In this document: piece by piece, positions 1-64,000 of the stretch
How the letters are laid out: every line of letters begins with the position of its first letter
Numbering within the stretch: the first letter of the stretch is position 1
Origin: Hyaloperonospora brassicae
Taxonomy: Eukaryota; Oomycota; Peronosporomycetes; Peronosporales; Peronosporaceae
Direction of reading: 5' to 3'
DNA length: 64,000 nucleotides
NCBI GenBank assembly: GCA_947650285.1
Contig: CANTFL010001180.1
Location: 372,001 to 436,000, forward strand
Program-made: the position numbers and the translations under genes
Notes under the pieces: model-generated
Database searches by the model: none
What the model was told of the DNA's origin: nothing
Seen by the model: the letters and a program-made list of their open reading frames with translations, nothing else

Positions 1-1118
1 ACCCGGAAAGAGCGTCGACCCGCCAGAGACAATGATCTGCGAAAAGAGCGTCTTGCGCAGGTCCAGGTCCGACTTCATAATGGCTTGCACCAGACATTCA
101 TGCACCCCACGTGCCTCAGACCCAATGATCTCCGGTCGGAACAGCACCTCTGGCGCACGGAACTTTTCAGGACCAATCTACACACATCGCACACAGGCCG
201 CCGCGTTACAACAACAACACCCTTTTCTCGATAACGCCCCAACACAACAGCACCCCCACAAAACCGAGCACACAAACCGAGCACGCGTACATTCAGCAGC
301 GTGCCGTCGGGCAAGTAGTAGGCACACGTGTCGTCTCCTGACGTACTCGTCGTTGCCTTGGTCTTGGCGCTGAGCATGTCTTTGACTGCAAGCGCCGACT
401 TTTCTGCTTCCAGTTGCTCTTCTTTCGTCGGGTTGAACGCCACGTAGCACAGTTTCTCCTTGATCTCGCGCACGACTTCGTGCTCGGCCGACGTCTGGAA
501 ATTGTACCCCGCTCGACGCAGCAGCAGCTGCAAGTGTCGCGTCACGTCTCGGCCTGCAACGTCCATCCTTGTGATCGCGTGCGGCAACGTAAAGCCCTCG
601 TAGACGGGCACAACGTGGGCAACGCCATCCCCGACGTCGAGCACCACACCCGTCGTGCGCCCCGACGCGTAGAGACTCAGCACTGCTTGAGGCGACACGA
701 ACAGCGACGGCACGTTGAACGCTTCAAAGAACACTTCGCTCGCCCGCTCGCGGTTCGCCACGGGGTTCAGCGGCGCTTCCGTGAGCAGCACCGGGTGGTC
801 CTCGCTCTGGACATTGAGCATCTCCTTCGAGTACACGTGCTGCCAGATGCGGTGCATGCTCGTCCAGTCCGTGACGATCCCGTGCTCCATGGCATACTGG
901 ATCCGAAACAACCCGCGGTGGTGCTGCACGCGATTGCCGACAAACACGTCGCTGCCGTCGTACGCCCCGCCCGGCATCATGCGCGTGTGCTTTGTCGTGC
1001 CCGTGAACGACGGGAACACGACGTGCGGCGTCTCGCCCCCTGCGAAGCCGGCCTTCATGAGGCCGCTGCCGTTGTCGATCACGAGCGGCTGGTTCCCCAG
1101 CACTTCGGGCGACGCCAT
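1..1118 (-). CDS. ARP1: Actin-related protein 1 (ARP1/centractin), C-terminus off the window edge
   Basis: Actin-fold subunit of the dynactin filament, the dynein cofactor for retrograde microtubule transport. Exon 1 is 1118-291 (276 codons, ATG at 1118). The intron 290-178 (113 bp, GTACGC...TGTAG) is in phase 0. Exon 2 is 177-1 and continues past the left edge, so about 40 C-terminal residues are missing compared with animal ARP1. Visible signatures are the N-terminal phosphate loop ([16 protein letters not shown]), the ARP1-like [10 protein letters not shown] and [12 protein letters not shown] blocks, [16 protein letters not shown], the second nucleotide loop around [18 protein letters not shown], and in exon 2 [13 protein letters not shown] and IVSGGSTLF. 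The spacing and the VYSKEML block fit ARP1 better than actin. An extra stretch of about 20 residues rich in Lys, Thr and Ser lies just before YYLPDG. A longer open frame upstream of 1118 lacks actin similarity, so MASPEV is taken as the start. Confidence 0.9.
178..290 (-). other. ARP1 intron
   Basis: On the minus strand, donor GTACGC follows AAT at 291 and acceptor TGTAG precedes ATT at 177. Removing 113 bp restores the conserved actin block [13 protein letters not shown] in frame. Confidence 0.85.
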
Positions 1119-1520
1119 TGCAAGTCGACACGCGTGCGGGCGCTGGACGCAAAAATGACAGTAGCGTACCTTTTTGAAAAACGACGTGGCAGGAGGTGCC
1201 ACTTTTAACAACGACGGACGAAAATCACACAAAACACACAGAGATTGACAGCGACAGGGACACCGAGTGAGATCAGAGGCAATTTTGCACGCGACATTGT
1301 CACGATAGCGAGTGCCTGGTGCCACCGTCGCATTCGATCCGTTTCTGGGGGTTTCGCGGTTGTGTGTGTGTGTGTCGACCACACCGACACCCACCCCCAC
1401 GGGCCACCCGCTTGCGGAAAACCTCTGCTAGCGCATGCGACACTTGACCCCGAGCGGCTCCAAAAGACCCACACCCACACTCGCTCGCGCGCGCCCGACG
1501 ACCCAAAATAACACACAAAC
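1119..1520. promoter_or_regulatory. Divergent ARP1/symplekin intergenic region
   Basis: A 402-bp gap separates the two start codons and must hold both promoters and 5' leaders. A (TG)n run at about 1360-1375 is the only obvious repeat. The symplekin start has a good context (ACAAACATGG). No unambiguous oomycete initiator element is seen. Confidence 0.6.
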
Positions 1521-4500
1521 ATGGACGACGCGCCGTGTCACGCAGTCGCAGCGCTGCTCGAGCAGCTACAGGGCGCCGCGAGCAACGCCGAGCAGCTCCA
1601 GCTCTTCCATCAGGTGCAGGAGATCGTGCAGCACCGGGACGCGTCGGGCGCCGAGCGCTGCGTGCTCCGTCGCGCGCTGCCGCTGCTTCAACAGGTCGCG
1701 CAGCTCCCGAACGCGGCGCTCGTGGCGGCCATTTTGCAGCTATTGGACCAGGAAGCGGCTTCCACTGCAGCAGTTGTGGCCAATACGAAGACAACACGGA
1801 CGGGGACTGCCATGGACCCGGCAGCGGCCGTCGTGGCGGCGCTCTATGACGTGTGCCACACGGTGCTTCTGCTCAGTTACTCGACCGAGAAGAACGTGGT
1901 GCTGGCGCTGCAGCTGGCGCTACGGACGCTCCACCAGAGCTTTGATGTGGCTCTGCAGGCTGAGACGGACGGGACCGACCTGGAGCCACGAAAGTGCTGG
2001 GACGCGACGCTGCGATGCCTCGACGCAACGGCCGATATTGTGATCCACGCGCCCGACACGGGGTCCAGCAGTCGCAGTGCTATGGTCTGGCTACGCTCGT
2101 GGAAGTTCCTTGAGAGTGGCGTGATGCTGCTGAGTACGGCACAGGACGCGTCCGTGTATCGAGATCCAATGAGGTCGAACGTGCAGCCAAATGTCTGCAG
2201 CTTGGATCGACTGAAGGGAGTTCAGTCGACACTGTTGGTCCAGGCAGAGCTCGAAGCACGTGGTGTCTCGTTGTTGCAACGCATGTGTGAAGTCGTTGGG
2301 GCACGTGCGTCCGAGACAAAGCTCTTGCTGGCGAAGCGAGAGCTGAGCGTGGCTGTGAACTCGCTGTCGCTGCTTGCAGCTGTGCGACCGCAGTTTATGC
2401 CACATGTATTGCCGAGACTTGTGGCGCTCTCGAACACAGTATCGACGCCTGGAACCGAAGATGCTGGTATACAAAAGACGGTGACGGCAAACTTGGTCAA
2501 GCTGTTGAGTCATCCGGCGGCGCAGGTGCTAGCAGACGAGGTGACGGACGTTTTAATTGCTGTCGGTGCGTCTCAGCGCGCGTTTGCTGCCATCAGCAAG
2601 AGCAAAGAACAACGACGACGGTACACGTCAGCACCGACGGAAGCTTCACTGCGCAGAGCAAGGATCGGCAAACGCACAGCGCAATCGATTACGGAGCGAG
2701 TAGAGAACGCCAATGCGCATGCCAAGCGCAGACGTGTGAATCTGTCGGGGTCATCAGCTGCCCCGGTCTCGAAAGAGAAGGTGACACACGACGGGATCGT
2801 GAACATGCAAGCTGTCGAAGTGGCCAACTTGGTGCTGGAGAGCTTCACTTCCGACATGACCGCACCAGCACCACCTGATCTACAACTGGAGCTAGTGCCC
2901 AGCGCATTGAAGACGAGAATGTCCGCTCTGCTTGCAAAACTCGCAACACCTTCGTCTGCTCTTGCGATCGAGAAAAGCGCCAAACGCATGCGCGACCCCC
3001 GTCTCCGACGTGACCCAAGACTGCAAGCACAAAACAAGGAGCAGCCAGCACTCGTGCCAATCTTTGACGATACTGCCGTCGAAGAAGTGAGCGACTGGAT
3101 ATCGAAGAATGCTGCTACAATCGCAGAGCCGCTCGTATCTGTCTCAGAGGACAACGTGGTCCAAGTGCATCTGAAGCCGGAGACCTTGGCCTGGCAGCAC
3201 GAGATGGCTATCGATGCTCTTGTTCGGATCTTGGAAAATGAATACGGGGTAAAGATTCGAGGAGACGAAGCGTTGCGTGAAGGTCTTGTTTGCCGACTTG
3301 CAGCAAGCCTGTGGCTTCTTGGCACGGACGAAAGCAACAAGTTGGCATCGGGGCCCGGAAGTAGTTTGAAACTGCCGTTTGTTTATCAGAAAATTTTGGA
3401 TTTCGTTCTGGGCGATTATTGCGTGCGTTCAACGCTGGCAACAAATCTGCTTTGTCAGGAGTACATTCGTGCCTCAGCTTCTCAGTTGACACCCCTTGCC
3501 GGTGAGAGCTCGACGGCTCTTGCCGACACTGGTGATTACCAGATCTACCGAGCGTCCGTCAATTACTTCTTTGACGCGCTTCAGAAGAAAATGGATCTGT
3601 CTTTGTCGGCAGACAAGAAGCTCTTTGGGGCTTTGGTGGCACAACTGCCATGTGTTTCAGTGGAGATTCTCCGCATCATCACATCGCTGTTTAGCGAGAA
3701 AGCTGGAATTGTGCTAGGCATCACCTTGCTGCGTGATTTGGCAAAAGAGCGAATGGCATGTCAGACGCCTTGTCTTTTGATTTTGCTGCGGTACACATGT
3801 CACGAGGACGAACATTATCGTAATGCTACCATCAGGTGTGTCGCCAACCAGCTGTATAGTGTCAGTACGCTCAAAAGGGACATCGAAGCATTTGCGGTCA
3901 AGCTGGTCAACTCGCTGCAAGAGCCTGTGCCACAAAGCGAGGAGTGTGCGGTGAAAGATGAAGACATGCCTCACAGCTCACACGAAGACGAGAATGGTGA
4001 GAAACCGAGCGTCGAATCTCCGATTGAAGTGAAAGTGGAAAAAGCCGGCAACTGGTTTGAAAGTCAGGTGAAACTAATAGCTCTTGCTGAAAAGAGCACT
4101 AGCCAAGAGCTGCGCACGTATGCTGCCAAGATCCAGGATGAGACGGATCTTTCGAGACCTCTTGACAGCGAGCTGGAGGTTCTTCGGCGTTTGGAACTTT
4201 ACCTGGCACTGTGCGCGAAGAAGCCGTCGCTTTTGACACACTTGGTAAAAACGTACGCGTACGCTTCTGAGACTGTACGCCAGTCCATTTTCCGCGCCAT
4301 TGAAAAACTGATAAAGCATTTGAAGCAACGCGGAAGCGTGAATGTCGTCGCTCAGTTGCACGGGTTCGAGCCAAACGCTTTAGGGCTGGTATGCCACATC
4401 ATTCAGATTTTGTCGATCCGTGGACGACCGAACGAATCAAGCTCGTCGGGCACAGATGATCTCGTTCAACAGATTTTAGCGTTGTACCGCAGCCATGAGC

Positions 4501-5282
4501 ACATTCCGGACTCCATCTCGGTGCTGATTCCGGTATTGCCCAACATCCGCGGCGAGACCTTGTTCCCATTGTTGCCCGACCTATTGACGCTACCTCCAGC
4601 CCGGCTATCAGTCGCCATCACTCGACTGTTGGAAGCGATGCCTCCGCAGGTAGTAGCTCCGATCGACTTGCTCGTGGCGCTTCATCATGTGGATCTCAAG
4701 AGCGAGCCAAATATGCAAAAGAAGGTTATTGCTGCTATCAACTTTTGTGTGGAACACCGCCACGCTTTTCCGTCGGACGTGCTACTTCATGTGTGTCGCG
4801 TGCTGGTGAAGGAGGAAAAGATTTCGAAACTGTCGCTTCGCACGCTCATTCTCAGCGTTACAGCGTACCCTACGTTGCAGCGTGACATGGCTTCGCTGTT
4901 GGAGATCCTCGTTGACAGGAAGGTTTGGGAAATGGAGGACGCGCTGTGGAAGGGCTTTGTGAAGTGCTCGGCACTCATTCAGCCGGCATCATTCCCCCTG
5001 ATGCTTCGTAGACTTCCCGTTGCTCAGCTTGCGTCGTTGCTGAAAGAGGAAAAGGACCTACGTGTCTTGCTGCGCGAATATGCTTTTACTGCCGGTCCCG
5101 ACGACCAGCCACTTGACCTTTCATCCGAGGTCAATGCGCTGCTGGAAGACCCAAGCGAGGGCATTGTCAAGCATGAAAAGACTGATGATGCCGAAATGCC
5201 AGAGACAGTGGTGAAAATGGAGGTAGACGACGTGGATCCGATAAAGGTGGAGAAGGACGAAGAAGGTGAAAGTATCGTTTGA
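1521..5282 (+). CDS. SYMPK: Symplekin (pre-mRNA 3'-end processing scaffold)
   Basis: Scaffold of the nuclear cleavage/polyadenylation machinery, binding CPSF and CstF partners and the Ssu72 phosphatase. It is a single uninterrupted exon of 1253 codons, close to animal symplekin (about 1270). The N-terminal 330 residues are helical and HEAT-like, with blocks such as AVNSLSLLAAVRPQFMPHV. A basic, low-complexity linker (KRRR near residue 400, RDPRLRRDPR near 500) follows. The Symplekin_C domain runs from about 990 to 1200, with PVLPNIRGETLFPLLPDLL, LLVALHHVDLKS and the VWEMEDALWKGFVKC block that matches the VWK...VWEGFIKC block of the animal protein. The tail is acidic, with repeated VK(M/H)E motifs that could be sumoylation sites (inference). 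The gene has a bidirectional promoter region with ARP1 and converges on LCB2. Confidence 0.9.
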   Translation: MDDAPCHAVAALLEQLQGAASNAEQLQLFHQVQEIVQHRDASGAERCVLRRALPLLQQVAQLPNAALVAAILQLLDQEAASTAAVVANTKTTRTGTAMDPAAAVVAALYDVCHTVLLLSYSTEKNVVLALQLALRTLHQSFDVALQAETDGTDLEPRKCWDATLRCLDATADIVIHAPDTGSSSRSAMVWLRSWKFLESGVMLLSTAQDASVYRDPMRSNVQPNVCSLDRLKGVQSTLLVQAELEARGVSLLQRMCEVVGARASETKLLLAKRELSVAVNSLSLLAAVRPQFMPHVLPRLVALSNTVSTPGTEDAGIQKTVTANLVKLLSHPAAQVLADEVTDVLIAVGASQRAFAAISKSKEQRRRYTSAPTEASLRRARIGKRTAQSITERVENANAHAKRRRVNLSGSSAAPVSKEKVTHDGIVNMQAVEVANLVLESFTSDMTAPAPPDLQLELVPSALKTRMSALLAKLATPSSALAIEKSAKRMRDPRLRRDPRLQAQNKEQPALVPIFDDTAVEEVSDWISKNAATIAEPLVSVSEDNVVQVHLKPETLAWQHEMAIDALVRILENEYGVKIRGDEALREGLVCRLAASLWLLGTDESNKLASGPGSSLKLPFVYQKILDFVLGDYCVRSTLATNLLCQEYIRASASQLTPLAGESSTALADTGDYQIYRASVNYFFDALQKKMDLSLSADKKLFGALVAQLPCVSVEILRIITSLFSEKAGIVLGITLLRDLAKERMACQTPCLLILLRYTCHEDEHYRNATIRCVANQLYSVSTLKRDIEAFAVKLVNSLQEPVPQSEECAVKDEDMPHSSHEDENGEKPSVESPIEVKVEKAGNWFESQVKLIALAEKSTSQELRTYAAKIQDETDLSRPLDSELEVLRRLELYLALCAKKPSLLTHLVKTYAYASETVRQSIFRAIEKLIKHLKQRGSVNVVAQLHGFEPNALGLVCHIIQILSIRGRPNESSSSGTDDLVQQILALYRSHEHIPDSISVLIPVLPNIRGETLFPLLPDLLTLPPARLSVAITRLLEAMPPQVVAPIDLLVALHHVDLKSEPNMQKKVIAAINFCVEHRHAFPSDVLLHVCRVLVKEEKISKLSLRTLILSVTAYPTLQRDMASLLEILVDRKVWEMEDALWKGFVKCSALIQPASFPLMLRRLPVAQLASLLKEEKDLRVLLREYAFTAGPDDQPLDLSSEVNALLEDPSEGIVKHEKTDDAEMPETVVKMEVDDVDPIKVEKDEEGESIV

Positions 5283-6369
5283 CGTGATGTTTGTCTCAGT
5301 GCCGTGGATAAGCCAGAAAATAAGATGCGATCATAGAGCCGAGTGACTCGGTGGTGGTGAAGGTAAAACAAGTGGTGGGGCTGCTGCTTACTCGCTCCGT
5401 TATTTTTTGCAAGTTGACACCATCCAGGCGAAACTGTAGCTACTATGGTGCCAAGCAGGTCTGAAAAGCCACGCGATGCCGCGTCGCAGTCACACAACCC
5501 TTCTTTGACGTGTATGTTTGCAGGGGATACACGCAATGACACGAAGGGGCAGTGTATTGCCGCTGCTCAACAACCCGATATAACATTGTGGTTGCTGTAC
5601 CAGACGACAGATCGATACTAAAAGGGTGGAGAAAGTCAAACGCATTGCAGGGATGCTAGTGAAAGTTGTGGAGAATCATCGAAGAGGCTGCTGCGGTACA
5701 AATGCTTGTGACTTGTGCAGACAGCAGCTTGTTCAAATCGGATCTCGTTTTTCCTGTTGTCAATACTGAGAGGCACTCGCGCACGTGGTCATATGAGATG
5801 GGGTCATAGGTCGTCGTTGATTAGTTTTGCACCCACGTGGTTCGTGGAGCACCCTATCGGATAGCAGTGGAAAGGAAAGCGGTGTCACATGTGACTGTTT
5901 TCAAGCTTTCCCTACAAGCCATCGAGAGTCAAAATCCAAGCAAGTTGCACAACCATTTCACAACTACAAACGAACTGCCCACCTGCATCATCAGTCAACC
6001 TGTCTCTGATCTCTCCTCCATCGTGCATAACGCAAATGCCTTGCAGGCAATTGCCATCTTGACAAACAAGTGCAATGAGAAGTATGGTCTTGGCATGTTT
6101 GTGCATGGTGGTTCCAGCTTGTGCACAAGTTATGACACTCCAGCGCACGACATTTGCCCACTACTGTCACCATCCATATGCTCCGACCGTATCGATTGCC
6201 TCTGTAGCTAGCTCAACGACCAACATTTGGCTACAACAAACGACAAGACGCACGGGCAAACTTTCACCATCATTTGTTACCTCTATGCCTGTAGTCAAAC
6301 GAACGCACCGATCTGGCCCAATGTCAGAGACGCGCGACGACTTTCCCCGATTGACGCGCATGGCCTTCT
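5283..6369. other. Intergenic region between convergent genes
   Basis: About 1.1 kb lies between the stop codons of symplekin and LCB2. It contains only short open frames without recognisable domains and presumably holds both 3' UTRs and poly(A) sites. No mobile element is visible. Confidence 0.6.
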
Positions 6370-7983
6370 CTATGCCTTTTTCGCAAAGCGGATATTGCAC
6401 AAGTCTGAGACCTCCTTCAGCGCTACTAGAGCTGCATCAATATCCTCTCTCGTATGGGCCGCAGAGACGCAGAAACGGACGCGGGCTAGAAGCAGTGGTG
6501 TAGCTGGAAAGCCCACCGTCACCACAGCCAAGTTGCGCTTCAGACATTCGCGGGAGAACTCGCCCACTTTTGACATGTGATACAGCATCACCGGGATCAC
6601 AGGCGAGTTGAAGTCACCCAACGTAATCACGCCCATATCGATCAGCTTCTGGCGAAAGTAGTTGCTGTTCGTGCGCAGCGAGTCGAGCTTCTTGCGGCCA
6701 ATGTCCGTGCCGTCTAGACCAGCGATAATGTTCAGCGCGGTCAGAATCTGCTGAGCGACCACGGGCGACAAACTCGTGGCGTAGACTGCACCGGCGCTTG
6801 AGTTGCGAATAAAGCCAACAATCTCTTCTGACGCAGCAATGTAGCCGCCCATGCCGCCAAAGCTCTTGGAAAACGTACCCATCAAAATGTCAATCTCACT
6901 TGGATCGACTCCCGAGTATTCACAGATACCACGGCCTGTGTTGCCCAGTGCGCCAATGCTATGGGCCTCGTCCACGTAAATGTAGGCCTTGTACTTTTTC
7001 GTGATATCCACCATTTCACGCAGACGCACGATTTCGCCCTCCATCGAGTAGATGCCCTCGATCATGACAATGATCTTCTTCCACGGACGGTGTGTCCGTG
7101 GCTGGCCTTCCACAATCTTCGCACGAAGCACCTTCTCAAGGTGTTGAGGGTCGTTGTGCTTAAACACGCCAACCGAAGCGCCCGATGCCCGTGCCCCATT
7201 GACAATCGAAGTGTGGTTCAGTGCGTCGCTGAGAATGAGCGTGCCCTTGTCCGTGAGCGCTGGAATGCTCGTGACATTCGTGGCGTAGCCCATGTTGTAC
7301 ACGATCGCCGACTCTTTTCCGATAAACTTCGCCAGTGCCTTCTCCAACGCGACATGCACCGACGTCGTGCCAAACTCCATGGGCGGCACTGTCGACGCCA
7401 GTGCAAACTGCTTGACAGCAGGAAACACCTCCTTGCTGCACGTGTTCATCCAGTCGTCGGCAAAGCCGAGATAGTTGTACGAGCCAAGGTTCACGCAGCG
7501 CTGGATGCATCCGTCCTTGTTATGCAGCGTCTTGTTTTCGTCGACCGAGTACCGCTCAATCAGATCGATCTGCGCACCTACAGACCACACACACACCAAG
7601 CCACGTGCCATCCCATCATGTCAGCCACATATATAGAGACACACACGCACACACTAACAACATCAACAACAACAACAACAACAAGAAGGAGAAGGAGAAG
7701 AAGGGAAGGAGAGAAGAAGAAGGAGAGACGCGGCAATTTACGCACCAGGTGAGCCAGCCACTGGTCGATTGAACACGTCCTGTAGACGGTGGTAGATGCG
7801 CTTCGTGTAAAAGTTCTCAAAGGCCACGAGGAGCGGAGCGTAGCCCTTCTTGGCATTGTCCGAGTAGCGCGAGCCACCGAAGATGCTGCCCGCGTGGTCA
7901 CGAAGGTGGCCAAAGGTGATGAGGATGGCGTACTGGATGTAGCACAGAATGGCTGCGGCCCACGGAACGTGCTCGGCCGCCAT
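6370..7983 (-). CDS. SPTLC2: Serine palmitoyltransferase subunit 2 (LCB2)
   Basis: Catalytic PLP-dependent subunit of serine palmitoyltransferase, which condenses L-serine and palmitoyl-CoA to 3-ketodihydrosphingosine, the first step of sphingolipid synthesis at the ER. Exon 1 is 7983-7746, the intron 7745-7578 (GTGCGT...CTGTAG) and exon 2 7577-6370. The product is 481 residues, like plant LCB2 (about 489). Residues 8-30 form one membrane segment. Next come the ENFYTKRIYHRLQDVFNRP block and the fold-type I aminotransferase core: NLGSYNYLGFA, EGIYSMEGEIV, the PLP-contacting DEAHSIGALG, and GTFSKSFGG with the Schiff-base lysine that marks LCB2 rather than LCB1. The intron falls inside the conserved PG-A sequence and the join keeps frame. 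The start is the ATG at 7983; upstream in frame only a GTG is found. A long (GA)n tract lies 25 bp upstream. Confidence 0.92.
7578..7745 (-). other. LCB2 intron with simple repeats
   Basis: A 168-bp intron. On the plus strand it carries an (AAC)n run and an adjacent purine-rich GAA/GGA tract (about 7657-7732), so the transcript has long GTT and pyrimidine tracts. Splicing joins CCTG to GTGCGCAG and restores PGAQIDLIE. Confidence 0.85.
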
Positions 7984-8008
7984 CGTGCGTGACGCAAGTG
8001 ACACAGAG

Positions 8009-8021
8009 CGAGAGAGAGAGG

Positions 8022-8077
<56 letters not shown>
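8009..8077. repeat. (GA)n microsatellite upstream of LCB2
   Basis: About 69 bp of nearly pure GA dinucleotide, broken once by a GGAGCG near 8030. On the LCB2 coding strand it reads as (CT)n and begins about 26 bp upstream of the ATG, in the leader or core promoter, where pyrimidine tracts can affect transcription or length polymorphism. Confidence 0.95.
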
Positions 8078-8079
<2 letters not shown>

Positions 8080-10969
8080 GCGACTGTACCGAGCGACGCT
8101 TGAGATGATGTGTGGGACGGCTGCAGTGGTCTGTCGACGAGGGTTTTGACCAATCGCAACGGCTCGTGCAGACGCAGTTGCTGAAATCCGTTTACTTCAG
8201 TCATCGGGGCCTGCAATGTGCGACTCTGCGCCGTTACTTAACGACTCTTTGACCGAGAGCTCTTGGGAACCCGCACGAGTGCTGACTTGCTGCTGCGACA
8301 TGCGTGAGACACGCACACACGACTGTCTCTTCTCGCAACACGTCTCTTCTTTCTGTCGTCGTCGGTACTGCCAATAGAGTCCCCTAACGTTCGCAAACGG
8401 CGTCTTCTTTATTCGTCGTTGTTCGATGGCTACCTCTAGATCGTCGTCGATCTTGCCATAGTGTGTGGTCCGCCGATCTCTCGATCGCATTTGGCTTGAC
8501 AGTGACTGCCTTCGTATCGACGCAGCCATGTGCGCATCGCAGTCGAACGCGCTGAACGCACAGGACACGGCGGACTATCGAGTGTGTCGACGTGCAGTGT
8601 TCTTTGCCAATGTATTGATTAGCTGAACAATGGTGCACTGGACCAGCCAGAGCACCTTGCGCGGAACGCGCTGGACGGTATGTGCAACATGCTATTCCGT
8701 GTCACGTGAAATAGGGCTCTTCTGTTGTGATGGCACAAATGCCGTTACGTGCGACTCGACGTGGCAATCCCATAGAACAAGATGACACGCCATCTCTCTC
8801 TCGCTCTCTTGACCGCTGAGCACAGACACTTCGAGTAGTTGGTCATCGCACGGGCTGCATTCGCACTAGGAGAACTATCAGACCGCCTGATCAAACATCA
8901 CTCTGGTCATACGCGCGCATGAGCTCAAGTTCGTTCAAAGAGCTTTGGGGCAAATATGGCACTACAAGTGCATCGCACTAGAAACGAGGTGCTACTATAG
9001 TCGGTGATAGAGCCGTCAGCTCCCGCATGTGCGACGAAGCCTCAATTTGATAGTCTAACACGATAGCGATCGACTGTCGTGACGAACGCGCTAGTCAAAC
9101 GAGCTGACACACGTGCGTTCGCACACACGTTGCTGCGGTCTGGATGGGTATCCTGATTCTACGTACGTGCAACAAAAGTAGTCGCGCGTGATGTACGGCT
9201 ACTATAACAGCTATGCAATGCTGGTTGTCTTATCCGTGTGCCATGCCGAGTCAGGACACACCGTCTCTCGTGATAGCGGCACCCAGGGGCAAATGTGCAT
9301 TATCGAGACAAACTACGGACATCTTTCGGCTATGCAGCAACACGTGAGCGAGCTCGTCTCGACCAAGTCTTTTTTCGACTACGAACGTCTTTACATTGCG
9401 AGCACCAGTCATCCAGCTATGCGTCAACGAGGCCGTTTAGGTACCCGACCAACCTTATGCTCAACGTAGAAAGTTGCACACGCCCATACGATCGTGATGT
9501 AGCCGAGCAATCCACGTCGCGATCGGTGCCAATGAAAATCTCCCAGTAGTGCAGCAACGGACGTGACTCGTGGACCAGATCTACAGAGCTCGCAAGGGCT
9601 GTCCAGCGCGACTCATAGCATGACCGCTCCCTCGCGCATCCGCACATTGTGCGTGCAACAATGAACGAGAACAAAGTCAATCGATGGTACGGTACATGAC
9701 TGTGACACACAGTAGCTGTCGACGCACGTGTCAAACGACCTTCACGTGGATATGCAGCAGAAGAGTACACTCGAAATTCATCGTAGCCCGTATGCGCTTT
9801 TTGTTGCACCGCGTCACTTGTGCAAGTCGCTGCACTTGCACTGTCGCGAGTGTCATTGCGATGTACTCGAAGTCAAGTGGAACAGCGCATGTCAAGAGTG
9901 AGCACCTTTGCGTACACGCGAGTTTTTGTGTCACGCTATCACGAAGGCACTTTGTTCAGTCAACGGCCACGTCACACAGTGGCAACTGAACAGCACTGCG
10001 TTATCTATCACTCATCTGCACGATGTGCCACTACGAAAGGTTGTACCAGACCTTTGCATTTACGTCGGTCAAAGCTACGATCGAAAGGTACGAGAGCAGA
10101 AAGCTGAAGGAGACAAGTAGGTAGGAGACCGGCATTGGACAAACGACTTCCAAATTAGTACAAGCAGTGGCCGGTTGACGAGATACCAAGTCGTCTGTGC
10201 GGTATGAGTGCCTCTTGAATAATTCAGTATGCTCGTGGCGACTCGTGGCAATACATTACGAGCATTCCTGCCTGGCAAGACCAAACACGAGATAGGCATT
10301 GTACAAAGCTTCTTGACAACAAGTCACCGGTCACAAAGAGCATCGGGTACGCCTGCCACCGTTTGCTCGTTGAGCTGTTGATTTACAAGTCGTGGGTTCC
10401 CATCCAACCCACAAAGCAGACGACTGCCTTGCACAGAGGAACTCCAGCAGGCTCATCTCCTATCGTCTGCTAGAAATGCACCGTGGCAAGTACGCGAAAG
10501 ACCCTAATGGCGATGGAAACCCACTACTGACTACAAGTGCAAGTGGAATTGCTCCACGACTTGAACCGACACAAGACACGTCAATGTGTTTGGGCTGTCA
10601 AAAACGGTCACGGCCGAAAGCTATGGCACTGCACGGTTCGATTACATACTATCGCGGGTAAAACGATATGCACACTTCCTCAAGCAGGTTAAACAGACGG
10701 TATCATTGGCATGTAAGCTCTTCTTGCATGCGTGTGACGCAAGACTATTGGCGTTGTGTGTCATGTGCAAAGACGAGAGCTGTCAACCATGTTGCAAAAT
10801 TGGTGCAAGGGTACGTACACAAGAGCAACGGCATGCTGCGTCCTCTGACTTGTTCCACGATGCCCACTCATCACCTGTAGAGCTCCTGTGCTGTACGTTG
10901 GTCGTTTCCACCCGCAATCTGCTACTCTCTCTACCGTGTTGCCCACAACTCGAACCCGTTCATGCAGAG
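8078..10969. other. Intergenic region without recognisable genes
   Basis: About 2.9 kb between the LCB2 leader and the 3' end of the TRAX-like gene. The best open frame is 8529-8197 on the minus strand (110 residues, Arg/Ser-rich, ATG start). It has no domain I recognise and could be leader or chance. The rest holds short frames on both strands and no clear repeat. Confidence 0.5.
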
Positions 10970-12223
10970 CTATTCACACTCTTCGCGCGTTGATGCAGCC
11001 GGTTCTTCTTGCACCGAGTGTGCGTGCAGAGTCAGCCCCGAGTTCGTGACCAGCGACAGCTCGTACAGCGTGTTCTACACAGCAAGAACAAAAATGACAG
11101 CTCAGATCCAAGCACTCGAGATGTCCCGGCACAGGCAGCTATGCGGGCTACCTCCAGTTTGCGCAGGTTGTACTTGACCGAGTCGAACTTGCGACGCAGT
11201 GGACCGTTCCGAAAGTCAAACTGGATGAGCTCTCCAGAAATGGCCTCTACCATACTTTTGCATCGTCTCACCTCTTCCACGTCTCGTGCAGTAGCTTTCA
11301 CGACGGCATGTCGCATGAGCTCACCTGCATCACGGATATCAAAAGAACGATCAACCAACACGCAACCACAAGTTGTCGACCGCGTCCTATCTTTCAACCA
11401 CAATGCAAAACAGCTTCTCCGCCCTTGTCTCACCGGTGAAGTCAATCACGCCGCCAAGATACTCATTCTTTTGCACGATCGAGAGGTCTCGACGTGGCAG
11501 CAGACGCTTGTGCTCGAGGTAATGCCCCAGACACTTGGCCTCGACGTATTCTTCCAGCGAAGACGCCAGTGCACCGTCTCGCAGCGACGGGTTCTTTTCT
11601 GCGAGCGCCACGAGCTCCGGGATCACCTGGTCGACAAAGTAGTGCACTCAATAAATAGTACTCTAGCTGACCCGCTGCTGGCACCACCACATCCACAAGC
11701 TCACCTTTTCGGCGTCCGTGAGCAGCTTCAGTGCTTGTGCTCTGTCCATGCGATGCAGCGCGAAGATCGCCTGCTTGCTGCACATCGTTGCATCGTTGGA
11801 TCAGACATGCCGACAACGCCACGACCTTATCGCCACGTCGAGCGCTCGATGCTGGAACGTTACTATCAACTTTATAGTACTACTATTTATTTGCCCGTAC
11901 CTGGCTTTCAGAATCTCTCGTGACCGTTTAATGATCTGCTCGCGCATTTCATCGTACTCGTGCACCTCTAGCGCAAACGCGCGTGAACAACCGACCACTG
12001 GGAAGGGCAAAAGTGTGCAGACGAACGTACCACGGTTCATGTCGATAAAGTCCTGGCGGTCCAGCATCTCTGTCGCCGTCGCGGTGGCGGTCAATGCCGT
12101 CGACCCTTCAGCAGACTCGGTCTTCATTTGTAGTACTATGCCGAAACGAATGGAGTCCTGAGCGTGGACATATGACAAGACTGAGTTGGCAGCAAAGGCC
12201 GCGAGTGCTCGTAGTTTAGTCAT
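10970..12223 (-). CDS. TSNAX: Translin family protein, TRAX-like, six exons
   Basis: Translin/TRAX proteins form the C3PO nuclease that degrades RNA passenger strands and tRNA-derived fragments. Exons (minus): 12223-12031, 11967-11901, 11777-11705, 11626-11434, 11324-11152 and 11074-10970. All introns are GT-AG and 63-123 bp, and frame is kept throughout. The product is 267 residues, or 235 if the inner ATG at 12127 is used, which fits the family start better. The helical fold shows as REVHEYDEMREQIIKRSREI, ILKASKQAIFALHR, LEEYVEAKCLGHYL, EYLGGVIDFTGELMR and FDFRNGPLRRKFDSVKY, ending LENTLYELSL. The EYLGG(V)xDxTGELMR block is typical of TRAX, where the catalytic acidic residues lie. FDFRNGPLRRKFD resembles translin, so the assignment within the family is not certain. 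The exon 4 acceptor is ambiguous (see findings). Promoter side faces coronin. Confidence 0.8.
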
Positions 12224-14124
12224 AGCATTTGCATACTGTTTTCGTGAGAACGAGACCTACCACCAAACATGACAGCAGTCCGATTACTTGTCACGAAATG
12301 TCGGTCCTCAGTTGCCACTGACGACACCGCTATGACCGGACGCGGGATGAGCAGAGGCGGCGTGCGTGGCAGCAAACTGACTGCGTGGACGAAGATAACC
12401 GTCCGATAGAGCCCATTCGCTCGCACACCAAACTTGCGCGATACATGTTCACTCGTGTTACCCGACCGCAGCCGATCGATGTGTGGTCTATAGGCATCGC
12501 AGACCGCGTGCTGCTACGCGTCCTCTCTTCCTACATGTCACATTCAGAGTCACGATGATACGCGCGCACAGTCGACGATTGCCACGTGCGTCTCATGAAC
12601 TATGAACGGCCTGAAAACTAATGATCGTCGTGATCGACCTTGTGCGCGCGACAAGTTGTGGGTGGGGGATGGGGATGGCCTGTCTGCCACGGAATCGTAT
12701 CGAGCGTACGACGCCTTCACGCAGATGCGTTCGTTATCGGGAGGAAGACGACATCTGAAGAGCGTGGCCGGTAAGTCAGTTACTACATGTGCAGCGGTGC
12801 TGCCCAGCGAGAGGTTTGATGAGCTGTTCTTGGGGTTGTCCAAACTGTGGTTCGGGTGGAAATGGCACGGAACGTTACGACCAGCAGCTAACCTCAGCAC
12901 ACACGCAAACACACACACACACAAGTAGCCGAGCAGTGGGATTGGCGAGTCCATCGCAAGCTTTTTGTGTATCAGTTGTGCTTTGTGACGCTGCGACGAC
13001 CTGCGTGCTTAGCGTGCTAAAACGTAGAGGAGCGCATGGCGTTCGATTGTTCCGCCCCGGCCTTAGCGCGCTCGAAAAATTCACGACGGACAAGTCGATT
13101 CGAGCAGACGATCGCCTTGGACCGACTCACGACCGCAAATCATATCGTGGGCGTTGTTTGCTCATACAGAGTCGCTGCGATCGAAGCGCACAAGCGAGAG
13201 AGAAAAGGAGAGCGAGAGACTGCGATGTAGTGCGAGATATTTGGCAACGACAGCGAAAAACACGTTGCAGACTGTCGCTCATGACACGTCCATACTACTC
13301 CATTGACAGAATTGAAGATAGGACGTATCCGAAAAAAGCAGTCAGTCGACAAGCAGAACGATTGTCCTCCTGTTTAGTCTGTGGTTTGTTGTGTGCTTTT
13401 GTTTTCTGTCGCAGCGAAAAATGCGACAAACTGTGACGGAGGCGTGTGCATCGTCACACTTCCGTTTTTCGAGTTTATTAATTCCTGCAAGTCCCACCCG
13501 CAAATCCGTCATACTAATCTGTCCGAATGTTCCCCGCAGTATTGTGTGCTCGTGCGGTCGGGTTGTCTGGCTGCTGGACCCGCCTCCCCCCACTGTGCAT
13601 ATTCCAGAAAAGAAGCTTCGAGGGCTCAAGGTGCGTCCCCTTGCGCCACGACAGGCGGGCGGCGCCGCGTGCAGCAGCCAGCGTCGAGACGTCGCGCAGC
13701 TGCTTTGCTACCGCGAAAGGCGATCGAGCAGCGGCGTTCGTCGTCCCGCGGGCTGCGCGTTGAGCGGGTGGACGCTCGACGCTCTTTGCACGCGGATTTA
13801 GGATCGGATTCTATTTCTGCACCATGGACTGTGTCATCTGATTCTGTGTTTCGGTTTTTTGTGTATTTGTGTCTTTTATGCCGTCTTGTCGTTTTGGTCT
13901 CGATGTGGTCTTTTTGGTCTCGATGTGGTCTTTTTGGTCTTGATGTGGTCTTTTTGGTGTTGTGGTGGTCTTTTTGGTGTTGTGGTGGTGTTCTGCTTTT
14001 TCCTTGTCTCGATTTCTGCTTTCTTCTTGTTTGCTTCTTTGTCCTGTCGTGGGCTGTCAGGCTGGTGCTGCTGCTGCTACGTAGGAAGTTCTACTGTCGA
14101 CTGATTTTGTGAGCGCCCGCCATC
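12224..14124. promoter_or_regulatory. Divergent TRAX/coronin intergenic region
   Basis: A 1.9-kb gap separating the two start codons. It contains an (AC)n-rich run near 12896-12923 and a G/T-rich minisatellite just upstream of coronin (13893-13991). Several 80-240 codon frames on the plus strand (12602-14112) have no domain similarity and very biased composition, so I treat them as noncoding leader. Confidence 0.5.
13893..13991 (+). repeat. 20-bp G/T-rich minisatellite upstream of coronin
   Basis: About five tandem copies of a 20-bp unit containing TGTGGTCTTTTTGGT, drifting from ...GGTCTCGA to ...GGTGTTG. It ends about 135 bp before the coronin ATG. The strand is strongly G/T-rich with almost no A. 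Confidence 0.9.
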
Positions 14125-15522
14125 ATGAGTCACTTTGTGCGCCAGAGCAAGTTCCGCCACGTCTACGTCGAGCCCGCCAAGCTCGAGTGCTGCTACACGA
14201 ACGTGCGGCTGGCGACAGCCACAGGCGAGCAGAACTACATCAAGGGCAACACCAAGTTCTTTGCCGTGTCGATTCAAGCAGGAGGCGGCGCGATGGCCGT
14301 CGTGCCGTACGAACGTATGGGCAAGTTTGATCCGGACTTCCCACTGATTTCGGGCCATCGCGGCGCGATCCTCGACTTTGACTTCAATCCGTTCCACGAA
14401 CACCTCGTTGCGTCGGCTTCGGACGACACGACGGTCAAGATTTGGGGCATCCCGGAAGGAGGACTCACGGAGACGTGTGTGGATCCGCTCGTGGACTTGG
14501 TGGGGCATGGCCGGAAGGTCACGCTTATTAAGTTCCACACGACCGCGAACAACGTACTGGCCAGCACATCGTCGGACTTTTCCGTGCGTCTATGGGATAT
14601 TGAAAAGGGTGCCGAGACGGTCAAGATGGAGGACCATGGCGAGAATCTGATTCAGGACTTGGCTTGGAGCTGGACGGGCAGCTTGCTCGCTACGACGTGC
14701 AAGGACAAGGTCGTGCGGCTGTACGACGCGCGCTCTGGACAAATTGCGGCACAGAAGGAGAATGCGCACATGGGCACCAAGAGTGTCAAGATGAGCTTTC
14801 TCGGCAACAAGGAGACGTTTGTGACGGTGGGCTTTACGCGCCAGAGCCAGCGTCAGTTCAAAGTGTGGGACCCACGCAACCTCGACAAGGAACTGAAGAA
14901 GGTGGACATTGACCAGGCTGCTGGTGTTATCATGCCGTTCTACGACCCCGACACGAACCTTTTGTATCTGTGCGGTAAGGGCGACGGCAACATTCGGTAC
15001 TACGAGATGTCGGAGGGCGAGCCGTTTGCGTTCCCGATCAGCGAGTACCGTTCCACGACCTCGGCCAAGGGTATGGCTATGATCCCCAAGCGTGGTTGCG
15101 ACATCATGAGATGCGAGACGACACGTCTGCTAAAGCTGACGTCGAATGCGATCGAGCCGCTGCACGTGTTTGTGCCGCGTAAGTCGGATGCTTTCCAGGA
15201 CGACATTTTCCCCGACACGTACGCTGGTATTCCCTCGATGACTGCTGACGAGTGGCTGGGTGGTGCCGACAACTCCCCGGTGCTGATGTCTCTGCGCCCC
15301 GAGATGCATGGTAAGGTAACGAATGATGGCAAGCGTGCACGGTCTGCATCCAAGAGCAGCAGTGTGGGCTCCGGTATCGCGGCCCGCGTGGCTCGTTTTG
15401 CACGCGGTGGTAGCAAGAATGACAACACGCCCGAAGGCAAGCTGAAGTCCGAATTGGAAACGGCGAACGCACGAATTGCAAAGCTGGAGAAGCTGCTTCG
15501 TGAGAACGGCATCTCGTACTAA
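14125..15522 (+). CDS. Coronin (actin-binding WD-repeat protein)
   Basis: Coronins bind F-actin and regulate Arp2/3 and cofilin-driven turnover, in the cortical cytoskeleton and endocytosis. This is a single exon of 465 codons, typical of a short (type I) coronin. The N-terminus (SKFRHVY-VEPAKLECCYTNVR) is the coronin signature, and IKGNTKFFAVSIQAGGGA leads into the WD beta-propeller. Repeats are visible as GHRGAILDFDFNPF...SASDDTTVKIWGIP, GHGRKVTLIKFHTTANN, STSSDFSVRLWDIE, CKDKVVRLYDARSG and FKVWDPRNLDKELK. The coronin-specific extension around RGCDIMRCETTRLLKL and VPRKSDAFQDDIFPDT follows. The last 32 residues (LKSELETANARIAKLEKLLREN) form a leucine-heptad coiled coil for oligomerisation. 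The ATG at 14125 (ATCATGAG) starts the conserved N-terminus directly. Confidence 0.96.
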   Translation: MSHFVRQSKFRHVYVEPAKLECCYTNVRLATATGEQNYIKGNTKFFAVSIQAGGGAMAVVPYERMGKFDPDFPLISGHRGAILDFDFNPFHEHLVASASDDTTVKIWGIPEGGLTETCVDPLVDLVGHGRKVTLIKFHTTANNVLASTSSDFSVRLWDIEKGAETVKMEDHGENLIQDLAWSWTGSLLATTCKDKVVRLYDARSGQIAAQKENAHMGTKSVKMSFLGNKETFVTVGFTRQSQRQFKVWDPRNLDKELKKVDIDQAAGVIMPFYDPDTNLLYLCGKGDGNIRYYEMSEGEPFAFPISEYRSTTSAKGMAMIPKRGCDIMRCETTRLLKLTSNAIEPLHVFVPRKSDAFQDDIFPDTYAGIPSMTADEWLGGADNSPVLMSLRPEMHGKVTNDGKRARSASKSSSVGSGIAARVARFARGGSKNDNTPEGKLKSELETANARIAKLEKLLRENGISY

Positions 15523-18500
15523 AACGCGTCAGCGGAGGGCTGGCTGCTGCGTGACTACTGGATGAGGGCCATTATCCCCCGTCAGCTGCTGGACGGAATA
15601 CCGTTAGGAGCGTGAGGATTGTTTAGAGGATGCGGCGGTTCGAGACGGTACGACATGAATGGTCGCTTCGTTTTTTCTGTTGCTGGCTCTTGCAGTCGGA
15701 ACCAAATACTTATTAGATTCGTGAGCAAGTAAGAGGCCTATGCACGCACCGAGTGGAGAGCAGGACAGCAAGAATACCAAGAAAAGTGTGCGAACACGCG
15801 CACACACACGTTGGATTTCTCTGTTAGTGCCATTTGCTGTCGTTGGATGACACCTGACCTATTTGTTTCCCATTCGCGACATTGAGCTATCGAGCCGTCG
15901 CTCATGCACCAGACATGTCCCTTGACGTGATCGGGAATCGTGAAGTGGATACATCTTTTTACACGAACGGGTAATTTTCCAACACTGTGCTCAGTCGATG
16001 CCGTGCGTGTGCTTTCGTAGCGCTCGCACACCGACGAAAATGCGGCCAAGGTGAAGTCTGCGGTTGTCTATCCTTCGCAGTGGTAGTGCCATGTCACTTG
16101 GACAAGCCGCGAGTCATCCGATGCTCGTTTGCCAATTCTTGGTGTCAAGAAGTGACCAGTCACGTGGTAATCGCTGTGCGCGTTTCTCGGAAGTAGACAT
16201 AAAGGCATCAATTTCGTCAGGTATCGTCGCTCATTGTCTGCATTCGCAACGGACGACTTATTTTCTCTCGTCCATATCGGGACGGTTCGTGATGCGTTTT
16301 GTTGTGCTTTCGTGTGTTACACTAACGTGATTGTTGTCGCTATGAAGAGGGATCGGTGAAGTACGCCATGGCAAACAAACGACTTGGATTATAGGAGCCA
16401 AGTACCATGTCGCCGGCTTTTTCAAGGTACGAGCTCGTACTGGGCAGCTGCGCCTGGAAGAGTCAGCGACAGACAATAGATGAAATGTCAAATGGGCAAT
16501 GCCGTCGACCTCTTATCGCTCATTCGATCGTGGCCGATTACTTTACAGTCAGTGGTGGCGTACGCATTGATGAGCTTCTGAGGCAAATGTAAGCAGCAAG
16601 TGCTTCGCATCTCAAGAGAAATAAAGTAGCAAGTGCTTCGCACCTCAACACGAAGGCTGAAACTTGGAGAAGATGTCATTAGAACATCCATGTCAAGCGG
16701 CGTGGTGCATCGCAGCTGCCATGCCGTCGAATCTGTAAATGAACAGGTTGCTATCAGTCTCTGCCGAGTTTGCAGCAAGTTTGCAGCTAATAGTGTCGGG
16801 GGCGCTTGGAGTACAGCAAAAGCGCTTGCCGTCCATTGGACCAAGGCCTACACGTGACATATTGCTACCAAGCGTTTGTAGGAATTTCCATCAACTCTGA
16901 CCTTGCTGCGGGTAGTGCACCTTGTAGCTCTACTTCCGACATAAGCATCGATACATCCACACTTGGCCTCGTCGACACTTAGTATTGCAAATGCTGAGCT
17001 AGAACCTACTCACTTTTCGATGTCAGCCGCCTCAGTCGCTAAGCAACCGAACGTGAGGTCGCAAACAGCTTAGTCGACGGGGATCAAAGGCTTACGAGAC
17101 AACGAATGCGTCGTTTGTTATCGTCCAAGTCTGTTAACAAATCGCAGCGCTAGACCTCAAACAAAGGCAGGAGGTCATCAATGACTTCCATGTCGATATC
17201 AAGTCGAGATTCCGTTGTCTGAGGTGCAGCACGCAGTAGACCAGATCGGCTTTCTCTTCAGCGCTCTCGTAAACGCGAACGTTGAATGGCTTTTAACGAG
17301 AGCAAGCTGTAGGGTTCTTGGTCAAGAGAGTGACAGGATTGTTAAGTACCGTCGGCACATTCATCGCCCATTACCAGCTATAGACTCCGTCTCTATTCCC
17401 GACGGAATGGTTTGGGCTGGTAATTACGGTTTACAGACCCACGGCCTCATGCGTCCAAGTGCTTTATTGTCAACGACATGGCTTAAACTTTCCGAGCAAT
17501 CTTAGAACTGTAGCATTCAGCGACACAGGTGCTAGCGTGGCTAACGAGGTAGTCTTCGATCATGTGGCATGGACAATACATGCGTGGCGTGCTATCATGA
17601 TGAGCCTCGAGGCGGATCATTGCAAACGTGACGGTAACGTGACGCTATCTGACGAGTGCGCATGGCACGAGTACGTCATCGTCCTGCGGTCGAAGATACG
17701 GCACACTGTTGGAATGAAACCTCTTCGCACACATCCGCTCAGCGGCTAAGTGATGTGGTTTATCACAAGTCGAAGAGCTTTTTAGAAGGCAAAGTGGAAT
17801 CAAGGAGTGGCAAATGTTGAGCGGCATGTGTGAGTATTCTACATGTGCGATGTGTACTTCTGGTTCTACACGTGCGATGTGTACTTCTGGTGGGTGTAAT
17901 GAAACGATGAGGTCCTACTACATAGATGTACATATTAGATGGTAATTCAGCAAGCACCTCCACAGTAATCACTCTGCTTCGGATGACAGGCAGTTTAATG
18001 CACTTGGCAATAGACCTGTGTTTTGCATCATTTCCTATTTGTAAAAGTCCAATGGACTCTTACAGGTAAGGATTACCAACTGATAAGTGATCTGCTATAT
18101 CCCACTTTACTGCACTTTATACTACTGACACGAACCATACGCACATGCGCTCATTTACGACCATCAACAGCCTACCGCACCCATCTAATTTCGTAACGCC
18201 AACCTCGTGGACAAATGCAAACATCTGCCACAGAAGAGACTGTTTGCCAGGTCAGAGGCACTCGCGTTGCTGTCTCGGACTATGCTACGTAAACTTGACG
18301 AGGTTCGTCATCTGGTTGAAACGGACGGATCTAAGTGAACATACTACGCGACGATGCACGAAGAACTCTCTGAGTCGTCAACCCTTTTCTTACCAATCGC
18401 ACGTAATACGCAGTCATTTACTCAGTCACATCAAAGGTGTCAGCAAGACACAGCCAAGCAGCGCCTACAACGAAACATTCGCCAAACGCGGTCAATGTGC

Positions 18501-20386
18501 TCATCCTTCTGGACCTGTACCGTAGCAAAAGCGTTGCGATGCCACGGAGTGTCCGTCGAGTGAATCTACCGCAACTGACTTTGAGGCTATAAACGTCCGC
18601 TTAGTATCTGCATACCACTATGCTTAACGCAACATGATCGAGAGGCGAGTGGCGACTGGTCAATGGCACCAACTGTGTTTGCACCATGTAGCTTCTGTCG
18701 CTCAGACCATTGTGTCACCTCTGCTCTATGCACTGCTTCGGTCGCTCTGTTTATCGACACGAGACACGTTCGCGATTGTTACGGTTTTTCAGATAGAGCA
18801 GAGAGCTACGTAGCTGTCTCGCGCTCCGATGCTTTGATACCATCATTGCGCAGTTATTTTCTTGCCTCAGCCATGCCTATGTGGTCGAGGGACGACCTCT
18901 TATGCCCAGATCGAGACATGGATACCACACAAGCTAACATGAAGACGTTCTACAGTTGCACGTAAGCTCACGCTTCGAGAAATCGGGCCCTCTACGTCGG
19001 CACCGTAACTCGTGGACGCCGTGCTGAAATGATGCCAGTCAACGTGCGTATCGAGTGTGTATGTGAATGTATGTGTGTCTTTAGTCAATAACATGTTCAC
19101 ATGGACATACGACATGATCTGCATTCGCAACAAGGCGTTCCACATGGCAAGTCAATGCATGATGCAACGAAGTGGAACGATTTGCATGACTCCCAGTAAG
19201 TCTTTGCCAAACGATCATACACGACAACTGTCCGCAACGGCAACGTCGACGGATGGCTAGAAAGGTGTCACAGTGCATTGACATGGATACACAACTCCAC
19301 TGATCGTGCCTTTTGCTTGCTGAAGCGCGAGGGTTACTGGCACGATATGGCTATGTTGATAAAAGTCTGCCGTGGATCCCATTTGGCATCACGAAACAGC
19401 GGCTACAAAAACTGGAGTCAGACAACCACTTCAAGACAAGTCGGGCTGCTTGCGCCTGGCTTCTACGAATGTGCGAGATACGGCATGGGGAACAAAGAGG
19501 AACAATTAACTAAAATAGCGATCTCGTCAGCTTCTTGCTGCAGCTTGTGGCATAGCTCTTGACCAAGATGAAAGGACGCAAGATGGTCTTGCCGCTCTTC
19601 CCGAGAGTAAGGGAGGCGTGGGATTGACTATTTGCACATTTTAAATGTGTGCAAGATCTCTGGTAGACCTTGAGCCAGGATGTAAGCGCTAGTAGACCCA
19701 AAAGTCTATCCTCGCGGGTCCAGTGGCACGACGCCCGTGCTTGTTGACGTTTGTACGTTTCGATGCTTTCGCTCATAGCTGGATAATTGCTTTACAACAA
19801 TAGTATTTCTGCGTAAGCCGGAGACCCAGAACCTGTCTGTGCACCCGTGAATATCAATCATTGCTGGCGTGTGATCGCTTTTTGCGTTGCTTGGCCAACT
19901 TGTTCAACGGTTGTAGTGGGCTTACGTTCTTCGACTAAATCGCACATGGTCTCACGCGTACTCGACAACCTTATGGCGTAGTGAAATGGTTGTTCGTTCG
20001 TCTCGGCATGCCAAATTGAGTTGCTGAGTCGCGACGCAATACCCTGTCCAGATTTGATACGCGACGCGACCATTTCGATAGCCTCAGGCTTACCTCGGCA
20101 TTTTCTGCCTACAGCGCGTTGCCGTCCGTCTTCTCCCGCCTTCGCGTTCTAGCTGATCCATGCTAACAAAATGTGGTCAGGCAGAGACATGTTTACGAAC
20201 TCAAAAAGCTTTATCAAGCTCTCTGTATCGAAGTATTTTGACGCTGTGCCCAATGCCGTACGCGGACACCGACGAAGCTGCAGATACGCGTTGGAGACTA
20301 TGTCTCCATGTCCGACGGTCGTGACAAATCGTCTGTCTTTTGTTTACAGCCGGCGTCGCGCTCTAGCAGTTATCCTGGACAGCACC
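15523..20386. other. Gene-free region, no recognisable content
   Basis: About 4.9 kb with only short frames, none with a domain I recognise. Small tandem duplications are visible: a 33-bp-spaced pair sharing AGCAAGTGCTTCGCA at 16595 and 16628, and two copies of a 27-bp unit at 17837-17890. The gypsy insertion ends it. Confidence 0.5.
17837..17890. repeat. 27-bp tandem duplication
   Basis: Two adjacent copies of a 27-bp unit (TTCTACATGTGCGATG...), differing at a single T/C position. Too small to assign to an element. Confidence 0.85.
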
Positions 20387-20861
20387 TGTAACGGGGTTAC
20401 ACGTCGGCTGGTAGTCGAGGATAGGTGTGGTGCACACAAGAGAGGGGGTACCCTATAAAGTAATTTTAGAACACAGTGAGTGTATCAATTGTTGAAGACT
20501 GATGTCTGTCATCAATTGATTGCGAGATCTTTTAAGAGGTTATTTAGGGCAGGTTAAATACGTTGTTCTAAGGTGTTCTTTTAGGTTAATTAAAGAAATA
20601 AAAATTCAGTTCCCTTTTTGATCACTGAAAGACACGTGCCTTACGAGGCGTCTTTGATCGATAGGAGCTAGCAATACCTGTGAAGGTAGCTGCTCCTGAG
20701 CACTCTGTGCTGTGATTCTTTTGAATCGTTTGGTCCCTTAGGAACGGGGACCGTAAGCTCTCTGAGCTTGTTGACTCTCTGAGTCGGGTTCGTAGAACCA
20801 AAGCTGCTCGTAAGAGCGTTAAGTCTTCCTCTGACTTAAGGAGCTGTGTAGCTCCGCTACA
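20387..20861 (+). repeat. 5' LTR of the gypsy element
   Basis: 475 bp from TGTAACGGGGTTACA to TGTAGCTCCGCTACA. Both termini are 15-nt imperfect palindromes. A TATA-like CTATAAAG lies at about 20453-20460. The same LTR recurs at 27503, 35006 (reversed, solo) and 62907 (reversed). Confidence 0.95.
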
Positions 20862-20863
20862 CT

Positions 20864-20880
20864 TGGTAGCACTAGTAGTC
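20864..20880 (+). other. Putative primer-binding site
   Basis: TGGTAGCACTAGTAGTC begins 2 nt after the 5' LTR. A TGG at this position is the usual complement of a tRNA 3' CCA end. I cannot name the tRNA. Confidence 0.55.
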
Positions 20881-20920
20881 AATATACGCCTGAGCCGGTA
20901 ACGACTGATCCTCTGTGAGG

Positions 20921-21955
20921 ATGGATCAATCCACACCCCTCTCTGAGGCCCAAAAGGTCGCGCTTGATAAGCTGACCGCGGCCGTAGGCCCTGAGTACGT
21001 GGAGTTTCTCGCTGCACAAGGTCCCGATGTGCTCAACGCACGAGTCGAGACCTTCATTCAGTATGAAACGGACCTTTTAGGGCAGGTATAAAACCAGGTA
21101 GCGTCGGCTATGCCGACACGCTATGTGGCTATGCCACCAGAAGAGGCGAAGCCTCGTCCCCTTCGGGTGGACGTTAAACATTACTCCGGGAAGGAGGGGG
21201 GAAACTTGACCCTCTGGATCCGTGAGATTGAGATGGCCATGGACTCTGGTCTCATCTCACTTGAGAACCAGCGGGTCTCGTTGGCTATTCATAAGCTCGA
21301 TGGAAGAGCGAGATAGTGGGCTTTGACGTGTGGCACGTCGGTCAACTTGGCGTTTCCCACGTGGGATTCGCTCAAGCTAGACCTATTGCGAGTTTTCTCG
21401 CCGCCTAACCAGGCATATCGCGTGCGCTCACGCTTCTTGTCTACCCGTCAGGGTAAGAACGAGTTAACGGAATATGTCCAGGAGTTGAGAACTCTGATGG
21501 ATGCTATGCAGTCCGACCCTCTCCCTGAGACAGTCTACGTGACAGTCTTCATGGAAGGTCTTCGCACTGGCATTGCCAGGACCGAGGTCTTTCGAGTCCA
21601 TCCCTCGACTTTCGAGGAGGCTGTGTACATCGCTCAGAATGCTGAGCATAACTTTAAGTCAGCAAGACTTGGTTGGAATGGGTACAACCCAAGCTATGCG
21701 AGGGCAACCTCATCAAATAGCTCAGCTTACTGTAAGCCCGAACCGATGGATCTCAGCAATGCTGAAGATGAAGGTGAAGCTGAGATTCATGTTGCCGTAC
21801 AACGACAGGAGGTGAGACGCTGTTACATGTGCGGAAGCACTAAACACTTGCGTCCCACTTGTCCTTTGCGTAAGCAACGACCGACTCCTACGGGTCGAAA
21901 CCCCAGCCACAACCAGAAACTTGGTATGGCACGGGGAAACGTCGACACCCAGTAG
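20921..21955 (+). pseudogene. gag: gag of the gypsy element, two nonsense codons
   Basis: Structural protein of the retrotransposon particle. One reading frame runs from the ATG at 20921 (MDQSTPLSEAQ...) to a TAG at 21953, about 344 codons, with the Retrotrans_gag-like core (LTLWIREIEMAM, FPTWDSLKLDLLRVF, ELTEYVQELRTLM) and a C-terminal CCHC zinc knuckle, CYMCGSTKHLRPTC. The frame is broken by TAA at 21089 and TAG at 21314, while homology continues in the same frame across both. It could not make a full Gag as it stands. Confidence 0.85.
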
Positions 21956-22041
21956 GCGCGGGGCGCCCTACTGGGGTAGAACTGAGTTCTGTCACTCCTC
22001 TACGAGGTAGAGCAACACAGGGCTTAGCTCCACAGAGCTCC

Positions 22042-25000
22042 GTGCCAGCAAGCACAGAGCGTGGATACAAGCCTGGCTTGTTAGTCGCCGAGGCGATAAT
22101 TGAAGTCTTTGAGAAGCACTGGTCGATATTAATCGATTCTGGAACGTCATACAACTATGCTAGACACCGCTCCCTTGAGGGGAGTCAGCAATATGCTGAG
22201 GCGCTCAAAGCGCACGATGGTGATTCCATCACTGTTCGGTTAGCGACGGGTAGTCGCGTTACTGTGCCTAAAGTTCCGTTGAATTTGGGCGTGAAGGTTT
22301 TGGACTTTGATAGCACAGAACGCTGTCTCGTCCTTGACTTGGATTCGAGATACGATCTCATCCAAGTCATGGCATGGCTTGAACGCCATGAACCATGGAT
22401 TGATTGGAGGTCTAAGACCTTGGGCGCCACGCGCAATGTTCCTAGCGAAGCTTTGGATAGTCATGAACCCACCTTTGCTAGGCAACAAAAGCACTCTTGG
22501 CGCGAGTCAGTGGCGGAAGATGTCAATGTACTGGACATTGGTATGTCGGAGCTAACTAGCTCGAATGTCTATGACATGAATATGGAGCGGAGCTCTTCTA
22601 ATGTGTTTGAAGAGAGATGTACTCCGTTGAGTGATACTCGTTGTGATAATGAGTCACTGCATGCGTCAAGAATGGTTGGCCTACGGAGGGGACATACAGG
22701 AAGTAATTCCCATGATGTCAGTGCGGTGGCACGTGAAATTACACATAGTGAGGGCGGCCGTGATGGCACCTCACTGAATGTCGGTAATGACATTGATGGC
22801 GAGAAGCCAGAGTGTTCAGGGCTAGGCCCGAATGCTGTACGTGAAGTGGTCCGTGTAAATCCACTGGGTGAAGTGTTTGAGTTACGTAACACTTCACCAG
22901 ATGTCGTTCAAGACATGAGCTCTCGTCTAGAGCGTGCTAAGACAAATAGCAACCACGGGGACCCGACTGTCTTGGCCTTTAGGAGGCGTAAGGTTTCTGT
23001 GAGGAAACGATTTTAGCGTAAGGTGGCAACTGTTAAGCGCCCAACGTCTAAGAAGTCACGAAGTGATAATAGTAATAATACACTATATACACTTGTCAAT
23101 GTGTTGACTGGCCATATCGATGGCAATATTAGTCTTGAGACTCTTCCATCTTTGGATACTCTATTTCAACTAGACGAAATGTCTGACGGCGAATTTAGCC
23201 AAGCCTTACAAGCAGGAGAATTATCCGATCTAGTGGTCATTCGACCCGATGCAGAGTTGATTTCTTCTTCGTTATTGGACGAATCCGTCCTCGAGGACAC
23301 AAAGGCATCATTACGTGCGCGTAGTGGATCTGCGATCCTCAAAAATCCGCTGGATCCGTTTTATCCTTTGGTAAATGAGTTTCGGGACGTGGTGTGTCAC
23401 AACCCACCGTCCGTCTTCCTCCCGATAGAGGTGTACGTCATGAAATTGACTTGGTTCCTGGAACTAAATACTTCGTAACACGGCAGTGGCCTTTACCGAA
23501 GGAACAATGTGACGTCATAGACGACTTCTTTCGTGCAAAGCACGCAGCGGGTATGGTTCGTGAGAGCAAATCTCCTCATTCCACGCCCACATTTTGTGTT
23601 CGAAAGCCCAATGGAAAGTGGCGCATTGTTCATGCTTACAATAAGCTTAATGCTGCCACGATCCCGTATCAGACACCAATCCCTCGGAAAGATGTTCTTC
23701 AGAACAAAATGGTGGGATGTACAATGTACAGTGCACTCGATTTAGTCGACGGTTATTACCAATTACTCATGCGTGAGGAAGATATCCCGCTAACAGCGGT
23801 TAGTACCCCGATCGGTATGCTCTGGGAGTGGCTAGTTATGCCACAGGGCTTGTCAAACGCGCCAGCTACGTTCAATCGTCTTGTGACGCAACTGTTTCGG
23901 CCTCACCGAGGTTATGCACAGACCTACTTTGATGACATCTTTGTCCATAGTCGTGCTATGAACGGCCGGTCTGATGTGGACAATCACATCGACCATTTAC
24001 GAGCAGTGCTCGAGTGCATGCGCACAAACAAGTTGTATTCCAATGCCTTTAAGTGCATCTTTGGTGCACAAGAGATTACCTTTTAGGGTGCTTCATTGGG
24101 AAGCGTGGTCTTAGAGCGGATTCCGCTAAAATAAAAGCCATAGTCGATTGGCCGGTTCCTAAGAACCAGAAGGACTTACGTAAGTGGCTTGGTCTTGCCA
24201 ATTACTTACACAAGTATAGTGCGAACTATGCGGACATGGCTCGACCATTATCCAATCTCTTTAAAAAGGATGTGGAATGGTTTTGGACGAACGCCGAGCA
24301 TGAAGCCTTTACGGCTGTCAAAGAGAGTCTTCTTCATGCGCCAATCTTGGCTTTTCCCGATCCTGATTGGCCTTTCAGTGTCGTCTGTGACGCATCTGAC
24401 TTTGCCATCGGCAGTGCTCTGTTACAAACAGATAATGATGGACGGGAACGCGTCATTGCGTTTGAGTCCCGGCAGCTGAAAGCAGCTGAAAAGAACTATC
24501 CAGTTCATGACAAAGAGCTACTTGCAATGAAGTATGCTTTAGTCAAATTCAGAGTTCATCTGCTTGGCTCTAAGCCTTTTGTGATCGATACAGGTCGTGC
24601 GTCATTACGCACTGCGACCCAGTCGCCACATCTCTCTCAGCGAATGGCTCGTTGGCTCTCATTCTTTGCGGAATATAACTTCGAGGTGAAGTATAAGCCG
24701 GGACAAGCAGAATGCTTTGGCTGATGCGTTGTCACGCAGGCCTGACTATGAGCTTGCTCATGTTACAGACTCTGTCATCATCGGTCACAGACCTCATTCG
24801 TTCGGCATATTCCAAAGATGAACACTGTGTAGCTTTGCTACGTACTTTGGGGAGCGAGGAGTTTAACAACTCAGACATTAAATTGTCGGCACGTTTGGGT
24901 GCGAGGCTACATCGACATTCCATCGATCAAGTCCTGTTGTGCTATAGCACGGATGTGGAGGATACTCCCCGTATCGTTGTCCCTCATGATGAGAAATTGA

Positions 25001-26607
25001 AGTATCGCATCCTCTATGAGGCGCATGATACTGCGGTCAGCGGTCATCTCGGTCGAGAGAAGACATATAGCTCCGTGGGTCAATATTATTGGTGACCCAA
25101 ACTTTACAAATGGGTAAGCACATACTTGCGTACGTGTGAAATGTGTCAACGGGTGAAACCCTCAGCTCATGCGGCTGCGCCGCTCGCTAGTTTGCCTATA
25201 CCCTCTGGGTGCTAAGCGTCCATCAGTATGGATTTCATGTTCGGTCTGCCGAAATATGTGCAAGGCAATACGGGTATTGTGGTCTTTGTTGACCGTTTGA
25301 GCAAGATGGCTCACTTGGCGGCTGTGCCAGATACCATTGATGGTGAAGGTACAGCTACGCTGTTCATCGATCGAGTGTTTCGACAACACGGCTTGCCTGT
25401 GGCAATTGTCTCTGACCAAGACCCTCGCTTCACTGGGAAGTTTTGGAAGTCCATCTTCAAGGCGCTCGGCACACGTTTGGACATGTCCACGGAGGATCAT
25501 CCTAAGACCGATGGTCAAACCGAGCGAGTCAATCGCGTTATCGGTGACATCTTGCGCAGTGTTTTCGCTAATACACAAAAACGTTGGAGTTCGATGCTTC
25601 CTGTTGTTGAGTTCGCGTTAAATAACGCTGTTCACGCCTCTACAGGCTTTACTCCGTTCTACGTGAACGGTCTCACACACCCTCGCGTTCCGTTGACGCT
25701 ACCACTGCGTGGTTCAGGGCTTGGTGGGGGAGAGATGGTCGATCGGCTTTCTGGTATCAGTCCTGCTACTGTTCAGAAACAGGTAAGCAAGTTTCTCGCT
25801 ACGCGCTTGAATGTGTTACGACACGTACGTGATGCACTGGCTGATAGCCAAGATAAACAAAAGGAACAAGCTGTTGCTCAAGGCAGAGGTTTTATTGAAT
25901 GTTACAAGGTCGGAGGCCAAGTTCTACTCAATGCTAAATACCTACCTACAAATGTAGTGTCCGCCGTCTTCAAGACAAAGTTGCGTCCGCGCTTCATTGG
26001 GCCATTCACGGTCATTGCTAAGAAGGGATTGGCGTACACGCTCAATCTCCCGCGCAAACTGCGCACGCACCCAGTGTTCTACGTTGGCTTGCTCAAGCCG
26101 TATCGGGATCCGTCCCATGTGAACTCGGAGGCGCTTGCGCCGGGTAATAGGGCCTTGCCGTCGGCTGTTGCATCCGAACCAGGAGGTCAAGCTGACCATC
26201 CACACGGGCTAAGGCCAACTCCAATGCTTGAACACGGGCTTGCATCGCGTCGAGCGCACTCTGGGTCTTACCCAATGTCTCTTGGAGACCACTCAGCTCA
26301 TGGAGAACCTTCTCGTGATCCTCCTTCGGTACCCCGACCACCACCGACTCTGCTCGATGAGCAAGGGAGCCACCAGTTCTATGTGGAGTGACTCCTTCAG
26401 CGACGTCGTCGTCGTGGCCAATACCAGTATCTGGTGAAGTGGCGGGGGTACCCGGAGTCGGAGAACTCGTGGGAGTATGAGATACCCCTTCGGCAGGACT
26501 GCCCTTACGCCGTGGATGTTTTTGAACATCGTATTCAGGGTCGCCTTGCGAGCGAGAACGCTTCTCACCAATTGTGGTGGGAGGTGGCGTGTTGCTCCGC
26601 ACCTTAG
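22042..26607 (+). pseudogene. pol: pol of the gypsy element (PR-RT-RH-IN-chromodomain), degraded
   Basis: Domains in order: aspartic protease with ILIDSGTSYN near 22120; reverse transcriptase 23480-24080 with YFDD at about 23924; RNase H with VVCDASDFAIGSALL near 24390; the integrase HHCC zinc domain about 25020-25150; the catalytic core from 25228 with MDFMF, SDQDPRF and TERVNR giving D,D,E; and a chromodomain 26401-26530 (QYQYLVKWRGYPESENSWE). Lesions: TAG 23014, a frameshift near 23420, a frameshift in a T run near 24083, a frameshift near 24708 (KPGQ/NALADALS), TGA 25093, TAA 25213 and TGA 26389 just before the chromodomain. The last open stretch ends at TAG 26605. The chromodomain places the element among chromoviruses. 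Confidence 0.88.
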
Positions 26608-27394
26608 GGTCGTGACCCGTGGCTACCATTGTAGCTGGAGCATAACGCGTACGTGTACGCAACTGGCCTCTGGCCTTGAGCTTGGCATACTCGAACCGGA
26701 GCTTCCGTTCCATACGAACGTCAGCCACATCAGCGCTGGCCCGCAGCGCTTGCACACTGCTAAGGTACCGCTTGCGGTACACCCAACGGATGAACTCATT
26801 GTCCTCCTTCTCGGGGAGTTCGCCAGCGAACAACAAGATGGGCACGCCCTTTCTCGGTCGAACCGAAACACCACGAGAGAGACTCTCAAGGTGTGCCAGG
26901 TACTGACCTTGCGTGGTAAAGGCTGGTTCGAGATACCTCTCATTTATAGCCTTGCGAAAGGCGATATCTTCTGGCGACGTAGCCACGGGCGCAATTGCCA
27001 ATGTTGAAAGGCTACGGCCTTCCTCTTGACGGAGGCGTTGCTCCACGTCTGGTGTTGAGAACACGTAACCACTCCGGTTTCGAACAACCGCCTGGGTATG
27101 AGTGCGACGTAGAGCACGCTCCTCACGCTGACGGATCAGCTCCTGTTGTTCGTCGAGCGGGTTCGTGATGATGTTCTCACCTGCATCTGTTGTATGATGC
27201 TGCGCCACTGGCGCGGTGGTATCACCACGTTCAACGAACGGATTCGGTGCTGTTAGAGGACGATCCTCAGGTACAGCGGAGTGTGATGATATCCCGTCAT
27301 CTCCATGAAAACTGGTATCACTACCATAGTCCACATCCTCGTCGAAGTCGAGGTAAGAGGAAAGAGTCTGAGACTTGTTGGTTGGCAATGCCAT
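26093..27394 (-). CDS. Antisense ORF of the gypsy element, unknown function
   Basis: An intact 433-codon frame from the ATG at 27394 to the TGA at 26093, opposite to gag-pol and starting about 110 bp inside the 3' LTR. The N-terminal 60 residues are acidic and Ser/Asp-rich. Residues 85-240 are charged and helical (EQQELIRQREERALRR, PEDIAFRKAINERYLEP, EFIRWVYRKRYLSSVQAL). A basic, Pro/Ser/Thr-rich linker follows (about 270-340, with KRSRSQ and KHPRRK as possible nuclear signals). Residues about 355-405 show heptads of Leu/Val typical of a coiled coil (VLHELSGLQETLGK, MQARVQALELALARVDGQ). I recognise no family. It could be an extra gag-like or accessory nucleic-acid-binding protein (inference). 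About 170 C-terminal codons overlap the integrase end and chromodomain coding on the other strand. A second copy starts at 63490. Confidence 0.75.
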   Translation of the reverse strand: MALPTNKSQTLSSYLDFDEDVDYGSDTSFHGDDGISSHSAVPEDRPLTAPNPFVERGDTTAPVAQHHTTDAGENIITNPLDEQQELIRQREERALRRTHTQAVVRNRSGYVFSTPDVEQRLRQEEGRSLSTLAIAPVATSPEDIAFRKAINERYLEPAFTTQGQYLAHLESLSRGVSVRPRKGVPILLFAGELPEKEDNEFIRWVYRKRYLSSVQALRASADVADVRMERKLRFEYAKLKARGQLRTRTRYAPATMVATGHDPKVRSNTPPPTTIGEKRSRSQGDPEYDVQKHPRRKGSPAEGVSHTPTSSPTPGTPATSPDTGIGHDDDVAEGVTPHRTGGSLAHRAESVVVGVPKEDHEKVLHELSGLQETLGKTQSALDAMQARVQALELALARVDGQLDLLVRMQQPTARPYYPAQAPPSSHGTDPDTA

Positions 27395-27490
27395 GGTGTT
27401 TCGTATTTAGCAACCGTAAGGTTAAGCACACACACACACCAACCTCTTCCAGGAAAGAAGCCTATTGAAGTTTTGTGGTAACTTCAGTCT

Positions 27491-27502
27491 GGTGGGGGAG
27501 GG
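27491..27502 (+). other. Polypurine tract of the gypsy element
   Basis: GGTGGGGGAGGG lies directly before the 3' LTR, the expected plus-strand priming site. The same tract in reverse follows the LTR at 63382. Confidence 0.85.
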
Positions 27503-27977
27503 TGTAACGGGGTTACACGTCGGCTGGTAGTCGACGATAGGTGTGGTGCACACAAGAGAGGGGGTACCCTATAAAGTAATTTTAGAACACAGTGAGTGTA
27601 TCAATTGTTGAAGACTGATGTCCGTCATCAATTGATTGCGAGATCTTTTAAGAGGTTATTTAGGGCAGGTTAAATACGTTGTTCTAAGGTGTTCTTTTAG
27701 GTTAATTAAAGAAATAAAAATTCAGTTCCCCTTTTGATCACTGAAAGACACGTGCCTTACGAGGCGTCTTTGATCGATAGGAGCTAGCAATACCTGTGAA
27801 GGTAGCTGCTCCTGAGCACTCTGTGCTGTGATTCTTTTGAATCGTTTGGTCCCTTAGGAACGGGGACCGTAAGCTCTCTGAGCTTGTTGACTCTCTGAGT
27901 CGGGTTCGTAGAACCAAAGTTGCTCGTAAGAGCGTTAAGTCTTCCTCTGACTTAAGGAGCTGTGTAGCTCCGCTACA
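27503..27977 (+). repeat. 3' LTR of the gypsy element
   Basis: 475 bp, differing from the 5' LTR at four positions by eye (about 0.8%). It is followed by target duplication GCACC. Confidence 0.95.
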
Positions 27978-30089
27978 GCACCAGTGTATATTGTCATTAC
28001 CCAGATCCCAAGTCACAAGCTACAGGCTGCAGGACGGGGTCGGGTTTGCACGATCGTCGTACGTCAGCCTCAACAATATTGCATCAATCGGCCTATAATG
28101 ATACCACGCTTCCGACAACGGTGCTGATCCATCTCGCAGTGGTGATCTCGAGTTCACTTCTGTCCTAACAAGTCAATCGAGAGATGATAAGCAAAGGGCA
28201 GTAACCCACCAACGAAAGTTTGCACCCGAGCGTTGTTCGGGTCAATCCTGTAGCTATGAACCCCTCGATACGAGTTTTGCTGTCCCGTACGCACACGCAA
28301 TATGCAAAGGTGATTCACAATTACTCAGTTATCTCTCCTCCAGTATGTCCTCGATCCATATCAGTCTTCAGGATGGGGTCGTAAAACACCTGCACAAACT
28401 CGTTCTCTTCCCACCGGCTGGCGACCCCTTAATCAGAGCAGCCGACAGATCGTTGACCTACGTGGCGGTGATGGCCCACCTCGCCACTCGGCACTACACC
28501 GTTTTTACTTGCACGAGATATGGAGTATGCATGAGATACATGCGCCTTACGGCAGTGAATGTGGTGAGGGTAGCATAGATGAGGTCCGTGATAGTATCAC
28601 ACAAGATTGGAAAAGGATTTGTAGTTGCTCACATTCGTCGTTTACAAATTTTACTCCCAAATGATATCCCCCATTAAGCTCAAAACCTCGGTAGATGTTC
28701 AAAATGCGCGTCCATCGAGCTTTTTCTGCGACCGCCGAGTTATAAGTCGTAAATATCAACCACCAAGGTCATTTCAACTTTACAAAAAATCCTTGTATTG
28801 TGTTGTTTTTCATCGAAAATTACTCAAAAACTTTTCCAACGGTATTCGAGTAGTAGGTGCGCTGAGAATATTAGATTTAGGGCTGCGAAGGACTCTATAA
28901 GTGAATTGGTGACTTGTCTGGTATACATAGAACAGAAGGCAGGCTGTAAATACGAGGATCTGGTTCATGATTGTAGTGTCGCGACTCCTCGGGAGAGCCG
29001 CCAGCACGTGTGGCATATATCGGCTCATGGGACGCCTGTTGAGAATATGGAGAGATATCAAGGTTAGTCAGGAAGTTATTGGGCTAACATGAACAATGTA
29101 CTCACTCTGCAATCTTCTCTGCCAAGCCAACGACTAACACAGGCATGGCGATTTAGATTGTGTTGGAAGCCAATCAAGAGGGTCGTCTACAGGTTATACA
29201 ATTGGCGTGAATCGTGCACGGGATTGGCTTGGGACCGTAAAATTGTGCCAATTCACCGGGGCTTACATAGGAATGTTAAATACGTGGTACGTATGTACAA
29301 CGTCACCCGATTCGTGGGCATTGGCAGAATGTCTACAATTATCAGCAACGACATCCCGAAGCACATAAGCTCGAGGACGTAGACACATCGAAACCCGATT
29401 CTTGCACGTCAAATGGCAAGCTCATTTCTGCCTTTCAGGATGTCCGCAATTTATTCGCGGGATCGTTAGGTTTGACTGGTTTGGATCGACGATAATTTTA
29501 TAACATCCGGCTGTAGACCGGCAACTTTATTGCTTTCGGTGTGCGAAATGTCTGATGACACGATGTAGCTACCCTCACAAAAGATTACAAACGGCGGTTG
29601 TTGGATATTCACGGAAGAGGATATTGTCGTTCTAAATGAGTACTCTAAGCCGTTTTCCGACGTGGGGGATATACAGACGACGGTGTCTTTCAAGCGCCTA
29701 ACCTAACAGGATATGGCTAAAGTTTCAAACAGACTACCCAATCGCGTGACAAATCGAAGAACAGGACTTACACCGGCTCAGCAGCCAGCGCTACGAGATC
29801 CGACAATTTAAAAATATCCGGGCAGCGAGTCACACTAACTTGCTGGGTTTGATCTCCCGTGCGCTCGCTCCAACTTAGATCGAATAAAAGTATATTTCAA
29901 TACCGTCACGAAGCCGTCACCTCTCCGTCCAATCCTAACTTCATGTTTACACTGGAACAATTCTCCGTATAAACACATGGCACTCATAGCGACGCCTCAC
30001 CTGTTGTTCTATCAAAACTGAGTGTACCATGGATTTTTTCCACATTCTCGAACCATTCAGTTTTTACAGGAATTTGCATGTCCAGGTCC

Positions 30090-30172
30090 CTCCAAAGATA
30101 GCAGTCACTTTCTGTTTTGAGTAGAACAAGGCTCCAAAGATAGCAGCCACTTTCCGTTTTGAGAAGAACAAA
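30090..30172 (+). repeat. 41-bp tandem duplication
   Basis: Two copies of a unit beginning CTCCAAAGATAGCAG and ending AGAACAA, at 30090-30130 and 30132-30172, differing at a few C/T and T/A positions. Confidence 0.8.
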
Positions 30173-32019
30173 GCATTCTAGCTACAGATTTGGGAGTTCG
30201 AACCCTGCGACCGGTCATTGTATGACTATGAATCTAGTTCGTGCTCTCTGTAACTTCGAATTGAAAGCTCAGGATGCGTTCCTGACATCAGAGACAGCCA
30301 ACATTAAGTGCGGTATACACTTTACGGGACAACAGCATCTGGGTTAACAAATTTCATAATACCACACGGGTCTCCACACTCATTGGGGTTAAGCGCGTCT
30401 GGTTAAGACTGGCGTTTTCACTCGATAAAAGTTGTTCTAGTGTAAGTTCGATAAATTGCAAAAAACCTTATGATCAAGCATCACTGGTAATAACTCACAG
30501 CCGGGTGGCTATGAGAGAGATCGTGTGCATGTCTGCAGACAATTTACGCCGTAGCATCTTGTCATCGCTCACATGGCTACTTAAAGAGGCACATGGCAGT
30601 GTAGGCTATCTTCTTTTGAGCTCTCTTACACGCCACAATCAACTAAAGTGAATGTTGACGATCTAGTTTCAAAGGTAGCAGATGCAGTCAGCAAATTGCG
30701 CTCGACAAACATTACATAGTACAGCGGGCACCTTTGGTGTGGCGATACGGGGATAACCATTACTCATTATTTGTTTACACGACACGCAACGTCCAACGTC
30801 CTGTTCTCGGAGGGTGTATCACAACGGCCAAACAAATCCAAGCACCGTCATTCTGTCAAGGAAGTGATCATGAGAGATGGATAGGATACAATTGAGGACA
30901 TCGGGAAAGGAATCTCTCTGGAATGCAACGATAGTGTTGAAGAGAGTATGGGCGGCAGTAAACCAAGGACCACTGATTGTGTGGCTAACAAGAATTCGCC
31001 CTGCAAGAGCGCAGTCACATACTGGCCATTCCTCAACGTCTCAAAGGGACAATCATTCAAATCATTCATACCCACCACCAACACCACTGACAAGGACTAT
31101 TCAAATTTACCACTATAAACGTTTCAAGACTTTCACACAGCTCCAGTCGCGAATCTTGAGCATGTAGATGACAGACTTTACCAACACCGAATTCTTTATC
31201 TCCCCGTCAACATCATCACCGCTTTCTTGAGACAGTGACGATCTCTTGTTACTAAAGATACGGATCAGCTCCCAGATAAAAAAGCGATACCGGATCAGGA
31301 TAATGCTAGAAGTACTTGGCGAACCCGCTTCCCACCGCTTATTGTACTACTTACCTCGGTGACCAGAAACGAGTCGTCATCCGTTCCCCTACTACACGCC
31401 AAAAAAGATTTTGGTAGAACAGGCACGAAATGGTAATTCTGCTGAGGTAAAACGGGTTGAAATTACTAAGCACACATCATATCGAAATCACAGTGGCAGA
31501 GACGGACCGGTTCCATTGGTATAAACCCTACCTGAGATACCATTGCTTACTAACGGGGAACGGAAGCCATGTAGCTCGCGCTTAGTACGCCGTGGACGGC
31601 GAAAGATCGGTTACACTTCTCTACGACAGCCAACAGCGCGGATAAATGGCTACTAGTCGATTGAAAGGAGCCGGTTCCGCATTTGATACTGCTTCTAGTC
31701 TTTTTTAACCACTGTATTTTGTTAAATGCACTCAGTGAAGATGGCTTGGTGGCATGGACGGGCACTTGGCGTCGATACAGTATGATCTAGGGATGGTACA
31801 TCGCTCCCATTGTAATTACTGACCGTTCATTGAAGACCTTGTTCAATGTTTAGAGAGTGCGGCTTACCCGCTCAATCTCTGGGTTTATTGTAGCGACACT
31901 AATTGATAATAGCGATATTTAACCCATTTACAAGGACAAGACAAACGACGGTGACGAGCTGCTCTAGCACTGTGATGTCCGCGTTGTTATAAAGTGAAGA
32001 TTACTTGAAGGAAATGGCC

Positions 32020-32089
32020 TGTATTAAAACGCGCGTCAGACACGTTTCGGCCCTTCGCAAGGGACTCGTCAGTGGCTTGTCAAAATACA
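32020..32089 (-). ncRNA. Candidate type I hammerhead ribozyme
   Basis: On the minus strand CTGACGA (32072-32066) is followed by a stem II hairpin (32065-32049; CCCTT-GCG-AAGGG inside a G-C closing pair with one T.C mismatch), then GAAA (32048-32045), a minimal stem III ACGTGT, and GTC (32041-32039), after which cleavage is predicted. The universally conserved core residues of the hammerhead fold are all present in order and spacing. The stem I strands pair at their outer end (TGTATT with AATACA, 32089-32084 and 32025-32020), with a large internal loop next to the core. Stem III is so short that a dimeric form would be needed, as known for many genomic type I hammerheads. No partner protein or repeat copy is seen in the window. 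Confidence 0.55.
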
Positions 32090-35005
32090 AGTGAGAACTA
32101 CCCAACCTATATCTTTGTGGTGCCTAATACAGCACATAGAACCCTAAAGAACATTCCATATATGCCCTAGCGTAGATTGAATCTCTGGAGTCGATCCAAG
32201 TGCAACTTGCACTTCCAACACGCGTACGCTGCGAATTTTCGCGTACTGCTATAAGTGCGATCGTACAAAATTCCAAAAATGGGCACCCATAGATCAAGCG
32301 ACAGAAGAAGATGTAGCAGTGCCTGACCGGGTTTGGGAGACATGTCTATAGTCCGTTTGTCCCGCTGATTATTGCTGGGACTTTTGGGACATCTCTACCC
32401 ATAATAAATAGGGCGTACTTCTCGATTACTAAAGACGTAGCTGGCACACGAGTCCGATTATCGAGCTCTTCATTGTTAAGGGTTCTACGGATCGAGACTG
32501 GCGTCTTCTCTTTCCATCTCTGGAACCAAACACAATTATTTTACCTGTTACTTGCATGTTCAGGATCTATTTTCTCATTTCACTAACCCGCGAGCTGGAC
32601 AAGAAATCATAAGAAATTACCAATTTAATTGCTCACAGAATGCTCAGGGCTTCAGGAATACCAAATTCTATAATTGAGTCGGTGGAAGATTATTGGTAAA
32701 AGACAACGTTCTACGGTAAAGATCTGCAGGAGACACATAAAGGTTCTGTGATTGTAAATCAGGAGGTAAACGAGTGGATGGACCGCCAGAAGGGACTTTG
32801 AACACACCATTGGCCAAGTGCCGTCATCCTAGTGGAAAATCAGCGCTAAGGGAATGGAAGAGGTGGCAAATATGCTCGTCCTGCGACTGCAGTAGGATAT
32901 CAGAGGTGTCACACTGGACTATGGTCTAAGCAAGACATGGCTGTCGTCGTAACGACTTGTTGGTAATCAATTCCAAAGCCCCGAATGACTAATAGGGGCG
33001 GGAGACCTGTTTATTCCTACACAGATATTGTCATGGCCGTTCGTGGATGTAGTGACGACTAGGGATCCTATTTGTCGTACAAAGTCCACATCTCGACCGG
33101 TTGGGCGGCTTGAGGTCGGGTAGACCAAAACGTTCGGCTTTAAATGCTATAATTTTTTCCGAAATCGCGAAGACGTTTATTCTATGGCTGCATCGGCAAA
33201 AGTAGACAGCTTCATGGAACAAGTCGAATTTTACTCTTATCATACCGCTAGGTAGGACAGCAATAGCGATCGTAACTATCTACGCGAGAGATGGAGGGCG
33301 ATTATCCAGTAGGTACAGGTGAAATTGTCGTCGTTTCCTCTGATCACCCACATATTACCCTCAATGTTATAAATTGTACGCCGTTTTGAGATATAGAGAG
33401 GTTAAGTTCATTTGATTAGCTATCTCTTCCACACGACTACTTTGTACTAAGCGAGTATTTCTCTTACTAGAGCATAAGTACAAATTCTTTATACGCTGCA
33501 AAGACAGCCCAAATATCGCTTTTACGAAGTGCAGACGTATGTGATCATTCAATTCCAGCACAGCGTAAGTAAAACAACGTCGCATCGGTAGGTAGAATCG
33601 ATCTGCAACGTCTTGTTCCTTACGAAATGTGAATCGTGTCGCTGTCGAGGATCCAGTCGCCCCAATCGCTGCCACCATCGTCGCTGACTGCAAGAACCAT
33701 CCCACATGTTATCATATTGCTGAGTTGATGGTGGTTCACGACGACAAAGTCAGGAAGCTCGTCGGGACCGGGGGCGGCCTAGATTCCAACTTAAGAGCTT
33801 GTACGAATCGTTCCTACATTGTGAATCAAACCTTTGGCATGCTAATAAGAGAGATTCCCAACGAGAACGTCGACTGAGACGGAGGTATCAGGCATAAGCT
33901 TGCTCGTATCCAATGAATCGGAGAAGCTTACTCCATTCAATTTGTGAAGAATCGAGGACTGCATAGACCGTCAGACAGTGTCTTAGCATAAAACGGGCTA
34001 TGGAAAGACTTTGATGGCAGTGTAAGCGATCATCTAAGTAAAAATGACTAGTTTAAATCGATACTTTCTCAAATCAACAGTATGCCCTTCCGCCAAGGAA
34101 TTAGTAAAACAGTCACTTTGCATCCAAAGGGTGCCCTGTTCTTGGGAGGACCCGCAACACTGTCCGAGATCCAGCGCTAATCCAGGCTTTACTTTTACAA
34201 TATGCCGACTAGTCGTATATCCGTTTGCCGAACGGAGTATGCTCCTCTCATGGCATCAACCGCGTTCGTGGAGGTTCTTCACGCGATTAAGTTTCTTGAT
34301 CGCATTAAACCTGCAGGGTAGATTGTTTATAAAAGCGATTTGCTGAGGATTTATATGTGCTGTTAGCGCCAGCACTTGCCACTATTGGTAACAAATTTCT
34401 CTTGGGACGGTCCCCTCCGGCCTCCATCCTGAAAAGGCTAATTATCTGTTGAAGTAAGAAGGGGATCTTCGTAGACGATGTGCATTATCACCTGATCGCT
34501 CTATTGCAGACAGGCAACACAATGGTCACCAAGTTTATTTCGCGACAAGTCCAAGAATCCCTGCGTGTGCCAGTATAGGATAAGCAACAGGGTTTTGTTT
34601 ACGGGAAGAAGATGTACAAGACGGTCATAATGATTATGGAGCATTACATGCCGGTTGAGTTCAAAACAGATCAGAAGCCGGATACAAGCCAATCGACATA
34701 TTGCTTGACTTCCGAAAGTTGTACTACACGGTATCGCCCGACCTTTGTTTGTACTGATGGAGTTATTTTGTAATCAATGAATGACAAAACACAATGATCC
34801 GTTATTCTCATCACTACACCATCGCGATTAATGTAAATTGAATATGTTGAACTTGATTTCGGACCTCATCGGCATCCGCCAAAATTGTACATTAGCACCG
34901 CTTTTCTTATCTTGGTAGCAGACATACTCTCGATCGCACTGCTGAAACATTCTCAGCTTGCCGAATTGCGGCATCCCTACTTAAAGGACCAGGAGCAACT
35001 TGATA

Positions 35006-35539
35006 TGTAGCGGAGCTACACAGCTCCTTAAGTCAGAGGAAGACTTACCGCTCTTACGAGCAACTTTGGTTCTACGAACCCGACTCAAAGAGTCAACAGA
35101 TTCAAGCGCTAAAAGGTGGTTCAAAGAACCCGACTCAAAGAGTCAACAAGCTCAAAGAGCTTACGGTTCCTGTTCCAGGGGGACCAAACGATTTAAAGAA
35201 TCAAACGCACTAAGTGCACAAGGGGTAGCTGCCTTAACAAGGCGTTGCTACTTCCTTACGATCGCAAGACGCCTCAGAGAGGCACGTGTCTTTTGTTGAT
35301 CAAAATGGGAACTGAATTTTATTTCTTCTTTTAACCTAAATGAACACCGTAGAACAAAGTAAATAACCTACTCACTTATGTCCTGAACAAACCTATAAAA
35401 AGATCTCGTAATCAATGGTTGACAGACATCAGTCTTCAACAATTGATACTTGTTTTCTAATATTACTTTAAAGGGGATCCCATCCCTTGTGTGTACCACA
35501 CCTATTGTCGACTACCAGTCGACGTGTAACCCCGTTACA
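35006..35539 (-). repeat. Solo LTR of the gypsy family
   Basis: A reversed LTR from TGTAGCGGAGCTACA to TGTAACCCCGTTACA, 534 bp instead of 475, because a segment around AACCCGACTCAAAGAGTCAACA is duplicated (about 35075-35155). It is flanked by a perfect 5-bp duplication TGATA (35001-35005 and 35540-35544) and has no internal sequence on either side, so it is a solo LTR left by LTR-LTR recombination. Confidence 0.93.
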
Positions 35540-38500
35540 TGATACGCCTTTTGTCAATTATTGAACGTTATATTAAACATTTGTGCAGATCCTGCTAACT
35601 ATGGGCATCGTACATCGTTTGAGTACGCTCTACGGTCTCTTTGTTCAATCAGAGAAGATGCTTTTAGTATATCTTAACATGTGTCGTGGTCAGTATTCAT
35701 GCTGGTATTCGGGAGCTCCGACACGGCAGCACTACCTCGTATTTGCGGTACCAAGAGGCAACAGGCGAGCTCGTCAACTTCAATTGGGCGTTACAAACAC
35801 GAAATGTTTAAAGCGCCTGGCCAGAGCAGCAAGCATATCCACTTGCGTAACAGTCAGAGTCTTACTGCTCGACGATATCATGATTTCGGCTGTTTTGTCT
35901 ATTTCACCTATTTTTCGGCTATTTAACCAGGACCGCATTACCCAACCTTCTGAAGCAAGATGTATGACCCCTTAACTTCTGCGGACGGCAGCAGACATAA
36001 AGTAAATCCAGATCCACTCCACACCGACGGAATTAGGAAAGATCGGTTTTTTAGTCCACCGATGTGTCGCTCAGCACTCAGCATCTTGAACATGCCATAA
36101 AATGGCTGATAGAAAAGCGTATTGTTATATTTGTGCGTGGACAGCGTGGACATTCCATGATGCGGAGGCCTCCGCAAATTGGCTCATGCCACCGGTACTA
36201 CGTTGCGCTAGCCGGAACAGCACATATACAGGTCTCCAACCGGTCGTTCAGACACAGATCAGCGCGTGGATAGTTCCAGGAAAGGATCAATTGTCGGCGG
36301 TCATCCAGCATCGACGAGGGGTAGCTGAAGCGGTAGTGACTGAAGTCGTCGCCACCTAGACGGGGCTTGATGATATACATGTCGAATTTTATAAGATAGT
36401 GCCGACGCCCACATCTACATCCACCGTAGTGTACTAACCTTTTTGATAAAGTTATAAGTAGAACAGTAGGGTTATCGAGGATAAGGGCCGTGAGATCTCC
36501 CTCCAGAACACCTCTCAGCTTCGTCCCTGCACACTACCTGACTTGCGTATTACGAGAAAGACATGTCTGGATTGCCAGATCTACTACATAGTCCGGCCAC
36601 TGGTCCTTGCCACACATTTCCAAACTGGTTCGGTGGGCACCCGCTATTATATGGCAATCTCAGTCTTCCAGTCCCCGATGAGATCAGATTACGGCGCAGC
36701 TCACGCTTCGGAATGGACTTAAAGTACTGAAACCGTATATGTGGACTTTCACGCGCCCAGAAGTTACCATAGAGTATTTCCACGCCCCTTCGGAGGCTCA
36801 ACCCTCCCGAATTGTCGAGCATCCGGCCACCAATTGTGTTCACTGGATAGCGACCACATAAATGGTGTGCTCTAAGCCGTCACACAAGGATTGGAGTGTT
36901 GAATGAGGAATTAGCGCTGGACGAGAAAAAAGGCAAGAGGCGGCTGACGACACTGTTTCTCCTAGCACATTTTTTCGTAAGGTGTTTGGGATGCAATCAA
37001 TCAATCGATTGGTTGGTAGGCAAGCTCACCGGGTCAAGAACAAATTGAAGCATACAAGTGAGCTAAGCCGGGAGACTGAAGACAGACAAAAAGTAATATA
37101 GAATCATTCTTCCTTTGGGCCATTTTTATAAACATGGAGGACCTGCAACAACGCACACATAGCCGAAGGCTGGTGCTTTCTGCGCATCCGAAGCTCCATA
37201 GGTTTCGCTTTCTGCGCATCCAAAGCTCCATGGGTTCCGTGGTGCCTCTTGCCTCTTGCCTGCAATCAATAGCATCCACGCCTACTATGGATAACGGCGT
37301 CAACCGTTTCACCGGTCGAAAGACCGCATTATATCCACTTACGGTAGTGCTGACGCGGCTTCAAAAACACAGAGCCTTATCATGCACGGTCACTTCTCAC
37401 CGATGTGACAGTGCCCGGCGCAGCTTTGGGCTTATCATCATGCTCTTTCGGATTACAAAGTGGGGATATGCTACTGTATAGCCACCTTGTAGTCGAATCT
37501 GTACTTTTCGGGCCAAATCTAAACACGTGCAAGAGGCATTGGCCTACTTTGAGCAGCATGAGGAGATCATGCATAGATTTTCTTGGACTGCGCTAAATCG
37601 ACTTATTCTTAGGCATATGCCGTAGCTTAATAGACGCGATTGAAAGCTACAAGCACTCAAATGCTTATGTGCAAGCAAGAGACTTGATAAAGTACTGCAC
37701 TGGAGCCCCTCCGTAATTGCGGGTTGACGTTAAGAGCCTCTCCCGGATACAGAGCATGCCTTCGCCCAATACTGGAATACAATATGGTAAGTAACCTTTT
37801 ATCGCTGTTTCACTACACTCTTGAAACATCAATTCAACAGAATGCACAAACGAATGCGCGACAGCAGACCGAGCCGTAGCGCAAGTCTCACGACTTCTTC
37901 GACAACTACTCCGATCGCTTGCTATTAAGGAACAATGGTATGGCCGAGACAGTGACTACATCATCATTTTCAGCCACGCAAACCACCAGTTTCATGAACC
38001 CGTCACGACACAAGCGCAAATTCCTCTCGACCGAGATCCCTACAAGAGCGTTCTCCGATAGTACTCGCATAGCTAAGGATAATTCAGAAATTTTGTAAAA
38101 TGTGAAGATCAACAGGCAGTCTAATTATTGATACGAGCAAACAAGCTTTAGGAGGAATAACTTAAGACGTGGTGAAAGCATCATCTTTCGTATCATGTTT
38201 ACGCTGGACGATTGTTAGGAATGTAATTTCCAGATCTACTCTGCCGTGACAATTTGTCGCTACCTGAGGAAAACAAAACTATACTACTCTCGCTTTTGCC
38301 TTCAAACTGTGTGACCTCTGGTTGTTACGTATGTTTTGACGTTGTACAAGCTGGGCTTTTCGGTGTCACAAACATTTTAGCGATAGGTACTACACCCTCG
38401 CTGCTTTTTCTTCATCCTCCGGCTCTTTTTACAAATACCATATTCTATTCGTAATCAGCTCAGATTTAGCAGTCTCATCCTCTTCCATAATATTCATGTG

Positions 38501-40559
38501 CTCTAAAATCTCCATACGACCCTGGACATGCAGATATTTAAGCTGAGCTCTCATCTCCTGTTACATATTACCGTAGCCTCTTCCACGCTGTGTTCGTTGC
38601 TTTCCGCTTTTACAACATTTAAGTGACAGACCGGGAGGAATGACCTGTGTAATCAATGACGTTGAAAACGGTGGTGGCCGAGATATCGTACCTTGTAGTT
38701 ACACATCAGCGCATTGCAGTAGTCAGTCGACTTTGTAAATGTTTTTGGGATCCCACGCTCGTCACAATCAATCGCATGTTGCAGATGGTAGCGGGGGTGC
38801 CGCCACTCAAATGCTTCAATAATGCCGGCATCCGTCGACTGAGACATGGACGTCGTGCTTGGTGGAGCGGCTAAACCTTGACATTGGCACACGCTAAACC
38901 ATCCGTGATATGCGATGGGAAGCTTTCGATCGAAAGAAGGATTTTCTTTGCCTTTTTCTGAAAAACGATCTACAATACTACAATCGACCGACATTTAGCT
39001 ATTTGATCGTAGATAATCACGCACCTTCATAAATCTATGCACATTGCAAGACATTCATGGCAGAATACGCCGCCATCCAAGCTTTGGTGTTTTTGCAAAA
39101 GAGAAATTAAGTGCTTGGCCTGGCTTCTCGTGGTATCACCCTATATTTCTTGGCTTTACGATCGAATAAGGCTGCAGCTTGTCAATCCATCAGCGTTTGC
39201 AGCGGGCGCAATGAAAACTCGCGTCTACAGAGGATGATAGCACATACCTTGTGTCAGTGAAATCAAAATACCCGTCTGCAAATTTGATTACTTGTTTCCT
39301 GTTCCCTTCAATCTCTTGCTGTGCAATAGTCCTGTCGATTGACATGCTGTAGAATAGTCCTGCAAGTTCAATTGGACATACTTGGGATCAAGAAAGACTG
39401 TGCACACATATAATCTTGTGGTACCATCCATGCAATAAACATCACGCAGAGGGTACTCGGCAATGGCCTCATTTTACATCAGGCATATATTTATCCGTGG
39501 CATATACGTCCACCCAGCCGCTTTCACTGTGGATGAGCATAGCGCGGAGCTTGTAACTTTGTCAAATGGGGATATAAAGCAAGTTAACGGTCTGATGCAC
39601 GGATACTATCTTTTGAAGTAGTATCCCATACATATATCGAAAGTCGAGATGCCCTTAGCATTAAGTAGTCGCATACAAATTCGCCCATTCGAGGAACATA
39701 GGACGGGCTTTTTTCCAAATGCTTGTTCAGCAACGAAAATCTATTAGCAGCTTAGAGATCCGTTCAGCTTGAATTGCAAAATAGCCGTGTACTCCATGTA
39801 TGACTCGTCACTCTCTTATAGACGTTATCGTGGATGAGTCGTTGGATCAAGGTCTTGGCCTATTCCTCAATACTGCGGGGTACTAGGTAGTAATTGCATG
39901 TATTGGCTGGTAGTATGGTTTGATCGGTATTACTTCGTCAGAATATGTTATCCTTCATAAGTGCCCGTCATATCGATCACTGAACTCTAAAGGCAATGAT
40001 CGGTATTGCTGCAGCAGATACCATCTAGCATTTATCTCGGTACCAGCTCTTCACGAGAGACTGCCTTTTATATAGCGTCGCTCGCTTCTTCTGCTGGAAA
40101 CTCGTAGTCGTGTCGGCCATCGACTTGTGCGAGCATGATTTTATTCCCGTTATTTAGCTGCAATCTACAGTAGTTCCACTATACATATTCTCATTACAGT
40201 CCAAACTAACCATAATGCGCTCATCAGGTCTAGTCCCTGGAGTATCGCGTCCGTACAGTAATTCGTCACTTCGAATTTCGAGTGATCCGTGTCAGGTGTA
40301 AGCTGAGAAAAAGTGAGCTGGGCAATGGTAGAATCACTTGATGTAATTGTTCCACTCATCATGTCTGAGGTTGTAGGAGACATGGGCAAACTTTTTCTAT
40401 GTTCGAATGTTGGCGGCGAGCGTCTCGCTGTCGACAATACTTTTCTCCGCGCCTCTATCGGGCAGGTTCTTCAAACTGCGCCCTCTCGGCGCAACTAGAT
40501 GGCTATACGCACCGGAGCGCTCGTTGATCGAGCTTTCTTTTCGACAAGATCGACAAACT
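35540..40559. other. Gene-free region
   Basis: About 5 kb with only short, unrelated frames. A 33-bp tandem pair (GCTTTCTGCGCATCC...) lies at about 37174-37239. Nothing else is recognisable. Confidence 0.5.
37174..37239 (+). repeat. 33-bp tandem duplication
   Basis: Two adjacent copies of a 33-bp unit starting GCTTTCTGCGCATCC, with A/G and T/C differences. Confidence 0.75.
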
Positions 40560-41200
40560 TCAGCTCATCATCGTCGTCGTCGTCGCTTGAAAAATTCGCG
40601 TTGCTGTCGACCTCCGTGACTTGGTGGGTACGTGGGTGTCGTCGTTTCTTTTTACGCTACGTGGTAGTTGTAAATCGACACTTTTATGATCACCCTTGTT
40701 TTTCTTATCGAAGGTGTTGCAGTCCGATGTTTTGTGCGTCCTGTCTTGTAGAGATTGCACGAGCGTTCCTGCTTTGTTTGTTTGGAGCCACCGTATTTGC
40801 GCTTCTCTTCCCTTAGTCGGGACCTGTATAGTTCCTTCCCCGAATCGCCGCGAAGAGGTGGTGGACCATATCGTGCGCCTTTTTATCGGTGCGTGATCTT
40901 TCATTCGTCTCAATGTGTGAAAAGTACAGGACCAAATCGTTGAGACGATCGTACTGAATACCGACTGCCGTCAGTTTATCTTGCCAGTCGCGAGGATGGC
41001 CCGCTTGAAAAAGCGGCATTGCTTTACCTCGGGTATCACTACTGCGTCTTCGAGGAGCGCGGCAAACATGTGTACCATGTCAGTAAGGCGTTGCGATATC
41101 GTAAGGACCGTCTCGTCCCTCTTTTGGTCAAGTGCCGACAGTCATAGTCGATGTCTTTGCTCGATTCAGGTGAAACTGATGGAATATGAGCAACCGTGAA
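40560..41200 (-). pseudogene. Decayed retrotransposon gag-like fragment
   Basis: On the minus strand, frames 41019-40813 and 40913-40560 contain PLFQAGHPRDWQDKL, LNDLVLYFSHIETNER and a degenerate Cys/His segment. Together they resemble the capsid and knuckle parts of oomycete Ty3-type Gag. The frame is interrupted and no LTR could be placed. Weak assignment by pattern only. Confidence 0.4.
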
Positions 41201-41719
41201 CAGTTTGCTCAAAGCTTTGTCCCTCTGTGACTGCGTTATGGGCTGCTAGTTTCACCTCAGCTTCGAGGTCGCATCAACGAGCGCCACGAATTTTGTGGGC
41301 TTTTTGCTCGTTCGTACCGTTAGTATTGCAAGCTAGGCCGCTAAAGTTTCTACACCATCGTAGCCAGTCTCGCGCACGGCCGCCACGAATTTTTTGATCT
41401 TGAACGTGACCATTTCATCAGATGTGTTCCATATTGCCGGTGTGGCTACTAGCTTGTAGGACACGTAGGTGAAGTCATTATCGCGTCTTAGTCTCGGTGA
41501 GTCAGATTCTCCATCGAAGGTGAAGACTAGCGTTCAGTGTTTTCCCTTGTTCTTCTTTAGTCTGATCAGAGTGGCTCGCCCGCAATTTGGGGCGTGCGAT
41601 TTACTGCAGGGTTCGTGCTGGAGAGAAAGCTCGGCAGAAAAAGGTAGAATTGACAATGACTTAAACGTATTAGGAAGAGCATCTACGACTGTACTATAAC
41701 AATTCTGCATCTGTACATC

Positions 41720-41807
41720 TTGTGTCGCCAGCATTGGTCCCTTGTGTCGCCAGCATGTAGCTATTGCGTCGCCAGCATTGACCTCTTGTGTCGCCAGTAT
41801 GGTGGTT
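41720..41807. repeat. 22-bp tandem array, four units
   Basis: Units start at 41720, 41742, 41764 and 41786, exactly 22 bp apart. Each has the core TTGTGTCGCCAGCA (one or two changes) followed by 8 variable bases. The period is not a multiple of three, so it is unlikely to be coding. Confidence 0.85.
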
Positions 41808-41849
41808 GCTGAAGCTTGTGATGACGGCAGCACTGGACATTCAATAGCG

Positions 41850-43250
41850 GTGATGTAATATGCTGGAGAGTCGTTGCTTGATAAGTGTCCATAAGCACGG
41901 CAACACTCGGCGAATGCTAAGTTGTTGTTGCGTGATTCCCTTGTCTTTGGTTACTGTTCCATTATTGCAGATGACTTTTATAAGGAACGGATCGTCAGTG
42001 ATGTCACTCGTCTTACCGCGTAATTGTTTCTGAAATTGGACCATGACTTGGCCTCCTGGGTTGTAGAAGAGCAAAAGTCGATGTACGTTTTCGTGTTGCC
42101 AGCAAGAATCGCGTTGAATCTGCGCTTAGAGAGGTAACTACAGTTGGCGGTGCGGAGTTGCCGAGTTACCATGTCTTGTTCGAAAAAGGTGGCCAGGCGA
42201 TGCATTCAAATTGCTCTGGTAGCGTGTTCGTATGGAAATGCTGCATAGCAGGTGGCTTTTGTTTAGTCTGCGTGCGCGTGGCTTCAGATGATCTTTCCAG
42301 ATGTGCGCACTCGCAAACAGCGACTGCCTGGGGACTTGTGAGGTGGTTGGCTTTGTTTGATGCCGTAGCTGTATACGAAACCTCGAAAATCTTTGCCGGT
42401 GAACTCGGTACCGAGATAATGCACGATTTGCAGTGGACAAGGGTATCTGCGAATAATGCGCGACCGAAGTTTTGCACCGTAGTCATGGCTTCCATCTTGT
42501 CCCGTTGTCCGGTCTCAAGCCGGCTTGATCGATAATCAGGATGGCATATTTTTCGTGTACGTACGGTCCGGTGAGGCAGGTCCACATGCAATACATCAAA
42601 TGGGTTGGCTAAGTGTAGCCTAAGAGGGAGTAATATTCCGTGTTGCTGGTTGCGTCCAATAGTATCGCTCGTTCGCAAGTCATACAAGTGCCTATGAACC
42701 GCTCGATGGTTAAGATCGTACTGGGCCAGTAAATAAACGGTCGAATCCTTTCATGTTGTCGATCGCTTGCAGGATGCCCGAGGTTGCATTGGTACCAGAA
42801 AGTATGTGTGCGAAGGGTATCGGGAGTTACCATTCGCTTTATGTGATCCATTACGATGAAGCCCACAAGGGTAGTAGTTGGTAATCCAAGACGATGTTGC
42901 CGGTGAGGCACGGGTCTTTGATCTTCTGCAGCACAACCTCCTCTTCTTGGTATTCACGCAACACTGGTTTGTACAGCCATCCGTGCGAAAAAGCAATAGC
43001 GTCGCCTAGAATACGAAGCGAATGAGCATGCCGCTGAGCCTTCGCGCAGACGAGGTCCCCAGCGACAATCGCTCCGCCTTGCTGACACTGCTGGACCCAA
43101 ACGACAAAAGCTTCTTCTAGTATAGAATGACGAAGTAGCTACTGGCGCTTGCTTTCCGGTAGCTTGATAACAACATGGTCTCAAGAGTAGCCCGCTTATA
43201 AATAATCGTGGGATTGATGCCATGCCTGTGACAGTTTTTTTTGGCAAGGC
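41850..43250 (-). pseudogene. Decayed Ty3/gypsy integrase region
   Basis: Reading the minus strand across several frames, a zinc-domain remnant (LGHPASDRQHERI...YWPS...ERFIGTCMTCERA) lies near 42660-42850, then a core-entry remnant (PFDVLHVDLP) near 42570, and GTEFTGKDF with a following His/Pro-rich segment near 42330-42420, corresponding to the second Asp region of integrase cores. Many stops and frameshifts separate the blocks. It is a relic, older than the element at 20387. Confidence 0.6.
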
Positions 43251-44079
43251 CGAACTCCCGCATTGTCGATTTAACTAGTGCCGTCTGAGGTAAACCTGGA
43301 TTCTTTTCTTTGTGCTTGCATGTGTGCAGACGCTGCCCATTGGTACGCCGAATTTGCGATATCTCTAGCTGCTCAGATAGCACATCAACATGCAAGACAC
43401 TGTTAAACACAGCATAATATACATGTCTTTACAATGCAAAAGCTTTTTTTTTTGCACAGGAAAACCGATTTGAGAACGTGTCTTTAACCTTTGTGTAAAC
43501 GTCAAACTAGCCCCGAACGTATGACTAGACTTCTTTGCCAACCTTCTGATCCTCAAGACTGGATTTTTGGCTTGTTCCGGGAAGAAGTGGGGTTGTCTGG
43601 TTGCTCAGGTCCGCTGATTTGATCACTTGAGTAAAAGCAGTCCTATTGTACGATGATACACAAAGTTGGTATTTTATCGCCAAACCCAACACAAGCGTCG
43701 ACGACACAAAGACCACTTTCCAACTTGTTTTCGATCGACGCAGTAGCTGCTTTGTAGGAACGTTGCACGACCATTAATTCACCCGTCAGCTTTGTCCGAC
43801 CACAGACGAGGCGGCACCCACCCACCCACTTTTCACACAAGTCCGCCCTTGCTACCGTTTATATCGTCCCTTATTTTAAGCCCCCACCGCCTCGACCCCA
43901 ATCAAAAGTCGCTCTATCGCTCACTCGCCCGTATTCGCCCACCCGACAAAAGACGTCCGACAGATAGACAGACAGACAGTCACGCGCTTCCTCCGGTCGT
44001 CGTCGCTGCCCGTACTGTTGCTGTCGTGCAGTCGGTACTGCCACTGGCACTGTCACTCTCTTGCTTTACTGTCGCACGC
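43251..44079. promoter_or_regulatory. Upstream region of the CLEC16A gene
   Basis: The boundary between repeat relics and the next host gene. The frame upstream of 44080 is open back to 43792 but only from a TTG, and its Arg/Pro-rich content is not conserved-looking. A pyrimidine-rich stretch (TCACTCTCTTGC) lies at about 44053 and may be part of the core promoter or leader. Confidence 0.4.
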
Positions 44080-47000
44080 ATGGGCACTGCGGCCAGCAGT
44101 CCCGCGTCTCGCGCTCCCCGCAGCAGCAGCAGTAGCAGCAATAGCAACAGCACGTCCAACCACAGCACGTCCAACTACAGTACCACGACCACCGCCAAGA
44201 GCAGCAAGCGGCGCAGCAGTGTCAGCCGCATGAGCCACCGCAGCGGCTTCCTCAGCGCACTCGTGTCCAGTCGCCGTCTCGAGTTCACGCTCGCCAACAT
44301 GCGGACGCTCCACGCGCAGCTCACGCGCTTTGACGCGCTCCAAGACGCTGACATTGTCGAGCTCTTGCGCGTGCTCGCCGAGTTTCTCATCTACTCGGAC
44401 CAGCACCGCGTGTCGACCGAAGGCGACGACCCGCAAGACGCTGCTACTGCTACTACTACTACTGCGGCGACTTGGCCGTCCACGGAAGACCCCATGGGAA
44501 CAAGCGACGACGCGGGCGCGTTCTTTGACTACTTTGGCGAGACCAATATGCTCGCGCTGTTTGTGGAACTAGGGGCCAGCTCGCCGTCGATTGCCGTCCA
44601 AGTGCAGCTGTTGCAGACCATGAGCATCTTGGTGCAGAACATTGCTACCCGCACGTCGCTGTACTACATTTTGAGCAACAACCACGTGAATCGGCTTCTC
44701 GAGTGCCCGTTCCTCGTCGATGGCGACGACGACGTGCGCGATTGGTACGTCACGCTGCTCAAAGCACTGTCGCTGAGACTGAACGACGAGACGGTGCAGT
44801 TTTTCCTTGACACGCAGCAAAGACGAGAGGACGACACGGGCTTCCCACTCTATGCACGTGCGCTGGCGTTTGGACGCTGCAAAGAGACGATGGTGAAGGT
44901 TGCTGTCAAGACGTTGACGTTGAATGTGCTGAATGTGCCGGATGCGCGCGTGCGCCGGTTTGTGCTGCAGTACGACAACCTCCAGTATTACCGAGACATT
45001 GTGGAGATTGCAAATGACCTGACCCTCACGATACAGGGACTGTTGAATACTTGGCCATGTGCAGCTGAACAGGCGGCCAAAACAGCGACGTCGGAAAAAC
45101 TAGAAGAAGCTGTGGACGCGTACATTGATCACTGCTTTTACCTGCAGGATCTATTGACAGTGGATGTACCGGAGCTCTGCCATAAAATTGGAGACTTGCT
45201 TTTTGCACGACATGTCAAGTCTTTGTTGGCGGCGAGTATTTTGCCAGATTGTGCACCTCCACCGCAGAGAGTGTCAACACAGCTAGCGCTCTACTTGCTG
45301 AGTCGACTGGTAGGCATCTTGGAGCACACGCCTCTTGTCAATGCGATTGTGCACATGATGCTGTCGTCTGATGCAGGCGAACAGTATAATTACCCACGAG
45401 TGGCTCTTGAAGGCCAATCATCTCAGCAGCAGGTCAGCCCTCATTGCGTGGACAAGGTGGACACGAATGTTGATGTCGAGTATGGTGACGGCAATAATAA
45501 TGGCGAGGACTGTGTAAACACCGAAGGTGATCGTGATCATGATGGCGATGGTGACGGTTCATCCGCTGAAGTCGCTGACAGTAAAGTCGATGAAGGTGAC
45601 GATGAAGTTTGTGATGAAGGTCGTGGCGACGGTGAAGTCGTTGAAGGCGATGTTGGAGGTTGTGATGAAGGTGAAGTCGATGATGGTGACGACACTGTAA
45701 TAGCAGGAAACGTGCCGCGACCACTGTCTTTGCACCCTTCTTCTGGATGGAATGAGGAGGCACGTTCGACGCATGTCTTCCGTCCCCACTCAGCAAGCGT
45801 GTGCGAGTCGTCGTCGTGCTACATTCAGACGCGTTTTTCCATGGGCGAGTGGCCGAACGACGAGGTGAAGGCGTTCGTCCCGCACACCACCAATTGCTAC
45901 CGCCAATCTTTCTTGTCACTGCTTTGTTCCAGTGACGAGCGCCTTTCGACTACTGCAGTGATGCTGCTGCTAGCCGTTATTAACAACAACGCCGTTGATC
46001 ACTCGCTGTTACGAAAGCTGGACCTACTGCCTTTTCGCAACCGCCGCAGCGAACGTATGAGTTGCGATGACGATTTGGTAGCTGTGGACGATCACGATGC
46101 TGCTGTGCAACCGAGCGATGTCTCGGACGAGGTTGGGGATGGTAGCTCTCGGCCACCGGCCACTACATCCATCCCGTCTCCATGTGATGACTCTGACTTA
46201 CACAAGAATGTAGAGGATGATGTAAACGATGCCGTACACATTGACGAGCTGGATACGGAAGTACCAAGCGGAGGTGGTGATGAAGCACCGAGTGCTACTG
46301 GAGTCGATCCGCCGTGCAGTATAGCGGAGTACCCTCATTGGCTAGTCGACTTGATATTGAAGGTGCTGGCGCGAAACCTGAGCTCGCGCTTGCTTAGCGT
46401 GCAACTGTGCACGCGTGCGTTGGTGGACATCATGGCAGACACGCGCACCCCGACTTTGCATTGTCTTGCTTCGCACCACGCTGCTGCAATCCAGAGTATT
46501 CACTCGGGCAGCGCACACCAAGTGATGGAGAGCATCTGCGGCGCCATGACTGAAGTCGATCTGTTTGTGTACGTGTTGGAAAAAGAGGTGGAGACTTTTC
46601 AGCGTACAAGCTTCCCGGTGGCGTTGCAAATAGACTCTTCCTCGCCGTACGAGTGTCTCATTCCGCTTGAGACAGCTGAGGCCACTACTTCTCTTGCGTG
46701 GGCTGGTATCCGGGACACGCTGGCACTGCGGTGCCCCGCAAACGACATCGAAGTATCTTGCAAAGCCGTGCGCGTATTCCTCTTGTTGCGAAAGCTGCGC
46801 GAAGTTTTGGATACGAGCTATGTAAACGATGGTCTCGAGTGGCTTGTTGCCAACCGACACCCGCGTACGAGTGTACTTGCAAGTGCTGCGGCTGGGAGGT
46901 ACACTTGCACTGTGCCATTGGACGGTATGGTCTCTATCAGGTGCATGTATCGTGAACAGCGTTTTCTGCTGATGCCTACGAGACTATTGATGGTAATGAA

Positions 47001-47574
47001 TCCCGAGGCATTTGTACTGATGGAAAAGATTCCTGATTCAAGCAACGACAGCAGTTCGCATGACGGGGAAGGAGAAGGCGTTGTGAGGGTGTTTGCACCG
47101 ATCCATCGTACGTACTGCAAAATCGATCCGCGAGACGATCGGGTGCTGCAGGTGTCAGTGCGCTCTGCAGTGCCTGTGCCAGGCTGCCGTGGTGCTCGAA
47201 AAGACCATCAAGATACGTCATCTTCAGGCAAGCTGAAGGACTGGCAGGTTTTGTTGATGTTTCCAACCTCGGAAGATTGTGCTCAGGCCCAAGCGCATAT
47301 CACGATCAGTGGGACCGAGGTGCGCGCGTTCAAGTTGCGCCAGATTCGGAAGAGTTTCACTGCCCATCTAGAGGTGACTCAGTATAGCAGCAACGAGCGG
47401 CAGCGATCCTGGTTTACCAATGTCACATTCGATGCAAACATTGATGAAAATGTCGAAGGGGATGAAGACAGAAGCAGCAAAGACGATATACGAGGCGATG
47501 GCAATGAGGATGATGATGGTGAAGAAGAAGAAGGAGGGGACGAAGATCGAGATCACGACAAAAGCAGTGAGTAA
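44080..47574 (+). CDS. CLEC16A: CLEC16A/Ema homologue with FPL domain
   Basis: CLEC16A (Drosophila Ema, plant TT9/GFS9) is a membrane-associated protein of endosomes/Golgi needed for endosomal maturation and autophagy/mitophagy. One exon of 1164 codons from ATG 44080. Residues 1-50 are Ser/Thr-rich and start MGTAAS, a match to the N-myristoylation pattern. The FPL domain spans about 75-250: LRVLAEFLIYSD, the family hallmark FFDYFGETNMLALFV, QLLQTMSILVQNI and YYILSNNHVNRLL, then DVRDWYVTLLKALSLRLND and FPLYARALAFGRCKETMVKVAVKTLTLN. An Asp/Glu/Gly-rich insert lies at about 470-545. The C-terminal half contains YRQSFLSLLCSSDERLS, LLLAVINNNAVD and a PH-like closing segment before an acidic tail. 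Longer than animal CLEC16A (about 1050) mainly through low-complexity inserts. Confidence 0.9.
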   Translation: MGTAASSPASRAPRSSSSSSNSNSTSNHSTSNYSTTTTAKSSKRRSSVSRMSHRSGFLSALVSSRRLEFTLANMRTLHAQLTRFDALQDADIVELLRVLAEFLIYSDQHRVSTEGDDPQDAATATTTTAATWPSTEDPMGTSDDAGAFFDYFGETNMLALFVELGASSPSIAVQVQLLQTMSILVQNIATRTSLYYILSNNHVNRLLECPFLVDGDDDVRDWYVTLLKALSLRLNDETVQFFLDTQQRREDDTGFPLYARALAFGRCKETMVKVAVKTLTLNVLNVPDARVRRFVLQYDNLQYYRDIVEIANDLTLTIQGLLNTWPCAAEQAAKTATSEKLEEAVDAYIDHCFYLQDLLTVDVPELCHKIGDLLFARHVKSLLAASILPDCAPPPQRVSTQLALYLLSRLVGILEHTPLVNAIVHMMLSSDAGEQYNYPRVALEGQSSQQQVSPHCVDKVDTNVDVEYGDGNNNGEDCVNTEGDRDHDGDGDGSSAEVADSKVDEGDDEVCDEGRGDGEVVEGDVGGCDEGEVDDGDDTVIAGNVPRPLSLHPSSGWNEEARSTHVFRPHSASVCESSSCYIQTRFSMGEWPNDEVKAFVPHTTNCYRQSFLSLLCSSDERLSTTAVMLLLAVINNNAVDHSLLRKLDLLPFRNRRSERMSCDDDLVAVDDHDAAVQPSDVSDEVGDGSSRPPATTSIPSPCDDSDLHKNVEDDVNDAVHIDELDTEVPSGGGDEAPSATGVDPPCSIAEYPHWLVDLILKVLARNLSSRLLSVQLCTRALVDIMADTRTPTLHCLASHHAAAIQSIHSGSAHQVMESICGAMTEVDLFVYVLEKEVETFQRTSFPVALQIDSSSPYECLIPLETAEATTSLAWAGIRDTLALRCPANDIEVSCKAVRVFLLLRKLREVLDTSYVNDGLEWLVANRHPRTSVLASAAAGRYTCTVPLDGMVSIRCMYREQRFLLMPTRLLMVMNPEAFVLMEKIPDSSNDSSSHDGEGEGVVRVFAPIHRTYCKIDPRDDRVLQVSVRSAVPVPGCRGARKDHQDTSSSGKLKDWQVLLMFPTSEDCAQAQAHITISGTEVRAFKLRQIRKSFTAHLEVTQYSSNERQRSWFTNVTFDANIDENVEGDEDRSSKDDIRGDGNEDDDGEEEEGGDEDRDHDKSSE

Positions 47575-48690
47575 AGAAGACGACTCGCCAGCTGAATTTC
47601 GAGCCAGCGAAAAGCGCAACAGCAACATCGAGACGATGTGCTCCTGTTACAACGCAACGTAGACGCAGGGCACTGCCGGGACCAGTGGTCAGTCTTTCCG
47701 GTATGACCTTGCATGACTTCGGCTTTCATTCGCCACTGGCATGAACGCATGGTGGCTGGCTGCTCTTTCAGTTTCTGCCGGGACGAGCAACGAACCTGCG
47801 GGACTGTGTGATTCATCAGTGTTCTGCACGAACAAAACAGACTGACAGAAGAGTGAGCGAACAACAGGACCACTTCTACGAGGTGCATGCGCGTGGAGTG
47901 TGCTGTCACATGGCTCTGCGTGTGTCATGTTCAGTATCGATCTACGAGGTCTGGCGGCGGTACAATGCTTGCTTGTTGACTGCAGCAGCACGCAACATTG
48001 AAAGCTGTTGCTGTATTGTGGTGTCTCGTTGGATGTGCTTGACGCTCACTTTGCTGAACTTTTGCACCAGAAAAGCTTGGGTGCTTCCTTGGTGGGATTT
48101 CGACGCCCGAGCTCATGGACAGGTGGTCGCGTGTTTGATGTACTTGCACACTCAACCTGCGTCGGACGGAAGTAGAGAATGAGAGCCTCGAGATCCAGTC
48201 CAGCGACTCGGTGCTCTGTGGCAGTTTGCAAACCTTTCAAAACACGTCGGATCCATGTGGCTGTGTGACGCACTGTCATTGGGTGCTTTGGCTGTACGAC
48301 GCACTGTAATGAAGATCTCCTGTGAAGCAGTCACCAGCGTTACGAAGCAGTGGGTAGACGACAATGGCATGTGTGTTACGTCCAGATTGTGCGGACTACA
48401 CACCGCAGAGGCGCGTTCGAGTCAAGCCTATATGTATTGTCTTTGAGCTCGGTAGATGATGTATCGCTTGTATCTCCAGAGTGAGGCGCTGCTGTCTGCG
48501 CCGTCTATTCCAATACGACATACCACACAAACCAATTGGCTCTTCATTCTCGTTTACGACGTTCTACATGTGCGACTCGTGGCCTTCAACATGCGTCTAC
48601 CGTTGGCGTGCTGCGGTGCAACGCCCATGCTAAATTGGCCATCAGAGGGCGCGCGCCAATATGCACCTGCGGCTGGAGCTCCAACTGTAG

Positions 48691-48852
48691 TGCCCAATCC
48701 ACCGCTTCGACCACCGAGTGCAAAGCCGTTAGAAGCTGGAACACTCGACGTGTCGAAAGCGAACGCCCACTGGGTGTTGTTCGCTTTCGATCCGTCGAGT
48801 GCTCCAGTTTCTGACGGCTTGCTCTCGGTGGTCCAAGCGGCGTAGTCGCAGT
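48691..48852. repeat. Large imperfect palindrome (hairpin)
   Basis: The best arms are 48725-48764 and 48779-48818 (40 bp, about five mismatches) with a 14-nt loop. Weaker pairing continues outward (ACCACCGAG with CTCGGTGGT, CCGCTT with AAGCGG) to about 48691 and 48852. The hairpin lies inside both the plus-strand and minus-strand open frames, which explains the look-alike peptides on the two strands. Confidence 0.8.
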
Positions 48853-49246
48853 TTGCGGTTGACTTGATCCTCAAAACGAAATGGCGGTGCAGCTTGAAAC
48901 GAAGACGTGGGGCTGCGTACCGACGTCGAGGGAGCAACACCCGAAGGACTACCATACCCTCCCGCGGCGAAGCTCAAACCAGCGCCACCAAAAAAGGCTG
49001 TGCTAGCAGTGGTCGTGCCAAGCGTGAAACCACTTGACCTGCTAGCTTCACCCGAAGTCGTATTGAACCAGACGCTGACGCCATCGGTACACCAAGCGAG
49101 CGGGGTAGAGAACACAAATTGAACATGGGTATCAGTACTCTTCGCCCTGCGTGCTTCACACCTTCGACGCTGATCGCAAGCGTAAATCCAGCACTCGTCT
49201 CCATCAGTTGCAAACGGACGTGCTGAACGGTGCTCCTCACGCATCA

Positions 49247-49287
49247 GCAGTCCGCGCAGCAGTCCGCGCAGCAGTCCGCGCAGCAGT
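49247..49287. repeat. 12-bp tandem repeat
   Basis: Three to four copies of GCAGTCCGCGCA. In the minus-strand frame it would encode repeated LRGL. Confidence 0.85.
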
Positions 49288-49828
49288 GTCTGAGCATACA
49301 AGCGGTTCATTCTCGAGCGTTTTTGGACGCTTACCAACGGTATGTCACTCTTCACTGCACCTTCCGATCCGCGTTTCCGCTCACTTCGAGCGGTCCAACC
49401 GCCATGATTCTGCGCAGCAATAGAACCAGGCACATACACTGGACACGACATCATACCAGGAACGCCTCGCGGAAACGGGCGCTCGAGCCTGTTTTGCATA
49501 GCTGCGTGCGTCCTTGCCAGCTGTGCTTGAGGCGTTGTCTCCACCGTCTCGTACAGCATCTCCTGCTGCTTGAGGACGGCAAATCACTTGCAAACAGACG
49601 ATGTTGCGGTGGTGGCACATCGTCTGCTCTTCATCGTCTCTGTATCTCCACCTCCTTCTTCTTCACTTCTCGTCCACATCGACCGGCAATGCCTATTCCA
49701 TAAATTCTTCTCTTCTCCTGCTCCCCCTCCTCCTGCCCCCCCCCTCATATTTCCCACATCGCAATCCCTCCCTCGCCCTCCTCCTCAGAGTCCTCTTGCG
49801 TCTCCTGAATCTCGTCACACGCCTTCAT

Positions 49829-50132
49829 TTTTTCCGGTTAGCGACGCGTCCGCTCTTTAGCTTTATGCGCGCCGGAGTTCTCCAGCTCAGCAGTCGACTC
49901 TTCGCTGCTGGTCGTACTAGTACTTGCGTACTGTGATGATAGTTGTGAACTGACAAATATATTGACGTGTTAACCACTACCACTGACATGCATTGTTTCC
50001 TCTTATAATCTTGCGTCTTCCTATGGACCTGGCATCATCATCGGCTACTATAGCAATATATGTGGTTAGCATTTACCTGTCGTGATCAGTATCACGATAA
50101 GTGTTGGCGACAGCAACGGTCAACCTGCAACA
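49829..50132 (-). repeat. 3' LTR of the copia element
   Basis: The inner end is TGTTGCAGGTTGACC on the minus strand. It aligns without gaps to the copy at 54443. The outer edge is uncertain by a few bases. Confidence 0.85.
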
Positions 50133-50152
50133 CTCCTCCTGACCGTGATGAT

Positions 50153-53100
50153 CTAGTCACCTTGTAACTCGCGATTCGCCACCTGAAGTTGGCATCTTAG
50201 CTCCTCGAATGTTTGTCGCGGGAGCGCCTTGGTCAGAAAATCTGCAAGCTGGTCCTTACTGGCACACCATTTCACACTCACGCGTCCTTTGCTAGTTTCA
50301 TACTTGATGAAGTGATATCTTATAGCAATGTGCTTTGCAACAGATGACACCATCTCGTTTTTCATCGTTCGTATCGCGCTTTGGTTGTCAACCATGATAC
50401 TTGGGACAATTTAGATGCGGAGCAGCTCTTGAAGAAGTTGTCTGATCCATCGACACTCATACACACTCGTCGCACTGGCAATGAACTCTGCTTCCATAGT
50501 GGACATCGCAACAACGGCTTGCTTCTTTGTACTCCACGCTATAGGCCGCCCGTTTACTTCAAGGAAGGCGCCGCTCGTTGATTTTCGGTCGACTCGATCA
50601 CCAGCCCAATCAGCATCGGACCAAATGTTGACCTCGAGGTTTTCAACTAAACAGCCTCACTTGTCTTCCAGGAGCGCAACCAACGATCCGGTGTGCCCTC
50701 GAGATAGCGAATAATCCCTTTGGTCAGATCCCAATGGCACTTACGAGGCTTTTCGCGGTGTCTTGACGCAGAGTTTGTAGCATGCGCTATGTCCTGGCGA
50801 GTAGAATTTGCAATCCAAAGAAGAGTACCGAGGGCCTCACGTACGCGATGTATGTCCACTAGTTCTTCACTATCAGTACCATTATATTCTGTGTTGGGAT
50901 CCATTGGAGTCGTGACAATTCTGACATGTTCAATATTGAACGCGCAGAGTGCGTCACATCATTCTCTGCTGAGATAAAAAATAACTTTGCGAGGTCTCGT
51001 GCACTGCAATACCAATAAATTTCTTCACTGGCACGCACATCTTGATGCTGAAGCGCCCTTCCAGCTTCAGTGTAACATCGCGCAGCTCCTCCTCGTCACG
51101 AAACGAGATCAGCACATCATCCACGTAAAGTCCAAGAATCATCACCCGCTCCTTTTTTTCGCGCTTGTAATAGATGCACGGGTCGAGTCTTGACTTGATA
51201 AAACCAAGTGCGATGATGTACTCGTTCATCGTCTCATTCCAGCAGGGACCCGACTGTTTAAGTCCATACAATGGATTTAGCAGCTTGAGTACCTTGCCCG
51301 CCTCGACGTTCAGCTCCCTGGGTGCCTTCATGTCGATGAGTTTGCGCAGCAAACTCTTCACGTAGGCATTAGATACGTCGCCATGAGTCAGTCGCAGTCA
51401 AAGCAAGCTTGTTAGTGCGAAAAATAGACGCACGCTGCTCATTTTGATGACCGGTGCAAATGTCATCGAGAAATCAACGCCGTACTTCTGGCTAAACCCT
51501 CGAGCAACAAAACTTGCCTTAAAGCGCTCAACGTCACCATCGGCATCAAACTTGATCTATATAACCCATTTGCTGTCGATGATTTTTGTAACTTCTTTGG
51601 TTCGTCGACAACCTCCCAAGTGCCATTCTCGACGAGTGCATCGAGCTCTACCTTCATCGCATCGATCCAGTTCTTTCTTTCAGGAAGAGTCATGGCTTCT
51701 TTGACGGACCTTGGCTCTTTGACCCGTACAACCACAATTGCGGCACCGTCAGCATATCGAGCAGGCATGTTGACATGACGACGCTCGCGTCGTACTGCCA
51801 GAGATTGATTCACACCAGTGTTTGAGTCATCCTCAATTTCTTCGCGACCAGAAACGCTCGATCCATATTCACTTGGACTCAGTATTCTCTCTGCGTCAGA
51901 GAAGTTGTCGATGAGTACATCATTTATAGCTTGTAGATCCTTGTCGATACTCTTCTTGGCCGAGTTTATCGACTAGACATGCAGTGATTCTCTTCTTGAT
52001 GCGTTTGACGAACACGCGATATCCCTTGACCTTGTCATCATACCCGATGAATATGCCGTGCTCACACTTCTTCCGTGTTCTCATGATCTTGCTCTTGATA
52101 TGAGCCGTGACTCTTTGTCCCCACTGTAGTACGCTACTAAGGTTGGTATTGGGTACAGTGAGAGCTTCAATAGGCGACGTGTTCCCGCCGTTTGCGCGTG
52201 CCGGGAGTCGGTTTCGTAACCATAAATGATGTCGTAGTGCTTCCGACCATAGGAAGCGAGGAGCCTGAGCAGCATCAAACATCATAGCCCGCATGCCGTC
52301 AAAAAAAGTCCTGTGACGCCTAACCACCTTTCCATTGGAAGACGATTTGTCTGGTTCTGTTGGTTGCTGTCGGATACCGCGTTTTGCACACCACGGCCTT
52401 ATCTTGTTCGTGTCAAATTCATTGTCACTCCGGATGACCTTCACTCGCACGTCGCATTGTCGCTCGAATCTTAAGATAAATTCTGTCAGCAACGGGAACC
52501 AGTCGGAGTTAGCACGCATTGGAAATACTTCTCCATAGCTAGACGCGTAATCGACAACATGCAAAGGGTGAGTGCAGCCTTTGTAATCGTGCGGTTTGAC
52601 GTTTGTCTTGGTATCAACTCCAATTACGGCGCCAATCTCATCCGTTAATGCTGATTTGGAAGTGTCTGTTTGCGCTTTAGCGCTTCTTGTTTGTTTTCCC
52701 TCGCGACATGCATCACAATCACATCGCTTCTTGTTAGTGATATGTAGAACATCATCAAGGTCATGATTCTCAATCATCGCTACATCCCCAACGTTGACAT
52801 GACCGAGTCGAGCATGCCATTCCCTGATGCTGTCGTTAGGTTTCGCTGCGACTCTCGCAACAGCTGAAGCGATTGCATGCCCCTTAAGGTAGCAAAGTTC
52901 ATTGTTCCACGTGACGCAGCCAACAGAATATTTGACTATCGTGTCGTCAAACGTGTACAGTGATGCGCCTTGCTTAGTGAATGAGGTATGTATATCTTTT
53001 TTTGTTGACCAACTTATATCAGATTTTCGCGCAGTCCTTGAATCACGTGCACGCCTTGCAACAGAATCTTGGTTCGACTTCCGTTGACATCTATCTCCAT

Positions 53101-53957
53101 CAAGATGTGACCACACGTAGTAGACTGGATGGTGCGTCCATCTGCGATAGTTACGGACAGATTGCATGTGTACTCGTTTTGCAGTGCAAATCCGGTACCG
53201 CATATGTGATGACTAGCGCCTGGGTCCAGCAACCATTTCCGTTCGCCACTGATGCCTCTGAGCGCTGACCAGCATGATATGTACTGACAGTTCTTATCAC
53301 CAGTCTTGTTGATCTCAAGAGATGTCCCCACCGCGTTAGCTGAGCTTGTTGACCTTTTCTTCTTCTCTAGAAACTTCTTCTTGAGTGGGAGTGTGTTAGC
53401 AATGTGCCCCATATCCTCACAGAAGAAAAATGCACGCTTAGGATACTTCTTGGCCCCTCCTGCACTGATCGCGTCACTAGCATGCCTTGAATTCCGCTGT
53501 TTCTTCTCAAACTTCGGTTCGTCTCTTTCAGCACGGTCGTACAGGTTCGTCGCCCCCTTTGGCTTACAGACGAATCCTTTTCCGTTACCTGTGGTGAATT
53601 TCAGGTATCGAGTCGCTTTATCGAGCTCGGTCCCGTACTCCGAGCTGTCTTGATCAATCTTCGCCAGCAAGCTTCTCTCCTCTGATGGGAAAGAGTATGA
53701 TCAGAAGTATTCAAGGATAATCTTGCTGGGTTACCATCCATGCGGGTCGCCATAGCTCTCATGTACTCGATATGAGATGTCCATGTTGCGTTGGTTCTCT
53801 TGGCTTCTTCAAGTAGCTTTACCAGTTGAGACTGGCTTAGCTTACAGCAAAAGCGGTTCTTCATGGACCTGCAGACAATTTTGTAGTTGGCAGTAAGTCC
53901 TCGATCCGCGAGGTACTTGAAATGTCCAAAGGCTGCACCGCGAAAGCACATCGCCAT
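50153..53957 (-). pseudogene. pol: copia pol (PR-IN-RT-RH), broken
   Basis: From right to left: a capsid remnant (53957-53601); a knuckle remnant with lost cysteines (FFFCEDMGHIANTL) and protease WLLDPGASHHICGTG near 53240; GAG-pre-integrase HARLGHVNV and the integrase core 52800-52200 with GVDTKTN and RSDNEFD, where the third catalytic residue is missing (NGKVVRRHRTFF instead of NG..E.RHR); reverse transcriptase 51813-50954 with NWIDAMKVELDAL, LYGLKQSG and YVDDV; and RNase H to 50153 ending with ASKDQLADFLTKALPRQTF. Frames change near 53670, 51900, 51460-51370, 50950 and 50640. Confidence 0.88.
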
Positions 53958-54029
53958 AGCGCTCAGTCGGTGCTCTTCATTCCAGACTGCGAGATCGAAG
54001 GTCTAAAGAGTTTGTATCTGCACATCAAA

Positions 54030-54287
54030 TTAATACTTGAACGAGTCCCAATCTGCTCCAAGTCCTAAATGTTGCTCTTCCCCGGTGAACTCAATGATCT
54101 TGAAGTCCTTCAACTTAGGTGCACCAACAGGCCGATATTCTGCGGAAGATGTCGCCGGTGAGGAGGTGTGCATTGTCACACTTGAGTCGGGTTGCCTAGA
54201 TGCGTGGGCTCGTGCCCTCAACTCGCGAACTTCTCGTTGCAAAGTTGCAATGAGTTGTACCATCTCCATATGAGCATATGGGGTCAT
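54030..54287 (-). pseudogene. gag: copia gag 5' fragment
   Basis: 85 codons from the ATG at 54287: a coiled-coil-like start (MVQLIATLQREVRELRARA), a Ser/Thr linker, then LKDFKIIEFTGEEQHLGLGADWDSF, the usual opening of oomycete copia Gag. It ends at an early stop and homology resumes at 53957. Confidence 0.7.
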
Positions 54288-54442
54288 CGGTGTCTGTTGA
54301 TCTGATGACGAAGATGGAAGTGGAGGGCCTCAGTTTCCGTCAGGAGTATGAATACGTCCCATGTCTTCAAACTGGGTAGCGAGGCTTCTCGTTGGCGAGA
54401 AGACGCCATCAACTTCACGCTCACCGCTTGGGCTCATAACCT

Positions 54443-54746
54443 TTTCTCCGGTTAACGACGCGTCCGATCTCTAGCTTCATGCGCGCCGAAGTTCTCCAGC
54501 TCAGCAGTCGAATCTTCGCTGCTGGTTGTACTAGTACTTGCGTACTGTGATGATACTTGTGAACTGACAAATATATTGACGTGTCAACCACTTCCACTGA
54601 CATGCATTGTTTCCTCTCATAATCTTGCGTCTTCCTATGGACCTGGCATCATCATCGGCTACTACAGCAATATATGCGGTTAGCATTTACCTGGCATGAC
54701 CAATATCACGATAAGTGTTGGCGACAGCAACGGTCAACCTGCAACA
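54443..54746 (-). repeat. 5' LTR of the copia element
   Basis: About 304 bp, aligning to 49829-50132 with about 6% difference by eye. Confidence 0.85.
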
Positions 54747-57000
54747 CTTTAAGACCGGTGACTCTGCAGCGTCCATCGCGTCTTCCGCACAGCGTCCACA
54801 ACGACATCGGCATCCACATCTACGTCGTCTTCTACCACAAATTCGTTCACAATTGGAGTGGAACGCGCGATTCGGGCAAAGAAATCACTCGAGGGTTCGC
54901 GCGCAGTCTCTTGACTGGCACGAAGCGTGTAAAGGGGCTCACGTCGTACCAGATACTTGACAAGATACCTTTGACCGTAATAGTACAAGCGCGTGTGCCC
55001 CCAGACCTACACACACGTCCGGTTCATGTGCAGAGATAGGTAGTGAAAAAGCTGACCACGAGTTGCTCAGAAAAAGAGAAAAGTCAAACTGTGCGTGTCG
55101 CGTCGTTGAGCCTCGGTCCTAAACCATTTTTATCTCAATTTTACACTATGCTAACCGACAAACGTCCGACGCAGAGTCTCACCACCACACATTGAGCGCG
55201 CCGAGCAGCGATTAAGGGTTTATTCGGCTGCCGTCATGGCCTCTATCAACCAATTGCAAAGCGATGCTGAATTAAATCTCCACAGGTAATATTCCAGCAA
55301 GATTGACTTGCAAGATAATTATTGTCAAAATATCAGAGAAAGACAATATTTACATTGGCATAATTCGTGCCAATAACATGTAAAAGGCTCATCCCAATAC
55401 ACTAGACGTCGTCTTTCCGGTCATTTTCGAAGAACCGGTTGCGTGTTATACAACTGGAAGGGGATGCAAGTCATGGAAGTCGAGCGTGCACGTGAAGACG
55501 TTGGCCTGCTTATGAGGGTTTGTCTGTGGCAAGAGGGGAGTCACACCCAGCCAGCCAATGGGGATTTTGCAGCTTAATAAAAACCACATATGATTACCTC
55601 CGTGCTACAACACTTTTTATTGCCAGCTGCATATGCTTCCACTCACGACCCCGTTACCAGTTTCCGCTCGATACACGTAAGCAAGTGGGTCTCATAAACG
55701 ACTGGCAAATCATTTTTGCGGGCTTCTCCTGGGACTTTGTTGTGCGTTACGTATCCCGCTGACAGAAATCTCTATTACCGGGGTAGCACGTCAATTATGG
55801 ATCAGATGCGACAACGACGGCGCCACCCGCAAGCAACACTTGCAAGTGCTGTACGAACATGTCTATGAGCGAGCCTACGTAATTTTATGAACGAAAGAAG
55901 CCCACGTTTCTGTCGGACTGGATGAGATCGACCGAAGAGACCGGAGTGGACTGCGTGACTCCAAGTCTTGTGCGACCCTTGTTGAATGATGATTGATGAT
56001 TGATGGGGTCGGCAGAAGCCATGACGATCCCAGGGGGGGTCGTCTCTGAACGCATCCCTCTTCGTGATCTAAGCACATTAGGTACATGTATGCAATATTA
56101 ACAATGAATTTCACACTGCTTTTTGCCACTTTCTGCGCACAATATCCTTTTCGTAGCCAAGGGGTGCTGCTATCTAGAAGAGCGCTAAAGATGTATGGTT
56201 GTGCCCCTAAAGCCCTTGGCCTACTATAGTTGACGTTGAGGATGCTATGTGAATAGAAACAGAAGCGGTTACAACGGTGTTGCCGGTGTAGATGGCGAAT
56301 AACATCAAGTACTATATCGGTAGAAGCGAGAAAACAATATCCTATTTTGCGTTATAGGAACTTTGAAGCTGTATCGCGCTGAAATGGATCCATACCTCGG
56401 GGAACGAGAAGAAAGGGATGTCGTGGCCGAAAAGAGACACGATACTGTCGAACTTGTCATTGTCGACTCATTCCGATAACAGAGATCGTTTCTCCCGTGC
56501 TACGATTCTACGAGGGCAACGCGGGTGTTAGAACATCGATGGATCGAAAGTGTGTTCTATGACCAGAGTATCTGATATGTGGGCGTCGCTGGTGGCTGGT
56601 AAGACTTAACTAGACTTAACGCGACTTCTCCTATGCAGTAACGTTGGGGATACAGCTGTACCAGCACTCACATAGCATTCGTGAACTGATGGTGAAGTTT
56701 CTGAAAATGATGGCAAGATTTGTTGCAGCACCTTCAAAACATGGGCAAATAGCCTACTATGGACACTCAATTGTAAGGTCCATTGTTTATGAGTGTTGCA
56801 ATGACACAACGCGAGTTAATTGGACAATTTGACCAATAGACATGAGAAGAACCTTTACCTACACTACAAGATGTCACAAACGCGCGGCGATCACGTCACG
56901 ATCGCGATTAAAAGGCTGAACGAGCTAACTATTTGATAAACGTTAAAGCGAGAGCCGCGGGTGATGCATGTCAACACTTCGACAAAGTATCTACGACAAT
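54747..57000. other. Flank of the copia element, no recognised gene
   Basis: The only notable frame is 54988-54749 on the minus strand (79 codons, with the acidic run EFVVEDDVDVDADVVVDAV), which ends at the LTR and could be the rest of an interrupted gene. The remainder holds short frames only. Confidence 0.4.
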
Positions 57001-58669
57001 GTATTTTTTGCAATGACGAGCGATTAGTTGAGTGCTTTAATTGTGGGAAGAATGGTAATTTTTGCTGAGCCTGGTGGCATAGTCAAGGAGACCAGCATAA
57101 CGTCCAAGACACCAAGAACAACTCCAAGATGAAGAAGAACGACAAGAATCAAAACAGGGAATGCGCAGGGTTTTTCGAGCTCCATTCTGAATGTGATAAG
57201 ATGTACTTTTGATCCGAACAGTAGCGATGCGGATGGTAAAGATTAATCCGCTTCGTCCATTTAACATGGACTTATTGCACACACGTGCTAAAATAGCTGA
57301 TATGGATGCTGGACTGTGGCAGCACTGAACACGTGTGTATAGATCGCAACAGTACATCAATAGCAAGAAGTATAAAGCCTAAATTACCGAACAAGAGGTG
57401 CGAAAACAAGAGGAATGTTATGCGGATCGGTGCTGCTACAACCTAAATTATAAAATCGAAAACCAAAGAGACGTGGTAGGTGAAGCTGATGACTTGAAAT
57501 ACTCGCCTCAAATATCGACAAATTTGATCAGTTTGTCGAGTGGAACGGAGCAAACATGCCTCCTCACTAAGCTTAAAACCTGTGCCCCCGAAAATACTAT
57601 GCTTAAATTCACGAGCAAAGCGACTCAAGATTATACAGAACGACGATCGTTACTACTGCAAGCTTCGATAACTTCAATTGTTGGTGATTCTATGGATATG
57701 ATGAAGATAAACGCCGATGCGAGCCCAGTAATTCGATGGAATTAAGTATTGGGTCATCTTAATGTGTCGACACTGTCACAAGTGGTTGGTCGCAAAGCCG
57801 TTTACGGCATGGATATACAAAAGTACAATTAAACAAAAGCTCACGTGTTTAAGCTACATGTAGGCCAATTGGAAAGAAACATCGTACAAGACCAGCGCAG
57901 TGAACTATTGTACAAATGTTCACTACGAAAGACTCATGACAGATGTCTGAGATATGGGTTTACGTGTCTCACGAGCAAAACGAATTCACAACTTTCACAT
58001 GATTCAAAACGCGCACAATACAAGCAATTAAATTTGCTAAAGATGAATATTGAAGCCACAGTTAACATCATTCGACTGGTCACAGACCGCTGGCATAAGG
58101 ACGTCTCATTCACTGACTTACAAGCGACGGCGAAGGATGGTTCATTAATGCTAAGCTTGAAGCCTTTCTTGAGGCAAAATGTATTATGTTTTTGCCCACG
58201 TATACTTGCGCATTAGAATAAATTGCATTAGTAGAAAAACTCAACAGTGAGCTGGTGAACAAGGTGTGAGCGGTGATGCATGCTGAGGATATTTCGACGC
58301 AAATGTGGCCAGAAGCACTATAATAATCATTCGACACCGACAACATTAATTTAAAGACAGTCTAAGTGGAGCTCGATGTACGTCATTCAGTAAGTTGCCT
58401 GGAATCAAACCTGATGTGTGTAAAATTGAGGTATTCGGAACAGTTGTATTCGTGTATGTGCTGGAGAAGAAGAGAACCCGTATTAAGTAAAAAGCGGATC
58501 CACGAATGCTTCTATATATCGATCAAGAAAGAGCCAATTATAGATTGATGCATGATAGAATCGGTGGTATCTCAAAAAGCTCGGAACTTGCAAGTGTGAG
58601 AAGACATAACATTAAGAAAGAAGCATTTTCTGCTTTGCTGAAAGGACAGTGCGGGTTGTATGATAAAAT

Positions 58670-58844
58670 TTGGTTTGTACCTCTTCCAGTTGAACTTGTG
58701 GAGAAAGAAAGTATGCGAAGTGTTGCATCACACACCGTGAAAGAATCAATTCTGAAGATCATTAGTGATTCTTTCACGGTGTGTGATGCAACACTTCGCT
58801 TACTTTCTTTCGCAACAAGTTCAACTGGAAGAGGTACAAACCAA
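58670..58844. repeat. 79-bp-arm hairpin (foldback element)
   Basis: Arms 58670-58748 and 58766-58844 are inverted copies with about three mismatches, separated by a 17-nt spacer. No coding domain. Candidate foldback/MITE or hairpin RNA source. Confidence 0.92.
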
Positions 58845-58875
58845 GACGAGCCATGGCGGTGCTATGGCTCGTCTT
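58843..58875. repeat. Perfect 12-bp-arm hairpin
   Basis: AAGACGAGCCAT and ATGGCTCGTCTT flank a 9-nt loop. It begins exactly where the larger hairpin ends. Confidence 0.92.
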
Positions 58876-59899
58876 TTAACAGCGACATCGTCGAGAAGTG
58901 ACGTGTCAAAGTGGATGAGGGAGAAGATGCATCGCACAGCTTACCAGTGGAGGTTCACGTAGCAGCGACAACTGACATTAAGTGATTAGAACAGGGAGAT
59001 GCTAATGCGCTAGCTTAAACACATGCGCGCACAAGAAGGTCGTCTTTTCAACGACAACCGGATCCAAATAACGGTAAGCAAGGATCTTTAAGTCTGTCAA
59101 CGCGTGCGAAGCGGGTAATTGTCATACTGAATGGGTACCATATGATGTCAGAAGATGGAATTGGACGAGGTCAACGACGTTCAAAAAGAGGTCCTGAGAT
59201 CATTGCAGAGGAAAGAGTAAAAGTAGGTCATGCAAGCAGAGTTTGATGCTCTATTGTGAAATAGTACATGGAATCTTGTGGATTGATCAGAAAGTAAATC
59301 GATAAAAGTTGCGAAAATACTTACTTCGCGGTGGTTGCTTTGTTTCTGATAGGTAGAAAATGGCAAATCTTGCACTACAAGCCCAGACTTGTCATGCAAG
59401 ACATTAAACAGCGTGATGGGATGGAATACGACAGAACATAATAGCCTGTTGTTCGTGTATCAATGCTACTCTAGATGCTGCTGATCGCAATGTTCATAGC
59501 GCTTGGAATAAGGCACACACTTGTCGAAAATGCGTGTCTCTTTAGTTGTTTGACATGGGCAATATGAGGTGCTACAGAGTGCCTATGGGGCCGATATTGT
59601 TTTTTCGGACTGTCAATATATTCCTCTTTTTGTTTGGAGTGAACTTAAGTGGTGACCGTGCTGTACAACCCAAATCATGTCAATCTGCTCTCACGATCTA
59701 AATTCCAACACTCATCCTACAGACACCACGTACACAATAGTGTATTCATCACGCGCAACCCCTAGATTCTTGGTGCGCCCAAACTGTTATTGAACACTTC
59801 CGAGACCGTGTTTTTTGGTCCAAAGTACTCAAATCTAATCATTTCTTTGACATTATCGTCTAAAATAATCTTCAATGTTTATGTCACGGTGCTTGACGT

Positions 59900-62200
59900 T
59901 GCTCGATGTCACTTTATTCTAATTCTGTTTAGCTGCTTTATAATTCTCGACTAGCATTCGCATAAGCGTCTTGATTGCACTCCAATCTCATCCAGCGAGT
60001 TCTTTATTCCTGGTAGCTCTTTTGATCCCGCAACACCAGCTCCTGGTTCCTCCTTCGCTGCCGATAACGCTACTGCGAAGTGTTGCTTTACCTTTCATCC
60101 CACTGGAATATCCTGCACTTGTAAAATTCCCCACTCACGGTTTTTCTAATTGTCCTATCCGTGGCATAGTATGCGATGTTTTAAATCTTGATCTGAATGG
60201 CTTTAGTCAATATGTCGCCTTCATGTGCAAATTTACACGCGACGTTCCATACACTTACCGTAAAATACGTCTTGCAAAAATCCTATCATGACCAGTGGCA
60301 TGAATTTGTTGTGTCGCTCCGTGTACCGCATATGCAATGTAAAAATGGCTGCATCGAGAAATGCATACCATACTGTCCACTAGAGATCAAAGACTTTTAG
60401 TTGTTCTTTTTTCAGATGGTCCAGCACTCTTACTCGGCGGCGGCTCCGCCACTAAGCTCTCAGACTCAAGAGACGACTCTTCCTCTATCGGAGCTTGCAA
60501 TGCATTCGCATTTCCACGTATGTATTCTCTAGAAGCTTCACAATGATTTTATCCTAGTCGAGCGCATAACGTGTCACATCATCGTACGTAATTCTCATGC
60601 CGAGAAAGTTTTGCACTGGTCCTAAGTCCTTCAATTCTAAGGACTTCATTACTTCCATAGATTTTCGAGAAGAGATTTCTTCGTTGCAGCGGCCAATACG
60701 TCGTCCACGTAATTCCCCACAACTATTGTGTCATCTTTTTTGTATTTGTAGTACACAAACGCGTCTGCATGGAATGCGCATCCCCAATATCTAGCAGAGC
60801 TTCATGCAGAAGCTTTTTCTAAAGTTTATCAGCCCGCTTTTATCCGTATAGTAATTTCACAAGTATTTATCTCAACTCATTCGGTTCATTCCCTCCGTGC
60901 TATCTAAGTTCTTCGATTTTGAAATCCATCTCTCTGGCACGCGCTACGAAATGTCAAAGCCTTTTACTTTGTACACTTTTACATACGCACTCAAAGCGTC
61001 ATATTTTATGGCGCGTATACGCTATACTCTGGCGGACGCTAAAATTTCTTTTGTCACTGGACCGATCAAGCGATGGTGCTAACATCATCGTTTAATGGCG
61101 GCCCAGCACTTGTCCATCGCATGTTTCTATCACCCTTTATAGCGCTCGTTAGTACTGTTCCCGTACTTTTTCTTCTTCAAGCCTAACTTGCTGCGAAAGA
61201 GGTGCATATCGTTTGTTCGTTGAATCACCTCCCATGTCTTGTTCGCCTTCAGCGAAGCTATCTCTTCTGCACATGCATTGAGCCATAGGTGGGAGTCCTC
61301 GCACTGAAGAGTGTCTTGTAAGTTTTGAAATCAGGCATGTTTGTACAACTCTCCTCTCCCAATCCTTAGATCGACATTATGAGCAGGTGAATGTGTGCAC
61401 ACCGTCTAAACCTTGTCACAGCAACGATCGATGGTCCTTCTTTTCTATCGCTAGAGCCTACTCGTCATCCGGTTTGTTGTCGTTTTCTGCCTCTAGAAGG
61501 CGTTACGGCTTCCTCACGGCGCGTCTCGAGCTTCGTGGATTTTGCTGAGCTAGGCTCACGCGTCTTCGCTGTCTTTTTGTCTTCGGGCTGTAGCAGTGTG
61601 ATGTCTTCTGTAACATGTTTATTGGATGCGTCATTCTCACTTGCAGTAACGTCTGCTACGTGATCTGCATCGACTCTTGCAGCCCCAAAATAAACTCTAA
61701 CGCGATCTGTCACGTCTGTTTTCGAAGTATATGGTTGACGTCTCTCCTAACGCGATAGTACCAGCTCCTGCAGTTTTTTTCAATGACCTGGCCTCGAGCA
61801 CTCGTTTTAGCTGCTCGTGTACATCTTTGGTAAAGTTTTGATCTTCTCCATGTGTCTCATCGCTATGATCGCTTGATGTTTTGGCAGCAACACCCGAAAT
61901 CCTTTCGTTTCATCACTTCTTTGTCCAATGTTGATTCCTGGCGTACATCGCTTGATAATAATTTATCTCTTTGGACTCTGATATACAGTGCAAGGGAACC
62001 CGAAAGTAATCACATCAATGACGCTAGCTGGTTTCCAGGTCTGGACTTCGATGTGCGACTTTCGTCCAGTGTTGGATCTTGTAGACATCTGATTGAGCAC
62101 ATATGCCGCTATCCTAGCTGCGTAAATAATAGTTACCCAACGAGAGGCCACACCCGAACAGCATACATCTGATTATGCTGTTACTAGTCCTGTTCACCAT
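59900..62200 (-). pseudogene. Decayed copia element, minus orientation
   Basis: From right to left: an integrase C-terminal remnant (AARIAAYVLNQMSTRSNTG, near 62100); a Lys/Glu-rich linker (61713-61465); the reverse transcriptase entry IASLKANKTWEVIQRT near 61250; the catalytic VGNYVDDVLAAATKKSLLE near 60690; and KDLGPVQNFLGMRITYDDV near 60610. Blocks are separated by stops. It faces the other relic (57.0-59.5 kb) tail to tail. Confidence 0.7.
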
Positions 62201-62906
62201 CTTCGATTTGCTGTTTACTGAAGAGATGTTTGCTACCGTCACTTTTCGTGCTATTCCGGTCGTCCTGCAAAATAAGTCTACGTGGTCTGTCACATCCAGG
62301 CTGTTCACAGGATCCAGTGCGAGTCGCTAAATATAAGCAATTTCGAATGCCTAAAGCGAAAGTGCATACCAAAGCAATGTAATTGTAGTGAATTGAAAGA
62401 GCTCCAACGGGAACCCTGCGATGATGCGCGACGTGGTGATGGGCGCAACAGGAGAGTCTGGACCGCCCAAGCATACCATCAAGAAAAATGAGTAATTTAC
62501 TTTACCCTTTTTTATAAATAATATGCATCGTCTTTATTTTCACAATTATGCGCCGATTCTTGTGCATTCCAACGGTAAATCCCGACTCGTCCGTCGTTCC
62601 TATCAAAATCAGATTCACCTTGAGTTTTGACGCGTGATGAACATCATGTAATACCACCGGCACCCATTGTGACTTTTCGTTTCCATGTACACGCAGTCTC
62701 GGCTTCCCGTGTCATGTCACGCACAGGTTCGTTACATCAGAAGAGGTACCGCCTTCATGATCTTCGTAGACCTCGACCAAGTCTTAAAGCATTGTCGCGT
62801 CCCACACCATGTGCTTACTCGCCCCAAAGTCCACGATCCTATCGTCCGACGTCAAATCACCTGTGAATAGAATTGCTAATGCCCAACTTATCTCCTATAT
62901 AAGTAT
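62201..62906. other. Region between copia relic and gypsy LTR
   Basis: About 700 bp, AT-rich, short frames only, nothing recognised. Confidence 0.5.
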
Positions 62907-63381
62907 TGTAGCGGAGCTACACAGCTCCTAAAGTCAGAGGAAGACTTGACGCTCTTACGAGCAACTTTGGTTCTACGAACCCGACTCAGAGAGTCAAAAA
63001 GCTCAGAGAGCTTACGGTCTTCGTTCCTAAGGGACCAAACGATTCAAAAGAATCACAGCACAGGGTGCTCAGGAGTAGATACCTTCACAGGTATTGCTAG
63101 CTCCTACCGATCAAAGACGCCTCGTAAGGCACGTGTCTTTCAGTTATCAAAAGGGGAACTGGATTTTTATTTCTTTATCAAACCTAAACGAACACCGTAG
63201 AACAACGTATTTAACCTGCCCTAAATAACCTCATAAAAGATCTCGTAATCAATTGATGACAGACATCAGTCTCCAACAATTGATACACTCACTGTGTTCT
63301 AAAGTTACTTTATAGGGTACCCCCTCTCTTGTGTGCACCACACCTATCGTCGACTACCAGCCGACGTGTAACCCCGTTACA
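62907..63381 (-). repeat. 3' LTR of a second gypsy copy (reversed)
   Basis: 475 bp from TGTAGCGGAGCTACA to TGTAACCCCGTTACA, reversed relative to 20387. It is followed by the reversed polypurine tract, so it is the 3' LTR of an element extending rightwards out of the window. The target duplication cannot be tested without the other end. Confidence 0.93.
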
Positions 63382-64000
63382 CCCTCCCCCATCAGACTGA
63401 CGTTACCACAAAACTTCAATAGGCTTCTTTCCTCGAAGAGGTTGGTGTGTGTGTGTGCTTAACCTCGCGGTTGCTAAACACGAAACTCCATGGCATTGCC
63501 ACCCAACGAGTCTCGGACTCTTTCATCTTACCTCGACTTCGACAAGGATGTGGACTGTGGTAGTGATACCAGTGTCCATGGAGATGACGGGATATCATCC
63601 CACTCCGCTGTACCTGAGGATCGTCCTCTAACAGCACCGAATCCGTTCGTTGAACGTGGTGATACCACCGCGCCAGTGGCGCAGCATCATACAACAGATG
63701 CAGGTGAGAACATCATCACGAACCCGCTCGACGAACAACAGGAGCTGATCCGTCAGCGTGAGGAGCGTGCTCTACGTCGCACTCATACCCAGGCGGTTGT
63801 TCGAAACCGGAGTGGTTACGTGTTTGCAACACCTGACGTGGAGCAACGCCTCCGTCAAGAGGAAGGCCGTAGCCTTTCAACATTGGCAATTGCGCCCGTG
63901 GCTACGTCGCCAGAAGATATCGCCTTTCGCAAGGCTCTAAATGAGAGGTATCTCGAACCATTCTTTACCACGCAAGGTCAGTACCTGGCACACCTTGAGA
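63382..64000 (-). mobile_element. Second gypsy element, internal part, cut by window edge
   Basis: Starts with the reversed polypurine tract (63382-63393) and matches the 3' end of the first element (27502 backwards) nearly base for base, including a (GT)n run near 63446. The element's own gag-pol strand is the minus strand and lies outside the window. Confidence 0.9.
63490..64000 (+). CDS. Second copy of the antisense ORF, partial
   Basis: Open from the ATG at 63490 for 170 codons to the right edge with no stop. It matches the first copy (from 27394) with about nine amino-acid changes, mostly in the first 30 residues (for example T5P, K7E, E19K, Y23C, F29V). The same start and the same distance from the LTR and polypurine tract show that the ORF is a fixed part of this retrotransposon family. 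Function unknown; no domain recognised. Confidence 0.75.
   Translation, partial: MALPPNESRTLSSYLDFDKDVDCGSDTSVHGDDGISSHSAVPEDRPLTAPNPFVERGDTTAPVAQHHTTDAGENIITNPLDEQQELIRQREERALRRTHTQAVVRNRSGYVFATPDVEQRLRQEEGRSLSTLAIAPVATSPEDIAFRKALNERYLEPFFTTQGQYLAHLE

Follow-up and report, generated by a model that had tools for sequence, protein, structure and literature searches.

The DNA analyzed here, a window of 64,000 nucleotides from the oomycete Hyaloperonospora brassicae (GenBank assembly GCA_947650285.1, contig CANTFL010001180.1, positions 372,001 to 436,000), contains a Ty3/gypsy retrotransposon in which a long open frame runs against gag-pol beside the 3' long terminal repeat (LTR). The question raised by this locus is whether that frame is a gene and, if so, what its protein would do for the element. 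In this genome the antisense gene occurs in two types, A (the copy in the window) and B, between which 32-40% of DNA sites differ in the part that is antisense only; the comparisons below use 30 copies of each, and 13 further loci fall into the same two types.

The element and its antisense frame

The two LTRs of the element differ by 4 mismatches in 475 positions and GCACC stands on both flanks, as in a complete Ty3/gypsy insertion. Its features, in window coordinates, are the following.

20387..20861 (+): 5' LTR, 475 bp, with the target-site copy GCACC just before it (20382-20386)
21323..21955 (+): gag piece (Retrotrans_gag, PF03732, E 1.1e-11)
22042..23016 (+): protease piece (RVP_2, E 0.0031, weak and under the curated cut-off)
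23394..24086 (+): reverse transcriptase piece (PF00078, E 4.3e-24)
24053..24724 (+): RNase H piece, single and gypsy-type (PF17919, E 1.2e-33)
24697..25095 (+): integrase zinc-binding (H2C2) piece (PF17921, E 5.2e-08)
25216..26391 (+): integrase core and C-terminal SH3-like piece, terminated by a stop (PF24626, E 6e-13; rve, E 2.1e-06, under its cut-off, in a scan from 25228)
26392..26598 (+): chromodomain end of pol, facing the antisense gene (PF00385, E 2.1e-11)
26093..27394 (-): antisense gene, 433 codons, uninterrupted from ATG to stop, between pol and the 3' LTR
26168..26326 (-): long helix predicted in the C-terminal part, residues 357-409 (pLDDT 91-95 over 361-390, lower at the ends)
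26495..26629 (-): basic linker by net charge, residues 256-300, putatively NLS-like by eye
26630..26812 (-): stretch of highest conservation, residues 195-255, which takes in a basic helix (dN/dS 0.07 between types; net charge +8.0 over 206-255)
26645..27172 (-): predicted folded core, residues 75-250 (AlphaFold core model, pLDDT 81.9, pTM 0.64)
27395..27502 (-): leader from the 3' LTR to the antisense ATG, with the start context CACCATGGC in 26/30 type A and 29/30 type B copies
27466..27486 (no strand): inverted repeat of 7 bp with a 7-nt loop, adjoining a purine-rich tract (27491-27502)
27503..27977 (+): 3' LTR, with GCACC just after it (27978-27982), the presumed antisense promoter

The order protease, reverse transcriptase, RNase H and integrase, with a chromodomain at the end of pol, is that of a chromovirus, although the protease match is weak; domain order and chromodomain support the label of gypsy chromovirus that an earlier note on this DNA had given to the element. 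The domain pieces of gag-pol switch frame four times, and one of these switches may be the natural gag-pol shift. In-frame stops end pieces at 25095 and at 26391. With its pieces in changing frames and interrupted by stops, gag-pol of the window copy is broken and the antisense frame of the same copy is whole, as the earlier note had also described. In another part of the window, at 51920-53670 on the minus strand, there are broken frames that by eye resemble a copia-type integrase and a zinc-knuckle gag.

The ATG of the antisense frame lies 108 bp from the 3' LTR, on its internal side. The stop of pol faces antisense codon 275 in 45 of the 60 copies, so that about 160 codons are common to both strands and about 270 are antisense only. 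It is the last 160 or so antisense codons that face the chromodomain end of pol. In most copies, the inverted repeat beside the purine tract reads TGACGTT-N7-AACGTCA. Its arms pair perfectly in 45 of 54 readable loci in a survey of 73, of which 18 had no readable tract and one did not fit. Both arms are changed in the window copy with pairing kept (TGAAGTT/AACTTCA), and other copies show changes in a single arm. The repeat could form an RNA hairpin, or it could represent paired bZIP-like half-sites, in the antisense leader. The promoter motifs INR, FPR, and DPEP, taken by their published definitions, gave no match near the ATG that is common to types A and B; matches to DPEP occur in 60/60 copies over 583 nt, but only 4/30 A and 1/30 B copies have one at a distance of 200 nt or less from the ATG. 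Transcription of the frame is likely to run leftwards from the 3' LTR.

The acidic N-terminus and basic linker attributed to the protein on first reading are true of the family average. The mean net charge is -5.8 at the N-terminus (48 members, range -15 to +9), +8.0 over residues 206-255 (65 members), and +3.1 in the linker (61 members), where a KR...K..RR-type pattern is present in 31 of the 62 relatives of 380 amino acids or more. For the whole protein, AlphaFold predicts that the middle is folded and that the C-terminal part forms a long helix (mean pLDDT 62), and the predicted core is compact and mixed alpha/beta, closing in a helix within the basic stretch. Of the C-terminal coiled coil that had been proposed, the prediction gives a long helix over residues 357-409, which is here interpreted as a coiled coil. 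The window protein has no Pfam match at E <= 1, and 68 relatives searched at E <= 0.01 gave only weak matches to DUF4349 (2 members) and Laminin_II (1). No convincing relative of the antisense protein was found in the databases searched, which included Pfam and PDB.

Coding status and distribution of the gene

Judged from the comparison of copies, the antisense frame is a real protein-coding gene under purifying selection. Over the first 810 nt, it is stop-free in 46 of the 60 copies, and every other frame is stop-free in 0/60. The fixed differences between types A and B in this part fall on codon positions 1, 2, and 3 as 58, 55, and 126 (chi-square p 1.6e-9). For residues 1-270, the Nei-Gojobori method gives dN 0.295, dS 1.40, and dN/dS 0.21 between the types, the dS being above 1 and so near saturation for this method. 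This estimate is based on 12 A and 21 B distinct intact copies, which were obtained from 13 and 23 by removal of L010, whose end is shifted, and of two duplicates. When all 30 A and 30 B copies are included, broken ones among them, the values for the antisense-only part are dN 0.297 and dS 1.396. By segment, dN/dS between the types is 0.31 for residues 1-84, 0.14 for 85-255, and 0.07 for 195-255. A ratio near 1, which the earlier note had named as an outcome that would count against the gene, did not occur in the antisense-only part; in the part that faces pol the ratio between the types is 0.60. Within the types, dN/dS is higher, at 0.40-0.65 in the antisense-only part and about 1 in the overlap within A, as is expected of copies that decay after insertion.

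In the overlap with pol, fixed differences at antisense codon positions 2 and 3 number 22 and 21, whereas the corresponding counts in pol alone are 24 and 2 (Fisher p 4.7e-4). The silent positions of the two strands thus carry similar numbers of differences, and both strands are seemingly read as protein there. The antisense constraint in the overlap seems weaker than in the antisense-only part, and the coding status of the C-terminal third is less sure than that of the rest of the frame.

The genome that was searched comprises 100.6 Mb in 898 contigs and has between 721 (DNA search) and 1559 (protein search) first-look candidates for the antisense gene, of which 40 to 97 were scored per search. 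A separate search used the integrase only and scored 150 of 5598 candidates. An antisense-gene match lies just downstream on the opposite strand of at least 97 of these 150 integrase matches and on the same strand within 2.5 kb of 1/150, the antisense list used in this comparison containing 197 places. All six integrase-chosen loci that were examined, out of a set of 19 made up of every eighth integrase match, have the antisense gene, including five from the 53 unmatched by coordinates; four of the six match in two pieces, which indicates a frame break in those four. Other copies of the family therefore carry the gene, one of the points on which the earlier note had staked its claim. A frame of 425-440 codons is present in 36 of 60 loci, a count taken from both strands (13/30 from the DNA search and 23/30 from the protein search), in a set picked by similarity to the antisense gene. 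The window itself holds a second copy of the gene in the opposite orientation, at 63490-64000, which runs off the right edge (C756:435490-436788; locus L003).

The protein search that had been suggested for the 433-residue product found oomycete relatives in three genera of the Peronosporales, at least 77 by phmmer and at least 78 by profile search, with only the roughly 8000 candidates sharing most words being scored in both. Among downy mildews, the relatives come from Hyaloperonospora brassicae, H. arabidopsidis, Peronospora matthiolae, P. effusa, and P. destructor, and they are also present in 12 species of Phytophthora (ramorum, cactorum, idaei, nicotianae, fragariaefolia, fragariae, sojae, infestans, capsici, megakarya, citrophthora, and aleatoria). 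Among the candidates scored, no named match falls outside Hyaloperonospora, Peronospora, and Phytophthora, and some matches are unnamed. The nearest named protein is from H. brassicae, with 87-88% identity over 58% of the length. A protein of Peronospora matthiolae (P0008) keeps the length of 433 at 53% identity, and its 90%-identity cluster has 51 members. The gene accounts for some of the proteins labeled 'hypothetical' or 'uncharacterized' in oomycete annotations, such as those of this cluster. In Peronospora destructor, protein P0005 has 82% identity to L031, a B-type copy of the present genome, and groups with it, closer than the H. arabidopsidis proteins do; contamination, transfer, or old sharing of types could be responsible.

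The stretch of the protein that faces the chromodomain, 'PQTPMSS..GTLATSPDT', is kept into Phytophthora. When 30 hand-picked proteins were examined for whether their complementary strand could encode a chromodomain, all 10 scored positions were possible in 24, and at the homologous place in 22, since for P0099 and P0118 the reported place is not homologous. Shuffles of each of those 24 proteins reached the score in 0 to 4 of 30; the other 6 proteins scored 9, a score attained by 17 to 29 of 30 shuffles. The test is used here as supporting evidence only. A gene model of Phytophthora cactorum (P0094) fuses the antisense protein to the integrase SH3-like domain, and this fusion and the complementary-strand test together suggest, from protein sequences alone, the same antisense placement in other species. 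Pieces of the antisense protein are joined to pol domains both in P0094 and in a P. fragariaefolia model (P0151), a sign that automatic annotation has mistaken parts of elements for host genes.

Two diverged types and the role of the protein

The divergence between types A and B is very unequal along the element. Fixed differences per site are lowest in the LTR (0.036) and pol (0.037), intermediate in the leader (0.102) and the overlap (0.113), and highest in the antisense-only part (0.295); dS is 1.40 in the antisense gene vs 0.39 in adjacent pol. Raw pairwise divergence falls near the ATG and near codon 275-300, and single 75-nt windows of pol reach 0.15-0.20. Set against loci L031-L060, the window gene is deeply diverged and the LTR and pol around it are far more alike. 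Gene exchange between diverged lineages, or homogenization of the remainder of the element, would explain such a pattern, and the antisense gene may have been exchanged as a cassette. In trees built from 71 to 73 loci, type A forms a single clade for the antisense-only part, with support 100, and also for pol, with support 61; two changes are required on the LTR tree, but a single clade is not rejected there (p-AU 0.41). Recombination is not formally proven by these three trees, and the argument for cassette exchange therefore rests on the unequal divergence. A more far-reaching idea, which we consider rather improbable, is that the gene is a cassette of identity: elements with nearly the same LTRs and pol would swap two diverged versions of it, and the protein would repress or exclude its own type in the manner of the immunity repressors of temperate phages. 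If true, this would be a system of copy-number control and immunity on the antisense strand of a retrotransposon.

For the gene as a whole we favor, with moderate confidence, the reading that it is a protein-coding antisense gene under purifying selection whose product is likely a nuclear regulator of its own element that would be expressed leftwards from the 3' LTR. The position of the gene, its open frame in many copies, the selection on it, its distribution, and the sharing of its last third with the pol chromodomain are established by the analysis; the regulatory role is proposed. The predicted core with its basic helix, the basic linker, and the long C-terminal helix suggest an oligomer that binds nucleic acid or chromatin. 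HBZ of HTLV-1 has a basic middle. A similar layout here, with an acidic N-terminus, a basic middle, and a C-terminal helix that may serve dimerization, points by analogy to a regulator of the element itself. In the proposed mechanism, the 3' LTR would drive a leftward transcript over the antisense frame, and the C-terminal helix, read as a coiled coil, would give a dimer or a larger oligomer. The basic helix and basic linker would bind nucleic acid or chromatin in the nucleus, where the protein would modulate the sense transcription or the integration of the element that encodes it, and such modulation would keep the copies quiet enough for the host to tolerate them. HBZ and the APH proteins are described as lowering sense expression (PMC10186651), and regulation of transposition has been proposed for the antisense proteins of Retand (PMC11963269); these are precedents and not evidence of homology.

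The same predicted features could serve a structural or replication accessory, namely a nucleic-acid chaperone, an integrase partner, or a particle component, in place of a regulator of transcription. The basic helix, the linker, and the long C-terminal helix suit RNA or DNA binding and oligomerization, and the gene accompanies pol in 6/6 integrase-chosen loci examined. However, the element already has a gag piece, and matches to gag, nucleocapsid, or envelope are absent both from the window protein (Pfam, E <= 1) and from the 68 relatives searched. Opposite-strand expression would, moreover, part the protein from gag-pol in time and amount. We regard an accessory of this kind as unlikely, though as an account to be taken seriously.

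A protein that counters host silencing or another host factor would be expected to change fast, and the change in the N-terminal part and the middle would then be the trace of an arms race. In P. infestans, two abundant gypsy families are matched by small RNAs on both of their strands (PMC3522703). The concentration of fixed differences in the antisense-only part (0.295 per site, vs 0.036 in the LTR and 0.037 in pol) fits such an outside driver. We nevertheless think this improbable, as dN/dS is well under 1 and dS is raised as well; a raised dS speaks for exchange or an older ancestry and not for adaptive change of the protein. Capture is a usual origin of accessory genes, and the lack of relatives in known families is in line with a host gene captured recently by one copy of the element. 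This account is very improbable and is rejected, because the gene is neither recent nor single copy: this genome alone yields 721 to 1559 first-look candidates for it, and its relatives extend over Hyaloperonospora, Peronospora, and Phytophthora. Long antisense frames do appear opposite biased genes and the last 160 or so codons here face pol, but the notion that base composition or sense-strand codon bias gave rise to the frame as a by-product that makes nothing has next to no probability and is rejected on codon phase, dN/dS, and closed other frames: the first 270 or so codons have no open sense frame opposite them, all five other frames are closed in 60/60 copies, substitutions track the codons of the antisense frame, and P0008 keeps the length of 433 at 53% identity.

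The gene also makes it possible to test directly if retrotransposons carry antisense regulators of their own, and to do so in a group of organisms in which gypsy elements weigh heavily: in P. infestans, 29% of the genome consists of just two gypsy families (PMC3522703).

Comparison with known elements and antisense genes

Among described elements, Chronos is also a Ty3/gypsy retrotransposon of Peronosporales hosts with a chromodomain after the integrase, but it has two RNase H domains (PMC5348765), whereas the present element has one. A second RNase H, of the archaeal or plant type, was not found in the one copy searched, where H2C2 is the only match above cut-off in 24697-25095, and RNase H is separated from the integrase zinc finger by roughly 100 codons, too few to accommodate one. 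Membership in Chronos is rejected on the missing second RNase H. The word 'antisense' does not appear in the main text of the Chronos paper, and within the open-licence literature we found no paper that describes this gene in oomycetes.

Antisense accessory genes are known elsewhere, as the earlier note had stated for HBZ and for plant gypsy elements, and the novelty of the present case is limited to that extent. The Steamer-like element MchSLE-1 of the mussel Mytilus chilensis, an LTR retrotransposon, is described as producing an antisense RNA from its 3' LTR, with an antisense ORF from which protein can be made in cultured cells (PMC10974842). Its host belongs to another phylum, and the likeness is one of description.

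In HTLV-1 and HTLV-2/3/4, the genes of HBZ and APH lie antisense near the 3' LTR, as here, and HBZ is described as having an N-terminal activation domain and a C-terminal part for dimerization, the bZIP (PMC10186651). No bZIP match was found in the window protein (Pfam, E <= 1) or in 68 relatives (E <= 0.01), in contrast to HBZ. The likeness is one of layout, and the 3' LTR promoter is presumed in the present case.

Retand, a plant Ty3/gypsy element outside the chromoviruses, has antisense ORFs, as do Grande of maize and RIRE2 of rice (PMC11963269). Retand carries its antisense gene between pol and the 3' LTR, as does the present element, in which the gene also overlaps pol, and the same source reports the ORF in nearly all recently active Retand clusters and proposes a regulatory role, the function being unproven there. 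The Retand ORFs, from flowering plants, usually have the TRP28 domain (PF04195), which is absent from the window protein (E <= 1) and from 68 relatives (E <= 0.01). The region between pol and the 3' LTR is 2.9-6.6 kb long in Retand, whereas here the gene nearly fills the space and overlaps the chromodomain of pol.

The antisense gene described here therefore resembles the Retand and HBZ types in layout and belongs to neither. Its product represents a new and apparently undescribed protein family, in a lineage of its own. Antisense genes of LTR elements are few so far, and this one adds a family that is under selection and occurs in downy mildews and Phytophthora, as well as a case in which the antisense gene shares its DNA with a chromodomain.
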